A DNA stretch of 64,000 nucleotides, from contig NZ_SOAU01000001.1 of the NCBI RefSeq assembly GCF_004364865.1, positions 3,566,001 through 3,630,000 of the forward strand. Direction: 5' to 3'. Positions 1 through 64,000 of the stretch are shown piece after piece. Position 1 is the first letter of the stretch; the number at the start of each line of letters is the position of its first letter. The DNA is from Ilumatobacter fluminis. Its GTDB lineage: Bacteria; Actinomycetota; Acidimicrobiia; Acidimicrobiales; Ilumatobacteraceae. Both the position numbers and the translations under genes were made by a program. Below the pieces are notes generated by a model that saw only the letters and a program-made list of their open reading frames with translations, did not search any database and was not told the DNA's origin.

Positions 1-792
1 GATGTACTTGAGGAACACGCGGTTCGGCCCGATCACGAGGACGCCCTGGTCTTCGAGCGGGAACCGGTGGGTGTACAGCAGGTAGGCGGCTCGGTGGAGC
101 GCCACGACCGTCTTGCCCGTGCCGGGACCACCCTGCACGACGAGGACGCCGGCCTGTGGCGATCGGATGATCTCGTCCTGCTCGCCCTGGATGGTGGCGA
201 CGATGTCGCCGAGCGTGCCGGTACGGCCGCGCTCGAGTGACGCGATCAGCGTGCTGTAGCCCCGCAGGTTGGCGGCGCCGCCGGACGATTCCGCGAGGCC
301 CTCGTCGTGGCCGAGGCCGAGGTGCCCGTCGCCGAAGAGCTCGTCCTCGATCCCCAGCAGCTTGCGTCCCTCGACGGCGAAGTGCCGACGCCTGGCGAGG
401 CCCATCGGCTCACGGCCGGTGGCGCGGTAGAACGGTTCGGCGACCGGGGCCCGCCAGTCGATCACGACCGGTTCGGCGTTCGGGTCGGCCACGGCGAGGC
501 GCCCGATGTGGAACGACTCGAGTTCGTCGGTCGGGGCACCGGCGTCGTCGGTGGCGTGACGGTCGATCCGACCGAAGACCAGTGCGGCATTGCCGAGGTC
601 GAGATCGGTCAGTCGCTTGAGCAGGGCCTCGTCGAACGCATTGCGCTCGAACCGGGCCTGGAACGTGCCGCCGAGGTCGGCCTCGTTCAGGTCCCGCAGC
701 TGCCAGGCAGCCTGCTTGCTCTGTTCGAGACAGTCGTACGCATGGTCGACGTACGCCTGCTCGTCGGGAAGATCAGGATGGTGTTGCGTCAT
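1..792 (-). CDS. helD: HelD-like superfamily 1 helicase, N-terminal part (cut by window edge)
   Basis: The minus-strand frame opens with MTQHHPDLPDEQAYVDHAYD at 792 and stays open to base 1, giving 264 residues without a stop. The N-terminal part (about residues 1-60) is charged and helical, as expected for the HelD arm. It is followed by the family segment FGRIDR and then VIDWRAPVAEPFYRA. A Walker A motif GGPGTGKT lies in VLVVQGGPGTGKTVVALHRA near the window edge. HelD proteins are UvrD-like ATPases that bind RNA polymerase and release stalled complexes. The C-terminal helicase motifs are outside the window, so completeness cannot be judged. It is divergent from hemE, with 115 bp between the two starts. 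I saw no strong Shine-Dalgarno at this ATG. Confidence 0.88.
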   Translation of the reverse strand, partial: MTQHHPDLPDEQAYVDHAYDCLEQSKQAAWQLRDLNEADLGGTFQARFERNAFDEALLKRLTDLDLGNAALVFGRIDRHATDDAGAPTDELESFHIGRLAVADPNAEPVVIDWRAPVAEPFYRATGREPMGLARRRHFAVEGRKLLGIEDELFGDGHLGLGHDEGLAESSGGAANLRGYSTLIASLERGRTGTLGDIVATIQGEQDEIIRSPQAGVLVVQGGPGTGKTVVALHRAAYLLYTHRFPLEDQGVLVIGPNRVFLKYI

Positions 793-907
793 TCGTTCGG
801 TGGAGACCGTGCGGCGGCCGCAACCGCCGTAATTGGGGGTCGATGTACTCTATCGGGCGATCTGCCGGGACACTTCGCGAGTTCCTCGCCGATAGCGTCG
901 ACCAGGG

Positions 908-1987
908 ATGGAGCAGCGCAGCGACCACACCGACCGCCCCCGATCCGACGAGGCGACCGTCGCCCCGTTCCTCGCCGCCGCCCGGGGCGAACCGACCACC
1001 CACACGCCGGTCTGGTTCATGCGGCAGGCCGGACGGAGTCTTCCCGAGTACCGGGCCGTTCGCGGCGACGGATCGATCCTCGATGCGATCAAGCAGCCCG
1101 ACCTGTCGGCCGAGATCACCCTGCAGCCGGTCCGGCGGTACGGCGTCGACGCGGCGGTGCTCTACAGCGACATCGTCGTCCCCGCCCACGCCGTCGGCTT
1201 CGGGATCGATGTCGAACCGGGTCGCGGGCCGGTGGCCGACACGCCGCTGCGTTCGCGGGCCGACCTCGACCGTCTCCGCCCGCTCGAGGCCGACGACGTC
1301 GCGTACGTCACCGACACCGTCGATCTGCTCGTCGACGAGCTGCCGGCCACCGTGCCGCTGCTCGCCTTCGCCGGCGCTCCGTTCACGGTCGCGAGCTACC
1401 TGATCGAGGGGGCGCCGAGCCGCACCTATCAGCACACCAAGGCGCTGATGGCGACCGACGAGGTCTTGTGGCACGACGTGATGGACCGGCTCGCCTCCAG
1501 TGCGATCGAGTTCATCAGCGCCCAGCTCGCCCACGGCGCCGGCGCGTTCCAGTTGTTCGACTCGTGGGCCGGTGCGCTGTCGCGTGCCGACTACGAACGG
1601 TTCGTCCAGCCGCACTCGCGACGCGTGGTCGCCGAGTTGGGCGAGCGTCATCCCGGCGTCCCGTCGATCCACTTCGGGATCGGGTGCGACCACCTGCTCG
1701 AGTCGATGTATGCCTGCGGCGTCAGCGTGATCGGGCTCGACTGGCGCACCCGCATCGCCGACGCTCGTCGCCGGCTGGGTACCGACACCGCCGTCCAGGG
1801 CAACCTCGACCCGGCGCTCGTGCTGGCCGGCACCGACCCGGCGCTCGCCGGCGCCGCGGCCGTACTCGCCGACAACGCCGGGCACCCGGCGCACATCTTC
1901 AACCTCGGCCACGGCGTCCAACCCGACACCGACCCCGGTGTTCTCGAGGCCGTCACCCGGTTCGTCCAGGAGGAGACCCGTCGATGA
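908..1987 (+). CDS. hemE: Uroporphyrinogen decarboxylase
   Basis: This 359-residue protein has the normal length for HemE, which decarboxylates the four acetate side chains of uroporphyrinogen III to give coproporphyrinogen III in the cytoplasm. Both family signatures are visible: PVWFMRQAGRSLPEYR near residue 36 (substrate-binding Arg residues) and FAGAPFTVASYLIEG near residue 155. The C-terminal HIFNLGHGV motif is also present. The stop overlaps the hemH start by 4 nt (ATGA at 1984-1987), so translational coupling is likely. It is the first gene of a run hemE-hemH-hemY-sortase-lnt. ATG 908 gives the usual N-terminal length. Identity is secure. Confidence 0.96.
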   Translation: MEQRSDHTDRPRSDEATVAPFLAAARGEPTTHTPVWFMRQAGRSLPEYRAVRGDGSILDAIKQPDLSAEITLQPVRRYGVDAAVLYSDIVVPAHAVGFGIDVEPGRGPVADTPLRSRADLDRLRPLEADDVAYVTDTVDLLVDELPATVPLLAFAGAPFTVASYLIEGAPSRTYQHTKALMATDEVLWHDVMDRLASSAIEFISAQLAHGAGAFQLFDSWAGALSRADYERFVQPHSRRVVAELGERHPGVPSIHFGIGCDHLLESMYACGVSVIGLDWRTRIADARRRLGTDTAVQGNLDPALVLAGTDPALAGAAAVLADNAGHPAHIFNLGHGVQPDTDPGVLEAVTRFVQEETRR

Positions 1988-2913
1988 CCACACGCACCGC
2001 CGTCGTCCTGATGGCCTACGGCACCCCGACCTCGGCCGATCAGATCGAGCCGTACTACACCGACATCCGCCGCGGGCGGCCGCCCACACCCGAACTGCTC
2101 GCCGAGCTGACGGGCCGCTACGAGGCGATCGGTGGTCTCAGCCCGCTCGCCGAGCGGACCGAGGCACAGCGTGCCGGTCTCGCCGCCGCACTCGAGGCGA
2201 TCGCCCCGGGCGAGTACGAGGTCGTGATCGGTCTCAAGCACGCCGACCCGAAGATCGAGGCCACGGTCGACGCCCTCGCCGCGCAGGGTGTCGGACGGGC
2301 GGTGGGGATCGTGCTCGCCCCGCACGACTCGACCTACTCGATCGGCCAGTATCTCGACCGGTTGACCGCCGCAGCGGAACCGCACGGGATCGCCGTCGGC
2401 GGGGTGCGTTCGTGGGCGACCGAGCCGGCCTTCGTGTCGTTCATCGCCGACGATCTGGCAGCACGCCTGGCCGCGGCGCCCGATGCGACGCGGGTGTTGT
2501 TCACGGCTCACTCCCTGCCCGAGCGGATCATCGCCGCCGGTGACATCTACCCCGACGAGCTGCGCTCGACCGCCGAGGCGGTCGCCGAACGTCTCGGGTT
2601 GGCCGAAGGGTCCGACTGGCAGATCGCGTGGCAGAGCGCCGGACGGACACCCGAGCCGTGGCTCGGCCCCGACGTGCTCGAGGTCCTCGACACGCTCGGC
2701 TCCGACGACACCGTCGACGGCGTGATCGTGTCGGCGGTCGGTTTCGTCGCCGACCATCTCGAGGTGCTCTACGACCTCGACATCGAGGCAGCGCAGCGGG
2801 CGGACGAACTCGGACTCGCGTTCGACCGCACGGCGTGCGTCAACGACGACCCGACGGTGCTCGCAGCACTGGCAGCCCGGGTCCACGACGAGGCGGCCCG
2901 GCTCGGTGGCTGA
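1984..2913 (+). CDS. hemH: Ferrochelatase (probably coproporphyrin ferrochelatase)
   Basis: This 309-residue protein starts MTTRTAVVLMAYGTP, the usual N-terminus of HemH/CpfC. It carries VLFTAHSLPERI, which holds the conserved catalytic His, and GVIVSAVGFVADHLEVLYDLDIEA, whose Glu is the second metal-site residue. The enzyme inserts Fe2+ into a porphyrin. In Actinomycetota the substrate is usually coproporphyrin III rather than protoporphyrin IX. That assignment is family knowledge and is not read from this sequence. The gene overlaps hemE upstream by 4 nt and hemY downstream by 8 nt. No cysteine-rich C-terminal extension for an Fe-S cluster is seen. Confidence 0.95.
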   Translation: MTTRTAVVLMAYGTPTSADQIEPYYTDIRRGRPPTPELLAELTGRYEAIGGLSPLAERTEAQRAGLAAALEAIAPGEYEVVIGLKHADPKIEATVDALAAQGVGRAVGIVLAPHDSTYSIGQYLDRLTAAAEPHGIAVGGVRSWATEPAFVSFIADDLAARLAAAPDATRVLFTAHSLPERIIAAGDIYPDELRSTAEAVAERLGLAEGSDWQIAWQSAGRTPEPWLGPDVLEVLDTLGSDDTVDGVIVSAVGFVADHLEVLYDLDIEAAQRADELGLAFDRTACVNDDPTVLAALAARVHDEAARLGG

Positions 2914-4264
2914 GCGTCGGGCACTCGTCGTCGGCGCCGGCATCGCCGGCCTGGCGGCCGCTCGCGAACTCGTCGACGGTTTCGATCACGTCGAGATCAG
3001 AGAGGCCGACGAGCGGGTCGGCGGCAAGCTCCGGTCGTCGTCGTTCGCCGGCCTTCCCCACGTCGACGAGGGCGCCGACGCCTACCTCCTCCGTGCGCCC
3101 GACGCGAGCCGGCTCGCCGACGAGGTCGGTCTCACCGACATCGTGTCGCCCACGTCGGCGTCGGCGTCGGTGTGGCACGACGGGTTGCACGACATCCCGG
3201 GCGGCCTCGTGCTCGGCATGCCGTCGAAGGTCCGGCCGTTCGCCACGTCGTCGCTGCTGTCGTGGCGGGGCAAGGCGCGGGCTGCGCTCGAGCCGTTCCT
3301 GCCCGCCACCGACCCGGACGACTGCCTCGGCGCACTCGTACGGGCCCGGTTCGGTGACGAGGTCCAGGAACGCCTCGTCGACGCGCTCGTCGGCAGCATC
3401 TATGCCGCCGACACCGACCGCTGGAGCCTCGAGGCGGTGCCCCAACTCGCCGGACTCGCCCGCGGGAACCGCAGCCTGCTGCTCGCCGGACGTCGACGTC
3501 CCGCCCCGCCGTCGCCGGCCGGCCCGATCTTCGGTGCGCCGGCGACGTCGATGGGGAGCTTGGCGTCCGCCGCAGCAGCCGATGCCGAACGACTCGGCGT
3601 GGTCGTGCGAACCGGGACGCCCGTGTCCGCGCTCGACCGTGACGGCGACCGCTGGCGCGTCGACGACGACCCGTTCGACGCCGTCGTGCTCGCGACACCC
3701 GCGTCTGCGACGGCACGGCTGCTCGGCACGGCGGCGGCCGACGGCGCTGCGGCGATCGGCGCCATCGAGACCGCCGACGTGATCATGGTCCGCCTGGTGC
3801 AGCCCGACTGGCCCGACCGCCTGGCCGGTCGCAGCGGCTACCTCGTGCCGAAGCCCGATCAGCGGCTCGTCACGGCGGCCTCGTTCGCGTCGCAGAAGTG
3901 GGCCCACTGGCGGCCCGACGGCGGCCAGTTGCTGCGCATCTCGCTGGGACGCGACGCGTTGCCCGTCATGCACCTGTCCGATGACGAGGTGATCACCGCG
4001 GTCACCGACGAGGTCGGGCGTCACCTGTCGATCGACCTGCAACCGTCGGAGCTGGCGATCACCCGTTGGCGGGGCGCGTTCCCGCAGTACCGCCCGCATC
4101 ATCACCGCCTCGTCGCGGGCGCCCGAGCGGCGCTGCCCGTCGGCGTGGCGCTCGCCGGGGCGAGCTATGACGGGATCGGGGTGCCGGCCTGCATCGCGTC
4201 GGGTCGCGCGGCCGCCGAATCGATCAAGCAATCGACTGCACGAACCGATGGAAGTCTGACATGA
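2906..4264 (+). CDS. hemY: FAD-dependent porphyrinogen oxidase (HemY/CgoX type)
   Basis: The 452-residue flavoprotein starts at GTG 2906, inside the end of hemH. It opens with the dinucleotide-binding motif VVGAGIAGLAAARELV and then ERVGGKLRS, typical of HemY-family amine-oxidase-like enzymes. The C-terminal FAD motif is GASYDGIGVPACIASGRAAA. It oxidises the porphyrinogen ring with oxygen. In actinobacteria this family usually acts on coproporphyrinogen III (CgoX) before iron insertion. The next stop/start overlap is ATGA at 4261-4264 with the sortase gene, an unusual neighbour for a haem gene. An alternative start further in would remove the FAD motif, so GTG 2906 is favoured. Confidence 0.93.
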   Translation: MAERRALVVGAGIAGLAAARELVDGFDHVEIREADERVGGKLRSSSFAGLPHVDEGADAYLLRAPDASRLADEVGLTDIVSPTSASASVWHDGLHDIPGGLVLGMPSKVRPFATSSLLSWRGKARAALEPFLPATDPDDCLGALVRARFGDEVQERLVDALVGSIYAADTDRWSLEAVPQLAGLARGNRSLLLAGRRRPAPPSPAGPIFGAPATSMGSLASAAAADAERLGVVVRTGTPVSALDRDGDRWRVDDDPFDAVVLATPASATARLLGTAAADGAAAIGAIETADVIMVRLVQPDWPDRLAGRSGYLVPKPDQRLVTAASFASQKWAHWRPDGGQLLRISLGRDALPVMHLSDDEVITAVTDEVGRHLSIDLQPSELAITRWRGAFPQYRPHHHRLVAGARAALPVGVALAGASYDGIGVPACIASGRAAAESIKQSTARTDGSLT

Positions 4265-5019
4265 TGGTTGTTATGCGCCCCCGGACGATCTCCCCACGTT
4301 CGCTGTTCGCGCTCGGCGTGGTCGGCATGTTGTCGCTCAGCGCCTGCAGTGGTGGCGGAGAGCCGACGGCCGAGGCGGCCGAGACGACGACCAGCACCAC
4401 CACCACCGAGGTCACGACGACCACGGCAGCGCCGACCACCACGACCACGACGGTGCCGAAGTCGACGACCACCCGGGCGCCGACGACCACCACCACGCTC
4501 CCGACCGCCGAGGTCACCGAGTTGATCGCACGTGCGACCACGACCACGGTCGTCGACGAGGCCACGTTCTACGAGGCCCAAGAGACCGAACCGATCGCTC
4601 CGCCCACCGACACGTACGCCGCCGAGCCCGTCATCTCGCTGGGCCGGATCCAGATCCCGAAGATCGGGGTCGACACGACGATGTACGAGGGCATCCGCAT
4701 GACGACCCTCGACGTCGGACCCGGCCACTGGCCCGGGAGTGCGATGCCCGGCCAGGCCGGCAACAACGTGATCGGCGGCCACCGTACGAGCAAGAACCGT
4801 GTCTTCCGCGACGTCGATCAGCTCGTCGCCGGCGACCAGATCATCTTCAGCGACGACAACGGCACCCACGTGTACGCCGTCAACCGGGTCGAGGTCGTCC
4901 AGCCGACCGACGTCTGGATCATCAACCCGACGCCGACGCCCACCGCCACCTTGTTCGCGTGCCACCCGCCCGGGTCGACCGCACAGCGCATCGTGGTGTT
5001 CGCCGACCTGATCAGCTGA
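4261..5019 (+). CDS. Lipoprotein-anchored class-E-like sortase
   Basis: This is a 252-residue exported protein. Residues 1-28 form a signal ending in a lipobox (SLSAC, Cys29), so the enzyme should be lipid-anchored rather than held by an N-terminal helix. Residues 40-80 are an almost pure Thr/Pro linker (TTTTTVP type). The sortase domain spans about residues 120-252, with the catalytic triad visible as His174 in NNVIGGHRTS, Cys234 in TLFACHPPGS and Arg243 in AQRIVV. Sortases cleave and transfer proteins carrying sorting motifs at the cell surface. No LPXTG-like substrate is encoded in this window. ATG 4261, 4264 or 4273 could be the start. Its stop overlaps lnt by 1 nt (TGATG), so a link to lipoprotein maturation is suggested. 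Confidence 0.85.
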   Translation: MMVVMRPRTISPRSLFALGVVGMLSLSACSGGGEPTAEAAETTTSTTTTEVTTTTAAPTTTTTTVPKSTTTRAPTTTTTLPTAEVTELIARATTTTVVDEATFYEAQETEPIAPPTDTYAAEPVISLGRIQIPKIGVDTTMYEGIRMTTLDVGPGHWPGSAMPGQAGNNVIGGHRTSKNRVFRDVDQLVAGDQIIFSDDNGTHVYAVNRVEVVQPTDVWIINPTPTPTATLFACHPPGSTAQRIVVFADLIS

Positions 5020-6584
5020 TGCCCGACCCCGCTCCGGGGCCGCCGATCTGGCGGCAACCCGTGGCAGCGGCCTCCGGTGGGCTGCTCGTCGCTCTGTCGA
5101 TGCCGCCGTGGGGTTTCTGGCCGCTCGCCTTCGTCGGCACCGCCGTGTTCGGCTGGTCGATCGCCGGCGAATCGTCCCGCCGTCGTCGCGCCCTTGCCGG
5201 GTTCGCGTTCGGCATCGGGTGGATGTACCTGTCGATGGCCTGGATGTGGTTCCTGACGGTGCCCGGCTATCTCGTCGCCTGCCTGTGGTTCTCGGCCCTG
5301 CACGCCCTTGCGGCCGCCGTGGCACCGGCCGGCCGGTGGTCGCCCGTCGGACGCGCTGCCGCCCACACCTTGGCCGAGGCGCTGCGGTTCGTGTTCCCGT
5401 TCGGTGGTGTCCCGCTCGCCTCACTCGCCATCTCCCAGGCGGGCGGCCCACTGCTCGGTGTTGCCCGCCTCGGCGGGTCGCTCCTGCTCACCTGGTTCGT
5501 GTTCCAGGTCGGGTTTGCGCTGCCGGCCCTGATACGGATCGCTCGCAACGCCGCCGAGCGGCGCGACGAGTACGTCGACCCGACCGGCGTGTTCGCCGCG
5601 ATCGTGGCTGCGGCGTTCGCGCTCGTCGCCGTCGTCGCCCCGGCAGGCGCCGACCGTGACGATCCGGAGCCGATCACCGTGGCGGCGGTGCAAGGCGGCG
5701 GCGAACAAGGCACGCGGGCGCTCGACGTCCCGAGCAGGGTCGTGACCGAACGCCTCGTCGAGGCGACCCGCGCCATCGAACCGTCCGACGATCTCGACCT
5801 CGTCGTCTGGCCCGAGAACGGGATCGACGTGAACGACGAGGCGTTCCTCGAGAGCGACCAGTACGCACTCGTCGCCGCCGAGGCCGCTCGCCTCGGGGTG
5901 CCGTTGTCGGTCGGCGTCACGATCGACTCCGAGTACTCCGAGCACCCGGTCGACGACAGCTTCGTCAACGCACAGGTGCTCGTGCTCCCCGACGGCGAGG
6001 TCGCCGGCTGGTACGAGAAGGTGCACATCGTGCCGTTCGGCGAGTACGTGCCGTTCCGGGGCCTGCTCGAGGCACTCGGTGCACCGCTCGAGAACGTTGC
6101 CTCCGACGCCACCGAGGGGCAGGGCCCGGCAGTGCTGCCGATGCCGTACGAGGGAACCGAGATCGAGATCGGCGTGATGATCTCGTGGGAGGTCTTCTTC
6201 GGCGACCGCGGACGCGCCGCCGACGATGGCGACTTCCTCGTCAACCCGACCAACGGCGCGAGCTACACCTGGACGATCCTGCAGACCCAGCAGGTCGCGT
6301 CGAGCCGGCTGCGCGCCGCCGAGACCGGCCGATGGGTGGTGCAGGTGGCTCCCACCGGCTTCTCGGCGTTCGTGTCACCCGACGGCGACGTGTTCGACCG
6401 CACCGACGTCGGCGAGCGGGCGGTCATCACCCGGGACATTCCCCTGCGAACCGGCACGACCTGGTACTCGTCCACCGGTGACTGGCCGTGGCGCGTGCTC
6501 CCGCTGCTCGTCCTGATCGGCGCGATCGCGCTCACGAATCGGGATCGACGGAGAGCTCGAGCCACCGATCCTCCAACTCGCTGA
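5019..6584 (+). CDS. lnt: Apolipoprotein N-acyltransferase, catalytic Cys replaced by Ser
   Basis: The protein has 521 residues. About six hydrophobic segments fill residues 15-215, and a nitrilase-type domain spans about 218-480, the standard Lnt architecture. Lnt transfers an acyl chain to the N-terminal Cys of lipoproteins at the membrane outer face. The triad aligns as Glu266 (VVWPENG), Lys334 (WYEKVHIVPFGEY) and then Ser389 (GVMISWEVFF), where the family nucleophile is Cys. The codon at 6183-6185 is TCG. Escherichia coli Lnt uses E267, K335 and C387, so spacing is conserved and only the nucleophile differs. ATG 5019 overlaps the sortase stop. The 3' end overlaps the convergent ABC-F gene by 53 bp. 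The fold is secure; N-acylation activity is doubtful. Confidence 0.88.
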   Translation: MPDPAPGPPIWRQPVAAASGGLLVALSMPPWGFWPLAFVGTAVFGWSIAGESSRRRRALAGFAFGIGWMYLSMAWMWFLTVPGYLVACLWFSALHALAAAVAPAGRWSPVGRAAAHTLAEALRFVFPFGGVPLASLAISQAGGPLLGVARLGGSLLLTWFVFQVGFALPALIRIARNAAERRDEYVDPTGVFAAIVAAAFALVAVVAPAGADRDDPEPITVAAVQGGGEQGTRALDVPSRVVTERLVEATRAIEPSDDLDLVVWPENGIDVNDEAFLESDQYALVAAEAARLGVPLSVGVTIDSEYSEHPVDDSFVNAQVLVLPDGEVAGWYEKVHIVPFGEYVPFRGLLEALGAPLENVASDATEGQGPAVLPMPYEGTEIEIGVMISWEVFFGDRGRAADDGDFLVNPTNGASYTWTILQTQQVASSRLRAAETGRWVVQVAPTGFSAFVSPDGDVFDRTDVGERAVITRDIPLRTGTTWYSSTGDWPWRVLPLLVLIGAIALTNRDRRRARATDPPTR

Positions 6585-8268
6585 TCTCGGCCTGGACGGC
6601 GGCGAGATCGCCACCGATCCGGGCGATCTCGTCGCGGTCGGTCGTCGAGGCCAGATCGTCGTGGAGCCGCTCGGCGCGCCGCTGCAGCTTCTCCATCGCC
6701 TGTTCGGTCCGGCGGATCTCCCGGCCGGTCGTCACCCGGGGCGGTCGTGTGTCGCCGACGGGTTTGCGAGCCGGAGCCTGCGGCTTGGCCGACCGGGCGG
6801 CGAGCCATCCCTGGACGCCGCCCGGCACCCGAGCGACCGATCCGCCGGGCTCCATCGCCAGCACGTGATCGACGGTCCGGTCGAGGAAGGTCCGGTCGTG
6901 GCTGGCGACGACGAGCGCGCCGGGCCACTCGTCGAGGAACCCCTCGAGGGCGCGCAGGGTGTCGAGGTCGAGGTCGTTCGTCGGCTCGTCGAGCACGAGC
7001 AGGTTGGGCTTCGCCGCGAGCACCATCACGAGCTGCAGACGCCGCCGCTCGCCGCCCGACAGCATCCGCACCGGCGCGTACTGCGCCGTCGAGTCGAACC
7101 AGAATCGTTCGAGCAGGACACGGTCCTCCCAGTCGGGTTGCCGGGTCGGCCCGGCGACGATCTCGCGGACGATCGCATCGGGGTCGAGCAAGGTGGTCTG
7201 CTGATCGGCGTACCCGGTGACGACGGTCGAACCACGGCGGACCGAACCCGAGTCCGGTTCGGTGCGTCCGGCGACGATGTCGAGCAGGGTCGACTTGCCG
7301 GCGCCGTTCGGACCGACCACACCGAGACGCGCACCCGGCTCGACCAGCAGGTCGATGTCGCGGAACACCTGATGCTCGCCGTAGCGCTGGCCGACGCCGA
7401 CGAGTTCGAGCACCTGGTTGCCCAGTCGCGTCGTGCCGACGTCGAGGAGGAGTTCGTCACCGCGGACGCCCGCCGACTCGGGCCCGCCGGACACGAGTTC
7501 GTTCGCCGTACGCAGGCGCGCCTTCGGCTTGGACGAACGGGCCGGTGCGCCCCGACGGAGCCACTCGAGCTCTCGGCGGGCGAGAATTCGACGGGTCGCC
7601 TCCTCGCTCTCCGCACGGGCGTCGCGTTCGGCACGACCGTCGAGGTAGGTCGCATAGGCCGAGGCACCGGCGGCGGCTCGGTGGACGTACGCCGTTCCAC
7701 GCTCGATCTCGACGACGCGACCATCACCGCGAGCCGTGGTCAGCCGATCCATGAGGTGACGGTCGTGAGTGATCGTCACGAGGGCTGCCGGAGCCGAGGC
7801 GAGCCGCTGCTCCAACCACTCGATCGCTTCGAGATCGAGATGGTTCGTCGGCTCGTCGAGCAGGACCAGATCGAACTCGCCGACCAGCGCACGGGCGAGA
7901 GCCACCCGCTTCGCCTGCCCGCCGGACAGCTCGTCGGTCGGCCGGTCGAGCAACGGTTGGACACCGAGCGAGGTCGCCACCGCCGCGACCTCCCATGAAT
8001 CGCCCAGGTACTCGGCGACGGTGCCGGCCGGGAGCCGAGGATCCTGGTCGAGGACGGCGATCCGGACGCCGCGCCCGAAGCGGACCTCGCCCTCGTCGGG
8101 CTGCTGGGAGCCGGCGAGCAGGCGCAGCAGCGTCGACTTGCCGGATCCGTTGATGCCGACGATCGCGATCCGGTCGCCGGACGAGACCGTCAACGACAGG
8201 TCGGCGAACAGCTGCTTGTCGGGTTGGGCGATGCCGACACCGGCGAGATCGACACAGATCACCCGCAC
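6532..8268 (-). CDS. ABC-F family ATPase, Uup-like
   Basis: This 578-residue soluble protein has two ABC ATPase domains and no membrane helices. The first Walker A is VGINGSGKSTLLRLLAG and the first signature is LSGGQAKRVALARAL. The second Walker A is VGPNGAGKSTLLDIVAG and the second signature is LSGGERRRLQLVMVL. A basic linker lies between them (about residues 235-270, MetArgLys-rich with ARSSKPKAR). The last 60 residues (EQAMEKLQRRAERL onward) form a coiled coil like the Uup C-terminal domain. ABC-F proteins act on ribosomes; Uup-type members are linked to translation and DNA-related phenotypes. The gene converges on lnt and overlaps it by 53 bp. Resistance-type function cannot be read from the sequence. 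Confidence 0.93.
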   Translation of the reverse strand: MRVICVDLAGVGIAQPDKQLFADLSLTVSSGDRIAIVGINGSGKSTLLRLLAGSQQPDEGEVRFGRGVRIAVLDQDPRLPAGTVAEYLGDSWEVAAVATSLGVQPLLDRPTDELSGGQAKRVALARALVGEFDLVLLDEPTNHLDLEAIEWLEQRLASAPAALVTITHDRHLMDRLTTARGDGRVVEIERGTAYVHRAAAGASAYATYLDGRAERDARAESEEATRRILARRELEWLRRGAPARSSKPKARLRTANELVSGGPESAGVRGDELLLDVGTTRLGNQVLELVGVGQRYGEHQVFRDIDLLVEPGARLGVVGPNGAGKSTLLDIVAGRTEPDSGSVRRGSTVVTGYADQQTTLLDPDAIVREIVAGPTRQPDWEDRVLLERFWFDSTAQYAPVRMLSGGERRRLQLVMVLAAKPNLLVLDEPTNDLDLDTLRALEGFLDEWPGALVVASHDRTFLDRTVDHVLAMEPGGSVARVPGGVQGWLAARSAKPQAPARKPVGDTRPPRVTTGREIRRTEQAMEKLQRRAERLHDDLASTTDRDEIARIGGDLAAVQAEISELEDRWLELSVDPDS

Positions 8269-8287
8269 ACCCTACGGACCGAGCAGT

Positions 8288-8324
8288 GCGTGCCGTCGCC
8301 CGCCACCCACGGGCAACGGCACGC
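8288..8324 (-). terminator. Hairpin after the UspA gene
   Basis: Inverted repeat GCGTGCCGT(c)GCCCG / CGGGC(a)ACGGCACGC, with a 14-bp stem containing one mismatch and a 7-nt loop. It lies 20 bp beyond the stop of the minus-strand UspA gene and ahead of the ABC-F start. No T-run follows, so it is a terminator-like hairpin rather than a classic Rho-independent site. Confidence 0.5.
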
Positions 8325-8344
8325 GAACCGTCGGGGTCCCACCC

Positions 8345-9229
8345 CTATCTGATGACGGCGACCGGAGCGTGGCTGTGGGCGGCGACCTCGGCCGAGGTCG
8401 AGCCGAGCAGGAGCTCGGCGAACCCACCGCGGCCCCGGGAACCCACGACCACCAGATCGGCGTCGCGGGAGGCTTCGATGAGCGCGAAGCCCGGCGTCCC
8501 ACGAACCGCCGCTCCGGTCGCCGTCACACCGTCGGGCGGTGGACCGACCACCTCGACGATGCGCTCGACGACGGCGTTCGCCGCCGCGTCCATCTGGTCG
8601 AGTTCGGCGACCGCCGGCGTGAACATGCCGACGGCGAGCGCCGGGAGGAACCAGGCGTGGACCACCTCGACGTGGCGGGCGCCGGGCAGGTCGTATGCCC
8701 AGCGGACGGCACGGACCGATTCGTTCTCGACGTGCTCGTCGTCGATGTCGTGATCGTCCACTCCGACCACGATTCGGGCGGGGGGAGCGACGTGGTCGCC
8801 GCGGATGACGATCACGGGCCGCTCACTGTGATGCACGACATAGTTCGCCGTCGAGCCGAGCATCATCGACATCCGGCCCTTGCCACGGTGTCCGACGACG
8901 ATCATCGAGGCGTCGCGTTCGTCGGCGACACCGATCAGACCCTTGCCGGCGTGGCCCTGCACGAGTTCGGTCTCGATCCGGTCGTCGTCGAGCTCGTCGA
9001 CCACCGCCTGGAGGCCCGCGTTCGCCGACGCCTCGATCTCGGCCGGGTCGAGCGGGATGACGACGTCGTAGCCGGTGACGATCGGCAGCTCCCACGCGTG
9101 GACGAGCACGATGCGGGCATCGGACGGGGCGACCGCGCGCGCCCACTCGATCGCCGTGTCGGACTCGGCACTCGAGTCGACCCCCACCACGATCACGGGG
9201 GCCTCGACGATCACTGGGGTCTCGGCCAT
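8345..9229 (-). CDS. Tandem universal stress protein (two UspA domains)
   Basis: The protein is 294 residues with two UspA domains. Domain 1 (about 12-150) begins APVIVVGVDSSAESDTAIEW and contains the nucleotide loop VVGHRGKGRMSMMLGST. Domain 2 (about 158-294) contains VVGSRGRGGFAELLLGST. Both loops match the G-x2-G-x9-G-S/T pattern of ATP-binding Usps. These cytoplasmic proteins bind ATP and assist survival under stress or hypoxia. The frame is open further upstream, but ATG 9229 is preceded by a strong AGGAGGT at the right distance, which decides the start. The gene stands alone, with hairpins on both sides. The trigger is unknown. Confidence 0.93.
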   Translation of the reverse strand: MAETPVIVEAPVIVVGVDSSAESDTAIEWARAVAPSDARIVLVHAWELPIVTGYDVVIPLDPAEIEASANAGLQAVVDELDDDRIETELVQGHAGKGLIGVADERDASMIVVGHRGKGRMSMMLGSTANYVVHHSERPVIVIRGDHVAPPARIVVGVDDHDIDDEHVENESVRAVRWAYDLPGARHVEVVHAWFLPALAVGMFTPAVAELDQMDAAANAVVERIVEVVGPPPDGVTATGAAVRGTPGFALIEASRDADLVVVGSRGRGGFAELLLGSTSAEVAAHSHAPVAVIR

Positions 9230-9277
9230 CGTGCACCTCCTCGTGTCGCCCGTCGCGATTCGACGTCTCGACACGAG

Positions 9278-9305
9278 TATGCGCCCGGCCGAAGCCGGGC
9301 GCATA
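9278..9305 (-). terminator. Perfect 12-bp hairpin, terminator of the two-component operon
   Basis: TATGCGCCCGGC and GCCGGGCGCATA flank a CGAA tetraloop at 9290-9293. The hairpin lies just beyond the stop of the 9335-10027 gene on the minus strand. It is therefore the likely end of the response regulator-kinase-membrane protein transcript. A T-tract is lacking. Confidence 0.65.
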
Positions 9306-9334
9306 GGGACTTTGGGCTGATTCGAGCCGACGTA

Positions 9335-10027
9335 TCAGTCGCCGTCGGCCGTGTCGCCGCGGACCGGCCGTTCACCGTTCACACGGGCGGTCACCCGCTC
9401 GGTGAGGTCGGTCACGCGTTCCTCGGCCCGATCGGCGTCGATCCGACCGTCGGCGACGGCTTGGTCGAGCATCGCCTCGGCCTCGGCGACGAGGGCGTCG
9501 ACGAGCGTCTGCGGATCGAGGCCGTTCGCCGTTGCGATGTCGGCGAGCGAGCTGCCGGAGCGGAGCTCGTCACGAAGCGTCTCGGCGTCGACGCCGATGA
9601 CCTCGACGGCGGTGTCGATGGTTTCGAGCAGGGGGTGCGCCCGACGGCCGTGACCACGGCGGCCCGGCCGTTCGTTCCACTCGTCGGCGAGATACTCGGA
9701 CACGGCGTCGGCCTGCGTCGAATCGATCGTGCCGTCGTCGACGAGGGGTTGCAGCCGTTCGCGCAGTCGTTCACCGGTCGCCTGGCGGCCGGCATCGGTC
9801 TCGTCGGTCTCGTCGGTCTCGTCGGTCGACGTCTGTTCGACGGGTTCGTCGACGACGGCAGGGGTCGCGGCGCTCGTCAGGTTCGGGACGCCGGCCGCGA
9901 CGCCGATCACGCCCCCGGCGAGCATGCCGGCGCCGACACCGGCGGCGACCAGGCGGCGGCTGGTCGAGCGGGCGGGCGGCGTGGCCGGCGGTTCGGGGAC
10001 TCGGGGCGGCGGGAGTTGGTTCGTCAT
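9335..10027 (-). CDS. Membrane-anchored helical protein of a two-component operon
   Basis: This 230-residue protein has a cytoplasmic Pro-rich N-terminus, one membrane segment (about 26-48, RRLVAAGVGAGMLAGGVIGVA), an acidic DETDETDETD linker, and an extracellular helical domain. The latter carries VIGVDAETLRDELRSGSSLADIATANG and then AMLDQAVADGRIDADRAE. I recognise this LRxELxxGxSLADIA plus AVADGRI pattern from uncharacterised exported proteins (DUF2680-like), but no function is established. ATG 10027 is preceded by AGGAGATC, which sets the start. The gene follows the histidine kinase by 61 bp on the same strand. It is plausibly a target or sensor partner of that system. This is inference from position only. 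Confidence 0.75.
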   Translation of the reverse strand: MTNQLPPPRVPEPPATPPARSTSRRLVAAGVGAGMLAGGVIGVAAGVPNLTSAATPAVVDEPVEQTSTDETDETDETDAGRQATGERLRERLQPLVDDGTIDSTQADAVSEYLADEWNERPGRRGHGRRAHPLLETIDTAVEVIGVDAETLRDELRSGSSLADIATANGLDPQTLVDALVAEAEAMLDQAVADGRIDADRAEERVTDLTERVTARVNGERPVRGDTADGD

Positions 10028-10088
10028 GTGGATCTCCTGTGCATCGGTGGGACGCATGCCACGTTCGTGCGCCCCGACGTGAACCAGA

Positions 10089-11438
10089 TCAGACGGAGGT
10101 GAGAGGAGGGTGAGAGTCGGCAGTCTGCGGGGGCGGCCACGGGCCGAGCCGGAAGCCGACCTCGGCGCCACCGCCCACCCGCCGGTCGGCGAACGCACGA
10201 CCGCCATGTCGGCGGGCGATCGCGTCGACGATCGACAGGCCGAGGCCCGATCCCGGCCGGGTGCGATCGACGTCGGCGCGATAGAAGCGCTCGAAGACGT
10301 ACGGCAGGTCGGACGAGGCGATGCCCGGGCCCCGGTCGGCGACCGTGACGGTCGCCTCGGCCACCGTGACGCTGATCGCTTCGTCGGACGGATCGAACTT
10401 GGTTGCGTTGTCGAGCAGGCACGACACCGCCCGCTGCACCGCCGACCGCTGTGCGGTCACCGTCGTCGGTCGGGACGACAGTTCGATCGTCCGGCCGGTT
10501 CGTCGTCCGTACCGTTCGGCGACGTCGGCGACCAGTTGGTCGAGTCGGAGCTCGACCGCGGGCTCGTCCGACGACTCACCCGTCGCCACGGTCACGACCT
10601 CGTCCACGAGATCGGTGAGCTCGTCGACCTCGGCGCGCAGGTCACGCACGATCTCGCGTCGGTCGTCGTCGCTCAGATCGGGATAGCGGTCCAGGACGTC
10701 GAGATTGGTCCGCAGACTCGTGAGCGGCGTCCGCAGTTCGTGACCGGCATCTTGCACCAGGCGTCGCTGCTCGTCCTTCGAGCGGGCCAGTGCAGCGAGC
10801 ATCCCCCGGAACGCTGCGGTGAGGCGACCGGCTTCGTCGGTGCGGTCGTCCGGGCCGACCTCGACGTCGAGACGGCCGGTCGCCTCGACCTGCTCGGCCG
10901 CTTCGGTGAGACGACGGAGCGGCTTCGTCGCCGCCGACGAGATCCACCAACCGAGCGCCGCGGCGAGACCACCGACCAGCAGCGACCACAGCACGATCCG
11001 GACACGGAGCCCGTCGAGAACTCGCTCGGTCTCGGCGAGCGATCGACCGAACTGGATCGCTCCACGTGCGAACCCCACGGTGCGAACCCGATAGGCGCCG
11101 TCGTCGGTGTCGACCGTGTCGATCGTGGTCGCCGCTCGACGTCCGAGCGTCGCCGCTGCGGCGGCGTCGACGGGGAAGTCGACGGGGAACGTCGACTCCA
11201 GGACCGAACCGGACGAGTCGACGATCCGGGCGTCGAGCCCCGAGAGCGGTCCTCGTTCCGGCAGCGGGTCGCGGCCGAACTGGCCCTGGCGGAAGACGCT
11301 CTCGACGTCGAGCAGCGAGCGGTCGACCTCACTCAACAGTTGCTGACGCGTCGAGCGATAGCTGACCGCGCCGATGGCGACCGTGGACACGACGGCGATC
11401 GCCGCCATCGCCAGCGCGATCTTCCAGCGCAAGCTCAT
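10089..11438 (-). CDS. Sensor histidine kinase (MprB-like)
   Basis: The protein is 449 residues. A membrane helix lies at about 7-27, an extracytoplasmic sensor region at about 28-150 and a second helix at about 150-170, followed by HAMP (about 171-225). The HisKA domain has the H-box GHELRTPLTSL with phospho-acceptor His233. The HATPase_c domain shows the N-box LLDNATKFDPSDE, the G1 box VADRGPGI and GSGLGLSIV. This is a complete orthodox kinase. It starts within the stop of the response regulator gene (4-nt overlap), so the two form a coupled pair. The architecture resembles mycobacterial MprB (envelope stress), but the ligand is unknown. Confidence 0.92.
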   Translation of the reverse strand: MSLRWKIALAMAAIAVVSTVAIGAVSYRSTRQQLLSEVDRSLLDVESVFRQGQFGRDPLPERGPLSGLDARIVDSSGSVLESTFPVDFPVDAAAAATLGRRAATTIDTVDTDDGAYRVRTVGFARGAIQFGRSLAETERVLDGLRVRIVLWSLLVGGLAAALGWWISSAATKPLRRLTEAAEQVEATGRLDVEVGPDDRTDEAGRLTAAFRGMLAALARSKDEQRRLVQDAGHELRTPLTSLRTNLDVLDRYPDLSDDDRREIVRDLRAEVDELTDLVDEVVTVATGESSDEPAVELRLDQLVADVAERYGRRTGRTIELSSRPTTVTAQRSAVQRAVSCLLDNATKFDPSDEAISVTVAEATVTVADRGPGIASSDLPYVFERFYRADVDRTRPGSGLGLSIVDAIARRHGGRAFADRRVGGGAEVGFRLGPWPPPQTADSHPPLTSV

Positions 11439-12133
11439 CGATCGTCCGATCGAGCGACGTATCCGACCCCACGCACCGTGTGGATGAGGCGTCGGGCGCC
11501 GTCGACCTCGGTCTTGCGGCGGAGGTAGCCGATGTAGACGGCGAGGTTCTTCGAGTCCGGGCCGAAGTCGTAGTGCCAGATCCGTTCGTAGATCGTGGAG
11601 TGATCGAGCACGATGCCGGCGTTCCGGACCAGCAGTTCGAGCAGGTCGAACTCGGTCTTGCTGAGGTCGATGTCTGCGTCCGCGCGCCGAGCGCGTCGCC
11701 CTGCCAGGTCCAGGTGGAGATCGTCGAGGACCAGTTCCTCCCCGGGTCCGCTCACGGGCGACTCGGCGAAGTCGTGTGCTCGCCGGGTCAAGGCGCGGAG
11801 ACGGGCGAACAACTCGTCGAGATCGAAGGGCTTGGTGAGGTAGTCATCTGCTCCGGCGTCGAGGCCGGCGACGCGATCACCGGTCTCGGTCCGGGCGGTC
11901 AGCATGAGCACCGGGACACGGTGCCCTTCGGCGCGGAGCACCCGGCACACCGTGAGCCCGTCGACGTGGGGCATCGACACGTCGAGCAGCACGAGGTCGG
12001 GCTGCTCGACTGCGAACCGTTCGAGTGCCTCGGCGCCGTTGGTGACCGCCGCCACCTCGTACCCCTCGAGACCGCAGGCGCGCACCAACGACGTGCGGAC
12101 CGAGCGATCGTCTTCGGCCACGAGCAGTTTCAC
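11435..12133 (-). CDS. OmpR/PhoB-type response regulator (MprA-like)
   Basis: This 232-residue regulator has a receiver domain (residues 1-120) starting VKLLVAEDDR, with phospho-acceptor Asp51 in LVLLDVSMPH and the conserved Lys in YLTKPFDLDEL. The winged-helix DNA-binding domain (about 135-230) contains LSKTEFDLLELLVRNAG and VYIGYLRRKTEVDG. GTG 12133 is chosen because it places the first beta strand at the N-terminus as in homologues. The longer frame upstream has no family similarity. It is the first gene of the regulator-kinase-membrane protein operon and is divergent from crcB, with 47 bp between starts. Confidence 0.93.
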   Translation of the reverse strand: MKLLVAEDDRSVRTSLVRACGLEGYEVAAVTNGAEALERFAVEQPDLVLLDVSMPHVDGLTVCRVLRAEGHRVPVLMLTARTETGDRVAGLDAGADDYLTKPFDLDELFARLRALTRRAHDFAESPVSGPGEELVLDDLHLDLAGRRARRADADIDLSKTEFDLLELLVRNAGIVLDHSTIYERIWHYDFGPDSKNLAVYIGYLRRKTEVDGARRLIHTVRGVGYVARSDDR

Positions 12134-12180
12134 GGTACGAGTACACCAGAACCAGGTGAGCGTTCGGTGAGAATGTCCGA

Positions 12181-12558
12181 ATGGATCGGTCGCCCGCGTT
12201 CGAAGCACGATCGGCGGGGCTCGTCGCCGTCGGCGCCGCCGCCGGCGCGCTCGGCCGCTGGCAGATCGCCGAGTGGATCGGCACCGAGCCGGGCCGCCTT
12301 CCCTGGGAGACCCTGCTCGTCAACCTGATCGGCTGCCTGCTCATCGGCCTCGCCGCATCGCGGATCGAGCCCGGCTCCGACCGGTGGCTCTTCGGCGTGA
12401 CGGGCCTCCTCGGCGGATTCACCACCTTCTCGGCGTTCTCGAACGAGACGCGGGCGTTGCTCGACGCCGACCGTGTCGGCACCGCCGTCGCCTACGTCGC
12501 CGTCACGCTCGCCGGTGGTCTCCTGGCAGTTGCCGCCGGGCGGCGGGTCGGCGCGTGA
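12181..12558 (+). CDS. crcB: Fluoride channel CrcB, subunit 1
   Basis: This 125-residue membrane protein has four predicted helices. The Fluc signatures are visible as GALGRW near residue 25, TLLVNLIGCLLIGL near 56 and GLLGGFTTFSAFSNE near 87 (the central TTFS fluoride-path motif). Fluc channels export fluoride passively. Actinobacteria often carry two adjacent genes whose products pair as an antiparallel heterodimer, as here. The stop overlaps the GTG of the second crcB gene (12555-12558). No fluoride riboswitch fold was recognised in the 47 bp upstream. Confidence 0.93.
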   Translation: MDRSPAFEARSAGLVAVGAAAGALGRWQIAEWIGTEPGRLPWETLLVNLIGCLLIGLAASRIEPGSDRWLFGVTGLLGGFTTFSAFSNETRALLDADRVGTAVAYVAVTLAGGLLAVAAGRRVGA

Positions 12559-12866
12559 TCGCGTTCGGGATCGCCGCAGGAGCCGCCCTCGGCGGCGTCG
12601 CTCGGTATGCGCTGGCCGGGTTTGGTTGGCGTGGCACGCTCGCCGTCAACGTCGCCGGGTCGTTCCTGCTCGGGCTGTTGCTCGGCATCGACGTCGGGCG
12701 CGACTGGTTGCTGGTGCTGGGCGCCGGGGGCTGCGGGGCGCTCACCACGTTCAGCACGTTCGCGCTCGAGGCGAGCCGCGGTCCATGGCAGGCACGGGCA
12801 ACGATCGTTTCGATCACGACGGCGACCTGTCTCGCCGCGGCGACGGTCGGCTACGCGATCGGGTGA
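12555..12866 (+). CDS. crcB: Fluoride channel CrcB, subunit 2
   Basis: A 103-residue partner of the preceding channel, starting at GTG 12555, which overlaps the upstream TGA. It has four hydrophobic segments, GGVARYAL near residue 14, VNVAGSFLLGLL near 32 and CGALTTFSTFALE near 60. Its shorter loops and divergence from subunit 1 fit a heterodimeric pair rather than a recent duplication. The final 16 bp overlap the convergent methyltransferase gene. Confidence 0.92.
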   Translation: MIAFGIAAGAALGGVARYALAGFGWRGTLAVNVAGSFLLGLLLGIDVGRDWLLVLGAGGCGALTTFSTFALEASRGPWQARATIVSITTATCLAAATVGYAIG

Positions 12867-13687
12867 CCGACCGGGTCGGCGGCGCCCGGCCACCGGATCG
12901 TCGCCACCTCGGCGACGAACGCCGGTGGGTGCTCGGCCAGCCAGTGTGCCAACTCGCCATCGCGGTCGGCCGGGAGCGCCAGGCGGCGACGGGCGACCGG
13001 CACGAGGTTGTCGGGATCGGCACCGAACCGTGACAGCGGGCGACGCGGCGACACCGTGTACTCGGGGTCGAGTCCGAGTTCCCGAAGGACCGCGACCAGG
13101 TCGAGATGCGTCGGGCCGTCCGGACGATCGAGTTCCCAGAAGTGTTCGAACGCCTCGCTCCAGGCCGTCATCGGGTGCCGGACGGGGAGCTCCACGACGA
13201 CTGCGAGCCGGGCGCGAGCCGTGAGCGCGATCAGGAACGGCACCACGTCGGCGACGTCGAACAGGACGTGATGACAGATCGCGACGTCGGCGGTCGGTGT
13301 CGTCGCCATGACGTCGGGCCAGTCTCCGTGCACGGTTCGGCGTGCGACTCCGGCTCGGGTGGCGGCGTCGACGAACTCGTCGAGCATCGCCCCGGTCCGG
13401 TCGACCCCGATCACTTCGGTCGCGGGCGGGATCAGGGGTGCCACCGACCTCCCGCCGCCGCAACCGACGTCGAGCACGGTGCCGCCGCGCGGCGGCAGCA
13501 CCTCGCGCGCCCAGCGGGCGGACGTCGACTCCCGCTCGATCGTGTCGTCGACCGCGAAGCGGGCGACGTCGTGGCGGAACGGCGACTCGGTCGCGGCCTC
13601 GAGCACTCGCTCGGGGAGCGACCAGGCGGTGAGCGCGTCACGCCAACGATCGGCGGCGGTCGGTTCGTCGGCGGCGCCCTCGATCAC
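12851..13687 (-). CDS. SAM-dependent class I methyltransferase
   Basis: This 278-residue protein starts at GTG 13687, overlapping the P450 stop by 4 nt. Motif I is GGTVLDVGCGGGRSVAPL (about residues 81-98), followed by EVIGVDRTGAMLDE (acidic end of beta 2) and VAICHHVLFDVADVVPFL (motif IV/V region), all typical of the Methyltransf_11/25 fold. The substrate is not evident. Since it is translationally coupled to a ferredoxin-P450 pair, it may methylate a hydroxylated product, but that is inference. The TAG stop overlaps crcB on the other strand by 16 bp. Confidence 0.85.
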   Translation of the reverse strand: MIEGAADEPTAADRWRDALTAWSLPERVLEAATESPFRHDVARFAVDDTIERESTSARWAREVLPPRGGTVLDVGCGGGRSVAPLIPPATEVIGVDRTGAMLDEFVDAATRAGVARRTVHGDWPDVMATTPTADVAICHHVLFDVADVVPFLIALTARARLAVVVELPVRHPMTAWSEAFEHFWELDRPDGPTHLDLVAVLRELGLDPEYTVSPRRPLSRFGADPDNLVPVARRRLALPADRDGELAHWLAEHPPAFVAEVATIRWPGAADPVGHPIA

Positions 13688-14922
13688 GCGACGGCGTCGA
13701 TGCGAAGCGGGAGTTCCCGCGGCCCGCGGATCTGGCCGACGCTCCAGCGCGTCTCGCCGCCGAGGCTGAACGCCGGGAAGCGGGCGATGAACTCCTCGAT
13801 CGCGACCCGGAGCTCGAGCCGGGCCAGATTGGAACCCAGGCACCGGTGGATGCCCAGCCCGAACGCTGCATGGCGGTTCTCGGCCCGGTCGATCACGAAC
13901 TCTTCGGCGTCGTCGAAGAACGCCGGGTCGCGGTTGGCCGCCGGGAACGGCAGCAGGACCCACTCGTCGGCCTTCATGGGGCAGCCGTGGAAGTCGTGGT
14001 CCTCCTTGACGAGACGGGCCATGGTGACCGGTGCGTAGGCCCGGAGGAACTCCTCGACCGCGAACTGCATCAGATCGGGCTCGTTCCTCAGCCGCTCGAG
14101 ATCGTCGGGATGGGTGGCGAGGTGCCAGAGCGACGAGCCGATCGCGCTCCACGTCGTGTCGATCCCGGCGATGAGGAGCAAGACCATCGAACCTCGGACG
14201 TGCTCGTGCGACAGCTTGTTACCGTCGATCTCCGCCTCGAGCAGGAACGTCGTGAGGTCGTCGCGTGGGTTGGCGCGGTGCTCCTCGATCTGGCGATCGA
14301 GATAGAGATCGAGCCGCGGGCCGTCGTCGCGTTCGTCGTCGAGCGGCTCGTTGACCCGCTCGATCAGTTCGTGGACGCAGCGCCGGAAGTAGTCGTCGTC
14401 CGTCGTCGGGAAGCCGAGCATGCGAGCGATCACGTTGACCGGGATGTGTTGGGCGTACTGCACCGCTGCGTCGACGACCGAGGCACCCGCCTCGATGTCG
14501 CCCATGTCGTCGAGCAACGATCGGCACAGGTCGCGCACGTCGTCGTCCCACGCCTCGATCCGCTTCGGCGAGAACGGCGGCAGCAACAGACGGCGTGCGA
14601 CCTGGTGGAACGGCGGATCGCTCGTGATCGGGGGTGCCGGGCCGACGGGCGGCGGTGCGATCGGCCGGCCGCGGTTGACGATCACGCCCTGGCTGGTGAA
14701 GTGCTCGGTGTCGTACGCGACCTCCTTCACGTAGTCGTGGGTGAGCGGTGCCCACATGCCGCCGTATCGGTCGGAGTGGGCGACGGGGCATCCGCCTTCA
14801 CGCAGGTCGTGCCAGATCTCGTGCGCCCGACGGTTGTACTCGGGGTCGGCGTGGTCGAGGTCGTCGGCCCAGTCCTCGACCGGCCCGTACAGGTCGCTCG
14901 AGGCGTCGGACGTGGCGCTCAT
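13684..14922 (-). CDS. Cytochrome P450
   Basis: This 412-residue soluble bacterial P450 is complete. The I-helix oxygen-activation motif AGIDTT sits at residues 252-257. The K-helix ExxR is Glu291-Arg294 (EEFLR), and the haem loop is FGLGIHRCLG with thiolate Cys361. It needs two electrons, probably from the ferredoxin whose stop overlaps this start (ATGA at 14922). The downstream methyltransferase overlaps its stop. The ATG 14922 start is set by that overlap and by normal length. The substrate is unknown; the divergent TetR regulator suggests induction by a small lipophilic compound. CYP family assignment needs alignment. Confidence 0.95.
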   Translation of the reverse strand: MSATSDASSDLYGPVEDWADDLDHADPEYNRRAHEIWHDLREGGCPVAHSDRYGGMWAPLTHDYVKEVAYDTEHFTSQGVIVNRGRPIAPPPVGPAPPITSDPPFHQVARRLLLPPFSPKRIEAWDDDVRDLCRSLLDDMGDIEAGASVVDAAVQYAQHIPVNVIARMLGFPTTDDDYFRRCVHELIERVNEPLDDERDDGPRLDLYLDRQIEEHRANPRDDLTTFLLEAEIDGNKLSHEHVRGSMVLLLIAGIDTTWSAIGSSLWHLATHPDDLERLRNEPDLMQFAVEEFLRAYAPVTMARLVKEDHDFHGCPMKADEWVLLPFPAANRDPAFFDDAEEFVIDRAENRHAAFGLGIHRCLGSNLARLELRVAIEEFIARFPAFSLGGETRWSVGQIRGPRELPLRIDAVA

Positions 14923-15122
14923 CAGGACGCCTCGTCGATCGTGATCGCGTATTCCGGGCAGTTGGCGACGGCGAGTCGCGCCTTGTCCTCGAGTTCGGGG
15001 GACACGGTGCCGTCGCCGATGACGACGGCAGTGCCGTAGTCGTCGACGTCGAACAGTTCGGGAGCGAGGGCGTAGCAGCGGTTGTGCCCCTGGCACAGTT
15101 CGGTGTTGACGGAGACGCGCAT
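14922..15122 (-). CDS. 3Fe-4S ferredoxin, P450 redox partner
   Basis: A 66-residue acidic protein with MRVSVNTELCQGHNRCYALA at the N-terminus. The cysteines Cys10, Cys16 and Cys55 (ANCPEYAI) follow the C-x5-C ... CP spacing of actinobacterial P450-associated ferredoxins with a 3Fe-4S cluster. A fourth cluster Cys is absent, as usual for this type. Its stop overlaps the P450 start. ATG 15122 is preferred over upstream codons because the family begins right at the first beta strand. No ferredoxin reductase gene lies nearby. Confidence 0.92.
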   Translation of the reverse strand: MRVSVNTELCQGHNRCYALAPELFDVDDYGTAVVIGDGTVSPELEDKARLAVANCPEYAITIDEAS

Positions 15123-15400
15123 GAGTGGAGCGTAGATCGGCATCACACGTCCGCGGGCACCGGGGTGCGGACACAGGCCCGACGACGCGCGCCGGATGAC
15201 GACGTCATCACGTATTTCACGGTTGGTGGCCGTAGCGGTACATTCACCACTCTCGGCGCCACTGACGCAACGCATAGCGAGAAATTCCGTTCAGTACTGG
15301 TGTTATCGGCTGGTCGCTGACCGCCGCGATCACTACCGTGGATCTCACCTTCCCGGCTTGGCGGACGGGAGGGCGACCGGTCACCGACAGGAGTTGCACC
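15123..15400. promoter_or_regulatory. Divergent promoter region, ferredoxin-P450 operon / TetR
   Basis: This is a 278-bp non-coding spacer between the divergent ferredoxin and TetR starts. It contains a perfect 15-bp palindrome GATGAC-gac-GTCATC at 15195-15209, 73 bp upstream of the ferredoxin ATG. It also has an inverted pair GTCCGC / GCGGAC closer to it. Either is a candidate TetR operator. The TetR gene has a clear AGGAG ahead of ATG 15401. No RNA element was recognised. Confidence 0.45.
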
Positions 15401-16003
15401 ATGAACCGAGTCCACGACGAGACCAGCGAAGCACTGCTGGCCGCCGCACACCGCCTCTTGGCCGGCGAGGGCCCCGACGCGCTCACCGTCCGCCGCATCG
15501 CCACCGAGGCCGGCATGAGCACGATGAACGTGTACTCCCGTTTCGGCGGTAAGGACGGTGTCATCGACGAGCTGTACGTCTACGGCTACAACAAGCTGTT
15601 CGACGCGATCGAGCAGGTCGAAGAGACCGACGACGCGCTCGACGATCTCCGCCGAGTCGCGATCGCCTACCGGTCCTTCGCGACCGAGCACCCGATGTAC
15701 TACGAGATCATGTTCCGAGGCGCGAATCCCAGCGCTCAGTCGGTCGACCGTGCACTCGCCGGGCTCGGCAACTTCGTCGCTCGCCTCGAACGGGCGGCCG
15801 AACGGGGTGCCGTGCGTTTCCCCGCCGATCTCGACAGCACCGCCGCGACGGCCTGGCTGTGGGGCACGTGCCACGGGCTCGTCAGCCTCGAGCTCGACGG
15901 CATCGCCGACGAGGTCGTCGATTGGGCGAAGATCTATGCGTCGGCCACCGACGTCGCGATCACCGGCCTCCGGCCGGCTGCGTTCCACGACTCGTCGAAC
16001 TGA
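15401..16003 (+). CDS. TetR family transcriptional regulator
   Basis: This 200-residue regulator has an N-terminal helix-turn-helix (about residues 8-55: EALLAAAHRLLAGEGPDALT, VRRIATEAGMSTMNVYSRFG). The C-terminal helical ligand domain includes the WLWGTCHGLVSLEL segment found in TetR_C_13/33-like proteins. ATG 15401 is favoured by GACAGGAGTTGCACC just upstream; a longer open frame from 15338 has no family similarity. It is divergent from the ferredoxin-P450-methyltransferase operon and so is its likely repressor. The ligand is unknown. Confidence 0.92.
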   Translation: MNRVHDETSEALLAAAHRLLAGEGPDALTVRRIATEAGMSTMNVYSRFGGKDGVIDELYVYGYNKLFDAIEQVEETDDALDDLRRVAIAYRSFATEHPMYYEIMFRGANPSAQSVDRALAGLGNFVARLERAAERGAVRFPADLDSTAATAWLWGTCHGLVSLELDGIADEVVDWAKIYASATDVAITGLRPAAFHDSSN

Positions 16004-16073
16004 CGCGACGAACTGCCTGACGCGACCGAACTGCCCGCCGGTCACACCGGCCTGGCGATAGCGTGCCGGGGGC

Positions 16074-16703
16074 ATGCAACCCGTCCTGTTCGCGAACGTG
16101 ATCACCGATCTCGCCGACTGGCTCGGGGAGTTCTCGGCGAACTGGTGGTTCCTGCTGATCATCTTCGTGATCGCGATCCTCGACTCGGTGATCCCGATCG
16201 TGCCGAGCGAAACGATGGTCATCATCGGCGGCGTCGCTGCCGGCGCTGGCGACCAGTCGCTCTTGCTCGTGATTTTGTTCGGCGCATCCGGTGCGTTCAT
16301 CGGCGATCACACGGCGTACTTCATCGGCAACCACCTGTCCGGTTGGATCGAGCGCCAGGCCGAGTCTCGCCCGAAGCAGAAGAACCGACTCGTGTGGGCC
16401 GAGGAACAAATCCGTGTCCGTGGCGGGCTCCTGCTGATCACGGCACGATTCATCCCGGGTGGGCGGACCGCGCTCACGATCTCGTCGGGCGTGACGCGCC
16501 AGCCTCGGCGTTGGTTCACGTCGTGGATCACCGCCGCCGTGCTGATCTGGGCGACGTACGCCGCGCTCCTCGGCTACATCGGCGGCAAGGCGTTCGAGGA
16601 CGACCACACCCGAGCATTCCTCGTCGCCTTCGGCGCCGCGATCACGGCGACCGTCCTGATCGAGGTCGGCCGTCACTACTGGACGAAGCTCCGGTCCCGC
16701 TGA
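16074..16703 (+). CDS. DedA family membrane protein
   Basis: This 209-residue integral membrane protein belongs to the DedA/VTT (SNARE-associated) family. Visible features are the re-entrant motif LDSVIPIVPSETMVIIGG near residue 37, the second one [16 protein letters not shown] near 124 with its conserved Arg residues, and DHTAYFIG. About five hydrophobic segments are present. Members of this family translocate phospholipids such as undecaprenyl phosphate or act in membrane-potential homeostasis. Which one applies here cannot be told. It is monocistronic, followed by a nitroreductase 43 bp downstream. Confidence 0.92.
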   Translation: MQPVLFANVITDLADWLGEFSANWWFLLIIFVIAILDSVIPIVPSETMVIIGGVAAGAGDQSLLLVILFGASGAFIGDHTAYFIGNHLSGWIERQAESRPKQKNRLVWAEEQIRVRGGLLLITARFIPGGRTALTISSGVTRQPRRWFTSWITAAVLIWATYAALLGYIGGKAFEDDHTRAFLVAFGAAITATVLIEVGRHYWTKLRSR

Positions 16704-16746
16704 TCCGATTCGATCGCGCCGCAGCACTGCCGACAGACTGCCCGGC

Positions 16747-17397
16747 ATGGATGTTTCCGACGCCGTCCGTCAGCGTGCCTCGATCCGGGCGTTCACCGAT
16801 CAGCCGGTCGACGACGACCAGCTCCGCTCGCTGCTCGAGACCGCCGCTCGCGCGCCGAGCGGTGGCAACGTTCAGCCCTGGCGGATCTATGTCGTGAACG
16901 GTGACGCAATGACTCGGTTCCGCGAGTCGCTGGTCGACCGACCCCTCGAGGCGGCGGAGTACGACATCTACCCGCCGTCGCTGTGGGAGCCGTACCGGAC
17001 CAACCGGTTCGCGCTCGGCGAGGCGATGTACGCCACGATCGGCATCGAGCGAGACGACAAGGCGGGCCGCCTCGCTCAGTTCGCCCGCAACGACGAGTTC
17101 TTCGGAGCACCGGCCGGCCTGTTCTGCTTCATCGACCGGGGCATGGGCCCGCCGCAGTGGTCGGATCTCGGCATGTTCCTGCAGACGTTCATGCTGCTCG
17201 CCGTCGAGGCCGGGCTCGACACGTGCCCGCAGGAGTACTGGACGGTGCGACACGGGGCGGTGCAGGAGTTCGTCGGAGCACCCGAGAACGAGATGCTGTT
17301 CTGCGGCATGGCGATCGGATATGCCGATCGAGCAGCGCCGATCAACACCCTGGAGAGCGAGCGGATGCCGCTCGACGAGTGGGCACGCTTCGTCTGA
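16747..17397 (+). CDS. Nitroreductase family FMN oxidoreductase
   Basis: This 216-residue protein begins MDVSDAVRQRASIRAFTDQP, the N-terminal FMN phosphate-binding segment (R-x-S-x-R). It continues with AARAPSGGNVQPWRIYVV, the family flavin-binding motif. The C-terminal CGMAIGYAD segment is also typical. These enzymes reduce nitroaromatics, quinones or enones with NAD(P)H as FMN dimers; the physiological substrate is not evident. ATG 16747 gives the canonical start. It is convergent with the NYN-domain gene, with 21 bp between stops. Confidence 0.93.
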   Translation: MDVSDAVRQRASIRAFTDQPVDDDQLRSLLETAARAPSGGNVQPWRIYVVNGDAMTRFRESLVDRPLEAAEYDIYPPSLWEPYRTNRFALGEAMYATIGIERDDKAGRLAQFARNDEFFGAPAGLFCFIDRGMGPPQWSDLGMFLQTFMLLAVEAGLDTCPQEYWTVRHGAVQEFVGAPENEMLFCGMAIGYADRAAPINTLESERMPLDEWARFV

Positions 17398-17418
17398 GCC
17401 GGCCGATGTGATCGACCG

Positions 17419-17805
17419 TCAGTAGCCGATCAGGTCGCGGAAGCGGCCGACGCCCCACACCGACGCCCACACCGGCACCCGCTCCCGGAGTCCCTTGTCC
17501 GAGGTAATCACGCGTACGTCGGCGGTGTCGCCGGCGTGCTCGAGATCGGCGAGACGTTCGACGATCTCGTGGTCGGCGGCGTCCCGACCGCGACGGCTCG
17601 ACTCGACGATCGTCAGGTTGCCGCCGGCGAGTCGGGCGGTCTCGTCGGCGAGCGGCGCGTCGAACACGAGGAGCACCTCGTCGTCGTGCGTGCGACACCA
17701 CTCGGCGGTGCGTTGCGCAAGTCGTTGTTGGGCCGCCGGCCGGTCGTTCCACCAGCCGTCGGGTCGGGAGCCGAAGACATTGTTGCCGTCGACGACCCAG
17801 CGCAT
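17419..17805 (-). CDS. YacP-like NYN domain protein (putative RNase)
   Basis: This 128-residue protein has the PIN-like NYN fold of the YacP/Rae1 type. It shows an N-terminal Asp in MRWVVDGNNVFGSRPDG, an acidic strand VLLVFDAP, DAADHEIVERL in the middle and VITSDKGLRERV near the C-terminus, where the Asp residues form the metal site. Related proteins cleave mRNA or rRNA. The ATG at 17805 overlaps the AtuA-like stop by 1 nt (TGATG), so this is the last gene of the carboxylase-BioY-AtuA operon, although its role there is not obvious. Confidence 0.85.
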   Translation of the reverse strand: MRWVVDGNNVFGSRPDGWWNDRPAAQQRLAQRTAEWCRTHDDEVLLVFDAPLADETARLAGGNLTIVESSRRGRDAADHEIVERLADLEHAGDTADVRVITSDKGLRERVPVWASVWGVGRFRDLIGY

Positions 17806-19589
17806 CAGGTGAGCAGTTCGGCCGGGACGTCGACGTACCGAGCTCGGAGCCACTCCCCCAGGCTCTTGGCCTGGGCGTCGATCCGGGTCGATGCAGCCAC
17901 ACCTTCCTGCAGCAGGCCGCGCACCATGAAGTTGATCGATCGAATGTTGGGGAGGTCGTAACGATCGATGTGCAGGTCGGCCGTTTCGGGGAGGAGCTCA
18001 CGGAGCCGCTCCACCGTCAGGTAGCCGGTGAGCCAGTCGTACGCGGCGTCACTGCGGGTGAACACGCCGACGTTGGCGTTGCCTCCCTTGTCGCCCGAGC
18101 GAGCACCCACGATCGAGCCGAGTGGGACCCGTTTTGTGTCGCCCGCCGGGCGGAACGGCGCCGGCGGCGCGGCGTCGGCCGCGTGATCGGCATCGGGTTC
18201 GGCCTGATCGGAGCCGGTGGACGGCGCGGAGCTGTCGATCTGGTGGGTCTCGCCGGACACGTGGACGTAGGCCGGCACCAGGTCGGCCGGCACGGTGGCC
18301 GGGCGATAGACCCCGTACGGGCTCGCCGCCGATGGGCCACCGCCCAGACCGTACAGACCAGGGATGCTGGCGAGTGCCGTCTCGACGAAAGCGTTCGAGA
18401 AGGCGCGACCCACCTTGCGCTCGTCGGGGTCCTTCACCGTGATCCGGAGTTGTGCAGTGGCTGCCTCGTTCGAGGTCGGGTCGTCGTGGTCGGTGCGGAT
18501 GAGGCGGGTGTCGACGCTCGCGAAGTCGTCGGGGCCGAACGGGCAGGCTCGCCAGAACGCCGCCTCGACGACCTCGGCCTTGGCCTCGATATCGAGACCC
18601 GTGAGCGCGATCGCGACCGAGTTCCGGTAGCCGCCGAGTTCGTTCGTCGCGACCTTCAGCGTGGGCGGCGGGGGCTCACCGGTGGTGCCGGAGATGCGGA
18701 CCCGGTCGGGTTCGACCTGCTCGAGGGCGATCGTGTCGAACCGTGCCGTGACGTCGGGTCCGAGGTAGCGGGGGCCGCCGATCTCGTAGAGCAGTTGCGA
18801 CGTCACCGTGCCGATGGAGACCTGGCCGCCGGTGTCGTCGTGCTTGCCGATCACGCACGACCCGTCAGCGGCGATCTCGGCCCACGGGAAACCGAGCCGC
18901 TCCATGCCGGGCACCTCGGTGAAGAACGAGTAGTTGCCACCAGTCGCCTGCGCCGAACACTCGATCACGTGGCCGGCCACGACCGCGCCGGCGAGGGCGT
19001 CCCAGTCGTCGCGTCGCCAGCCGTGGTGCCAGGCGGCCGGGCCACACGTGACGGCGGCGTCGGTGACGCGACCGGTGATCACGATGTCGGCACCTCGGTC
19101 GAGGGCATCGACGATGCCCCAGCACCCGAGATAGGCGTTCGCGGTCAGGGCCTGGTCGAGATCACCGATCTGTTCGGCGACACCGTCGTCGAACGGCCGG
19201 ATCGCCCCGGATGCGGCGAGGTCACCGAGCCGTGGCATCAGGTCGTCTCCGTCGACGTAGGCGATCGTCGGCGACAGGCCGAGCCGGTCGGCGACCTCAT
19301 GGACGGCCTCGGCGCAGCCGGCCGGATCGAGCCCGCCGGCGTTGGAGACGACCTTGATGCCGCGGTCGAGGCACCGGCCCATCACCTGGTCCATTTGGGT
19401 GACGAAGGTCGACGCGAATCCGCCGCCCGGTCGCTTCGTGCGGATCCGGCTCAGGATGAGCATCGTGAGTTCGGCGAGCCAGTCGCCGGTGAGGACGTCG
19501 ATCGGTCCGCCCTCGACCATCTCCTCGGCCCCGGAGAGACGGTCTCCGAAGAATCCCGAACAGTTGGCGATGCGGACCGGTCGTGTCAT
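17805..19589 (-). CDS. Acyclic terpene utilisation AtuA-like protein (DUF1446)
   Basis: The protein is 594 residues. The N-terminal DUF1446 domain (about 1-450) starts RPVRIANCSGFFGDRLSGAE and contains DIVITGRVTDAAVTCGPAAWH and VIECSAQATGGNYSFF. A low-complexity Ala/Asp/Pro linker (about 452-480) joins it to a C-terminal AtuA-like ferredoxin-fold domain (about 490-594) with SIVGARSGDKGGNANVGVF. AtuA is required for acyclic terpene (citronellol/geraniol) catabolism in Pseudomonas, but its chemistry is not known. Homologues also sit beside other branched acyl-CoA carboxylases. The start overlaps the BioY stop by 4 nt. Its company (biotin-dependent carboxylase) supports a role in branched acyl-CoA breakdown. 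Confidence 0.9.
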   Translation of the reverse strand: MTRPVRIANCSGFFGDRLSGAEEMVEGGPIDVLTGDWLAELTMLILSRIRTKRPGGGFASTFVTQMDQVMGRCLDRGIKVVSNAGGLDPAGCAEAVHEVADRLGLSPTIAYVDGDDLMPRLGDLAASGAIRPFDDGVAEQIGDLDQALTANAYLGCWGIVDALDRGADIVITGRVTDAAVTCGPAAWHHGWRRDDWDALAGAVVAGHVIECSAQATGGNYSFFTEVPGMERLGFPWAEIAADGSCVIGKHDDTGGQVSIGTVTSQLLYEIGGPRYLGPDVTARFDTIALEQVEPDRVRISGTTGEPPPPTLKVATNELGGYRNSVAIALTGLDIEAKAEVVEAAFWRACPFGPDDFASVDTRLIRTDHDDPTSNEAATAQLRITVKDPDERKVGRAFSNAFVETALASIPGLYGLGGGPSAASPYGVYRPATVPADLVPAYVHVSGETHQIDSSAPSTGSDQAEPDADHAADAAPPAPFRPAGDTKRVPLGSIVGARSGDKGGNANVGVFTRSDAAYDWLTGYLTVERLRELLPETADLHIDRYDLPNIRSINFMVRGLLQEGVAASTRIDAQAKSLGEWLRARYVDVPAELLT

Positions 19590-20221
19590 GAGTCGAGTTC
19601 GTCCTGGGGTTCGGTCCCGAACAGCTGCCAGGCCGTCGGGAGGAGGACGCCGGCGAGCGCCGCCTTGGCGACGTCGGCGACGATGAACGGGGCGACGCCG
19701 TACGCCACGGCGCTGGGCTCGCCGGCGGCGGCGGTCACGGGGATGCCGAGTGAGTGGGCCAGCCAGCCGGCGCCGAGGCTGTAAATGATGACGGTGCCGG
19801 CGAGAAACGCCGGGATGGCGGTCGAGATGCGGCGATCCTGACCCCGCTCGGCGAGGAGGCCGACGACGCCCGCGGCGATGACGAATCCGACGAGGTAGCC
19901 CGCCGTCGAACCGGTCGCAGCGGTCCAGCCGCCGTCACCGTCGGCGTAGAACGGGAGACCGATCGCGCCGAGCGCCACGTACAGGCCCTGCGACGCCATG
20001 CCACGCACTGCGCCGAGCGTGCCACCGGCGAGCAGGACGGCGAACGTCTGGCCGGTGACGGGCACCGGTGTGAATCCGAGCGGGATCGAGATCTGGGCGG
20101 CGAGCGCCGTGAGCAGGGCGAAACCGACGACGAGGACGGCGTCGGTCGCGCGGCTGTGCGGAACGAGGTCGGCGAGCGTGCGCTCGCGGCGGATGCTGAG
20201 GGGGGTGCTGGCGAGGGTCAT
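19586..20221 (-). CDS. bioY: BioY biotin uptake substrate-binding membrane subunit
   Basis: This 211-residue membrane protein has about six helices and the BioY signature segments AAQISIPLGFTPVPVTGQTF, GGTLGAVRGMASQGLYVALGAIGLPFY and GSTAGYLVGFV. BioY is the S component of the biotin ECF transporter and can work alone or with EcfAT; no bioM/bioN genes are adjacent. It sits 45 bp after the biotin-carrying carboxylase subunit and overlaps the AtuA-like gene. Cofactor supply therefore appears co-expressed with the enzyme that needs it. No biotin operator was recognised. Confidence 0.93.
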   Translation of the reverse strand: MTLASTPLSIRRERTLADLVPHSRATDAVLVVGFALLTALAAQISIPLGFTPVPVTGQTFAVLLAGGTLGAVRGMASQGLYVALGAIGLPFYADGDGGWTAATGSTAGYLVGFVIAAGVVGLLAERGQDRRISTAIPAFLAGTVIIYSLGAGWLAHSLGIPVTAAAGEPSAVAYGVAPFIVADVAKAALAGVLLPTAWQLFGTEPQDELDS

Positions 20222-20266
20222 GCGGGGCAGTTTCGCAATCGGAGGGTCGGTCGGTCCAAATCGGAG

Positions 20267-22294
20267 TCAGGACTCGGTTACGTCGAGCGCAACGAGCAGG
20301 TCGCCGGCGTCGACACGGTCGCCCACGGCGAAGCGCACGTCGGTCACCGTGGCGGCGGCGCCGGCGGTGATCTTGTGTTCCATCTTCATCGCCTCGACGA
20401 CCATCAGGAGTTGCCCCTCGTCGACGTGGTCACCGTCGGCGACGTGGACGGCGATCACCGTGCCGGGGAGCGGGCAGACGGGGCCGCCGGCTGCGGCGGC
20501 ATCGTCGGGCACGACGAAGCGCGCAGGGCGCATGAACTCGGTCCAGCCGGCGCGACTGCCGACGCTCACGCGGTGCCCGTCGTCGTGGACGGTCGCCGAC
20601 CATCGGCGGCCCGCTGCCTCGAACACCACCCGGCCACCGGTGACGTCGTCGCCGACGGTCACGTCGATCGTCGTGACGTCGATCGATTCGCGTTCGTCGG
20701 GCGGCAGGACGCCGTCGGCACCGGCTTCGGGCCAGGGCCCGAGCAGGAACGGTGCCGATGACGCCGTACCGACTGCGTGCTCGACGGAGTGGCTCGTGGT
20801 GCCGCGCTCGTAGGTGCGACGTTGACCGCGGGTGGGCAGGTTGCGCCAGCCGGCCGGAGCGAACCCGGTGACACCGTTGGCCACCCGGTTCGCCGTCTGT
20901 TCGTGGATGGCAGCGGCGATGAGGTGGGCGTGGAGCGCCTCGCCCTCGGGGCCGCCGGCACCTTCCACATCGGGGTGTTCGGTGAGATACGCGGTCGGCA
21001 CACCACCAGCCACGAAGTCGGGCTCGGCGAGGATCGCCGCGAGTGCGTTCGCGTCGGTGGCGACGCCGGCGACCTCGGCGGTCCGCATCGCCGTGGCGAG
21101 ACGGCGACAGACGGTCGTTCGATCGTCGGCGTGGTCGATGACCTTCGCGAGCAACGAGTCGTAGTCGGACGACACCGTCGAGCCGGCGCGGAAGCCGGTG
21201 TCGACACGCATGCCGTCGGGGGCGTCGATGTGGAAGCGGTCGATCGTGCCGACCGACGGCAGCCAGTCCGACGTCGGGTCTTCGGCCACGAGGCGGAGCT
21301 CGATGGCATGGCCGGAGACCGTGACGTCGTCTTGCCCGAGGCCGAGCGGCAGGCCGGATGCGACTCTGAGCTGGAGCTCGACGAGGTCGAGTCCGGTGAT
21401 GGCTTCGGTGACCGGGTGTTCGACCTGGAGCCTGGTGTTGACCTCGAGAAAGGTGATGGTGCCGTCGTCGCCGACCAGGAACTCGACCGTGCCGGCGTTC
21501 TGGTAGCCGACGTGCCGCGCCAGCGCAACGGCGCCGTCGTGCAATCGTCGGCGGACGGTGTCGTCGAGTGCCGGAGCGGGCGCCTCCTCGATCACTTTCT
21601 GATTCCGTCGCTGCACCGAGCAGTCGCGCTCGTGCAGGTGGATGACGTTGCCGTGCGCATCGCCCATGATCTGGACTTCGATGTGGCGGCCGCGCTCGAG
21701 GTAGGGCTCGATGAAGACGGTGCCGTCACCGAAGGCGGCTTGCGCTTCGCGTGTGGCCGACTCGATCGCGTCCGCCAACTCCGATGCGTCGTGGACGATG
21801 CGCATGCCACGGCCGCCGCCACCGGCGGCCGCTTTGACGAGGGCGGGCATCGAGACGTCGGACGGCACCTCGCCCTCGCCGACCTCGATGATCGGTGTGG
21901 TCGGGACCCCGGCGTCGACGGCTGCCTGTTTCGCGGCGACCTTGTCGCCGAGGAGACGGATCTGGTCGGGTGTGGGACCGACCCAGACGAGGCCGGCCGC
22001 GGCGACGGCTTCGGCGAACTCGGCGTTCTCGGCGAGGAAGCCGTAGCCGGGGTGGACGGCGTCGGCGCCGGTACGGCGGGCGATGTCGATGATGGCATCA
22101 CCGCGCAAGTACGACTCCGCCGGCGTCGATCCACCCAGGGCGATCGCGATGTCGACGGCGTCGGTGTGGAGCGCGTCCCGGTCGGGGTCGGAGTAGACGC
22201 CCACGGTCTCGATACCGAGTCGGCGCGCCGTGCGAGCGATCCGGCAGGCGATCTCGCCGCGGTTGGCGATCAGGAGACGGTCGATGCGGTGCAT
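20267..22294 (-). CDS. Acyl-CoA carboxylase alpha subunit (biotin carboxylase + biotin carrier)
   Basis: The protein is 675 residues. It opens with the biotin carboxylase domain (about 1-450): RLLIANRGEIACRIARTA, then HPGYGFLAENAEFAEA, then the ATP-grasp glycine loop KAAAGGGGRGMRIV and EVNTRLQVEHPVTE. A BT-like middle region follows. The C-terminal biotinyl domain has VVEAMKMEH, with the biotin attachment site at Lys637. It carboxylates biotin with bicarbonate and ATP, then hands CO2 to the beta subunit encoded 2 bp upstream. Domain order matches methylcrotonyl- and geranyl-CoA carboxylases. ATG 22294 is the family N-terminus; the upstream open frame is spurious. Confidence 0.93.
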   Translation of the reverse strand: MHRIDRLLIANRGEIACRIARTARRLGIETVGVYSDPDRDALHTDAVDIAIALGGSTPAESYLRGDAIIDIARRTGADAVHPGYGFLAENAEFAEAVAAAGLVWVGPTPDQIRLLGDKVAAKQAAVDAGVPTTPIIEVGEGEVPSDVSMPALVKAAAGGGGRGMRIVHDASELADAIESATREAQAAFGDGTVFIEPYLERGRHIEVQIMGDAHGNVIHLHERDCSVQRRNQKVIEEAPAPALDDTVRRRLHDGAVALARHVGYQNAGTVEFLVGDDGTITFLEVNTRLQVEHPVTEAITGLDLVELQLRVASGLPLGLGQDDVTVSGHAIELRLVAEDPTSDWLPSVGTIDRFHIDAPDGMRVDTGFRAGSTVSSDYDSLLAKVIDHADDRTTVCRRLATAMRTAEVAGVATDANALAAILAEPDFVAGGVPTAYLTEHPDVEGAGGPEGEALHAHLIAAAIHEQTANRVANGVTGFAPAGWRNLPTRGQRRTYERGTTSHSVEHAVGTASSAPFLLGPWPEAGADGVLPPDERESIDVTTIDVTVGDDVTGGRVVFEAAGRRWSATVHDDGHRVSVGSRAGWTEFMRPARFVVPDDAAAAGGPVCPLPGTVIAVHVADGDHVDEGQLLMVVEAMKMEHKITAGAAATVTDVRFAVGDRVDAGDLLVALDVTES

Positions 22295-22296
22295 GG

Positions 22297-23892
22297 TCAG
22301 TGCCTCCAGACGCCGTACTCGGAGGTGCCGGCGACGACGTTGCTGTGGGCCGCCGACAGGGCGAGACCGAGGACCGTGCGGGTGTCGTTCGGGTGGATGA
22401 TGCCGTCGTCCCAGACACGGCCCGTGGCGAACAGGGCCGACGACTCGCCTTCGATCTGCGCCTCGAGGGCTTCTTTCTGGGCAGTCAGCTGGGCTTCGTC
22501 GACCTCGATCCCGCGGCCGGCGGCGGCGTTGCGCGCCACGATGTCCATGACGCCGGCCAGCTGGCGGCCGCCCATCACGGCGATCTTGTGGTTCGGCCAG
22601 GAGAACAGGAAGCGGGGGTTGTAGGCCTTGCCCGCCATGCCATAGTTGCCGGCGCCGTACGACGCTCCGACCATCAGGCAGAAGTGCGGGACGTCGCTGT
22701 TCGAGACGGCGTTGATGAGCTTGGCCCCGTTGCGGATGATGCCGCCCTGCTCGGACTTGGAGCCGACCATGAACCCGGTGATGTTGTGGAGGAACACCAA
22801 CGGGGTGTCGGTGCGGTTGCACAGTTGGACGAACTGGGCGCCTTTCTTGGCTTCCTCGGCGAACAGGATGCCGTTGTTGCCGATGAAGCCGACGGGGAAG
22901 CCGTGGACAGAGCCCCAGCCGCAGACCAGCTTGTCGCCGTAGAGCGGTTTGAACTCCTCGAAACGTGAGCCGTCGAGGACGCGGGCGTAGATCTCCCGGA
23001 TGTCGAACGGGATCCGAACATCGGCAGACGCACAGCCGATCAGGTCAGCTGGGTCGTAGAGGGGGTCGTCGGCCGGTTCGGAGGGGCCGGGACCGAGCTT
23101 GCGCCAACGGAGGTGGCGGACGATGTCGCGCGTGATGCGCAGTGCGTCCATCTCGTCGTGGGCGAGGTAGTCGGAGAGACCGCTCGTGCGACTGTGCATC
23201 TCGGCACCGCCGAGGGTTTCCTCGTCGACGATCTCGTCGATCGCCATCTTCACGAGCGGCGGGCCACCGAGGTAGGCGGTGCCTCGTTCTTTGACGAAGA
23301 CCGTGTAGTCGCTCATGCCGGGCACATAGGCGCCACCGGCGGTGTTCGGTCCGAAGGCGGCGGTGATCGTGGGGATGCCTTCCCGAGAGAACTGCGTCTG
23401 ATCGCGGAATCCCGCACCGCCGCGAATGAAGATGTCGGCCTGATGCGGGAGGTCGGCACCGGCCGATTCGATCAGATTGATCCACGGGAGGCGGTTCTGG
23501 CGGATGATCTCGCGGAATCGTTCGCCCTTGTCGACCGATCGCGGGTTCATCGAGCCACCGCGATACGTCATGTCGCTCGCTGTGATCGCGCACTCGACGC
23601 CCTCGACGACGCCGATTGCGTTCACGCTCCCGGCACCGATCGGGAACTCGCTCCCCCAGCCGGCGAGCGGGCTGAGTTCGAGCAGCGGGGTGTCGGGGTC
23701 GACGAGCTGTTCGACGCGCTCGCGAGCGAGCATCTTGCCGCGGCTCCGGTGACGGTCGACGTAGCGCTGCCCGCCGATCGACGGGACCGAGGTGAGTTGC
23801 TCCTCGACGTCGGCCCACAAGGTTTCCATGGCCTGCCGGTTCGCCCGGTAGTCGTCGGACCTGGTGTCGAGCTTGGACCGGATGACACTCAT
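22297..23892 (-). CDS. Acyl-CoA carboxylase beta subunit (methylcrotonyl/geranyl-CoA type)
   Basis: This 531-residue carboxyltransferase has two crotonase-like halves. It contains HRSRGKMLARERVEQLVDP, NLIESAGADLPHQADIF, PTITAAFGPNTAGGAYVPGM and, in the C-terminal half, FLHNITGFMVGSKSEQGGII and VGASYGAGNYGMAGKAY. The NITGFMVG motif and length match methylcrotonyl-CoA carboxylase beta and the geranyl-CoA enzyme AtuC rather than propionyl-CoA carboxylase. The adjacent AtuA-like gene leaves both leucine and acyclic terpene breakdown possible. It is the first gene of the operon. ATG 23892 has a GGAG about 9 nt upstream. Confidence 0.92.
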   Translation of the reverse strand: MSVIRSKLDTRSDDYRANRQAMETLWADVEEQLTSVPSIGGQRYVDRHRSRGKMLARERVEQLVDPDTPLLELSPLAGWGSEFPIGAGSVNAIGVVEGVECAITASDMTYRGGSMNPRSVDKGERFREIIRQNRLPWINLIESAGADLPHQADIFIRGGAGFRDQTQFSREGIPTITAAFGPNTAGGAYVPGMSDYTVFVKERGTAYLGGPPLVKMAIDEIVDEETLGGAEMHSRTSGLSDYLAHDEMDALRITRDIVRHLRWRKLGPGPSEPADDPLYDPADLIGCASADVRIPFDIREIYARVLDGSRFEEFKPLYGDKLVCGWGSVHGFPVGFIGNNGILFAEEAKKGAQFVQLCNRTDTPLVFLHNITGFMVGSKSEQGGIIRNGAKLINAVSNSDVPHFCLMVGASYGAGNYGMAGKAYNPRFLFSWPNHKIAVMGGRQLAGVMDIVARNAAAGRGIEVDEAQLTAQKEALEAQIEGESSALFATGRVWDDGIIHPNDTRTVLGLALSAAHSNVVAGTSEYGVWRH

Positions 23893-23916
23893 GTCTGGGT
23901 CTCCACCGCGGCGAAC

Positions 23917-24465
23917 CTAATTGATCGACCACTGTCGCCATCCAACCGGAGCGGCTCGATCGCGTTCGCTCCTCGGTGGGAACGTGACGATGCCCATCAG
24001 CCGCTCGGGAATGCCGTGATACGGCTCACTCGCTCCCACCAGATCGGCGCAACGTTCGCAGGAGAACGGGTGGTCGGGGACGAAGTTGGTGTGGGAGACG
24101 TGGTCGGGATACACCGCGCCGGCGTAGGCGCCGCAGACCGCCACCTGCCGTCGGCGGCGGTCGCGAACATCGCCCACTGGGTCTCGGCTGTCTCGCAGTG
24201 CGTGAGACTTCTGGTTGATCATCCGCACCGTGGGGCCGGTGCGGTCGACGCACAACCGCACGCCGTTCGCTCTGCGCCAGCGGTAGGCGCGCTGTCGGCA
24301 GGCGTTGGTGCAATACACACGGGAACGGCCAGGGGCGTAGAGGTACCGTTCGACGTCGACGCCGCACATGGGGCAGGGATGGATCTCTCGGTCGTCCTCG
24401 ACACGACAGTGGCTCCGGTCCTGACGGTCCGGCTGCGAGGTTCGGGCGAGCAGCGGCGGGTTCAT
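23917..24465 (-). CDS. Small zinc-finger protein of unknown function
   Basis: A 182-residue basic protein with a four-Cys knuckle CPMCGVD ... YCTNACRQRAYRWRRANG. A second CxxC pair lies near the C-terminus (FSCERCADLVG). The first motif (CxxC-x(about 15)-YCxxxCRQRAYRxR) recurs in short actinobacterial proteins and in some plasmid and phage genes, where it is thought to bind zinc and perhaps nucleic acid. I know of no defined function. The start is uncertain: ATG 24465 is the first one upstream of the motif that leaves the repeat cluster non-coding, and it lacks a clear Shine-Dalgarno. It is divergent from the TIGR03084 gene across the repeat cluster. Confidence 0.6.
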   Translation of the reverse strand: MNPPLLARTSQPDRQDRSHCRVEDDREIHPCPMCGVDVERYLYAPGRSRVYCTNACRQRAYRWRRANGVRLCVDRTGPTVRMINQKSHALRDSRDPVGDVRDRRRRQVAVCGAYAGAVYPDHVSHTNFVPDHPFSCERCADLVGASEPYHGIPERLMGIVTFPPRSERDRAAPVGWRQWSIN

Positions 24466-24561
24466 GTGACCAGTGTGATGAATGGGTGTCACACGGTTCC
24501 GGAGAGGGGCGGCGGCTCGGTCCGCTCGACCGGTTGTGTTGTCGGGGGGGGTCGTTTCCCG

Positions 24562-24776
24562 CACGTGGTGAATCGTCTCACCGGCACAGGACGACGTTCC
24601 TGGTGAATCGTCTCACCACGACCGACTCGGCGTGGTCAATCGTCTCGACCCATGCCGAGTCCCGCTGAGACGATTCACCACGTGCTCCAACACACCCCCG
24701 GACCCGGACACCGAGACGATTCACCACGTGCTCCAACACACCCCCGGACCCGGACACCGAGACGATTCACCACGTG
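24562..24776. repeat. Cluster of inverted and direct GAGACGATTCACCACGTG repeats
   Basis: Three copies of a 19-mer TGAATCGTCTC-type motif run in reverse orientation: 24562-24580 (exact), 24601-24618 (shortened, itself palindromic TGGTGA-N6-TCACCA) and 24632-24649 (one mismatch). Three copies run forward: 24666-24684, 24712-24730 and 24758-24776. The forward copies sit at the head of an exact 46-bp tandem repeat (24667-24712 and 24713-24758, then 22 bp of a third unit). Each full copy ends in the palindrome CACGTG. A perfect GACTCGGC / GCCGAGTC pair (24624-24631, 24654-24661) brackets the third reverse copy. The cluster fills most of the 386-bp spacer between two divergent genes. The rest of the spacer shows nothing recognised. 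Confidence 0.9.
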
Positions 24777-24851
24777 CTGGAAAACATCACCACGACCGAG
24801 GTCGTGCCCGGCATCGTCGTCGACGGACGGCCGTTGCTACGGTCGCCGCCG

Positions 24852-25655
24852 ATGGACGTGCACTCCGTACTCGACGATCTCGTCGCCGAACAGGCAGCGC
24901 TCGACGAGGTCGTTGCTCCCCTCGACCCCGAGCAGTGGTCGCTGCCGACACCGTCCCCGCGCTGGTCGATCGCCGACCAGGTCGGCCACCTGACCTACTT
25001 CGACACCACCGCCGCGCTCGCCATCCGTGACGCCGACGGGTTCACGGCACATCGAGATGAGCTCGTGGCCTCGATGACCGACGAACTCGCGGTCGACGAA
25101 GCGACACTCGGCCACTTCCGATCGCTCGCGCCCGACGCCCAACTCGCCGAGTGGCGACGCCGCCGCGCCGAACTCGAAGAGGCGGGCCGCACCCTCGACG
25201 ACTCGACACGAGTCGAGTGGTACGGCCCCTCGATGGGTTCCAAGTCGTTCCTCACCGCACGACTCATGGAGGTGTGGGCCCACGGTCAGGACATCTGCGA
25301 CACCGTCGGCGTCGAGCGCCCCGCCACCGACCGGGTACGCCACATCGCACAACTCGGCGTCATCACACGCGGCTGGAGCTATCTGGTGCGAGGCGAACAG
25401 CCGCCCGAGCGACCCGTCGCCGTCACCTTGACGGCACCGTCCGGCGAGATCTGGCACTGGAACGACGCCGACGCCGACGACGCCGACACGATCACCGGGC
25501 CGGCGATCGACTTCTGTCTCGTCGTGACACAACGACGGCATCCGTCCGACACCGATCTGGTCATCACCGGTGAGGCGGCCCAGGATTGGATGTCGAAAGC
25601 TCAGGCCTTTGCCGGCGGCGCGACCTCCGGCCCATCCCCCCGAGGAGACCGCTGA
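24852..25655 (+). CDS. TIGR03084 family metal-binding protein (DinB/MDMPI-like)
   Basis: This 267-residue protein begins MDVHSVLDDLVAEQAALDEV and has the four-helix DinB/maleylpyruvate isomerase-type domain. WSIADQVGHLTYFDTTAALA holds the first metal His and LMEVWAHGQDICDTVG the HxxD pair, as in mycothiol-dependent isomerase-like proteins. The C-terminal region is of the TIGR03084 type. Function is unknown, though members are typically next to acyl-CoA dehydrogenases or CoA ligases, as here. ATG 24852 is chosen because the family starts there; a frame open from 24774 would begin inside the repeat cluster. The stop overlaps the next start (TGATG). Confidence 0.85.
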   Translation: MDVHSVLDDLVAEQAALDEVVAPLDPEQWSLPTPSPRWSIADQVGHLTYFDTTAALAIRDADGFTAHRDELVASMTDELAVDEATLGHFRSLAPDAQLAEWRRRRAELEEAGRTLDDSTRVEWYGPSMGSKSFLTARLMEVWAHGQDICDTVGVERPATDRVRHIAQLGVITRGWSYLVRGEQPPERPVAVTLTAPSGEIWHWNDADADDADTITGPAIDFCLVVTQRRHPSDTDLVITGEAAQDWMSKAQAFAGGATSGPSPRGDR

Positions 25656-26896
25656 TGGACTTCGACATGCCCGCCGAGGACGATCCTCGCCGTCTCGCCG
25701 TCCGCGAGTGGCTGGAGGCGAACCCCGACCCGACCAATGCCGACCTCCACGAGGCCGGCTACATCGTCCCCCACTGGCCCGAACCGTACGGCTTGAACGC
25801 CGACCCGATGCACCAGCTCATCATCGACGACGAGCTGAAACGCGGCGGCGTGGTCCGCACCTCGTCGTCGACGAATGCGATCGGCGTCGGCTGGGCTGCA
25901 CCGACGATCTACCTCGCCGGATCCGACTGGCAGAAGGAGCGATTCCTTCCCAAGATCTTCAGCGGCGACGAGATCTGGTGCCAGCTCTTCTCCGAACCCG
26001 ACGCCGGTTCCGACCTCGCCAACCTCGGCACACGTGCGGTCCGAGACGGCGACGAGTACATCATCAACGGCTCCAAGATCTGGACCTCGGGCGGCCATCA
26101 CTCGCAGTATGGCATCCTGATCGCCCGCACCGACCCCGACGTCCCCAAACACAAGGGCATCTCCTACTTCATCGTGCCGATGGACCTGCCCGGCATCGAG
26201 CTCCAGCCGATCGTCGACATGACGACAGCCCACTCGTTCAACCAGACGTTCTTCGACAACGTCAGGCTCCCGGCGAAGTACCTCGTCGGGAACGAAGGCG
26301 ACGGCTGGCGCCTCGCCAAGGTCACCCTCGCCAACGAACGTGTGTCGCTCTCGTCGGCGGGCTCGCTCTGGGGAGTCGGCCCCAGCGCCGACCAGCTCCT
26401 CGACCTCGTCCGTCAGAACGGTGGTCTCGACGACCCGATCGCGCGACAGCGTTTCGCCCAGCTCCACATCGAAGCCGAGGTGCTCCGCCTGAGCCGCCTC
26501 CGCACCCTGTCCGCCCGCCTCCAGGGCAAGACCCCCGGCGTCGAGGCATCGATCCAGAAGGTGATCGGTGACGAGCAAGGTCAGGTCGTGATGGAGTTGG
26601 CGAAGTCACTCGCGGGCGCCGACGGCATGATCGCCGGATCCGGACCGAGCGGCGACCTCCCGTCGGGTTCGACCGGCGGACCGACCGAGGTCAACTTCAC
26701 CAGGGAGACCTCGCACTATCCCGACGTCGAGCCGATCTGGCACTACGGCTATCTGTTCGCTCCGGCACTCACCCTCGGCGGAGGCACCTTTGCCGTCCAG
26801 CGCAACATCATCGCCGAGCAGGTGCTCGGTCTCCCGCGCGACATCAACGTCGAACAGGGTCTGACCTGGTCCGAGTCGCGCCGCACCCGGTCCTAG
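25655..26896 (+). CDS. Acyl-CoA dehydrogenase family protein
   Basis: The 413-residue flavoenzyme has the three-domain ACAD layout. The N-terminal helices lead to QLFSEPDAGSDLANLGTRA (the FAD/substrate loop), then NGSKIWTSGGHHSQYGILIA, a middle beta domain, and a C-terminal helical domain with QRNIIAEQVLGLPRD. The canonical catalytic Glu position is not obvious in the last domain, as in the FadE17/FadE-like groups active on sterol or other unusual acyl-CoAs. It is coupled to the TIGR03084 gene by a 1-nt overlap and ends 6 bp before a convergent MFS gene. The substrate cannot be deduced. Confidence 0.9.
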   Translation: MDFDMPAEDDPRRLAVREWLEANPDPTNADLHEAGYIVPHWPEPYGLNADPMHQLIIDDELKRGGVVRTSSSTNAIGVGWAAPTIYLAGSDWQKERFLPKIFSGDEIWCQLFSEPDAGSDLANLGTRAVRDGDEYIINGSKIWTSGGHHSQYGILIARTDPDVPKHKGISYFIVPMDLPGIELQPIVDMTTAHSFNQTFFDNVRLPAKYLVGNEGDGWRLAKVTLANERVSLSSAGSLWGVGPSADQLLDLVRQNGGLDDPIARQRFAQLHIEAEVLRLSRLRTLSARLQGKTPGVEASIQKVIGDEQGQVVMELAKSLAGADGMIAGSGPSGDLPSGSTGGPTEVNFTRETSHYPDVEPIWHYGYLFAPALTLGGGTFAVQRNIIAEQVLGLPRDINVEQGLTWSESRRTRS

Positions 26897-26902
26897 CGGC
26901 TG

Positions 26903-28333
26903 TCAGCGACCGCCGGTCGTGATCCGCGCTCGCGTCGCGTCGACGTCGTCGTCTCGGATCCAGCGAGCCGTGAACACCGCCGGCAGCATCACGACGCCGA
27001 CCGCGAGAAACGACCACTGGTACGGCGGCAACTGATCGACGAGCGAGGCCGAGTCCGACATCCCCTGCAGCCCACCCGTCAGCACGGTCGCGCCCAACGC
27101 CGCTCCCGACGCGTACGCCACCTGCCGCTGTGTGTTGAACACCGACGCGGCCCGCGCCGTGTCGGCGATCGAGACCGTCGCGTACACCGAGGTCTGGATC
27201 GCGATGAACACAAACCCCATGGCGAGGCCCCGCGCAAACCCCATGGCCGCGAGCACCCACAGCGACGTGTCCAGGCCGACGAAGACATACGAACACGAGA
27301 TCAGACCTCCGGCGAGCCCTGCCACCGACATCAGCGCTCGCGGCCCGAACCGGGCGTACGAACGCCGCCCGAACAGATTCGAGACGACGAACACGCCGAC
27401 CGGTGTCGTCGCGGCGATCAACCCGCTCGTCGAGGCCGAATACCCGCGCAGTGATTGCAGGTAGATCGGCAGCACGAGGATCTGCCCGAAGAACCCGGCG
27501 TACAACATGGAGGCGGAGATGTTGACGACGCGGAAGTGGTGATCCCGGAACAGCGACAGCGCCAGCATGGGCCGGTTGCGGTGCGTCTCGACCCAGATCA
27601 TCGCCAGCAACATCGCGACACCGGCCACCCCCAAACCGATCACTTCGGGTGAGGCCCAACCGCGCTCGGGCCCGACCGACAGGGTGTAGACCAGCACGCT
27701 CACCGAACCAGCGCTCAGGATCAGACCGGCGAGATCGAGCGACCCGGCGTCGTCGTCGCGCTCCTCCCTGAGCACCATCCAGGCGAACAGCACCCCGAGC
27801 GACCCGATCGGCAGGTTGATGAAGAAGATCCAGTGCCAGGAGAGGTTGTCGACGAGCAGGCCCCCGAGCAGCGGTCCGAGCGCCGGGCCCACCACCGCAA
27901 CACTCAGGACGGCGGACGCGGCGCTGGCTCGACGCTCGAGCGGGAAGGCACGGAACACGATCGCCGACCCGATCGGGACGAGGACGCCGCCGCCCAGCCC
28001 CTGCGCCACGCGGAACACGACGAGCTGATCGAGCGTCCGGGCGAGTCCGCACACGACCGACCAGACGGTGAACCACGCCAATGCGGAGACGAACACCCGC
28101 TTCGAGCCGAACCGGTCCCCCAACCAGCCGGCGGCCGGGATCACCGCTGCCACCGCCAGCAGGTAGCCGACCGCGACCCACTCCGCCTCGTTCGCGGCGA
28201 CGCCGAACTCGTCGGCCATCGTGGGCAAGGCGACATTCACCATCGTCCCGTCGATCACCGTGATGAAGACCGCCAGGATGTAGACGATCAGGATCTGCCG
28301 CTCGTACGACAGTTTCCCGATCAGCTCACGCAC
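26903..28333 (-). CDS. MFS transporter, DHA2 (EmrB/QacA) family
   Basis: This 476-residue membrane protein has about 14 hydrophobic helices. The N-terminal helix signature is FITVIDGTMVNVALPTMADE (motif D1 of the 14-TM drug-proton antiporters). Motif A is GWLGDRFGSKRVF, and motif C-like glycines occur in VVGPALGPLLGGLLVDNLSW. Such pumps export hydrophobic compounds or metabolites using the proton gradient. No regulator gene is adjacent and the substrate is unknown. ATG 28333 places the first helix about 15 residues in, the family norm. Confidence 0.92.
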   Translation of the reverse strand: MRELIGKLSYERQILIVYILAVFITVIDGTMVNVALPTMADEFGVAANEAEWVAVGYLLAVAAVIPAAGWLGDRFGSKRVFVSALAWFTVWSVVCGLARTLDQLVVFRVAQGLGGGVLVPIGSAIVFRAFPLERRASAASAVLSVAVVGPALGPLLGGLLVDNLSWHWIFFINLPIGSLGVLFAWMVLREERDDDAGSLDLAGLILSAGSVSVLVYTLSVGPERGWASPEVIGLGVAGVAMLLAMIWVETHRNRPMLALSLFRDHHFRVVNISASMLYAGFFGQILVLPIYLQSLRGYSASTSGLIAATTPVGVFVVSNLFGRRSYARFGPRALMSVAGLAGGLISCSYVFVGLDTSLWVLAAMGFARGLAMGFVFIAIQTSVYATVSIADTARAASVFNTQRQVAYASGAALGATVLTGGLQGMSDSASLVDQLPPYQWSFLAVGVVMLPAVFTARWIRDDDVDATRARITTGGR

Positions 28334-28408
28334 CCGGCCGACCGTACGTCGGGGCCATCGGCGAACGCCAAGTCAGCAGCGATCAACGGGGCTTGGCAGA
28401 CTGCGGTG

Positions 28409-28699
28409 ATGATCGAGCATCGCTTCGACGCCGAGGTCTGGGTCGCCGAAAACGGCTCCTGGCGTTTCGTGACGCTCCCGTTCGATCTCTCCGACGAGAT
28501 CGACGACCACGCCCCCGACGCCAAGGTGGGCTTCGGATCGGTGCGGGTCGAAGCCACGATCGGATCGACGACCTGGTCGACCTCGGTGTTCCCCGATCGC
28601 AGAGCCGAGTCGTTCATCCTGCCACTCAAAGCAGCCGTGAGGCGGGCCGAGGGGATCGGTGACGGCGACCGTGTGACGGTGGGGCTTCGCGTCGCCTGA
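28409..28699 (+). CDS. DUF1905 domain protein
   Basis: A 96-residue single-domain protein: MIEHRFDAEVWVAENGSWRF followed by VTLPFDLSDEID, FGSVRVEATIGSTTWSTSVFPDR and LPLKAAVRRAEGIGDGDRV. This matches the small beta-barrel DUF1905 family, seen alone or fused to YdeI-like domains. No biochemical role is established. GTG 28406 is an equally possible start. It lies alone between two divergently organised genes. Confidence 0.85.
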   Translation: MIEHRFDAEVWVAENGSWRFVTLPFDLSDEIDDHAPDAKVGFGSVRVEATIGSTTWSTSVFPDRRAESFILPLKAAVRRAEGIGDGDRVTVGLRVA

Positions 28700-28816
28700 G
28701 CTGGGTGGCGGCGTCACCCGACAGCGTGATTGCGCCGCGACGTGGCTTCACGCCGGCGGTGACCGGGTACCGGATCCGACGTCACGACGATGTGACAGCA
28801 AAGGAGAACCCCGGAC

Positions 28817-29038
28817 ATGAACCGCATCACCCGCCGTACTTCTGCACTCGCCGTCACCGGCGTGTTGGCCCTCGGTGGCCTCACTGCCTGCGAAGACGAT
28901 GGCGACGGCATCGACGACGACGTCGAACAGGATGTCGAGGAGGACGTCAACGACGCCGAGAACGACGTCGAGGACGGTGTCGACGAGGTCGAGGACGAGC
29001 TCGACGGCGACCCGGACGACGGTGACGCCGACGAATGA
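28817..29038 (+). CDS. Small, extremely acidic lipoprotein
   Basis: This 73-residue protein has a signal peptide and lipobox (LGGLTAC, Cys25). The mature part is almost entirely Asp and Glu, with VEQDVEEDVNDAEND and VEDGVDEVEDELDGD showing a loose heptad-like pattern. AAAGGAG lies ahead of ATG 28817. It should be lipid-anchored outside the membrane. It could bind cations or act as a charged spacer, but no family is recognised. A strong hairpin follows 27 bp after the stop. Confidence 0.8.
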   Translation: MNRITRRTSALAVTGVLALGGLTACEDDGDGIDDDVEQDVEEDVNDAENDVEDGVDEVEDELDGDPDDGDADE

Positions 29039-29064
29039 TCCGCTGACGACCCGATCAGCGTTCG

Positions 29065-29097
29065 CGTGGCGGGGCGGCTTCGAGCCGCCCCGCCACG
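29065..29097. terminator. Perfect 14-bp hairpin between convergent genes
   Basis: CGTGGCGGGGCGGC and its exact complement GCCGCCCCGCCACG flank a TTCGA loop. It lies between the acidic lipoprotein stop (29038) and the SET-domain stop (29167), so it can serve both. No long T-run is seen on either side. Confidence 0.7.
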
Positions 29098-29166
29098 AGC
29101 GCGCCCGGGATCATCGTGCCCGGGCTCGCCGTGCCTGCGTTCATCGTGGCTGCACGTCGTCGAGCG

Positions 29167-29592
29167 CTACAGCCAGCCGTGCCACTCGGCGTAGTCGTCG
29201 CCGTAGTTGATGCACAGCTCCTCGCCCTTCTTGATCGTCCGCTCGGCCACGTACACGTGCGCCGGCTTCGCCGGATCCCCGTCGTCGCACAACTCGTACC
29301 GGAGGTTCGCGTCCGGATCGTGGTTGAACAGCCCACCCACACCGAGGGCGAGTGCCACCCCGCCCTCGTGCCATTCGAACACGTAGTCGACGAGCAGCGT
29401 CTCGGCCAGCGACTCGTACTCCTCGTCGGAGAACAGCAGGACCGGAGCAACGTGCACGACCTCGTCGGCCTGGATCTTGCGCGTGGCGAACACGCCCCGA
29501 CCGTGGACGGGTGACGGCCGAACCGCCCAGCTCGGGTTGCCGTCACCGATTCCAGCGACAGCTGGCTTCGAGGCCTTCTTCTTCTCACCCAC
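29167..29592 (-). CDS. SET domain protein (putative lysine methyltransferase)
   Basis: A 141-residue protein that is essentially one SET domain. HGRGVFATRKIQADEVV forms the N-terminal motif with SAM-contacting glycine, GGLFNHDPDANLRYE matches the NHxxxxN core, and GEELCINYGDDY supplies the catalytic Tyr strand. The last residues, WHGWL, resemble a post-SET tail without Cys residues. Such stand-alone bacterial SET proteins may methylate lysines of host proteins; the target is unknown. The start is GTG 29592, with a basic MGEKKK tail. It is monocistronic and convergent to the acidic lipoprotein. Confidence 0.88.
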   Translation of the reverse strand: MGEKKKASKPAVAGIGDGNPSWAVRPSPVHGRGVFATRKIQADEVVHVAPVLLFSDEEYESLAETLLVDYVFEWHEGGVALALGVGGLFNHDPDANLRYELCDDGDPAKPAHVYVAERTIKKGEELCINYGDDYAEWHGWL

Positions 29593-29674
29593 GCGAGCCG
29601 TCGACTCCTGACACGGCAGCGAATGTACCGATGCCAGCCGCCCGCCCCACGCACGGCGTCGAATCAGTCGCCGG

Positions 29675-30148
29675 TCACTGGTCGCCGATCCGCTTCGAGA
29701 GTGGGTGCAGCACGGCGAGCGAGATCAGCGCGATGGCGGCGGCAACCAGTGGAGCGATCCACAATCCGAGCCCGCACGCGACACCGATCGCGGCGGCGAC
29801 CCACAGCGACGCAGCGGTGGTCAGCCCCTTGACCTCACCCTCTCGTTCCCGCTTCAAGATCGTCCCGCCGCCGATGAAGCCGACACCGGCAGCGACGTAC
29901 GACGCGATGCGGCCCGGGTCGACGACCACATTTGTCGCCGACCGGTCGTCGACGATGAAACCGTCGAACCCTGCGACGGAAACAACGGCGAACAACGCTG
30001 CACCGAGCGACAGGAGCATGTGCGTCCGGAGCCCGGCGGGCTGTCCGTGGTGCTCTCGTTGGAGTCCGAGCGAACCACCGATCACGCTGGCGACGAGGAG
30101 TCGGACTGCGATCTCCCACTCGGGGACGTTCGCCGCCTCGGCGATCAC
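29675..30148 (-). CDS. MgtC/SapB family membrane protein
   Basis: This 157-residue protein has about four to five helices in the MgtC N-terminal (transmembrane) domain. LLVASVIGGSLGLQREHHGQ contains the conserved Arg-Glu. GVGFIGGGTILKREREGEV and GLTTAASLWVAAAIGVACG are family signatures. The C-terminal ACT-like cytosolic domain of Salmonella MgtC is absent, which makes it the short form. MgtC proteins modulate ATP synthase or acid/magnesium stress responses. GTG 30148 overlaps the stop of the Pro-rich gene upstream (GTGA). It is the last gene of a hemerythrin-Pro-rich-MgtC operon. Confidence 0.9.
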   Translation of the reverse strand: MIAEAANVPEWEIAVRLLVASVIGGSLGLQREHHGQPAGLRTHMLLSLGAALFAVVSVAGFDGFIVDDRSATNVVVDPGRIASYVAAGVGFIGGGTILKREREGEVKGLTTAASLWVAAAIGVACGLGLWIAPLVAAAIALISLAVLHPLSKRIGDQ

Positions 30149-30333
30149 GGTCGGACCGGTGCCGGCCGGAACGGTTCCGTCGGCGGCGGACTCGGTGGCG
30201 GCGATGGCGACGGACCCGGGTGGATCGGGCGGTCGGGCCCGGGGGCCGGGTCGGGACGATACGGCTCCGGGGGCTCCGGGCGCGCGGGCGGCTGTGGCGG
30301 AGGCAGCGGATCGTCCGAGACTCGGGCGATCAT
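30145..30333 (-). CDS. 62-residue proline-rich protein coupled to hemerythrin and MgtC
   Basis: A short frame with ATG 30333 overlapping the hemerythrin stop (ATGA at 30330-30333) and TGA overlapping the GTG of the MgtC gene (30145-30148). After MIARVSDDPL it is nearly half proline (PPPQPPARPEPPEP, PSPSPPPSPPPTEP), so no globular fold is expected. The two precise overlaps make it likely to be translated as part of the operon rather than being a gap. It may be a flexible partner or a coupling ORF; no family is known. The high Pro content alone could also arise from GC-rich spacer DNA, which keeps confidence moderate. Confidence 0.55.
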   Translation of the reverse strand: MIARVSDDPLPPPQPPARPEPPEPYRPDPAPGPDRPIHPGPSPSPPPSPPPTEPFRPAPVRP

Positions 30334-30776
30334 CCGACCGTTTCGCGGCGACGCTCCATGTCGTCGCGATACCCCTCGGCGAGCTGACGCTTCTCGTCCT
30401 CGGTCAGCGCCTTCCCGGCCACCTGGAACACTTCCTGCTCTTCCTCGTCGAGGTGATGCGTGAGACGGTGGGCGAGGTCGCGAGCAGTCTGGATCCACTG
30501 CGGACCGCTCATGTCGTACTCCTCGAGCTGCTCGACGTAGTCGTCGAGTTCCTTGTGCTCGGACACCGAGTGACGCGCCTTGTCCTGCGTGAGATCGTGC
30601 TCCATCAGCGGCACGTAGAAGTAGCGCTCCTCGGCACCGGCATGCGCCTCGAGTTCGCGCTTCAGGCGATCGAACAACTCCCGTCGTCCATCGCTGTCGC
30701 CTTCGGTCTTGAGCAAGAGATCGGCCAGCTGGCGCTGGGTCTCGTGGTCGTCGCGTAGGGCCTCGAAGATGTTCAT
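30330..30776 (-). CDS. Hemerythrin HHE domain protein
   Basis: This 148-residue all-helical protein has metal ligands in the expected places: DDHETQ near residue 11, LEAHAGAEERYFY near 45, HSVSEHKELDDY near 72 and LAHRLTHHLDEEEQEVF near 108. Hemerythrin-like proteins bind a di-iron centre and sense or carry O2, NO or peroxide, or store iron. ATG 30776 has AGGAG at the right distance. It is the first gene of the operon with the Pro-rich ORF and mgtC-like gene. The operon's purpose is unknown. Confidence 0.92.
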   Translation of the reverse strand: MNIFEALRDDHETQRQLADLLLKTEGDSDGRRELFDRLKRELEAHAGAEERYFYVPLMEHDLTQDKARHSVSEHKELDDYVEQLEEYDMSGPQWIQTARDLAHRLTHHLDEEEQEVFQVAGKALTEDEKRQLAEGYRDDMERRRETVG

Positions 30777-30841
30777 GGTCGCTCCTGTGGAAGATCGATC
30801 GGACGACCGATCGATTCCCGGTGAGCGACCGCGTCAAACCA

Positions 30842-31375
30842 TCAGGCGACGCGCAGCGGCCGGGGCGGAGCGTCGGGGCCGACCCCGCGACGTGCACGCC
30901 GCTCGCTGATGTGACGGCCGTCGGCCGTAAGAGCGACGAGTCGATCGTGCGTCACGCACAAGGCGATCATCGGCGTCCACGCCTCGGGGCCGAGGAATCG
31001 GACGTCGTGGGGGACGTCGGTGCGGCACATACGACCGCCGGCCACGTCGACGGTCCAGCAGGTCCCCTCCCCCGCCAGCCGGATCATCCCGACGGCGGCG
31101 AACTCGGCACCGACCGGCCGAGCGAAGTCGGGCTCGTCGATCGGGCGAGGATGGGTGAAGCTGGCGAAGGCGTCGTCGCACCGGACCGACGCCGGGTCGA
31201 TCACCACGTCGACGTCGGCATCGTTGGCGGCGTTGAGCGCACTCACCAACGAGTCGGTGTCGGCATGGTCGAGATTGAACGTCGACCGGATGACGAGATT
31301 CGATCCCCCCATCTCGACGACGAGCCGGGGCCCGTCGGACGGGTTGACAGCGGGGCGGGGTGATTCGGGCAGCAT
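30842..31375 (-). CDS. Uncharacterised 177-residue protein, partly STAS-like
   Basis: I do not recognise this family with certainty. The middle part reads LVVEMGGSNLVIRSTFNLDH and then SLVSALNAANDADVDVVIDP, a beta-alpha-beta pattern reminiscent of STAS (anti-anti-sigma) domains, followed by a Cys-containing beta-rich region. The C-terminus is basic (HISERRARRGVG). ATG 31375 is chosen because GAGGAGGACACC precedes it; the frame remains open further upstream. No signal peptide or membrane segment is present. It lies alone between the hemerythrin promoter and an acyl-CoA dehydrogenase terminator. Confidence 0.7.
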   Translation of the reverse strand: MLPESPRPAVNPSDGPRLVVEMGGSNLVIRSTFNLDHADTDSLVSALNAANDADVDVVIDPASVRCDDAFASFTHPRPIDEPDFARPVGAEFAAVGMIRLAGEGTCWTVDVAGGRMCRTDVPHDVRFLGPEAWTPMIALCVTHDRLVALTADGRHISERRARRGVGPDAPPRPLRVA

Positions 31376-31447
31376 CAGCGGTGTCCTCCTCGAGTTGCCT
31401 CGCATCCTGCCGTGGTCGTGTAACAGGACGGTGACAGACCAGCACCG

Positions 31448-31487
31448 AAAAGACGACATCGCCCGCACCACGACGGGTGCGGGCGAT
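31448..31487 (-). terminator. Rho-independent terminator of the acyl-CoA dehydrogenase gene
   Basis: A 12-bp perfect stem ATCGCCCGCACC / GGTGCGGGCGAT (31458-31469, 31476-31487) with loop ACGACG. Read on the minus strand it is followed by GTCGTCTTTTCGG, giving a short T-run. It lies 57 bp after the stop of the 31544-32758 gene. Confidence 0.75.
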
Positions 31488-31543
31488 ATCACACTGTGTG
31501 GGCGCCATCCGAGAGCGGCGCCGAGGTCGGGCGAGCGACGTGA

Positions 31544-32758
31544 TCACTCGATGCGCAGGCCGGAGATGGCCCGGGAGATCACGAGCTGCTGGATCTGCTC
31601 GGTGCCCTCGAAGATGTCGTGGATCTTGGCGTCACGGTGCCAACGCTCGACCGGGTACTCACGGGTGTAGCCGTACCCACCGAGGATCTGGATCGCACGC
31701 TCGGTCACCCACGTGGCGACACGGCCGGCCTTGAGCTTGGCCATCGAACCCTCGGCGTTCTGGAACTTGCGCTGCTTGCCGAGCCAAGCGGCCCGCCAGA
31801 TCATTCCGCGCGTCGCCTCGATCTCGGTCGCCATGTCGGCGAGCATGAACGCGATCGACTGGTTCATGATGATCGGACGGCCGAACGCCTCGCGCTCCTT
31901 GGCGTACTCGAGGGAGTACTCGTAGGCGGCGCGGGCGATGCCGAGCGCCTGTGCGCCGACCGACGGGCGGGTCGCCTCGAAGGTCTGCATGGCGGCCTGG
32001 GCGTTGCCGGGCTTGCCCTCACGGACACGAGCGAGACGCTCGTCGAGCTTCTCCTTGCCACCGAGCAGGCAGTTGCCCGGAACACGGACGTCGTCGAGCA
32101 CGACCTCGGCGGTGTGGCTCGCACGGATGCCGTGCTTCTTGTACTTCTGGCCCTGCGAGAGCCCCTTGGTGCCCGGCGGGATGATGAAGCTGGCATGGCC
32201 CTTCGAGCCGAGCGACGGGTCGACGACGCCGACCACGACGTGGACGTCGGCGATGCCACCGTTGGTGATCCAGGCCTTGGTGCCGTTCAGCACCCACTCG
32301 TCGTTGGCCTCGTCGTAGACGGCGCTCGTGCGGTAGCCACCGACGTCGGAACCGGCGTCGGGCTCACTCGCGGCAAAGGCGCCGAGGGCGATCTTGTCGG
32401 GCGTGCCATAGCACTGCGGCACCCATTCCATGACCTGCTCGGGCGTGCCGGACGCGGCGATACCGGCAGCGGCGAGGCCCGTCCCCATGATCGCCATGCC
32501 GAGACCGGCATCGCCCCAGAAGAGCTCCTCGATTGCGACCGGCATGGTCAGCCCGGTCGGGTCGTTCATCATGGCCTCGGCCATGAACTCCCAACCGTAG
32601 AGCCCGATCTGGGCGGCTTGCTCGACGACGGGATACGGGAACTCCTCACGCTCGTCCCACTCCTCGGCGTTCGGGCGCATCACGTCTTCTGCGAACCCGT
32701 GCACCCACTTCTGCAGCTGGAGCTGGTCCTCGTTGAGTTCCATGGAGAATTCGGCCAT
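31544..32758 (-). CDS. Acyl-CoA dehydrogenase
   Basis: The protein is 404 residues with canonical ACAD motifs. ALGAFAASEPDAGSDVGGYR is the FAD/substrate loop, NGTKAWITNGG the second flavin motif, LGGYGYTREYPVERWHRDAK the third, and IHDIFEGTEQIQQL carries the C-terminal Glu that is the likely catalytic base. It catalyses FAD-dependent alpha-beta desaturation of acyl-CoA, probably in beta-oxidation. The gene is monocistronic, with a terminator behind it and a 46-bp palindromic operator ahead, so it is probably under its own TetR- or FadR-like control. ATG 32758 is the family start. Confidence 0.95.
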   Translation of the reverse strand: MAEFSMELNEDQLQLQKWVHGFAEDVMRPNAEEWDEREEFPYPVVEQAAQIGLYGWEFMAEAMMNDPTGLTMPVAIEELFWGDAGLGMAIMGTGLAAAGIAASGTPEQVMEWVPQCYGTPDKIALGAFAASEPDAGSDVGGYRTSAVYDEANDEWVLNGTKAWITNGGIADVHVVVGVVDPSLGSKGHASFIIPPGTKGLSQGQKYKKHGIRASHTAEVVLDDVRVPGNCLLGGKEKLDERLARVREGKPGNAQAAMQTFEATRPSVGAQALGIARAAYEYSLEYAKEREAFGRPIIMNQSIAFMLADMATEIEATRGMIWRAAWLGKQRKFQNAEGSMAKLKAGRVATWVTERAIQILGGYGYTREYPVERWHRDAKIHDIFEGTEQIQQLVISRAISGLRIE

Positions 32759-32763
32759 GGAAC

Positions 32764-32809
32764 CAAGTTACTCCCGGGTAACCGGGTTTGTCTACCCTCG
32801 GGTAACTTG
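32764..32809. promoter_or_regulatory. 46-bp imperfect palindrome, operator candidate
   Basis: CAAGTTACTCCCGGGTA on the left and TACCCTCGGGTAACTTG on the right are near-perfect inverted copies. Each half contains its own TTACyC...GGGTAA palindrome (32768-32781 and 32793-32805). The element lies 6-51 bp upstream of the acyl-CoA dehydrogenase ATG, within its 5' untranslated or promoter region. It also lies 12 bp beyond the stop of the SGNH acyltransferase. Two dimer sites for a TetR-like repressor are the simplest reading. Confidence 0.7.
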
Positions 32810-32820
32810 TCGCGAGACCG

Positions 32821-34887
32821 TCATCCGGCGAGGGCCACGAGGTTCGGAGCGATCGTCTCGTAGATCAGGTTGGCGCCGGGCTTGTAGACGTGCACACCGT
32901 CCCATCGGTACCCGAGATCGGTCGCGATCACCTCGTCGGCACACCACTCGTCGGGCCCCTCGACGAACGTCGTGTCGGCACGGCCGTCGGCGACCGACCG
33001 CAGCAGATCGTTCACCCGGGCGACACGGGCGTCGTCGGCACGCTCGGGCAGCGGTGGGACACCCGCTCCCTCGGCCTCGACCGGCCGCATGCACGCTGCC
33101 TCGAGCAACGCCATCCGGGCGCCCGACGGCGCCATCGCGTCGAGCCCCTCGTTCAGGTTCGCCGTGAACAACGCGTCCCATTCCGGCGTTCCGAACACAT
33201 AGGTGCCGTCGTCCTGTTGTAGGTCGAACACGTCCCAGGCACCGAGGACGACCAGCACCACATCGGCGCCCTGTGCTCCTTCGCCCCAGTAGGCCGACCA
33301 GTTCGGACACAGGCTGGCGAACGAGTTGCTGAACGAGGTGCGTTCGCTCAGAACCGACCCGTGGTCGTACACACTGCATCCGTCGAGCGCACGGTCGGTG
33401 ATGTCGAAGGTGTCCTCGATCCCGTCGGGCAGGTTGATGGCGAGCGAGTGCGCCTGCGAATCACCGACGATCGTGACGTCGATCGGCTCGGCGGGCGCAA
33501 CGGCGGGCATGGTGGCGTCGGGAGCGGCGGCTTCGCTCACCACCGACGCGAGCGGTGCGGCATCGAGGACGAACTCGACGTCGTCACCGCCGGCGGCGAC
33601 ATCGAAATCGTCGACCTGCCAGTAGAAGCCGCCGAGCGCCAGCAGCACGACGCTCAGTGCCCCGACGGGGGCGACCGGGAACTGTCGCTGGCGCGACCAC
33701 CAATCGGCCAGCGCACCGCGACGGACCGGTTCTTCGATGAAGCGGTAGCTCACCTCGGCGATCGCGATCGACAGGACGAACGCCGGCAGGAATCGAGACC
33801 ACTGCCCGGTCGTGGCACCCATCAGGACGAAGATCGGCCAGTGCCACAGGTACCACCCGTAGCTCCGCTTGCCGACCTCGACGAGCACCGGCTGCGACAG
33901 CAGGAACCGTGTGCCGGCGGACGCCGGGTGCACGACGATCAGCACGAGCACGAGCGACACCAGCGACACGAACGCGAGCAGCCACGGGTACAGGTAGTCG
34001 GCGGTCAGCTCGGCGGCGACGAAGCAGCACGTGAGCAGCCCCAGCCCGACCCCGGTCGCGATGTCGAGTCCGCGCGACGGCGCGTGGAACGCGGCCTCGG
34101 ATCGCCACGGTCGCCAGACGAACGCGGCAGCCGCACCCATGAGGAGCCCGCCGGACCGCGTGATCGTCGACAGATAGTTGAAGTTCACCCGATCGGCGCC
34201 GTCGAGAAACCCGATCGGACCATCGATCGGCGTCGGCCCACCGCGCTGTACCCACCACGTGAGGGCCATCACCGCGACGATCGCGACGAGCAACCACCGC
34301 ACCACCCGATCGGGCCGCTTGCCGGCGAGCAGGAAGGTGAACACGAGTGGCCACACGACGTACCACTGCTCCTCCACTGCGAGGCTCCACAGGTGCCGCA
34401 GCAGCGGCGGATCACCCGGCTGGAAGTAGGGCACGTCGCCGACGATCTGGGCCCAGTTGTTCACGTAGAGGATCGACCACGGCAGGTCGCTGCGGAGCTG
34501 CGACGTCTGCTCGGCGGTTCCGAACACCGCCGTCCAGGCCGCGATCGCGGCGAGCATCGTGAACAGGGCCGGGAACAGCCGACGTGCACGCCGGATCCAG
34601 AACTGCGAGAGCGACACGCCGCCGGTCTTGTCGTGCTCCTCGATCAGCAGCATCGTGATGAGGTAGCCCGAGACGACGAAGAACACCTCGACGCCGAAGA
34701 AGCCGCCGTGCATCCACGAGAACCCGCCGTGGTAGAGGATCACGGCGACGACCGACAGCGCCCGCAGCCCGTCGAGGCCGGGCTGATACCCCATCCGCGG
34801 TCGCGACAACGTGGTGGCCGAACGCGACGGACGAGCGCGACGCATCGGGCGCGTCAGCCCGGGCGGCGTCTCGGTCGTGGTCGACAT
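32821..34887 (-). CDS. Membrane acyltransferase-3 / SGNH fusion (OafA-type O-acyltransferase)
   Basis: The protein is 688 residues. An acyltransferase-3 domain spans about 30-400 with roughly ten helices: GYQPGLDGLRALSVVAVILYH at the start holds the first motif, FFVVSGYLITMLLI and RRLFPALF follow, and the WSLAVEEQWYVVWP motif is conserved. A linker leads to a periplasmic SGNH hydrolase-like domain (about 470-688) with block I VTIVGDSQAHSLAI and the C-terminal WDGVHVYKPGA carrying the Asp-His pair. Such fusions O-acetylate cell-surface polysaccharides or peptidoglycan, or modify secondary metabolites. The acceptor is unknown. It is monocistronic, upstream of and divergent from a secreted protein gene. 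Confidence 0.93.
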   Translation of the reverse strand: MSTTTETPPGLTRPMRRARPSRSATTLSRPRMGYQPGLDGLRALSVVAVILYHGGFSWMHGGFFGVEVFFVVSGYLITMLLIEEHDKTGGVSLSQFWIRRARRLFPALFTMLAAIAAWTAVFGTAEQTSQLRSDLPWSILYVNNWAQIVGDVPYFQPGDPPLLRHLWSLAVEEQWYVVWPLVFTFLLAGKRPDRVVRWLLVAIVAVMALTWWVQRGGPTPIDGPIGFLDGADRVNFNYLSTITRSGGLLMGAAAAFVWRPWRSEAAFHAPSRGLDIATGVGLGLLTCCFVAAELTADYLYPWLLAFVSLVSLVLVLIVVHPASAGTRFLLSQPVLVEVGKRSYGWYLWHWPIFVLMGATTGQWSRFLPAFVLSIAIAEVSYRFIEEPVRRGALADWWSRQRQFPVAPVGALSVVLLALGGFYWQVDDFDVAAGGDDVEFVLDAAPLASVVSEAAAPDATMPAVAPAEPIDVTIVGDSQAHSLAINLPDGIEDTFDITDRALDGCSVYDHGSVLSERTSFSNSFASLCPNWSAYWGEGAQGADVVLVVLGAWDVFDLQQDDGTYVFGTPEWDALFTANLNEGLDAMAPSGARMALLEAACMRPVEAEGAGVPPLPERADDARVARVNDLLRSVADGRADTTFVEGPDEWCADEVIATDLGYRWDGVHVYKPGANLIYETIAPNLVALAG

Positions 34888-34998
34888 CCCGACAATGTTA
34901 CGGACCGGTGACGACGAACTGCGGCATCCCCGACGGCGACCGGCGAAGCCCCGAAGAAATCCTCAGCACGACCCGAACCGGTCCGCATACGTTGACCG

Positions 34999-35015
34999 GT
35001 GTCCACAGCGGACAC
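34999..35015. promoter_or_regulatory. Inverted repeat GTGTCC-ACAGC-GGACAC upstream of secreted protein
   Basis: A perfect 6-bp inverted repeat with a 5-nt spacer, 25 bp upstream of ATG 35040. It contains the decamer ACAGCGGACA (35005-35014), which occurs twice more in this window, at 38414-38423 and 38454-38463, also inside partial hairpins. It may be an operator or a 5' UTR hairpin. The rest of the 152-bp divergent spacer shows nothing recognised. Confidence 0.4.
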
Positions 35016-35039
35016 GAGCGATCCACACGAAGGGACGAC

Positions 35040-36110
35040 ATGGAGACCACGACGACCACGACGACGACGGCGACCGCCACGACATCGGCCACGAGGAACC
35101 ACCGGTCCGGATGGGCGGCGTTCGGTGCCGCCGTGGCGGTCACCCTCGGCGCCGGCGGCATGAGCATGGTCAGCGCCGACACCAGCCCGGAGGGTGCCGC
35201 CACGTTCGTCGGGACCGACCCGTGCCGCATCCTCGACACTCGCGACGCACCCAACCGCGTCAACAGCTTCGACACGCTCGGACCGAGCGGCACGATCACC
35301 GTCACGGCATCCGGCGACGTCGGCAACTGCAAGGCCGCCGACGGTACGGCGATCCCTGCTGCCGCGACCGGTCTCCAGCTCAACGTGACGGCCCTCGGCG
35401 CGAGCGCGATAACCGACCTGCGGGTCTTCCCCGGCGCCGGTGCACCGCCGACGGCATCGAACCTCAACCCGTACCCGGGTGAACCGCCCGTCCCGAACGC
35501 CGTCACCGTCAAGCTCGACGACAGCGACCGGTTCTCGATCTGGAACAACCAAGGCAACGTCGACGTCCTCGTCGACGTCGTCGGCTACTACACCGACGAG
35601 TTCACGATCACCGGCGACGAGGTGCAGAACAACACCCTCACCAAGGTCGACATCCTCGACGAAGCCGGCGCCGCGTACGCCGGCGAGACCCTCAACCCGA
35701 ACATCGCATTGGACTCGGACAGCACCACGGTCGGCAGTGTGCGTCTCAACATCCCGGCCGACGGCCTCGCCATCGTGCACGCCGACATCGTGTGGAGTGA
35801 GGTCAACAACGGGTTCAACGACGTCTCCAACTGCCAGATCGTGAAGGCCGGTTCGACCTACGTGAATGACGACCCGTACATCCGGATGAACGACAACGGC
35901 GGTGACACCGGATACTTCGACCAGTCGAGCGGCCATCGGACCTTCGAGGTTTCGACCGCCGACAACACGGGCGACGTGTCCACGGGATTCGGTGTGACGT
36001 TCAATCTCGTGTGTCTCGAACTCAACGGTGACATGACGGTCGTGTCGACGTACATGACGGCTGAGTACGTCCCCACCAACCGTGCCCCACTGGGCGACGG
36101 AGGCGGCTGA
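35040..36110 (+). CDS. Secreted beta-rich protein with FVGTDPCRILDTR-type domain
   Basis: This 356-residue protein has a Thr-rich N-terminus, a hydrophobic export segment (about 24-45, AAFGAAVAVTLGAGGMS) and an extracellular part. Residues about 57-185 read FVGTDPCRILDTRDAPN ... NPYPGEPPVPNAVTV and end NVDVLVDVVGYYTDE. I know this module from many exported Acidimicrobiia proteins, often in multiple copies, but it has no assigned function. The remaining 170 residues are a second beta-rich domain, with VSNCQIVKAGSTYVN and FNLVCLELNGD possibly forming a disulphide. No LPXTG, membrane anchor or catalytic motif is seen. ATG 35040 has AAGGGA ahead. Confidence 0.8.
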   Translation: METTTTTTTTATATTSATRNHRSGWAAFGAAVAVTLGAGGMSMVSADTSPEGAATFVGTDPCRILDTRDAPNRVNSFDTLGPSGTITVTASGDVGNCKAADGTAIPAAATGLQLNVTALGASAITDLRVFPGAGAPPTASNLNPYPGEPPVPNAVTVKLDDSDRFSIWNNQGNVDVLVDVVGYYTDEFTITGDEVQNNTLTKVDILDEAGAAYAGETLNPNIALDSDSTTVGSVRLNIPADGLAIVHADIVWSEVNNGFNDVSNCQIVKAGSTYVNDDPYIRMNDNGGDTGYFDQSSGHRTFEVSTADNTGDVSTGFGVTFNLVCLELNGDMTVVSTYMTAEYVPTNRAPLGDGGG

Positions 36111-36134
36111 GCCGGAGCGGGCCGTCTCGCCGCG

Positions 36135-37490
36135 TCAGCGACGCAGGGTCGTGCCGTCCTTCGTCGTCTCGACCGTCCAGCCGTCGGCCTGCAGCTCCGC
36201 ACGGAGACAGTCGGCGGTCTCGAAGTCCTTCGCGGCACGAGCGGCGTCGAGTTCTGCCGCCGTCGCGAGCGCCTCGGCGGGCACCTCGTCGGCGCCGCGC
36301 AACGCGATCCCCAAGGTGCTCGCGATCTCGAGCGCCGATGCGACCAGCTGCCCGGCCGCGTCGTCGCCGGCATCGAGCGCGGCGTTCGCACGACGAACGG
36401 TGTCGAACAACAGCGCCGTCGCCTTCGGTGTGTCGAGATCGTCGTCCATCGCGCCACGGAACGCATCGAGCACGTCGGCATCCGGCTCGGACGCCGACAC
36501 CGACGCCGTACGCGCCGCGAACGCATCGAGACCCGCCAGCGACTTGACGGCGGCATCGATGTTGTCCTGGGTGATCTTGACCGGGCTGCGGTAGTGGGAC
36601 TGGAGCAGCACCATGCGGTACGCCCGCGGATCGAACCGCTCGATCAGGTCGAGCAGGTTCGACACGTTGCCGAGGCTCTTCGACATCTTCTCGCCCTCGG
36701 CGTCGACCACGAAGCCGTTGTGCATCCAGTGGTTGGCGAACCGCTTGCCGAGCGCGACGGCCTGAGCCCGCTCGTTCTCGTGGTGCGGGAACCGCAGGTC
36801 TTGCCCACCGCAGTGCAGGTCGAAGCCCTCACCGAGCAGGTCGAGGCTCATCACGACGCACTCGCTGTGCCAGCCGGGTCGACCGTCACCCCACGGCGAC
36901 GGCCACGACGGCTCGTCGGGCTTGGAGTACTTCCACAGGACGAAATCGGCCGGGTGTCGCTTGAACTCGGCGCCGAACACCGCTCGCTCGCCACCGCCCG
37001 ACCGCATGTCGTCGAGTGACTGCTGCGCGAGCAGGCCATAGCCCTCGACCGTCTCGACCGAGAGGTAGATCCCGTCCTCGGTGTCGTAGGCGCGCCCGAG
37101 CTCGAGGAGCTGGCCGATCATCTCGACCATCTGGTCGACGTATTCGGTGGCGTGCGGGACGTCGGTGGGCCGTTGGACGTCGATGCCGTCCATCGCCTCG
37201 AACCAGACACGCTCGCACTTGGTCGTGATGTCTTGCCAGGGGCGATCTTCGCGCTTGGCACGCTCGATGATCTTGTCCTCGATGTCGGTGATGTTCGACA
37301 CGAGCCGGACCTCGAGCCCCGTCCACTCGAGGTAGCGACGCAAGATGTCGTACTCGAGGGTGGCCCGACCGTGTCCGAGGTGGGGCGGGCCGTACACCGT
37401 GGGGCCGCACAGGTAGATGCTCACCGTGCCGGGCTCGCGCGTCGCGAGTTCGCGGACCTCTCGGGTGGCGGTGTCGTACAAGCGCAGCAT
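36135..37490 (-). CDS. cysS: Cysteinyl-tRNA synthetase
   Basis: This 451-residue class I synthetase has the HIGH-like PTVYGPPHLGHGR near residue 30 and KMSKS in GEKMSKSLGN. Zinc ligands are Cys in IYLCGPTV, Cys in WHSECVVMS and His/Glu in FPHHENERAQA. The C-terminal DALR/anticodon region is complete. MshC, the mycothiol ligase paralogue, is similar but shorter and lacks the full anticodon domain, so CysS is preferred. ATG 37490 is the family start; the frame is open 60 bp further upstream. The promoter is shared with the divergent deoD gene (58 bp). Confidence 0.94.
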   Translation of the reverse strand: MLRLYDTATREVRELATREPGTVSIYLCGPTVYGPPHLGHGRATLEYDILRRYLEWTGLEVRLVSNITDIEDKIIERAKREDRPWQDITTKCERVWFEAMDGIDVQRPTDVPHATEYVDQMVEMIGQLLELGRAYDTEDGIYLSVETVEGYGLLAQQSLDDMRSGGGERAVFGAEFKRHPADFVLWKYSKPDEPSWPSPWGDGRPGWHSECVVMSLDLLGEGFDLHCGGQDLRFPHHENERAQAVALGKRFANHWMHNGFVVDAEGEKMSKSLGNVSNLLDLIERFDPRAYRMVLLQSHYRSPVKITQDNIDAAVKSLAGLDAFAARTASVSASEPDADVLDAFRGAMDDDLDTPKATALLFDTVRRANAALDAGDDAAGQLVASALEIASTLGIALRGADEVPAEALATAAELDAARAAKDFETADCLRAELQADGWTVETTKDGTTLRR

Positions 37491-37548
37491 GACCGCCCAG
37501 CCTAGGAGGGCGTGGAGCGCGGGCACGGTCTCGTTTACGCTGACGGCC

Positions 37549-38265
37549 ATGCCGATTCACTTGCGTGCCGAGAGCGGGGACTACGCCCCCAACGTGCTGT
37601 GCCCGGGCGACCCCCGCCGCGCGGCCTACATCGCCGAGACCTTCTTCGACCCGGGCTACCGCATGGTCAACGAGGAGCGCGGCATGCTCGGCTTCACCGG
37701 CACCTTCGAGGGCGCACCGATCAGTGTCCAGACCACCGGCATGGGCGCCCCCTCGTCGGGCATCGTGTTCGAGGAACTCGCGATGCTCGGCGTCGAACGT
37801 TTCGTGCGCGTCGGCACCTGCGGCGGCCTCAAGGACGGGATGCAGATGGGCGACACCGTCGTCGGTATCTCGGCCACCGCCGAAGACCAGACACCGCTCC
37901 GCCTGGCACAGATGGACTCCTACGCCCCGACCGGCACGTTCACCCTCGCCGAGACGGCTGCCCGCCTCGCACGCGAGTCGGGCGCGACGGTGCACGTCGG
38001 CGCCGTCGTGACGAGCGGTGTCTTTTACGACCCGGACTCGACGACGTTCGCCCGGTGGAAGCGCACCGGCCACATCGGCGTCGAGATGGAAGCGGCGATG
38101 ATGTACACCGTTGCCGCGCTCCGTGGGCTCGAAGCGCTCGCGATCATGACGGTCTCCGACCTGCTCGAGGAGTCGGGTGACACGAGCCGCATCAGCGATG
38201 AGGAACTGAAGCAGGGCGTCGACGCGATGATGCGCCTCGCGTGCCGGGTGGCGACGTCCGACTGA
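37549..38265 (+). CDS. deoD: Purine-nucleoside phosphorylase, DeoD type
   Basis: The 238-residue length is that of the hexameric DeoD enzymes. MPIHLRAESGDYAPNVLCPG starts with the His and Asp-containing substrate region. QTTGMGAPSSGIVFEEL is the nucleoside phosphorylase signature, RVGTCGG supplies the phosphate-binding Arg, and GVEMEAAMMYTVAA the ribose-binding Glu/Met. The catalytic Asp-type residue lies in MTVSDLLEESG. It splits purine nucleosides with phosphate in salvage. ATG 37549 is at the expected N-terminus. A terminator-like hairpin follows at 38297-38333. Confidence 0.94.
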   Translation: MPIHLRAESGDYAPNVLCPGDPRRAAYIAETFFDPGYRMVNEERGMLGFTGTFEGAPISVQTTGMGAPSSGIVFEELAMLGVERFVRVGTCGGLKDGMQMGDTVVGISATAEDQTPLRLAQMDSYAPTGTFTLAETAARLARESGATVHVGAVVTSGVFYDPDSTTFARWKRTGHIGVEMEAAMMYTVAALRGLEALAIMTVSDLLEESGDTSRISDEELKQGVDAMMRLACRVATSD

Positions 38266-38296
38266 CCTCCGATCTCCCCGACCCGATCCGGACTGG

Positions 38297-38333
38297 CACG
38301 TCCCGGCGGCGCAGCGGACGCCGCCGGGACGTG
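38297..38333 (+). terminator. 15-bp perfect hairpin after deoD
   Basis: CACGTCCCGGCGGCG and CGCCGCCGGGACGTG enclose the loop CAGCGGA. It lies 32 bp after the deoD stop. No T-tract follows, so termination would rely on the stem alone. Confidence 0.65.
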
Positions 38334-38439
38334 TGGTCCTGTGGTCCGGACCGTTCCCGTTGCAGCGTGTGAGCCGGAGCTCCAGCCGCCCCACGATCCG
38401 ACACGCCGTCCCAACAGCGGACAGGACGACGGCGAATCG

Positions 38440-38478
38440 CGATGTGCGTCGTCACAGCGGACATGACGTCGCACATCG
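38440..38478. other. 15-bp hairpin with CAGCGGACA loop
   Basis: CGATGTGCGTCGTCA and TGACGTCGCACATCG pair over 15 positions with one T-T mismatch. The loop again begins CAGCGGA, as in the hairpin at 38297. It is neither adjacent to a gene end nor followed by a T-run, so its role is open. Confidence 0.6.
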
Positions 38479-38585
38479 AACACCCGGGAAGCGTGTTCCG
38501 AAATGAGAGAGGCTGTGCCGGGCGCGATCGTGACGCGGGTCACCGGACTTTTTCTCGGCGAGCGCCGACGAAGCGACTCGAGCCG

Positions 38586-38627
38586 AAAAACAGTGCTGGG
38601 TGCCGGACCCGCCGTCCGGCACCCAGC
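38586..38627 (-). terminator. Rho-independent terminator of the sigma-factor fusion gene
   Basis: On the minus strand GCTGGGTGCCGGAC-GGCGG-GTCCGGCACCCAGC forms a perfect 14-bp stem (38595-38627) and is followed by ACTGTTTTTCGG (T-run at 38586-38590). It lies about 170 bp downstream of the stop at 38799. It is the best intrinsic terminator outside the ilv attenuator. Confidence 0.8.
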
Positions 38628-38798
38628 CACGACCGACCACCGTCGCCCCAGGCGGATGGGGCACGCGACGGGGGCAGCCGCAAGGCGACACGCCGGCAAG
38701 GCCGACGCGCAACCTGTGTGAACACCAGGGAAAGTGTTCAGGTGTCGTTCTAGCAGCTCCGAACGCCGCGAAGGAACCTCCTCGGCGGAAATTCCCGC

Positions 38799-40553
38799 TC
38801 AGGGTGACGTCAGCGTCTGCACGGCGGTCCCGGTGGCGTCGAGCACGGTGAACGTCACGGGCCCGACCGCCGTCTGCAGCTCGACCGACGCGATGTCGGG
38901 GGCGACGACGCCGCCGAGCGAGCACGACGCGGCACCGCACGACACGTTCGAGGTGCTGCGCAGGTCGAACGAGGTCGACACGGTGATCGTTCCCAACTCA
39001 CCGGTCAGTCCGATCACGACGAGGTGGATCCGCTTGACCCCCGAGTTCCCGACCGGCGAGTCGGACACGATGTAGGCGGTTCCAGGACCGAGGACGACCG
39101 GCACCGTCGTCGTCGCCGGGGTCGTCGTCGCCGGGGTCGTCGTCACCGGTGTCGTCGTCGTCACCGGTGTCGTCGTCGTCACCGGTGTCGTCGTCGTGGT
39201 CACCGGTACCGTCGTCGTGGTCACCGGGGTCGTCGTCGTGGTCACCGGCACCGTCGTCGTGGGCACCGGTACCGTCGTCGTGGGCACCGTCGTCGTCGGC
39301 ACGGCCCGGCGGGGCGTGACCGTGGTGGGAGAGACGACCACCGGCGCGATGGTCGTGGTCGGGTCCGGCGTCTCGACCGCAACCGCAGCCGTGGTCGGGA
39401 CCGAGGTCGTGGTCACGACCGTGGTCGTGGTCGTCGCGGGCGTCGTCGTACTCACGACGGCGGCGGGCTCGTTCCCGGCCGGATCGGACGCGGTTGCGGC
39501 CGCATCGGCGCCGCCGGCTCCCCGATCGGCGGACGAGTCCGAGGCACCGCCGGTGGCACCGGGGTCGTCATCCGACCCGGAGGCGTCGTCGGGTCGGGCG
39601 GCTGTCGCCCCGTCGGATCCGGTCGCTCCGGCCGGTTCGACGGCCGACGAGCCGTCGGCGCGCAGGGACGCTCCGGCGACGAGAGCGAACACGAGCAACC
39701 CGGCCACCACACCGACCGACAACCCGGCGGCCAGTTGCTTCGGAAGCCGACGGAACCAGCCGACCAGCCCCGTCATCCCCAACCCGACCGGCAGGAGTGC
39801 CGACGAGACCGAGAATCCGTGGAACGCGATCATGGCCGGCGCCAGGGCGACGCCCAGCTTGCTGCCGGTCACGGCGCCGACACGCCAGGCGATCGCCGCA
39901 CACTCGTCGCACCCGCCCAGGTGCTCGTCGACGACTGCATCCACCGCGTCGGCGGTCGCGTCACCGGCGATCAGCATCTGCAGGTGCAGACGGACGTCGT
40001 CGTTGCACGCGTCGTCGACCACCTGGGTCAAGTAGGCCGAGCGCAGCCCGGCCCGCGCTCGCTTGCGGAGCGCCGAGAAGGCGTTCGCGGAGGGAAGGTC
40101 GAGCAGCGGTGCGGCGTGGCGAGGCGACATGCCCTCCACGTCGCTGTACCAGAGTGCGTTCTGCCACGCCTCCGGCAGTGACAGGTACGCCGTCGCCACA
40201 CGCGGATCGACGTCGGCGGTCTCGTCGTCGAGCAGTGTGCTCACGTCGAGTTCGACTTCCTGATACGGCGCCGCCTGCCCGGCCGCGACCGACCGGATCG
40301 TGGCGGCGAGATAGGGGCCGAAGCCCTGGGTCGGCCCGGCACCGCGCGAGATCGCGGTGAGGACCCGCCGGAACGCTTCCGCGACGTAGTCGTCGGCATG
40401 GCGGCGCGACTGACGACGCGCGACCTTGTACGCGAAGTCGTGGTAGCGCGCGAACAGTTCGCCGTACGCGTCGTGGTCGCCGGCGCGAACGAGTTCGAGC
40501 AGCGCGACCGTGTCGAGGTCGACGAATCGCCGCGCTGTGGTCGTCGCAGCCAT
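38799..40553 (-). CDS. ECF-like sigma factor fused to zinc-finger anti-sigma-like and membrane domains
   Basis: The protein is 584 residues. Sigma region 2 lies at about 15-90 (LLELVRAGDHDAYGELFARY, ADDYVAEAFRRVLTA). Sigma region 4 lies at about 124-175 (LPEAWQNALWYSDVEGMSPR, then LRKRARAGLRSAYL). A ZAS-type zinc motif H-x3-C-x2-C follows (His221, Cys225, Cys228 in DEHLGGCDEC). Hydrophobic stretches lie at about 243-276 and 284-305, then an acidic linker, a 120-residue Thr/Pro/Val repeat stalk (TTTVPVTTTT), and a C-terminal extracellular domain (about 490-584) with two Cys. The expected reading is a sigma factor held at the membrane, with sensing outside. Whether the first hydrophobic stretch spans the membrane is unclear, and it decides C-terminal topology. 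It is monocistronic. Confidence 0.88.
   Translation of the reverse strand: MAATTTARRFVDLDTVALLELVRAGDHDAYGELFARYHDFAYKVARRQSRRHADDYVAEAFRRVLTAISRGAGPTQGFGPYLAATIRSVAAGQAAPYQEVELDVSTLLDDETADVDPRVATAYLSLPEAWQNALWYSDVEGMSPRHAAPLLDLPSANAFSALRKRARAGLRSAYLTQVVDDACNDDVRLHLQMLIAGDATADAVDAVVDEHLGGCDECAAIAWRVGAVTGSKLGVALAPAMIAFHGFSVSSALLPVGLGMTGLVGWFRRLPKQLAAGLSVGVVAGLLVFALVAGASLRADGSSAVEPAGATGSDGATAARPDDASGSDDDPGATGGASDSSADRGAGGADAAATASDPAGNEPAAVVSTTTPATTTTTVVTTTSVPTTAAVAVETPDPTTTIAPVVVSPTTVTPRRAVPTTTVPTTTVPVPTTTVPVTTTTTPVTTTTVPVTTTTTPVTTTTPVTTTTPVTTTPATTTPATTTVPVVLGPGTAYIVSDSPVGNSGVKRIHLVVIGLTGELGTITVSTSFDLRSTSNVSCGAASCSLGGVVAPDIASVELQTAVGPVTFTVLDATGTAVQTLTSP
39104..39303. repeat. Coding tandem repeat (Thr/Pro/Val stalk)
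   Basis: Degenerate units of about 24-30 bp of the form GTCGTCGTCGTGGTCACCGG(T/G) lie inside the sigma-fusion gene. They encode the TTTVPVTTTTPV stalk. Adjacent units such as those at 39131-39190 are nearly identical, so length variation between strains is likely. Similar Thr-rich DNA is present in the sortase gene. Confidence 0.8.
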
Positions 40554-40684
40554 CGCTGCAACGCTACCGGAATGTCCGGACGAGTACGGGTCGCCGCCTG
40601 CACATCACGAAGAAGCGCCTGCGAGCGTCATTCGTGACGCCGCGATCCCGACTTCACCAAAACCTCACACAAGGCGAGGTGTAT

Positions 40685-40748
40685 CGGGTCGGGTGTCGCA
40701 CGGAACGGTGAGGCGCAGCGCAACCGTTTCTCGGGCGCACCCGACCCG
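40685..40748 (-). other. Two-stage hairpin downstream of ilvC
   Basis: Outer stem CGGGTCGGGTG (40685-40695) with CACCCGACCCG (40738-40748), 11 bp and perfect. Inner stem AACGGT (40704-40709) with ACCGTT (40723-40728). It lies 12 bp after the ilvC stop on the minus strand. A weaker ACCTC...GAGGTTTT element follows near 40660-40681. It probably ends the ilvBNC transcript or protects its 3' end. The 206-bp spacer holds no gene. Confidence 0.55.
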
Positions 40749-40759
40749 GAACCCCGGAG

Positions 40760-42356
<1,597 letters not shown>

Positions 42357-42375
42357 CGGAGGTTCTCGTTTCGGC

Positions 42376-44157
42376 TCAGGACAGGCGGTCGCGGATCGCT
42401 TGCTGGGTGGGGTGGACGAGCAGGTCGTCGTTCGAGGCGCCGGCGGGCACCATCGGGAACACCTTCTCGCTGGCGTCGGTGCGGAACTCGACGACCACGG
42501 TGCGGTCGTTGATCGAGTTCGCCTTCTCGATCGCCGGGGCGACCTCTTCGGGTGACTCGACCCGGATGCCGACGCAGCCCATCGACTCGGCCCACATCAC
42601 GAAGTCGGGGACGTCGGTCGACAGGTAGACCTCGCTGTACCGCTCGTCGTAGAACATCTCCTGCCACTGGCGGACCATGCCGAGGTAGCTGTTGTTCAGC
42701 AGCGCGACCTTGATCGGGATCCGCTCGACCGTCGCGGTGACGAGTTCCTGAGCGGTCATCTGGAAGCAGCCGTCACCGTCGACCGCCCACACCGTCTTGT
42801 CGGGATGACCGGCCTTGGCACCGATCGCCGCAGGGATCGAGAAACCCATCGTGCCGAGGCCACCCGAGTTGACCCAGGTGTACGGCTCCTCGAAGTTCCA
42901 GTGCAGCGACGACCACATCTGGTGCTGCCCGACGCCCGAGCACAGGATCGTCCCCGGAGGTGCCGCGTCCCGCAGCTGCTCCAGGCAGTACTGCGGCTTG
43001 AGCGCTCGACCCGGCTCACTGGCCTCGTAGGCGACGGGGAACTGCTCCTGCCAGCCGGAGATGCGGCTCTTCCACGGGGCGAGGTCGGGCTGTTCGATGC
43101 CCGAGTCCATCAGGTCGCGGACGGCCTTGACGATCTCTTCGGTGACCTGCCGGCAGTCGCCGACGATCGGCACGTCCGGGCGACGGATCTTGCCCTGCTC
43201 GGCGGGATCGATGTCGACGTGGATCACCTTGGCCTCGGGGGCGAACGAGTCGACCCGACCGGTGATCCGGTCGTCGAAGCGGGCACCGAGCACGATGAGC
43301 AGATCGCTCTTCTGGAGCGCCGTGGTGGCGGTGGCGGTGCCGTGCATGCCGGGCATGCCGAGGTTCAGTTCGTGGGAGTCGGGCAGGACGCCGCGTGCCA
43401 TCAGCGTCGTCACGACGTGGATGCCGGTCAGGTCGACCAGCTCGCGCAGCGCCTCGGCGGCGCGCGCCTTGAGCATGCCGCCACCGACGTACAGCACCGG
43501 GCGCTCGGCCTGCATGATCAACTTCGCCGCCTCCTTGACCATGCGTGGGTGCCCCTTGGTGGTCGGGCGGTACCCCGGCAGCGAGGCAGCGACCTCCTCG
43601 TCGGTCGGCCAGGACCACGTCATCTCGTTCTGCAGGATGTCCTTCGGCAGGTCGACCAGCACCGGCCCAGGACGACCCGTCGTGGCGATGTGGAACGCCT
43701 GACGGATCACCATCGGGATGTCGTTCGCGTCGAGGACCAGCTCGTTGTGCTTGGTGCACGAGCGGGTGATGCCGACGGTGTCGCACTCCTGGAAGGCGTC
43801 GAGGCCGATCCCGCCGCTCGCGACCTGGCCGGTGATGCACACCATCGGGACCGAGTCCATGTACGCGTCCATCAGCGGCGTGACCATGTTCGTCGCCGCC
43901 GGGCCGGACGTCACGACGGCGACCCCCGGGCGGCCGGTCACGTGGGCGTACCCCTCGGCCATGTGGCCGGCGCCCTGCTCGTGGCGCACCAACACGTGAC
44001 GCATCGACGACTCGAGCAGCGGGTCGTAGGCGGGCAGGATGGCGCCGCCGGGCAGCCCGAAGATGGTGTCGACGTTCTCCATCTCCAAGGCCTTGATCAG
44101 GGCCTGCGCACCGGTCATGCGGGTGCCGGTCGTCGTGCCGGTCGTCGTATTGGTCAT
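42376..44157 (-). CDS. ilvB: Acetolactate synthase large (catalytic) subunit
   Basis: The 593-residue ThDP enzyme has the catalytic Glu in [16 protein letters not shown], the FAD-domain segment [13 protein letters not shown] and the ThDP motif [15 protein letters not shown]...[12 protein letters not shown]. It condenses two pyruvates, or pyruvate plus 2-oxobutyrate, in branched-chain amino acid synthesis. ATG 44157 is preceded by CAGGAGAGACC. The extra N-terminal TNTTTGTTTG stretch is low-complexity, and the conserved part starts at [12 protein letters not shown]. It is the first structural gene after a leader peptide and terminator at 44200-44312. Confidence 0.97.
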
Positions 44158-44199
44158 CGGGTCTCTCCTGTCGGGAGGGGTGAGGGGTGGTCGGGCCGG

Positions 44200-44233
44200 A
44201 AAAAACGAAACGACCTCCCGTTCGGGAGGTCGT
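44200..44233 (-). terminator. Transcriptional attenuator ahead of ilvB
   Basis: On the minus strand ACGACCTCCCG-AA-CGGGAGGTCGT forms an 11-bp perfect stem (44210-44220 with 44223-44233), followed directly by TTCGTTTTTT. It lies 28 bp after the leader peptide stop and about 43 bp before the ilvB ATG. A separate hairpin GCGCAC...GTGCGC at 44235-44262 lies between leader stop and terminator and may be the competing or pausing structure. A clean antiterminator pairing was not resolved by eye. Confidence 0.88.
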
Positions 44234-44261
44234 GGCGCACGCGGCAGGTCGAGCCGGTGCG

Positions 44262-44312
44262 CTAGTCGATCAGTACTACGAGGATCGAGAGGGCGCGGGT
44301 GCTCGCACGCAT
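44262..44312 (-). CDS. ilvB leader peptide (16 residues)
   Basis: The frame reads [16 protein letters not shown] then TAG, with the run Ile-Leu-Val-Val-Leu-Ile just before the stop. This is the expected composition for a leader that stalls ribosomes when branched-chain aminoacyl-tRNAs are scarce, as reported for ilvB of corynebacteria. The stop overlaps the base of a hairpin (44235-44262), and the terminator follows. No strong Shine-Dalgarno precedes the ATG, so it may be translated leaderless or weakly. The size is far below gene-finder limits. Confidence 0.88.
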
Positions 44313-44527
44313 GACTGACAGTCAACCACGACTCACCCATGGAACGCAAGTCCCGATATCCGAGACGTCCCGCCGTCGATGAATTCGGGGACGACTGAAT
44401 TTGGCGGCGTCCGAGTGAAATAGCATGTGTTCGCCACTGAAATCTCGGTGACGACGTCACGATCGGGTCGTCGTCGCCCTCTCTCCCTCTCGGACCGCCC
44501 GACATCAGCGACCCGGGCGAACGGCAC

Positions 44528-46150
44528 ATGACATCATCGACGAACACGCGACCACGGGCGGGAGACCGGGGCGGTAGCGACCCGCGCTCGGCCGGACGCT
44601 GGATCGGTCTCGTCGTCACCCTGGTGATCGTGGCGATCGTGGCAGCGAGCCTCGCCGCCGTCCTGGCGACCAGCCGAGCGAACAAGACGAGCGCAGCCGA
44701 CGAGACCGTGGCCCGCATCGGCGACCGGACCGCCGATCTCGTCATGGCCCACCTCGATGTCGCTGCAGCCTCGCTCGACCAGATCGACGCCGTGCTCACC
44801 GACGCCGAGATCGCCGACCGTGACGATCGCCTCGATCGGGTCCTCGCCGCCCAGCTCGTCGCCCACGACCAACTGTCCGGCTCGTTCGTCGGCTATCCCG
44901 ATGGCGACTTCGTGTTCGCCTATCGGGACACAGACCAACTGATGCTACGACGGATCGACACGACGCCGACGCGTCGCGCCATCGATCATCGCCTGGGCTC
45001 GGACCTCGCGACCGACAACACCTTCGTCATCGAGACCGACTACGACCCCACGACCCGCCCCTGGTATCTGGGCGCCGCCGCCGACGTCCGGTCGGCGTGG
45101 ACCGAGCCGTACGTGTTCTTCCGGTCGGGGCAACCCGGCGTCACGCTGGCCCGGGCGCGGCGAGTCGAGGGCTCGGTCACCGCGGTGACGGGCGTCGACA
45201 TCAGCCTGGCCGAACTGCGATCGTTCCTCGACGACCTGCCGATCGACGACGGCGCCGAAGCATTCCTGATCGCCGGGACGACGATCGTCGCGGCGCCGAC
45301 CGGGTACGACCTCGACGGTGACGGTGACGAACTGCCGTCGGTGGAAGTCGCCGGCGTCACGTTCGATCAGCTCCACGAACTCGTCCGCAGCGACGCCCCG
45401 GTCGACATCGGCGCCGACGGGCGACTCCATCTGACCGATCTCCCCGGCGCGAATGCGCCGTCGTGGTCGGTCCTCATCCGCACGGACGACGTCGGAGTCG
45501 TCGGCGCTCTCGATCAAGGTGCACGAATCGCGTTGCTGATGATCGCCGTGGCCGGCATCTGCCTGCTGGTCGCCACGCCCTGGTTGACCAGGTGGCTACG
45601 ACGCCCGATCGAGGAACTCCGGCGCATGGCCCGCATCGACGAGCTGACCGAGGTCACCAACCGCGGCACCTTCCTGAGCGATGCCGAGGCGGCGCTCGAC
45701 GACGTCCGCCAACACGGCGGCCCGTTCGTCGTCGCGCTCGTCGATGTCGACGACTTCAAACGGGTGAACGACACCTTCGGGCATGCGATCGGCGACGACG
45801 TGCTGCGACGGATCGGCGAGGCGATCAAGGCCAACGTCCGCGGGAACGACCTCGTCGGTCGTCTCGGAGGCGACGAACTCGCGATCGTCATCCGCGGCAC
45901 CGGGCAGGCGGAGAGCGACCGCATCCTGCGCCGCGTCCGGACAGCCGTGGTCACCGCCTGCGCCGAGTACGGCGTCGACATCACGATCGGGGCGAGCCGA
46001 CTCGCCGGACGCACGATCGATCTCGCGGGCCTCATGATCGAGGCCGACCACGAGTTGCTGGTCGCCAAGCGGCAGGGCGGGAAAGGTCAGGTCCATTGGG
46101 CCGACCCGGAGGCACCCGACCCCACACCGCTCCGACTCCGGCTGGAATGA
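44528..46150 (+). CDS. Membrane diguanylate cyclase with extracytoplasmic Cache-like sensor
   Basis: The protein is 540 residues. A membrane helix lies at about 24-47, an extracellular double-Cache-like domain at about 50-325 ([32 protein letters not shown] are typical of dCache_1), and a second helix at about 334-352. The GGDEF domain covers about 368-540. [12 protein letters not shown] opens the domain, [19 protein letters not shown] holds the first metal Asp, and the active-site motif is GGDEL (447-451). The product-inhibition I-site RGND lies five residues before it. The Leu in place of Phe is tolerated in some active cyclases. It should make c-di-GMP in response to a small ligand. No EAL domain is present. 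Confidence 0.93.
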
Positions 46151-46201
46151 GCCGACCGGACGCGACCCGAGACGACCCGGCCGGCACCGTATGGTGGCCG
46201 G

Positions 46202-46924
46202 ATGCAGGTCGTGGACATCTGGCGGTACCCGGTCAAGTCGTTGGGCGGCGAACAACTCCGCAGCGCCGAGGTCGGACCCGACGGCATCGTCGGCGACCGA
46301 TCGTGGGGGTTGCGTGATCGCTCGACCGGACTCGTCCTGACCGCCAGGCGCGAACCGGCCCTGCTCTTCCTCTCGGCGCAGTACCGCCCCGACGACCGCC
46401 CACACATCACCGACGAGCACGGCGACGAGCTCGCCGACGATCAGGCGCTGTCGGAGCGACTCGGCCGACCCGTCGAGCTCGTCGCCGCCGACGAAGGCCC
46501 CGGCACATTCGAGAACCCGATGAACGTCGACGACGAGACCGACTGGATCCAGTGGCAGAGCGCCGGCCGGACCTTTCACGATGGCCGCTCGACGATCTCG
46601 CTCGTGGCGACCGGCGCGCTCGGCGAGTGGGATCGGCGTCGCTTCCGCGCCAACGTCGTCGTCGACACGACGTCCGACGACGACCTGCTCGGCGTCGAGC
46701 TCGTCGGTTCGACGCTGGTCACGATCCGCAAGCCGATCGACCGATGTGTGATGGTCAGTCGCGCCCAACCCGGCATCGAACGGGACCTCCGGGTGCTGAA
46801 GCAGATCATCGCGGAGCGAGGCAACCGGCTGGCCGTCGGCGCCACGATCACTGCGCCCGGCTCGATCGCCATCGGCGACCCGGTCACCGGCGGCCGGGTC
46901 CCCGGCGGCTCCGTCACCGCCTGA
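46202..46924 (+). CDS. MOSC domain protein
   Basis: A 240-residue protein with the MOSC N-terminal beta barrel (MQVVDIWRYPVKSLGGEQL, GIVGDRSWGLRD) followed by the MOSC core (about 120-235) and RKPIDRCVMVSRAQPG, which holds the conserved Cys that binds the molybdenum cofactor. Related proteins carry or insert sulphurated Moco or reduce N-hydroxylated substrates (mARC-like). The reductase partner is not in the window. The start is ATG 46202; a 51-bp gap separates it from the diguanylate cyclase. Confidence 0.9.
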   Translation: MQVVDIWRYPVKSLGGEQLRSAEVGPDGIVGDRSWGLRDRSTGLVLTARREPALLFLSAQYRPDDRPHITDEHGDELADDQALSERLGRPVELVAADEGPGTFENPMNVDDETDWIQWQSAGRTFHDGRSTISLVATGALGEWDRRRFRANVVVDTTSDDDLLGVELVGSTLVTIRKPIDRCVMVSRAQPGIERDLRVLKQIIAERGNRLAVGATITAPGSIAIGDPVTGGRVPGGSVTA

Positions 46925-46930
46925 GCAGGC

Positions 46931-48217
46931 TCAGACGACGCTCTCGACGCGTTCGCGTCGCCTGCTGTCGAGCCGTGCGAGCACCGGTGTCGCCGTGATG
47001 CCGTGGACGACGACGGAGACGAGGATCGTGAACACGGCGACCGCCCACACCTCGGTCGCCCGAGGGAAGTAGTCCTCGGTCACGGCGTGCGCCAGGTAGT
47101 AGATCGTGCCCATCCCTCGGATCCCGAAGAAGGCGATCGCCGCCCGCGTCGAGTGATCGTGGCGATCGCCGAGGAGCGCGACCCAGCCGGTGAGCGGCCG
47201 GATGAGCACGACGATCACGATGGCCACGACGACGCCGACCGTGGTGAGGCCGCGGAGCGCTCCGTCGACCACCGCTCCCCCGAGCAGCAAGAGGAACAGC
47301 ACGCTCGCGAGGCGCTCGAGCGTCTCGGCGAAGTCGTGCATCAGGGTCTGGTACTCGTGGTCGACCTCGGACCGGCGGATCACGACCGCCGCGATGAACA
47401 CCGCGAGGAACCCGTAGCCGTGCACCATCTCGGTGATTCCGTACACGGCGAGCGTGGCGCCGAGGGCGACGAAGCCGTGCCCGGTGGATGCCAACGCGAA
47501 GCGAGAGCGCGGCGCGAACGCCGCCGCCCCGATCAACCGGCCGAGCACGAGCCCGACGACCACACCCACGCTCAGCTTGAGGAGCACGTCGTCGAGTAGC
47601 CACGGCACGAACCAGCTCCCGCCGGCGGCGATGGCGATCGCGAGGTTGGTGACCGGGAACGCCAAACCGTCGTTCAGGCCGGCCTCCGACGTCAACGCAA
47701 AGCGAACCTCGTCGCCGGCGTGCTCGTCGATGTCCTCCACGGCGTCGAGATCGTCGGTCTCGCGGTGCTCGTGCGGGCCGGGCCCCGCGAGCTGGACGTC
47801 GGACGCCAGGACCGGATCGGTGGGAGCGAGCACGGCGCCGAGCAGGATCGCCGTCGCCAGCGGCAGTCCCAGCGCCGCCTGCCCGAGCACGGTCACCGCA
47901 ACGACGGTCAGCGGCATCGTGATCCCGAGCAGCCGCCAGGTCGTGTTCCACGAACGCCAACCCACGGGTCGGCGCAGCTTGAGGCCGGCGCCCATCAGGG
48001 AGACGATGACGACGAACTCGGTCAACCGCTCGGCGGAACGGGCTTCGAGGCCGGGACGCGGCGCCTCGAGACCGACGGGCAGGGCGAAGACCACCATGCC
48101 GATCGCCACGACGACCATCGGCAGCGACACCGGCAACCGCTCGAGGAGGTTCGGGAGAACGGCGGCGACGAGGACGGTCAGCCCGAGGACCGCCAGGAGA
48201 ATGGGGTACGGCTCCAT
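46931..48217 (-). CDS. Cation:proton antiporter (CPA1/NhaP-like)
   Basis: This 428-residue protein has 11-12 helices. Conserved ion-path residues sit in GAVLAPTDPVLASDVQLAG (the Thr-Asp-Pro unwound helix) and TSEAGLNDGLAFPVTNLAI (the Asn-Asp pair), as in CPA1 exchangers. FFGIRGMGTIYYLAHA is another family motif. It exchanges Na+ or K+ for H+ across the membrane. An acidic cytoplasmic loop (about 150-170, HEHRETDDLDAVEDIDEHAGDE) is notable. ATG 48217 is chosen since the first helix starts there; the longer upstream frame is unrelated. Confidence 0.92.
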   Translation of the reverse strand: MEPYPILLAVLGLTVLVAAVLPNLLERLPVSLPMVVVAIGMVVFALPVGLEAPRPGLEARSAERLTEFVVIVSLMGAGLKLRRPVGWRSWNTTWRLLGITMPLTVVAVTVLGQAALGLPLATAILLGAVLAPTDPVLASDVQLAGPGPHEHRETDDLDAVEDIDEHAGDEVRFALTSEAGLNDGLAFPVTNLAIAIAAGGSWFVPWLLDDVLLKLSVGVVVGLVLGRLIGAAAFAPRSRFALASTGHGFVALGATLAVYGITEMVHGYGFLAVFIAAVVIRRSEVDHEYQTLMHDFAETLERLASVLFLLLLGGAVVDGALRGLTTVGVVVAIVIVVLIRPLTGWVALLGDRHDHSTRAAIAFFGIRGMGTIYYLAHAVTEDYFPRATEVWAVAVFTILVSVVVHGITATPVLARLDSRRRERVESVV

Positions 48218-48269
48218 GGTTCCGTCGCCGATACCCGCTCCGGGGCCGACCGAATCCGGTCGGCTGCGA

Positions 48270-49184
48270 TCAGGACGTCCGCAGGGCGGGTGCGATCTCG
48301 GTGAGGTAGGCGTCGAGGAGGTCGTGGTCGACCGGCGCCCGCAGCGCAACGTTGACGAGTCCGGCTCCGGCGTCACGGTATTCGGCGATCCGTTCGCTCG
48401 CCTGCTCGACGCTGCCGTGGAGCGATCCCTCACGGACACGGCTCCACATCGCACCCCACTGCGTCTCGAGTTCGGCCTCGTCCTTGCCGAGGTCGAACAT
48501 CAGGTTGATCGACCGCTCGATCGTCGACGGATCCCGGTCGAGCTTCGTGGCGTGCTCGTCGAGCACGCCGTTCAGGCGGCGGTACTCGGCGGGCGACACG
48601 TAGGCGGCGTTCCAGCCGTCTGCATACTGCGCCGCCATGCGCAGTGTCCGCTTCTCGCCCACGCCGCCGACCCAGATCGGCAGGTGGCCGCGCACCGGGC
48701 CCGGCAGCATCGACGCGTCCGATGCCCGGAAGTACTCGCCCTCGTGGGTGGTTCGATCGTTCGTGAAGTAGCTCGTGAGCAATCCTGCCGCTTCGTCGAG
48801 CATGTCGAGCCGCCGACCGACGGGCGGGAAGTCGTAGCCGTATGCGGCCGCCTCCCATTCGTGCCAGCCGGCGCCGATCCCGAGCTCGAACCGGCCGCCC
48901 GAGATGTGATCGATCGTGACCGCGGCCTTGGCGAGCAGACCCGGGTTGCGGTACCCCACGTAGAACACGAGGCATCCGAGCCGAGCGTTCGTCGTCTCTG
49001 CGGCCAACGCGCCGAGACACGCCACGGCCTCGAAGTGATCGATCGTGCCGCCTGCCGGCGGGGCCTCGTAGAGGTGGTCCCACACCGAGATCCAGTCGGC
49101 GCCCGCTGCGTCGGCGCGACGCCACACGTCGCGGAGTTCGTCCATCGAGAGGTTCTGCTGACCGATGTGCACGCCGAGCTGCAT
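48270..49184 (-). CDS. LLM class F420-dependent oxidoreductase
   Basis: The 304-residue TIM-barrel protein begins MQLGVHIGQQNLSMDELRDV and contains WISVWDHLYEAP, LGCLVFYVGYRNPGLLAKAA, RFELGIGAGWHEWEAAAYGY and PIWVGGVGEKRTLRMAAQYADG, all typical of luciferase-like monooxygenase proteins of the F420 subgroup common in actinobacteria. Cofactor F420 rather than FMN is inferred from subgroup resemblance, not proven here. Substrate is unknown. The next gene upstream on this strand is a LysR regulator, 28 bp away, so co-transcription is possible. Confidence 0.92.
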   Translation of the reverse strand: MQLGVHIGQQNLSMDELRDVWRRADAAGADWISVWDHLYEAPPAGGTIDHFEAVACLGALAAETTNARLGCLVFYVGYRNPGLLAKAAVTIDHISGGRFELGIGAGWHEWEAAAYGYDFPPVGRRLDMLDEAAGLLTSYFTNDRTTHEGEYFRASDASMLPGPVRGHLPIWVGGVGEKRTLRMAAQYADGWNAAYVSPAEYRRLNGVLDEHATKLDRDPSTIERSINLMFDLGKDEAELETQWGAMWSRVREGSLHGSVEQASERIAEYRDAGAGLVNVALRAPVDHDLLDAYLTEIAPALRTS

Positions 49185-49212
49185 GCGCGGACGGTAGTCC
49201 GCCGTGCTCGGC

Positions 49213-50070
49213 TCAGGCCGAGCGGAGCGCGTCGGCCAGGGCGTCGGCGGCCGGATCGTGCACGGAACCGGCACGTCGGGCCAGCACGAGACGCCGGTCG
49301 AACAAAACGGGCCCGCGAGCGAGGTCGGCGGTGACGGCCGAGTCCGGCAGAACCGTCCAGCCCAGTCCGAGCTCGACCATCTGGCGGAGCACGTCGGCCT
49401 GGTGCGATTCGGCGGCGACGTCGAGCGGGGCGCCAAGCTCGGCGAGGTGCTGCATGATCTGGATCCGCGTGTGCGAGTCGCCCGGGAACACGACCCAGGG
49501 CCCCCAGCGCGACGGGTTGCCGACGGTCGTACCGGCCGGTGCGACGACGACGATCGGTTCGTCGAGCAAGGCGTCGACCTCGATACCGCCCGGCCATCGC
49601 GGTGGATCGACGCACACGATCAGGTCGAGCGATCCGTCACGCAAGCCGTCGAGCAGATCGGCCGACGGCGCCACCGACAGGGTCAGCTCCACGTCGGGCC
49701 GGTCGCTCCGGAACCGCCGCAGGACGTGCGGGAAGTGCTCGACGGCGGCCACGTCGACCATGCCGAGACGCACCCGACCCGATCGTGCTGCCCGGAGTCG
49801 ATCGGACCAGTCGACGAGATCGTGGGTCAGCGACACCACCTGTCGGGCGTGGTCGAGCACCGGTCGCGCCGCCGGGCGCAGCACCCGGCGACGACCGTCG
49901 GGCTCGAACAGTGTGACGCCGATGCGCCGCTCGAGCTCACCGAGTCCCTGGCTGAGCGCCGACGGACTCACCCCGACCCGATCGGCGGCGACCGACCAGG
50001 TGGGTGCCTCGGCAACCGCGACGAGGTACTCGAGCTGGCGAAGGGAGATGTCGGGGAGCGCTCGGACCAC
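49213..50070 (-). CDS. LysR family transcriptional regulator
   Basis: The protein has 285 residues from GTG 50070; TTG 50079 would add three. The N-terminal winged helix-turn-helix is ISLRQLEYLVAVAEAPTWSV and then AADRVGVSPSALSQGLGELE. A LysR substrate domain with two Rossmann-like lobes follows (SGRVRLGMVDVAAVEHFPHV). It lies divergent from ino1, and a perfect 19-bp palindrome (50083-50101) containing a T-N11-A box sits between the two starts. Autoregulation and control of ino1 are therefore the simplest model. The effector is unknown. Confidence 0.9.
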   Translation of the reverse strand: MVRALPDISLRQLEYLVAVAEAPTWSVAADRVGVSPSALSQGLGELERRIGVTLFEPDGRRRVLRPAARPVLDHARQVVSLTHDLVDWSDRLRAARSGRVRLGMVDVAAVEHFPHVLRRFRSDRPDVELTLSVAPSADLLDGLRDGSLDLIVCVDPPRWPGGIEVDALLDEPIVVVAPAGTTVGNPSRWGPWVVFPGDSHTRIQIMQHLAELGAPLDVAAESHQADVLRQMVELGLGWTVLPDSAVTADLARGPVLFDRRLVLARRAGSVHDPAADALADALRSA

Positions 50071-50082
50071 CCCGCGCAAGAT

Positions 50083-50101
50083 AGTTCAGATCTTCTGAAC
50101 T
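50083..50101. promoter_or_regulatory. LysR-box palindrome between lysR-type gene and ino1
   Basis: AGTTCAGA-TCT-TCTGAACT is an 8-bp perfect inverted repeat. The inner TCAGATCTTCTGA matches the T-N11-A consensus for LysR-type recognition. It lies 12 bp from the regulator GTG and 40 bp from the ino1 ATG, so it can control both promoters. Confidence 0.75.
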
Positions 50102-50141
50102 GTCACAAGAATCGCGCAAGCGTTCCTTACGATCGCACGTC

Positions 50142-51443
50142 ATGACTGCTCGCAACATCGCTCCCGCCACCGGCAAGCTCGGTGTCCTCCTCCCCGGCAT
50201 GGGTGCCGTCGGCTCCACCTTCATCGCCGGTGTGATCGCCGCTCGTCAGGGCATCCATCCCCCGATCGGCTCGGTCAGCCAGATGGCGAACATCCGCCTC
50301 GGCAAGCGCGACGAGGGCCGCAACCCGCTCATCCGCGACTTCGTCCCCCTCGCCGACCTCGACGACATCGTCTTCGGCGGCTGGGACCCGCTGTCGAACA
50401 ACGCCATGGAGGCGGCCAAGACCGCCGGCGTGCTGCAGGGCAGCGACCTCGACGCCCTGTCGAAGGAGATGGAAGGCATCGTCCCGATGGACGCCGTGTT
50501 CGACCAGCGATGGGTCTCGCGCCTCGAGGGCGTTCGCGTCAAGGACATCCCGAACAAGTGGGACCAGGCCATGGCCCTCATCGACGACATCGCCAAGTTC
50601 AAAGAAGAGAACGACTGCGACCGCCTGGTGATGGTGTGGTGCGGCTCGACCGAGGCCTACCAGGAGCCGAGCGACGTCCACGCGTCGGTCGCCTCGTTCG
50701 AAGAGGGCCTGCGCAACAACCACGAGAACATCGCGCCCAGCCAGATCTACGCCTACGCCGCGCTGCAGTCGGACGTGCCGTTCGCCAACGGTGCGCCCAA
50801 CCTGACCACCGACCTCGACTGCATCATCGAACTCGCCAAGCAGCGTGGCGTGCCGATCGCCGGCAAGGACTTCAAGACGGGTCAGACGCTCATGAAGACG
50901 ATCCTGGCCCCGGGCCTGAAGGCCCGCATGCTCGGTATGCGCGGCTGGTACTCGACCAACATCTTGGGCAACCGCGACGGCGAGGTGCTCGACGCCCCCG
51001 AGAACTTCAAGACCAAGGAAGTCTCGAAGCTCGGTGTGCTCGACGGCATCCTGCAGCCCGAGGTCTACCCCGACCTGTACGGCAACATCGACCACGTCGT
51101 CCGGATCAACTACTACCCGCCCCGCGGCGACAACAAGGAGGGCTGGGACGCGATCGACATCTTCGGCTGGCTCGGCTACGAGATGCAGATCAAGGTCGAC
51201 TTCCTCTGCCGTGACTCGATCCTCGCCGCCCCGATCGTGCTCGACCTCGCCCTGTTCATGGACCTCGCCCACCGCGCCGGCGAGTCGGGCGTCCAGGAGT
51301 GGCTGAGCTTCTACCTGAAGGCCCCGCAGGCCGCCGGGGAGACGCCGGCCGAACAGGACCTGTTCATCCAGCAGACGAAGCTGAAGAACACCCTCCGCGA
51401 GTGGATGGGCGAAGAGCCCGTCACCCACTCCGAAGCCGGCTGA
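50142..51443 (+). CDS. ino1: myo-Inositol-1-phosphate synthase
   Basis: The 433-residue protein carries the NAD-binding GVLLPGMGAVGSTFIAGVIA, APNLTTDLDCIIELAKQRGV, the catalytic-lysine segment GKDFKTGQTLMKTILAPGLK and GWYSTNILGNRDGEVLDAPENF of the prokaryotic synthase. It turns glucose 6-phosphate into inositol 1-phosphate, the precursor for mycothiol and phosphatidylinositol in actinobacteria. The codon use is especially C-ending, as in a highly expressed gene. A strong bidirectional terminator follows. The upstream LysR-type gene and palindrome suggest dedicated control. Confidence 0.96.
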   Translation: MTARNIAPATGKLGVLLPGMGAVGSTFIAGVIAARQGIHPPIGSVSQMANIRLGKRDEGRNPLIRDFVPLADLDDIVFGGWDPLSNNAMEAAKTAGVLQGSDLDALSKEMEGIVPMDAVFDQRWVSRLEGVRVKDIPNKWDQAMALIDDIAKFKEENDCDRLVMVWCGSTEAYQEPSDVHASVASFEEGLRNNHENIAPSQIYAYAALQSDVPFANGAPNLTTDLDCIIELAKQRGVPIAGKDFKTGQTLMKTILAPGLKARMLGMRGWYSTNILGNRDGEVLDAPENFKTKEVSKLGVLDGILQPEVYPDLYGNIDHVVRINYYPPRGDNKEGWDAIDIFGWLGYEMQIKVDFLCRDSILAAPIVLDLALFMDLAHRAGESGVQEWLSFYLKAPQAAGETPAEQDLFIQQTKLKNTLREWMGEEPVTHSEAG

Positions 51444-51467
51444 CCCGGAGTCGACCCGAAAAACCGG

Positions 51468-51505
51468 ATGTGGGCGGGCCATCGGCCCGCCCACATTGTT
51501 TCCTT
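51468..51505. terminator. Bidirectional terminator between ino1 and 5-FCL gene
   Basis: ATGTGGGCGGGCC-ATC-GGCCCGCCCACAT is a perfect 13-bp stem with a 3-nt loop (51468-51496). The plus-strand tail is TGTTTCCTT. The minus-strand tail is CCGGTTTTTCGGG. It serves ino1 and the minus-strand gene at 51636. The remaining bases to 51635 show nothing recognised. Confidence 0.85.
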
Positions 51506-51635
51506 CCGGTCCCTGGTGCTCACCTGCGGCCGAAACCGTCGGTGGTATTCAGGCGGTACATCGTCCGGTACGCCGCTCGCGTTTCAACCGAACCGAAATT
51601 TCTCCGAACGGGGTGCCCCGGCGGCGTCGGTCGGT

Positions 51636-52130
51636 TCACCGTGCGACGACCCCGTCGTCGGTCACCACGACGTCGACCGCGACGTCGTGGTCCTCGACCG
51701 GGAGTTCGTCGACCAGTTGCTCCGCGAAGCACACGCCGATCGCCACACAATCGGCGCGGCGTCGGGCGAGGAACCGGTCGTACCAACCGCCGCCGCGCCC
51801 GAGCCGCGCACCGTCTGCGGTGAAGCCGAGCCCGGGGACGACGACGACGTCGGGCACCGACGGGTCGACCGGTTCGATCGCGTCAGGGTCGGCTGCCGGG
51901 ACGACGACGGTCTTGCCGAGCGAGCGGCACCATGCCACGAAAGCATCGGTCGTCGGCTCGCCGGGGACCGAGTCGAACGCCATCACGACGCGGGCCGCTC
52001 GTACCGACGCCTCGTTTCGCACGTGCGACCACAACCGGACCGCCCGTCCACCGTCCGGGTCGAGACCGGCTCGGACCGCCGAGAGGTCGGCGCGCCGTTC
52101 CCGCTTCCGCTCGCCGATCTGCTCCGACAC
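51636..52130 (-). CDS. 5-Formyltetrahydrofolate cyclo-ligase family protein
   Basis: A 164-residue protein, slightly shorter than the usual 180-200. It has a basic N-terminus (QIGERKRERRADLSAVRAGL) as in MTHFS, VPGLGFTADGARLGRGGGWY with the ATP/phosphate-binding GRGGGWYDRFL motif, and GVCFAEQLVDELPVEDHDV. It converts 5-formyl- to 5,10-methenyl-tetrahydrofolate with ATP. GTG 52130 is the only plausible start ahead of the conserved region. The 25-bp divergent gap to the flavin reductase gene must hold both promoters. Confidence 0.88.
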   Translation of the reverse strand: MSEQIGERKRERRADLSAVRAGLDPDGGRAVRLWSHVRNEASVRAARVVMAFDSVPGEPTTDAFVAWCRSLGKTVVVPAADPDAIEPVDPSVPDVVVVPGLGFTADGARLGRGGGWYDRFLARRRADCVAIGVCFAEQLVDELPVEDHDVAVDVVVTDDGVVAR

Positions 52131-52155
52131 GGCCCCGGACTCTAATGTCGGGAGC

Positions 52156-52683
52156 GTGAGTGAGAACACCGAGCCAACGCCCGCCTTCGACGCGAAGGAC
52201 TTCCGTACCGTGCTCGGCCACTTCCCCACCGGGGTCACGATCGTGACCGGTGCCGACGGCGATGACCCGGTCGGGTTCACGATCGGCTCGTTCACGTCGG
52301 TGTCGCTCGACCCGCCGTTGGTCGGCTTCCTGCCGATGAAGGATTCCGACACCTGGGCGGCGATCGAGCGCAGCGGTTCGTTCTGCGTCAACGTGCTGTC
52401 GCGCGACCAGGCCGACCTCTGCTGGCAGTTCGCCAAGAGCGGGAACGAGGCCGAGCGCTACGACGACGTCGCCTGGCACGCGGCGCCGTCGGGTTCGCCG
52501 ATCATCGACCGTGCGGTCGCCTGGATCGACTGCTCGATCGAGCAGGTCTACGAGATGGGCGACCACTACTTCGTGCTCGGCCGGGTCGGCGCTCTCGAAG
52601 CCGACGCCGACCACGACGGCAACGGCCCGTTCCCCCTCCTGTTCTTCAAGGGCACGCTCGGCGGCTTCGCCGCGGAAGGCTGA
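52156..52683 (+). CDS. Flavin reductase domain protein
   Basis: The 175-residue FMN-binding split-barrel protein contains DFRTVLGHFPTGVTIVTG, FTIGSFTSVSLDPPLVGFLP and SGSFCVNVLSRDQADLCWQF, the standard HpaC/RutF-like segments, and GDHYFVLGRVGALE near the end. It reduces free flavin with NAD(P)H for a partner oxygenase, or acts itself on a small substrate. No oxygenase lies next to it. The start is GTG 52156; the upstream open frame overlaps the divergent folate gene and is not coding. Confidence 0.9.
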   Translation: MSENTEPTPAFDAKDFRTVLGHFPTGVTIVTGADGDDPVGFTIGSFTSVSLDPPLVGFLPMKDSDTWAAIERSGSFCVNVLSRDQADLCWQFAKSGNEAERYDDVAWHAAPSGSPIIDRAVAWIDCSIEQVYEMGDHYFVLGRVGALEADADHDGNGPFPLLFFKGTLGGFAAEG

Positions 52684-52705
52684 CATTCGTCGGCAGACTG
52701 GTGGC

Positions 52706-53131
52706 GTGCGTCCGTTCACCAGCCCCACCGGCCCCGTCACCGAACGGCAGGTCGCCGCGGCGATCGGTATCGACACCTTCGCGATCGTGCTGTTCGCGGC
52801 GATCGGGCGACGTGAACACGAGCAGGGTGGCGGCCTCGCCGACGTGTTCGAGACCGCCGCCCCGTTCCTGATCGGCCTCGCCGTCGCCTGGCTGATCGTG
52901 CGGGCCTGGCGCCATCCGCTGTCGGTCTACGTCGGGATCGCGATCTGGCCGATCACGATCCTGGTCGGCATGATCACGCGCAACCTCGTGTTCGACCGTG
53001 GCACGGCGGCCTCGTTCGTCGTGGTCGCGACGCTCTTCGTCGGCGCGTGCCTCGTCGGGTGGCGCCTGGTCTGGCGGCTGGTCAGCCGGCGTCGGTCGGC
53101 CGACGCCGGCGACACCGTCGCCGTCAGGTGA
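52706..53131 (+). CDS. DUF3054 membrane protein
   Basis: This 141-residue protein has four hydrophobic segments: [20 protein letters not shown] at the first, [36 protein letters not shown] and [20 protein letters not shown]. The RREH after helix one and the RxxxFDRGTA loop match DUF3054, a family of uncharacterised actinobacterial and haloarchaeal membrane proteins. GTG 52706 starts it, 22 bp after the flavin reductase stop, so the two may be co-transcribed. The end overlaps ilvD by 8 bp. Confidence 0.85.
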
Positions 53132-54827
53132 TGTTCGTGATGGCGCCCTTCTCGGCGCCTTGTGCGAGCTTGGCGTACTTCGCCAGCACCCCGGTCGTGT
53201 AGCGCGGGTTGGGCGGACCGGCCCAGTCGGCACGACGCTGCTCCAACTCTGCGTCGTCGACCAGCAGGTCGAGCGAGAGCGTCGGGACGTCGATCTTGAT
53301 GCGGTCGCCGTCGCGGACGAACGCGATCGGGCCACCGTCGACGGCCTCGGGAGCGACGTGTCCGATGCAGAACCCCCACGTGCCACCCGAGAAGCGACCA
53401 TCGGTGATCAGCGCGCAGTCGCTCCCGCGGCCGGCGCCCTTGAGCGCACCGGTGATGGCGAGCATCTCGCGCATGCCCGGGCCGCCCTTCGGGCCCTCGT
53501 AGCGGATCACGATGACGGTGCCGGGCTCGATCTCGCCGGCCAGGACGGCGTCCATCGCGCCGTCCTCACCGTCGAACACGCGGGCCGTTCCCTCGAACGT
53601 TCGCTGCTCTTTCGTGAGGCCGGCGACCTTGACAACCGACCCCTTCGGCGCGAGCGACCCGGTCAGGACGTTGAGGCCACCCTCGGCGTTGATCGGGTTC
53701 GAGATCGGGTACACGACCGTGCCGTCGGGGGCGGGCGGGTCGATGTCGGCCAGGTTCTCGGCCATCGTCTTGCCGGTCACGGTGACCTCGTCGCCGTGCA
53801 GCAACCCCTCCTCCAGGAGGTGCTTCAGGACGACCGGCACGCCGCCGATCCGGTCGAGGTCGGTCATGTGGAACTTGCCACCCGGCTTCATGTCGGCGAA
53901 GTGCGGGACGCGGGCGGCGACCTTGTTGAAGTCGTCGAGGTCGAGTGCGACACCGGCCTCGTTCGCGATCGCGAGCAGGTGCAACACGGCGTTGGTGGAC
54001 CCACCGAGTGCGTTGGCCAACGCCATGGCGTTCTCGAACGCGCCCTGGGTCAGGATGTCGCTCGGCCGCAGGCCGGTGCGCAACATGTCGAGCACCGCAG
54101 CGCCTGCTCGACGGGCGTCGTCCTCACGGCGACGGTCGACCGCCGGCGGTGATGCCGACCCCGGCAGCGACAGGCCGAGGGCCTCGCCGATCGACGACAT
54201 CGTGTTGGCGGTGAACATGCCGCCGCATGCGCCCTCGCCGGGGCAGGCGTTCTTCTCGATCGCATCGAGTTCGTCTGGCGTGATCGAGCCGGCGGCGCAC
54301 GCGCCGATCGCCTCGAACACGGAGGTGATGTCGAGCGCCTTGCCGTTGAGGTAGCCCGGCAACGTCGATCCGTTGTAGACGAACACGCCCGGGAGGTTCA
54401 GGCGGGCGATCGCCATCATCATGCCGGGCATCGACTTGTCGCAGCCGCCCGTGGCGACCAGCCCGTCGAGTCGCTCGCCGTGCATGACCGCCTCGACCGA
54501 GTCGGCGATGATCTCGCGTGACACGAGCGAGGCACGCATGCCCTCGTGACCCATCGAGATGCCGTCGGAGACGGTGATCGTGCCGAACTCGAGTGCGACC
54601 CCGCCGGAGCGCTGCACGCCCTCTTTCGCGGCGGCCGTGAGCCGGCGGATCGACATGTTGCACGGCGTGATCTCGTTCCACGACGAGGCGATGCCGACCT
54701 GGGGCTTGTCCCAGTCGTCGTCGGTGAGTCCGACGGCACGCAGCATCGCCCGCGAGGCGGCCTTCTGGATGCCGTCCGTGACGTCGCGAGAACGCGGCTT
54801 GATGTCGACTGGGGTATCGCTCGTCAT
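53124..54827 (-). CDS. ilvD: Dihydroxy-acid dehydratase
   Basis: The 567-residue enzyme has the iron-sulphur cysteines Cys56 (NEITPCNMS), Cys129 ([14 protein letters not shown]) and Cys201 ([16 protein letters not shown]), with the Mg-binding carbamylated Lys candidate at 131. [20 protein letters not shown] near the C-terminus is the second signature. It dehydrates dihydroxy acids to 2-keto acids in valine and isoleucine synthesis, completing ilvB, ilvN and ilvC, which lie 9 kb away on the same strand. No leader peptide was found upstream. A small ACCTGGT / ACCAGGT hairpin lies at 54862-54884. Confidence 0.97.
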
Positions 54828-54911
54828 GTCAGCCGAGAGTAGTGCCGCCTGACCAGTGGCAACCTGGTGCAGCCAGTACCAGGTGCGGCGGCGTGCGTCG
54901 TCAGACCATGG

Positions 54912-55754
54912 TCAGACCATGCCGTCGGGAAGCGAGATCCCCGGGGTCGTGGTCCACGCCCAGTTCCGGAACTCGGCGCGGTGCGCCGGCACCGACGGGT
55001 TCGAGCCGGGCCAGACGGACACGATCTCGGCCTGCAGGCGAGCGTCGATCGTGGTCCCCCAGTGTGCCGCCTTCGGCGTGAGGGTCTCGGCGACGTCGAT
55101 CCGGTGACCGTCGACCTCGAGGCGGGCGAGGCCACTGCCCGGCTTGTAATCGACGTACAGGCGGTGCCAGGCGGTGTCGGGAGCGAGCGATCCGACCGGC
55201 AGCCAGACGGGTCCCTGTTCGGTCATCGACCACGCACGGATCTCGCCGAGCTCCGGCACCCACGGGTTGAGTACCCACTGGATCGCCATCCCGTGGTCGA
55301 GCCTCGTGTCGGGTCCGTCCCACACGAACAGTCCGATCTCCAGCGTCTGGGCGTTGTACTCCCAGTTCGACGTCGTCGGCAGGTCGGGTAACCGGAACTC
55401 GAGTTCGGCGGTGTGCCGGAGGCTGAGCCGGTGGAGATCGAAGTACCGGCGGAAGGCGATGGCATGGGCCATCACGCCGCGCCGCTGGACGTTGGCGGCG
55501 AGCTCCGACATGGTCCCGGTGTGGGTCAGCGCGATGTCGGCCTGGCCGACCGGCGACTGCCCCGGGCCGGTCCAGATACCGTCACCGACGGCAAGGTTCC
55601 AGCCGGCCAGGTCCGCACCACTCTCGTTCGAGGGTGCAGCCGCGTGCGCGGCATTCGTCGGCCACGCCGAACCGACGAGGGCGACGCCGGCACCGGCGGC
55701 GACCATCTTGAGTGCGTAGCGGCGCGACAGTGACGAGGGGGTTGTTGTGGTCAT
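54912..55754 (-). CDS. Tat-exported protein, possible lectin/hydrolase-like beta domain
   Basis: A 280-residue protein with a Tat-like signal (SLSRRYALKMVAAGAGVALV, twin Arg 11-12) and an AHAAAP cleavage site. The mature domain is rich in Trp, Tyr and beta strands (AELEFRLPDLPTTSNWEYNA, GMAIQWVLNPWVPELGEI, WHRLYVDYKPGSGLARLEVD), resembling laminin G or concanavalin-like jelly rolls. I do not recognise a family or catalytic set. It lies alone between ilvD and an MFS gene. The start is fixed by the signal peptide; the ribosome site is weak. Confidence 0.75.
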   Translation of the reverse strand: MTTTTPSSLSRRYALKMVAAGAGVALVGSAWPTNAAHAAAPSNESGADLAGWNLAVGDGIWTGPGQSPVGQADIALTHTGTMSELAANVQRRGVMAHAIAFRRYFDLHRLSLRHTAELEFRLPDLPTTSNWEYNAQTLEIGLFVWDGPDTRLDHGMAIQWVLNPWVPELGEIRAWSMTEQGPVWLPVGSLAPDTAWHRLYVDYKPGSGLARLEVDGHRIDVAETLTPKAAHWGTTIDARLQAEIVSVWPGSNPSVPAHRAEFRNWAWTTTPGISLPDGMV

Positions 55755-55886
55755 CCCCTGTGGATCGGCGGATCTCGACGACGGATGAAGCCTTCTTGGC
55801 CGGACCTTGATCGGCGTGAACTCCGCCCTGACGAACGGACTCCCGAGGTTGCCGAACTTGACGACCGGGCGACGGAACGTGGTTGC

Positions 55887-57116
55887 TCAGACCGGATCGC
55901 ACGCCGGCAGTGGCGCGGCCAGCTCGGTCGGTTCCGCCCCGTCGGCTCCGTCGAACGGCGTCTCGACGACGAACTGCCAGAGCACGGCGACGCCGACCAG
56001 GGCCATCAGCGCGCCGCCGAGGAACCCGGCCTGCTTCGAGGCGATCTCGCCGATCGCTCCGAGCGCGACGCCGCCGACGATGGTGCCGACCTCGAAGAAC
56101 ATCGTGAGCGAGCTGAGCGCGGTCGAGCGCTCCTGCTCCGAGACCCGGTTGACCACGTTCGCCATCAACGACGGGTACAGGAACGCCATGCCGACGCCGA
56201 TCGTCGCTGCGGCTGCCCAGAGCGCCCACGGCTCGGGAACGAGCGCGATGAGGCTCAGGCCGGCGGTCAGGAACGTCAGCGCGATCGTGACCGTGCGATG
56301 GGCCCCGAGCCGCTCGGGGAGCTTGGCCGCCACGACACGCAGACTGACCGACACGAGGCTGTAGACGAGCAGCAACCCGCCGGCGCCGGGCAGCCCGACC
56401 GACTTCGAGTACTCGGGGGCGAACGCCATGAAGACCGAGAACGCCGCCATCCCGCACGCCAAGACGAGACCGGGAGCGAGCGCAGCCCGTTGGAACAACG
56501 GGACGCGACCTTCGGCAGGTTTCGCCGTGCGGTCGACGCGGCGCGGCACACCGAGCACGGTGACCGCAGCGAGAGCCGCAAGGACGCCGGCGGCCAAGAA
56601 CGCCGCCGAGTAGTCGTCGTTCGAGCCGATGAACGCTTCGGCGATCAGCGGGCCCACCCCGATCCCGCCGAACACGGCGACCGAGAAGTAGCTCGCTGCC
56701 TCGGCGCGGCGATTCGCCGGCGACAGATCGGCGACCAGGGTGGCGGCGGCGACGAACAGCGCCGCCTCACCGAGACCGGTGAAGCCACGGAGCACCATGA
56801 CGTGCCACAGCTCGGTCGAGAACGCCATCGAGAACGTGGCGACCGACGCCAGGAGCGCTCCCGCCATCATCAGCGCGCGCCGACCGAACCGCTCGGTCAG
56901 CCGTCCGAGGAACGGGCGAGCGACGATCGCCGCAACGGCGAACGAGGCCATGGTCAGGCCGACACCGAACTCGCCGCCGTCGAGTTCTCGTTCGACGAAA
57001 CTCGGCACGGTGACGACGACCATGCCGATGTAGACGAAGAAGACGAGCGCCGTTGCCATCACGGAGACGAACGGCCCCGTGATCAGCCGGGGGGTGGGAG
57101 TCGACACGTCGGTCAT
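55887..57116 (-). CDS. MFS transporter (12 helices)
   Basis: This 409-residue membrane protein has about 12 helices. The loop 2-3 motif A is FLGRLTERFGRRALMMAG, with a weaker counterpart AAKLPERLGAHRTVTIA in the C half, and GFTGLGEAALFVAAATLVAD lies in helix 4. Substrate is unknown; similar proteins are annotated as drug or sugar exporters. ATG 57116 is preferred to upstream codons since the membrane domain begins 20 residues later. The 132-bp gap to the next gene holds nothing recognised. Confidence 0.9.
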   Translation of the reverse strand: MTDVSTPTPRLITGPFVSVMATALVFFVYIGMVVVTVPSFVERELDGGEFGVGLTMASFAVAAIVARPFLGRLTERFGRRALMMAGALLASVATFSMAFSTELWHVMVLRGFTGLGEAALFVAAATLVADLSPANRRAEAASYFSVAVFGGIGVGPLIAEAFIGSNDDYSAAFLAAGVLAALAAVTVLGVPRRVDRTAKPAEGRVPLFQRAALAPGLVLACGMAAFSVFMAFAPEYSKSVGLPGAGGLLLVYSLVSVSLRVVAAKLPERLGAHRTVTIALTFLTAGLSLIALVPEPWALWAAAATIGVGMAFLYPSLMANVVNRVSEQERSTALSSLTMFFEVGTIVGGVALGAIGEIASKQAGFLGGALMALVGVAVLWQFVVETPFDGADGAEPTELAAPLPACDPV

Positions 57117-57205
57117 GCTTGCGGAGTCAACGTGCGACGCCACCACTCGATTCCCCATCCGACACAAGTCACACCCGGACCGACGATGTTGCGGGGCGCG
57201 GCCGG

Positions 57206-58087
57206 TCAGAGGCGTTGGACGTCGACGGCGACGTCGAGGGTCTGCGTCGCTGCCGGTCCGATCATGACGCCACGGACCGGCATGACGTCGGCGTAGTCAC
57301 GCCCCCAGGCGACCGTCACGTGGTCGTTGGCGGGCAGATGATCGTTCGTCGGATCGAACGACACCCATCCGGCCTCCGGCGTCCAGACCGAGCACCACGC
57401 GTGTGACGCATCGGCACCGATCAGCTTCTCCTGACCGGGCGGCGGCACGGTCTCGATGTAGCCGCTCACGTACCCGGCGGCCAGCCCGAGCGACCGCAGG
57501 CAGCCGATCGTCAGGTGCGCGAAGTCCTGACACACACCGCGGCGCTCGGCGAGCACCTCGACCAGCGGGGTCGACACCGTGCTGAAATGCGGGTCGAAGT
57601 CGAAGGTCGTGTAGATCTCGTGACAGAGCGCTCGGGCAGCATCGACGATGCCACGACCGGGCCGAAAGACGTGACGGGTCAACCTGCCGAGCGGACCGGC
57701 GAGCGCTTCCAGGTCGACGAGTGACGACGACGAACGGAACCAGCCCGTCTCGAGCGCGACGGCGCCCGTCTCGACGGCGAGTCGGGCGACCACCTCGTCC
57801 CACGGGGTCGCGTCGACCGGGTCGGGCCGCGTCGCGATGTCGACCTCGCTCTCGGCGGTGATCACCAGGCGATCGTGGGGCTCGTGGACACCGAACTGGT
57901 ACTGACGGTTCCCGAACGCGTCGAGGAACCGATCGATCTCGGGCACGTCGGGGTCGACGTCGATCTCGGCCCGACGCACGGTTTGCCATTCGGTGTCGCG
58001 CGGCGCCAGGCACGCGACCGAATAGCCGTCGGTCATCGTCGCGCCGTACTCGTAGCTGGTGCGATGCACGACCCGGTACGTCGTCAC
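57206..58087 (-). CDS. Transglutaminase-like cysteine peptidase of the ATP-grasp/alpha-E locus
   Basis: The protein is 293 residues, starting at GTG 58087, which overlaps the preceding stop (GTGA). The N-terminal bacterial transglutaminase beta domain (TYRVVHRTSYEYGATMTDGY) is followed by the papain-like core with catalytic Cys176 (ERRGVCQDFAHL), His219 (GADASHAWCSVW) and Asp235 (WVSFDPTND). This COG1305 subgroup is predicted to act as a peptidase or amide-bond transferase. It is the last gene of the locus, and the triad is intact. Location is probably cytosolic, as no signal is seen. Substrate is unknown. Confidence 0.93.
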   Translation of the reverse strand: MTTYRVVHRTSYEYGATMTDGYSVACLAPRDTEWQTVRRAEIDVDPDVPEIDRFLDAFGNRQYQFGVHEPHDRLVITAESEVDIATRPDPVDATPWDEVVARLAVETGAVALETGWFRSSSSLVDLEALAGPLGRLTRHVFRPGRGIVDAARALCHEIYTTFDFDPHFSTVSTPLVEVLAERRGVCQDFAHLTIGCLRSLGLAAGYVSGYIETVPPPGQEKLIGADASHAWCSVWTPEAGWVSFDPTNDHLPANDHVTVAWGRDYADVMPVRGVMIGPAATQTLDVAVDVQRL

Positions 58088-60288
58088 GTCGTGCCCGGCC
58101 CGTCGAACGTCATCGGGATCGGGTCGACCGGCGTCGAGAACCAGCGTCCGACCATCCCCGTCCCGGCGGATTCGATCAGTTCGCGCAACTCGGGGATCAT
58201 CCGGTCGGGCGGCAGCAGCAGGCACGCCCTCGCCGACTCGACGAAGCGCTCGCCGAGCGCGTTCTCGCCGTCGTCGACGTGTTCGGCGAGCCGATCGATC
58301 GACGCCGCCAGCGAGCGGGGGTTGGACTGGTCGTTCACCAACAGGCGCACGGCGAGTTCGGGCTCGATCTCGCTGCGGTGCCGGCGGCGGTACGCGACCA
58401 GGCTGTCGTTCGCCGCCAGCAGCACCTCGAGGACCGGTGCGACGGTGTCGGGACGTTGCCTGTCGAGATCGAGCGCTCCCTCGAGCAGGTCGAGCACGAC
58501 GAGGCACCGTTCGAGACGCCGGCCGGTGTCGCCGATCCGCCACGCCGGACCGCGAACCGTGCTCTCCTGCCAGAGGCCGGCGATCGCCGCGAAGTCGGCG
58601 AGCACGGCGTCCAGATCGTCGACGACGGTCACGTGACGTTGGAGCGACGAACGCAACTCTGCGAGGTGCGACAACACCCGCCCGGTCGTGACCGACAAGA
58701 ACTCGCGAACGGTCGTCGCCTCCGCGAGCAGTGCGCCGATCTCGGCGGCGACCGCGTCGCCGACCTCGGACAGCCGGGTGCTCAGCTCGGGGCCGCCCCC
58801 CAGCGGGTCGCCGACCGGGCGGCGGATCACCCGGTCGGTCATGGAACCAATCCGTTCGCACCACGCCCCGCTGCTCATCGTCGCCAAGCCCGGGTCCTGC
58901 TCGAGCCGCGCCGAGATGACCCGCATCGTGCGGGCCATCGCCTCGGCGCGCTCGGCCGCCCGGTTGGTCCAGTAGAGGGCATCGGCGGCACGGGTCGGGA
59001 CGGATCGGCCGAAGTCGACCTGGGGCAGTCGCGGCGGTTCGACGACCGGAGCCGGCGTCCAACCGAGCACCCAGACGTCCTTGGCGGTGCACGCCGTCGG
59101 CTCGGCCGGATCGTCGCCCGGGGCGAGCACGCGCCCGGTGCCACCGGGCAGGACGTGCACCCGTTCGCCGTCGTGCACGGCGAACAGGCGGACGACCGAC
59201 GACGTCTGGTCGAGGTCGGGCGAGATCGAACCGGGAGCCAATGGGACCGACGCGAGCGTCGGCACGGACCCGTCGTACTCGGGCAGGGTCTGGGTGAGCG
59301 GAGCGAGCCGATCGATCGCCGCACGGACGAAGGGAACGATTGCAGGGTCCTCGACGACCCCGGCGCCGTGCGCGTTGGCGAGCGAGACACCGCCGGCACG
59401 TTCGGCGAGCAGCAGACCGGGCACGCCGACGTTGCCCAGGGCAGCCACGGCGAGCGGGTCGAGTCTCGGGTCCTCGACCCGCCGGTACAGCACGTCGACC
59501 GGTTCCAGCCCGTCGAGGGTGCGCAGCCAGACCTTCCGCTGACGGACGACCAGGTCGGCGCCCTCGACGAGGTTGACGCCGAGTTGCACCGCCAAGTACG
59601 AGTGGTCGACGTACGACGGGTGATCGATGCCGGCCGAGTACACGACCGTTCGCGGGCTGTCGACCGTCGACGTCGCGGCGAGCGCACGCAGCAACCGCGA
59701 CGGGAACCGGGCCAGGCTCACGACGTCGGCCCGAGCCGACAGGTCGGGCAGCACCCGGGTCATCACCGACCGGTCGAGCAGCGCGTACCCGAGTCCGGGC
59801 GGGGCGTCGACGAGATCCTGGACGTGCCACCACATCCCGTCGGCGTCGAGGACGACATCGACGGCGTACGTCGTGATCCAGCGCCGCGGCGTCGAGCCGA
59901 CGGCGTCGACCCGGTACCGCCCCGTCGACGCCAGCGCCTCCGCCGGCACGACCCGCTCGGCGACGAGCGAGCGTGGGCCGTACAGATCGCGGACCACGGC
60001 CTCGAGGGCCTCCATCCGCTCGGCGACACACAGCGACAACCACTGGAACGTCCCGGCGTCGAGCACCAGCGGGATCGGGTCGATCCGCCACGGGCGACTC
60101 TCGAGCGACGCGGTGCGCCCGTCGGCTCGAACGGGCAGGTCGTGCACGAGATGACCGGCGCCTTCCGCCGCGAGCAGGCGGTCGGCGCGCGCCTGACGCG
60201 CCGCGAGCGAGTCGGGGTCGAGCAGGCGCCGGCGGAGGTCGCCGGTCGGGTGCAGGATGGGGGCCCCTCGGCCGAGTGCGGTGGACAT
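58084..60288 (-). CDS. ATP-grasp (degenerate)/alpha-E fusion protein
   Basis: The protein is 734 residues. Residues 1-400 are the circularly permuted type 2 ATP-grasp (DUF407-like): RTVVYSAGIDHPSYVDHSYL, ADLVVRQRKVWLRTLDGLEP, LANAHGAGVVED and then VHVLPGGTGRV. Residues about 431-734 are an alpha-E domain starting TRAADALYWTNRAAERAEAM. Between ANAHGAG and PGGTGRV there are only 70 residues, while the intact paralogue at 61285 has 126. The missing part includes the nucleotide-binding LVLKPANESGGYG and NWVAQPILSLST strands. The copy is therefore probably not a ligase. ATG 60288 is used; the preceding frame adds only seven residues. Confidence 0.9.
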   Translation of the reverse strand: MSTALGRGAPILHPTGDLRRRLLDPDSLAARQARADRLLAAEGAGHLVHDLPVRADGRTASLESRPWRIDPIPLVLDAGTFQWLSLCVAERMEALEAVVRDLYGPRSLVAERVVPAEALASTGRYRVDAVGSTPRRWITTYAVDVVLDADGMWWHVQDLVDAPPGLGYALLDRSVMTRVLPDLSARADVVSLARFPSRLLRALAATSTVDSPRTVVYSAGIDHPSYVDHSYLAVQLGVNLVEGADLVVRQRKVWLRTLDGLEPVDVLYRRVEDPRLDPLAVAALGNVGVPGLLLAERAGGVSLANAHGAGVVEDPAIVPFVRAAIDRLAPLTQTLPEYDGSVPTLASVPLAPGSISPDLDQTSSVVRLFAVHDGERVHVLPGGTGRVLAPGDDPAEPTACTAKDVWVLGWTPAPVVEPPRLPQVDFGRSVPTRAADALYWTNRAAERAEAMARTMRVISARLEQDPGLATMSSGAWCERIGSMTDRVIRRPVGDPLGGGPELSTRLSEVGDAVAAEIGALLAEATTVREFLSVTTGRVLSHLAELRSSLQRHVTVVDDLDAVLADFAAIAGLWQESTVRGPAWRIGDTGRRLERCLVVLDLLEGALDLDRQRPDTVAPVLEVLLAANDSLVAYRRRHRSEIEPELAVRLLVNDQSNPRSLAASIDRLAEHVDDGENALGERFVESARACLLLPPDRMIPELRELIESAGTGMVGRWFSTPVDPIPMTFDGPGTT

Positions 60289-60337
60289 GGTGCCCACAGC
60301 GTCGCACACCGACGCCCCCGGAGCGATGCCCGTCGCG

Positions 60338-61285
60338 TCAGTCGATCGTGCCGACGAATCGGTCGTGGATCGCCTGGTCGATGGTGGCGATCGCCTGCTG
60401 CACCCGGTCCATCGCCGAGTCGAGGCGTTCGGCCTCCGCTCCGTCGAGGTCGATCGTGGCCAGTGTCGCCTCGGCCTCGTCCAGCGCGACGAGCACGGGC
60501 TGCGGGGCCGGCAGCGACACGAGCACCGATCGGATCTCGTCGAGGCACCCTCGCACCGAGCGCGGGAACGACGAGTAGTTGAGCAGGAAGTCGACGGCGG
60601 TCATGGCGTCGATCGGCCCGCGCACCCGCCGTTGGTACATCTGGAGCGCCGACACCGACCGCAGGACGTTCATCCAGCGGACCTCCTCGTTCACTTGCTG
60701 TGCGTCGTCGGAGCGCTCCATGTACAAGATGCCGGCAGCCGCAACCCCGAGAACACGGGTCGTCATGTCGGCCCGTTCGACGAGTCGGCCGAGCCGGAGC
60801 ATGCGGTAGGGGTTGGCGCGAGTCATGGTCGACTCGAGCACGCCGTCGAGGCGGCGGCTGATCTCGACGACACGGAGCAGGAACCGGTCGCGTAACTGGC
60901 GCTCGATCGCAGCGGATGCCGTGGAGTCGACGTACTGGGCGAGCTGGTTGACGGCCTGCCAGGCCTCGCGCGGGAGCACCTCGCGCGTGGTGCGCAGGTT
61001 GGCGCGGGCGGCGGTGACCGACGACGCGATGCTCGACGTGTTGGCTCGATCCTCGATCAGCAGCCGCAACACCGCGCGCTCGCCGGCCGGGTCGTCCGCC
61101 GGGTGCTCGATGTCGACGGCGGCGCCGTGGATCGCGGCCAACGGGTCCCACCGGAGCAGTTCGTCACTCGGATAATCGACGACGAGATCGTTGTAGGCGC
61201 GGACGATACGGGCCGTGTCCTCGGCGCGCTCGACGTAGCGCGCACCCCAGTAGAGGCGGTCGGCGGTGCGGGCGAGCAGCACCAT
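60338..61285 (-). CDS. Alpha-E domain protein (DUF403)
   Basis: The 315-residue, almost wholly helical protein opens with MVLLARTADRLYWGARYVER followed by AEDTARI, the alpha-E hallmark of paired Glu residues. LLRLLIEDRANTSSIASSVT, AARANLRTTREVLPREAWQAVN and MLRLGRLVERADMTTRVLG are further family motifs. The function is unknown; it always accompanies permuted ATP-grasp proteins and is thought to support peptide ligation or bind the product. The ATG overlaps the ATP-grasp stop by 1 nt (TGATG). It is a stand-alone version of the domain found at the C-terminus of the next gene. Confidence 0.93.
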   Translation of the reverse strand: MVLLARTADRLYWGARYVERAEDTARIVRAYNDLVVDYPSDELLRWDPLAAIHGAAVDIEHPADDPAGERAVLRLLIEDRANTSSIASSVTAARANLRTTREVLPREAWQAVNQLAQYVDSTASAAIERQLRDRFLLRVVEISRRLDGVLESTMTRANPYRMLRLGRLVERADMTTRVLGVAAAGILYMERSDDAQQVNEEVRWMNVLRSVSALQMYQRRVRGPIDAMTAVDFLLNYSSFPRSVRGCLDEIRSVLVSLPAPQPVLVALDEAEATLATIDLDGAEAERLDSAMDRVQQAIATIDQAIHDRFVGTID

Positions 61286-62799
61286 CAGCCGTCCTCCCCT
61301 CGCTGCGTCTGGGATTGCGACTGTGACTGGGACGACCGTGGCGGCGAGTCGGGCGGTGACGAGTCGTACATCGATCCGTACCGACCGTCGACGATCCAGG
61401 TGTCCTTGCTCCCGCCGCCCTGCGACGAGTTGACGATCAGCGAGTCCTTGCGCAGCGCGACGCGGGTCAGACCGCCCGGGGTGACGTAGCTCGTCTCACC
61501 GGTCAGGACGAAGGGTCGCAGATCGACGTGTCGACCCTCGACCCCCTCGTCGACGAGCGTCGGCACCGTCGACAGTGACAGGATCGGCTGCGCGACCCAG
61601 TTGCGCGGGTCGGCCTCGATCGCCCGAACGGCCTCGTCGAGTTCGTCCTTGGTTGCCCGGCTGCCGATGAGGATCCCGTACCCGCCGCTCTCGTTGGCGG
61701 GCTTCAGCACGAGGTCGCCGATGTTGTCGATCACATGGCGCCGCTCGTCCTCGTACATCGTCCGGTACGTCGGCACGTTCGCGACGATCGGTTCTTCGCC
61801 GAGGTAGTAGCGGATCATGTCGGGGACCCAGGCGTAGACGACCTTGTCGTCGGCGACGCCGGCGCCGGGCGCGTTGGCCAAGGCAACCTTGCCGGCCTGC
61901 CACGAACGGATGAGGCCCGGCACACCGAGGAGCGAGTCCTCCCGGAACACGTCGGGGTCGAGGAACAGGTCGTCGATCCGCCGATAGATGACGTCGACGC
62001 GTTCGAGCCCCTCGATCGTCTTCATGTAGACGAAGTCGTCGTCGCCGACGACGAGGTCGGCACCCTCGACCAGTTCGGCACCCATCCGCTCGGCGAGGAA
62101 CGAGTGCTCGAAGTACGCCGAGTTGAAGATGCCGGGCGTCAGCACCGCGATCTGTGGGTCGTCGCAACCGTCGGGCGCCAGCGAGGTGAGGAGCCGGTTG
62201 AGTTCGTCGGTGTAGCCGTCGACGGGGCGGATGCGCTGCCGTTCGAACAACTCGGCGAACGCCCGCTTCGCCACGCCGCGGTTCTCGACGACGTAGCTGA
62301 CACCGGACGGCACCCGCAGATTGTCCTCGAGCACGTACATCTCACCGTCGTCGTCCCGAACGAGGTCGCTGCCGGAGATGTGGGCCCATACCCCGAACTT
62401 CGGGCTGAAGCCACGCAGCTGGGGCCGGTAGTTGACCGACTGGTCGAGCAGGTCGGCGGGGAACACCCCGTCGGCGATGATCCGCTGGTCGTTGTACAGG
62501 TCGTCGATGAACCGGTTGAGCGCCACCAGACGCTGCTGCAACCCGAGCGAGATCCGATCCCACTCACTGCCTTCGATGATGCGAGGGATGATGTCGAACG
62601 GCCACGACCGGTCGATGTTCTGACCGTCGGAATACACGGTGAACGTGATCCCCATCGTCTGGATGTCGAGTTCGGCCAGCTCCTGGCGGGCGCGGAGTTC
62701 GTCCTCGCCGAGGCGGGCGATGAGGTCCATCACCGCACTCGCCAACGGCCGTGGAGCGCCGTTCGGATCGATCAGTTCGTCCATCTGCATTTCGACCAT
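61285..62799 (-). CDS. Circularly permuted ATP-grasp ligase (DUF404/DUF407 type)
   Basis: The 504-residue protein is the complete member of the pair. It has WPFDIIPRIIEGSEWDRISL, PRIIADGVFP-type residues, YVLEDNLRVPSGVSYVVENR, EHSFLAERMGAELVEGADLV, MKTIEGLERVDVIYRRIDDL, VALANAPGAGVADDK, the ATP site LVLKPANESGGYG (Lys366) and VTPGGLTRV. Such enzymes are predicted to ligate amino acids or peptides with ATP. The tail (about 485-504) is SQSQSQSQ-type and disordered. It is the first of four genes running to the transglutaminase. ATG 62799 or Met6 may be the start. Confidence 0.94.
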   Translation of the reverse strand: MVEMQMDELIDPNGAPRPLASAVMDLIARLGEDELRARQELAELDIQTMGITFTVYSDGQNIDRSWPFDIIPRIIEGSEWDRISLGLQQRLVALNRFIDDLYNDQRIIADGVFPADLLDQSVNYRPQLRGFSPKFGVWAHISGSDLVRDDDGEMYVLEDNLRVPSGVSYVVENRGVAKRAFAELFERQRIRPVDGYTDELNRLLTSLAPDGCDDPQIAVLTPGIFNSAYFEHSFLAERMGAELVEGADLVVGDDDFVYMKTIEGLERVDVIYRRIDDLFLDPDVFREDSLLGVPGLIRSWQAGKVALANAPGAGVADDKVVYAWVPDMIRYYLGEEPIVANVPTYRTMYEDERRHVIDNIGDLVLKPANESGGYGILIGSRATKDELDEAVRAIEADPRNWVAQPILSLSTVPTLVDEGVEGRHVDLRPFVLTGETSYVTPGGLTRVALRKDSLIVNSSQGGGSKDTWIVDGRYGSMYDSSPPDSPPRSSQSQSQSQTQRGEDG

Positions 62800-62910
62800 A
62801 GGTCAGTCGTCACCTCGCTGTCATCGGGGGCCGTGTTTGTTCACACTGCCGACACACCGCCCCGGGAGCGGCCGGCATCGGGATCACGTCACGTCGACGT
62901 CACGCCAACG

Positions 62911-62940
62911 TCACGTCACATCACGTCACATCACGTCACA
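62911..62940. repeat. Three tandem TCACGTCACA units in a CGTCAC-rich spacer
   Basis: Three exact 10-bp units are flanked by degenerate CGTCACG sequences from 62885 to 62950. They fill the spacer between the metallopeptidase stop and the ATP-grasp start, which is the probable promoter region of the ATP-grasp operon. A 10-bp period places the copies on one DNA face. Confidence 0.8.
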
Positions 62941-62945
62941 TCGCG

Positions 62946-63950
62946 TCACGCCGCCGTGCCGACGGCACGGTGGACGACGTCGAGCTTCGACACCGCCGTG
63001 GGCGACAGCACGAACGGATACAGGTCGTTCTGGCCGATCGATCGCGACATCGCGTTGAGCGCGAACGTCACGCCGAGCCAGCGTCCGATCATCGGACCGA
63101 TCGACACGCTCGTGGTGCTCGCCCAGGCGCCGGCACCGGCCGAGCGGGCGGGTTCGCCGACGTCGAGACCGAACGCGTCGGCGGTCTCGAGACCACCGAG
63201 GATGTGGAGGTAGTGGGCGAAGGTCTCGGCCCAGTCCTCCCACGGGTGCATGGTCGCGTACTGGCTGACGTGGGTCTCGGCCCAGTCGGCCTGCGGACCG
63301 GCGTCGCCGTAGTGCTGCGACAGCGCGTCCTCGTACGAAGCCCGCTCGTCGCCGAACAGGTCACGGAACTCGTCGAGCATGCCCGACGTCTCGATCAGGG
63401 TCGGCCAGTAGTAGTGGCCGATCTCGTGGCGGAGGTGACCGAGCACCGTGCGGTACGGCTCGCCGAGCTGCTGACGGACGAACTCTCGATGGGCGTCGTC
63501 GGATTCGGACAGGTCGAGGGTGATCACACCGCCCTGGTGTCCGGTCGTGACCGAACGGCCACGCGACGACAGCAACTCGAAGGTGAGTCCGGCGTCGGGG
63601 TCGACGGTGCGTGACACGATCGGCAGTCCGATCGCGTCGAGCTGCGAGATCAGGCGACGCTTGGCGGTCTCGGCGTCGGCGAACGCGACCAGGGCATCGA
63701 GGTCGTCGTCGTTCGGTCGGACCGAGGTGAGCGAGCAGCTGTCGCACAGCGCGTCGGGGCTGGAGGCGTCGATGAGCCAGTTGCAGCGCGCCACCTCGTG
63801 GTTGGCGCAGTAGCGGTAGGTGTCGGTGTCGGTCAGCGTGACGACCGACCGATCACGGCGCAGGTATCCGAGCGACGACCCACACGTCAGGCATTGGGAG
63901 TTGTCGAAGAAGACCAGCGCCCCGCACACCGCACATCGAAAAGCCTCCAC
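62946..63950 (-). CDS. Zinc-ribbon metallopeptidase (Peptidase_Mx-like, COG4307 type)
   Basis: The protein is 334 residues, beginning at GTG 63950. Two zinc ribbons open it: Cys6/Cys9/Cys20/Cys23 (FRCAVCGAL, QCLTCGSSLGYL) and Cys48/Cys56/Cys69/Cys72. The catalytic region has the HExxH motif HEIGHYYW (His175, Glu176, His179) and downstream THVSQYATMHPWEDWAETFA, with Glu/His candidates for the third zinc ligand. From memory, this family is a frequent neighbour of alpha-E/ATP-grasp/transglutaminase genes, as it is here (146 bp upstream of the ATP-grasp gene). It could process the product of the locus. No signal peptide is seen. Confidence 0.9.
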   Translation of the reverse strand: MEAFRCAVCGALVFFDNSQCLTCGSSLGYLRRDRSVVTLTDTDTYRYCANHEVARCNWLIDASSPDALCDSCSLTSVRPNDDDLDALVAFADAETAKRRLISQLDAIGLPIVSRTVDPDAGLTFELLSSRGRSVTTGHQGGVITLDLSESDDAHREFVRQQLGEPYRTVLGHLRHEIGHYYWPTLIETSGMLDEFRDLFGDERASYEDALSQHYGDAGPQADWAETHVSQYATMHPWEDWAETFAHYLHILGGLETADAFGLDVGEPARSAGAGAWASTTSVSIGPMIGRWLGVTFALNAMSRSIGQNDLYPFVLSPTAVSKLDVVHRAVGTAA

Positions 63951-64000
63951 GACCGATGACCGTACCCATGGAACACCGAGCCCAAACAGATGAGGTCAGG

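Follow-up and report, generated by a model that had tools for sequence, protein, structure and literature searches.

The short repeats upstream of an unclassified zinc-finger gene in Ilumatobacter fluminis may form a binding-site array for the protein encoded by that gene, a reading to which sequence comparison lends about an even chance of being correct. The motif is conserved, it is linked to the gene, and its copies are arranged in outward-facing blocks. Related bacteria keep the gene and the repeats as a pair, and therefore the repeats are probably docking sites, not the product of a chance duplication. In this way, comparison alone ties an unclassified protein family to a likely DNA target, and many natural protein-motif pairs are on offer for binding studies. 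In the open-license PMC literature covered, we found no description of a system that combines a zinc-finger gene with an outward array.

Repeat cluster and adjacent genes

The window is the whole 64,000-nucleotide stretch analyzed, positions 3566001-3630000 of a single-contig 4.78-Mb genome (G000). Within it, the motif GAGACGATTCACCA occurs on the reverse strand at 24566-24579 and 24601-24614 (both exact) and at 24633-24646 (one mismatch), and on the forward strand at 24667-24680, 24713-24726, and 24759-24772 (all exact). A 20-bp center (24647-24666) separates the two outward-facing blocks. The preliminary description had reported three inverted and three direct copies, and both sets lie where it placed them, although only five of the six are exact and the CACGTG that it saw usually following the motif is present in four of the six. 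The exact 46-bp tandem repeat in which it set the forward copies (24667-24758, plus strand) comprises two exact units (24667-24712 and 24713-24758) with identical 26-bp spacers, while the third unit matches over its first 20 bases only. The position between divergent genes held as described: the cluster occupies a 386-bp gap between a minus-strand ATG at 24465 and a plus-strand ATG at 24852. So did the capacity of the arms for long folding, since the inverted arms reached −59.8 kcal/mol as single-stranded DNA (z = −7.3) and −114.2 kcal/mol as RNA (z = −10.0), and none of 200 shuffles was as stable in either case.

Counting GAGACGATTCACCA in the window at up to three mismatches revealed no enrichment (8 matches vs 7.6 expected); the non-chance feature is the presence of six copies with at most one mismatch inside 207 bases. 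In the whole genome, the same one-mismatch limit returned 15 matches vs 2 for the reversed control, of which eight form a second array, six are the window cluster, and one lies in a coding gene. This single copy at 2195881 (L024) and its counterpart in G004 (L025) were set aside as a coding coincidence, an in-frame ...VNRLVGN... in apparently orthologous genes, and the copy is still included in the count of 15. An analysis of helical phasing was dropped because there were too few independent spacing classes. Elsewhere in the window, 13 imperfect copies of a TCACG pentanucleotide repeat lie at the end of a minus-strand gene (62884-62950), and tandem repeats of 15-21 bp lie at 39105-39302 within the minus-strand gene 38799-40553.

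The key partner, overlooked in the preliminary description, is the gene to the left of the cluster (23917-24465, minus strand), which encodes an unclassified protein with two predicted zinc sites, 182 residues long from its ATG; we propose it as the partner of the array. The position of this ATG was counted from the open reading frame, and some protein queries were read from 24471, two codons before it. Directly downstream on the same strand is a gene for a carboxyltransferase subunit (PF01039; 22297-23892). The divergent gene on the other side carries an MDMPI_N domain (24852-25655, plus strand), and its ATG at 24852 is the start common to relatives.

Twenty-five aligned homologues share two predicted zinc sites, with invariant CxxC...CxxxC and H...C...CxxC. 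An AlphaFold2 model built from these 25 sequences had a mean pLDDT of 73.9, and most of its N-terminal finger was confidently modeled as a hairpin followed by a helix (residues 56-69). Pfam and NCBIfam gave nothing near their cut-offs for five family members: the YacG model of NCBIfam scored 11.6 bits against a cut-off of 83, and CGNR had no Pfam hit at E 10 for five homologues with the HMMER filters applied. Hits in PHROGs were weak (best 7.7e-5, to an HNH family). The search of solved structures returned three weak and unconvincing hits, PDB fold searches returned only weak rows, among them 4tma (Z 2.6, rmsd 4.9, 46 aligned), and Foldseek found only a weak similarity to YacG (1lv3, E 0.97). 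Any likeness to YacG and CGNR zinc fingers would consist of a weak fold match and a weak NCBIfam hit, both to YacG, and a weak plasmid match annotated CGNR; all of these fall below thresholds, and the window protein has the second H...C...CxxC site.

Linkage of gene and array among relatives

We scanned 221 genomes of the family Ilumatobacteraceae. Two GAGACGATTC cores spaced 15-45 bp apart were present in 10 of them, and a laxer pattern, GNGACGATTC with a gap of 10-40 bp, was present in 18; the reversed control gave 0 both times. A 12-sequence profile of the protein (E 1e-5) matched 84 of the 221 genomes. Sixteen loci in 11 genomes scored as strong homologues (119.8-192.6 bits), and a clear gap separated them from all other matches, which reached at most 58.3 bits and included a fragment in G152 that lies where a contig stops. 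Of 397 genomes sampled from the order, only G000 and G021 exceeded 100 bits, both of them members of this family, and the best match outside the family scored 42.6 bits. The paired-core pattern was found in 8 of the 11 genomes with a strong homologue vs 2 of the 210 without one, and the laxer pattern in 10 of 11 vs 8 of 210; Fisher p values for this co-occurrence overstate it because the genomes are related.

At the level of individual loci, the repeats lie directly upstream of all 16 strong homologues and run in both orientations each time, down to the smallest gene-linked array, which in G152 has a single copy in each orientation. Among the 16 arrays that lie away from the gene, only 5 have both orientations (Fisher p = 7e-5). 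All 19 two-orientation arrays in a set of 28 have the reverse block first and the forward block second. A laxer count gave 20 outward arrays of 21, with G021z as the exception because of one extra one-mismatch hit. The consensus YGAGACGATTCRNGAYG was derived from these 28 arrays (170 units with at most one mismatch); its core columns are nearly invariant across the arrays and its flanking columns carry little information. Within most arrays the spacing hardly varies; from one array to another it differs, with 22, 34-37, 41-46, or 55 bp as the usual values. The arrays occur in several genera, so the earlier suggestion of a repeat family of this genome was right about a repeat family and too narrow in its range. 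The wider set of 32 arrays leaves out pairs from the laxer scan (those in G073, G203, G238, and G029, and the third of those in G021, at 4345690). A separate scan of genome contigs returned 113 stretches, most of them in unrelated phyla, alongside three viral stretches; the stretches viewed were titled Ilumatobacter, Ilumatobacteraceae, or Acidimicrobiaceae, plus a few others. In G006, two single-orientation arrays more than 5 kb apart point away from each other and enclose several genes (L216:6958-7437 and 12785-13006).

In 16 of 16 linked loci, the gene-proximal block has the same direction as the gene, a consequence of the outward order and the upstream position. This layout and the strong hairpin potential would also suit repeats that act in RNA, with sense copies in the leaders of transcripts born at the center, and translation or decay under the control of a protein or hairpin. 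We consider this improbable: a hairpin is impossible for arrays of a single orientation, and no Rfam family came near its gathering score.

Closer to home, the exact 14-mer occurs in one of the nine other genus members searched, G004, which has three reverse and three forward cores at the window locus and three copies at its ksgA locus. Its orthologous arrays keep the cores of G000 while their spacers differ. We inspected the carboxyltransferase locus in 10 genomes and found the gene and the array in G000, G004, and G005, with no array within about 1.5 kb of the locus in the other seven. In G003, the flanking genes lie about 120 bp apart with neither zinc-finger gene nor array between them, and in G002 they lie 430 bp apart and both are likewise missing. 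G003 lacks the zinc-finger gene and both arrays while its ksgA is as near to that of G000 as the ksgA of G004 is; its assembly is 79% complete and nonetheless covers both loci. At the gene-less carboxylase locus of G002, TTTCACGTCAGTTCGAAT and its complement form an inverted repeat of another kind (L260:3060-3560).

These relatives bear on two further explanations. A chance tandem duplication without function is suggested by near-identical units within some arrays, as would follow recent duplication. It is contradicted by the conserved cores between differing spacers in G004 and by a linkage that spans genera, and we regard it as very improbable. The preliminary description had proposed counting the motif in this genome and its relatives and had named absence from relatives, together with no transcript or protein binding, as the mark of such a chance event; the counts were 15 here at up to one mismatch, one of nine genus members for the exact 14-mer, and 10 of 221 for paired cores, and the motif is present both in G004 and in family genomes.

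Alternatively, the gene and array might travel together as a mobile module, with the array as its ends or target, which would account for their joint presence or absence at one locus and for the several modules in G032, G001, G034, and G161. We find this unlikely. The loci are shared by descent, at the carboxylase genes in G000, G004, and G005 and, for G006 and G034, beside genes read from their translations as phosphoglycerate mutases. In the loci viewed, the repeats lie upstream of the gene only. No homologue was found among 50,697 phage records, and plasmid homologues were partial and weak, one weak match being annotated CGNR.

The pairing of the protein with the motif is also suggested by covariation. 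Of 22 loci, 13 have A at the second core position and 9 have T. Residue 56 (numbered in the 184-residue reading; residue 54 when counted from the ATG), where the predicted helix begins, is Asn in 13 of 13 A loci and His, Gln, or Asp in 9 of 9 T loci, separating the two motif classes in 22 of 22. This test took in six distant homologues that have a related motif and left out seven that do not. Columns 35 and 42 separate the classes as well, so that 3 of 108 testable columns do so in the 22 loci, and 13 of 119 columns do so among the 16 close loci. On a tree built without the separating columns, the trait changed three times at best, and the well-supported (starred) branches force only one change. 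The covariation is thus suggestive support for the pairing and not proof of it.

Among the 13 distant homologues, the six with a related upstream motif, CGTCACGTGGAGATTC- or CGTCACGTGACGATTC-like and in some cases with inverted copies, are at L185, L223, L224, L227, L230, and L231. A general repeat search found no such motif at L183, L184, L196, L225, L226, L228, and L229 (L183 was also motif-scanned). Outside the family, the finger expression matched 2 of 8 loci, neither with a related motif. A scan for CGTCACGTGRMGATTC returned sites in 6 of 395 genomes; those at L242 and L236 were read as coding, and L240 also lies within a called gene. Further sites are in G027, in G413, and, three of them, in G029. 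Near base 1501 of L244, L245, and L235, CGTCACGTG-type sites overlap possible GTG starts (VTK, on the gene strand), and the possible start at L235 belongs to a gene of zinc-finger type from a different family.

Arrays away from the gene and a sister-genus element

The second array in this genome consists of eight exact copies at 35-bp spacing in one orientation (1286407-1286665), 2.3 Mb from the cluster. It sits between the convergent ends of genes that we read as an S4-type RNA-binding protein and KsgA. The ksgA locus was found in 9 of 11 genomes, and only G000 and G004 have an array there. A 71-bp tandem repeat adjoins the ksgA array in G000 (L023:10078-10340 and 16546-16734), with similar repeats nearby; repeats like it also aligned in G003 (L248), which is without the motif array.

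According to gene calls made by a codon-position heuristic, which was also used at the second array above and at the g11 loci below, the 16 arrays of the GAGACGATTC group that lie away from the gene are convergent in six cases, co-directional in four, divergent in two, and at edges in four. In genomes with a strong homologue, 15 of 15 such arrays share the A/T class of the gene-linked array, single units aside, although tandem duplication and spread inside one genome could also maintain this uniformity. The sixteenth, a nine-copy array in G158, lies outside that comparison, as no homologue was detected in this 81%-complete assembly.

The sister genus g11 has a dispersed element, GRGACGATTCNNNNCCAGA, that shares this core; 9 of 15 g11 genomes carry it, with up to 43 copies (G226). 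Among 33 distinct loci, 16 were convergent, 11 co-directional, none divergent, 3 inside called ORFs, and 3 at contig edges. Two of the carriers, G226 and G221, gave no profile match at E 1e-5, and this dispersal without the homologue is what weighs most against explaining everything by one protein. The g11 element and the window motif may share ancestry, the evidence for which is the core. Many of the GRGACGATTCNNNNCCAGA elements (L278-L291 and L296-L325) consist of a pair of copies 28 bp apart, and in some a third copy faces outward.

The spread in g11, the convergent loci there, and the six convergent arrays of the GAGACGATTC group raise the main rival possibility, which is that the repeats are a REP/BIME-like extragenic family, either selfish or kept at gene ends through effects on transcription, RNA stability, or DNA topology, with the zinc-finger gene as its mobilizer or one of several hosts. 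We see this as a real but minority prospect, given that G000 has two arrays only and that linkage to one gene is fixed in 16 of 16 loci.

Proposed function and comparison with known systems

We return to the binding-site array as the preferred reading. The zinc-finger protein would recognize YGAGACGATTCRNGAYG, with the N-terminal finger and the basic helix CRQRAYRWRR as the parts that probably make the contact. Binding to multiple copies on both sides of the short center would most likely control the protein's own promoter and, with it, the carboxylase genes that follow. Arrays elsewhere, such as the eight copies between convergent genes, may be further docking sites in trans, with titration, bridging, and chromosome organization as candidate roles. 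Binding, autoregulation, and the role in trans are inferred. Of the functions named in the preliminary description, an operator array is best supported for the repeats before the zinc-finger gene and explains the arrays at convergent ends poorly, since these are hard to read as ordinary operators; a recombination site found no support.

More tentatively, the whole could be a novel bacterial repeat system. Here, an orphan zinc-finger protein would have co-evolved with an outward array of its putative recognition motif, and this array would have been seeded at a small number of other chromosomal positions, often where genes end, to serve as anchors. A related element would have spread in a REP-like manner in the sister genus, and one residue at the helix start (Asn for A; His, Gln, or Asp for T) would read one base. 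If the gene-end arrays are bound too, this would be a zinc-finger-based site-array system outside both operators and REP/RAYT in little-studied Actinobacteria.

In architecture, and for g11 in position too, the array is similar to REP/BIME elements, but it fails three REP/RAYT features as defined in PMC2817692 and PMC3733652. The likeness to REP/BIME and RAYT (PMC2817692, PMC3733652, PMC1525189) lies in extragenic, inverted, and clustered copies, which are present here, in frequent convergent gene ends, and in a linked gene. The differences are that the unit here is non-palindromic, that this genome has two arrays, that the linked gene encodes a zinc-finger protein and not a Y1 transposase, and that the repeats lie on one side of it. 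None of the 170 units has a stem longer than 5 bp, and 20 have a 5-bp stem vs 5 when each unit was shuffled once. REP elements usually exceed 100 copies per genome (PMC2817692), whereas we counted 15 here (at most one mismatch) and 43 in the richest g11 genome. The Y1 transposase family PF01797 occurs in 7 of 16 genomes, in none of them beside an array by coordinates, and was absent from all five g11 genomes searched. The earlier judgment that the repeats are not REP elements thus stands for unit stem, copy number, and transposase, but not for the extragenic inverted and clustered copies. CGTC-tagged REPs are reported to have no dedicated transposase (PMC3733652), and CGTC is also found on the reverse strand of the window core; each of their units has a stem of 8-9 bp, whereas no stem here exceeds 5 bp.

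The preliminary description was also right that neither CRISPR nor IS ends fit. CRISPR is excluded because of the repeat orientation (16 of 16 gene-linked arrays run both ways) and the identical 26-bp spacers in the window, and IS ends or a MITE were rejected given multiple outward copies around a 20-bp center instead of one bounding inverted pair.

In autoregulatory operator clusters, the gene for a DNA-binding protein lies next to multiple copies of a single motif. Here, too, such copies sit between divergent genes and adjoin one whose product is a putative DNA-binding protein, and the cluster adjoins the candidate regulator in 16 of 16 strong homologues. The system differs in its up to 16 copies, its strict outward blocks, its extra arrays between convergent genes, and its unnamed protein family. 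Overall, the array would work most like a clustered operator.
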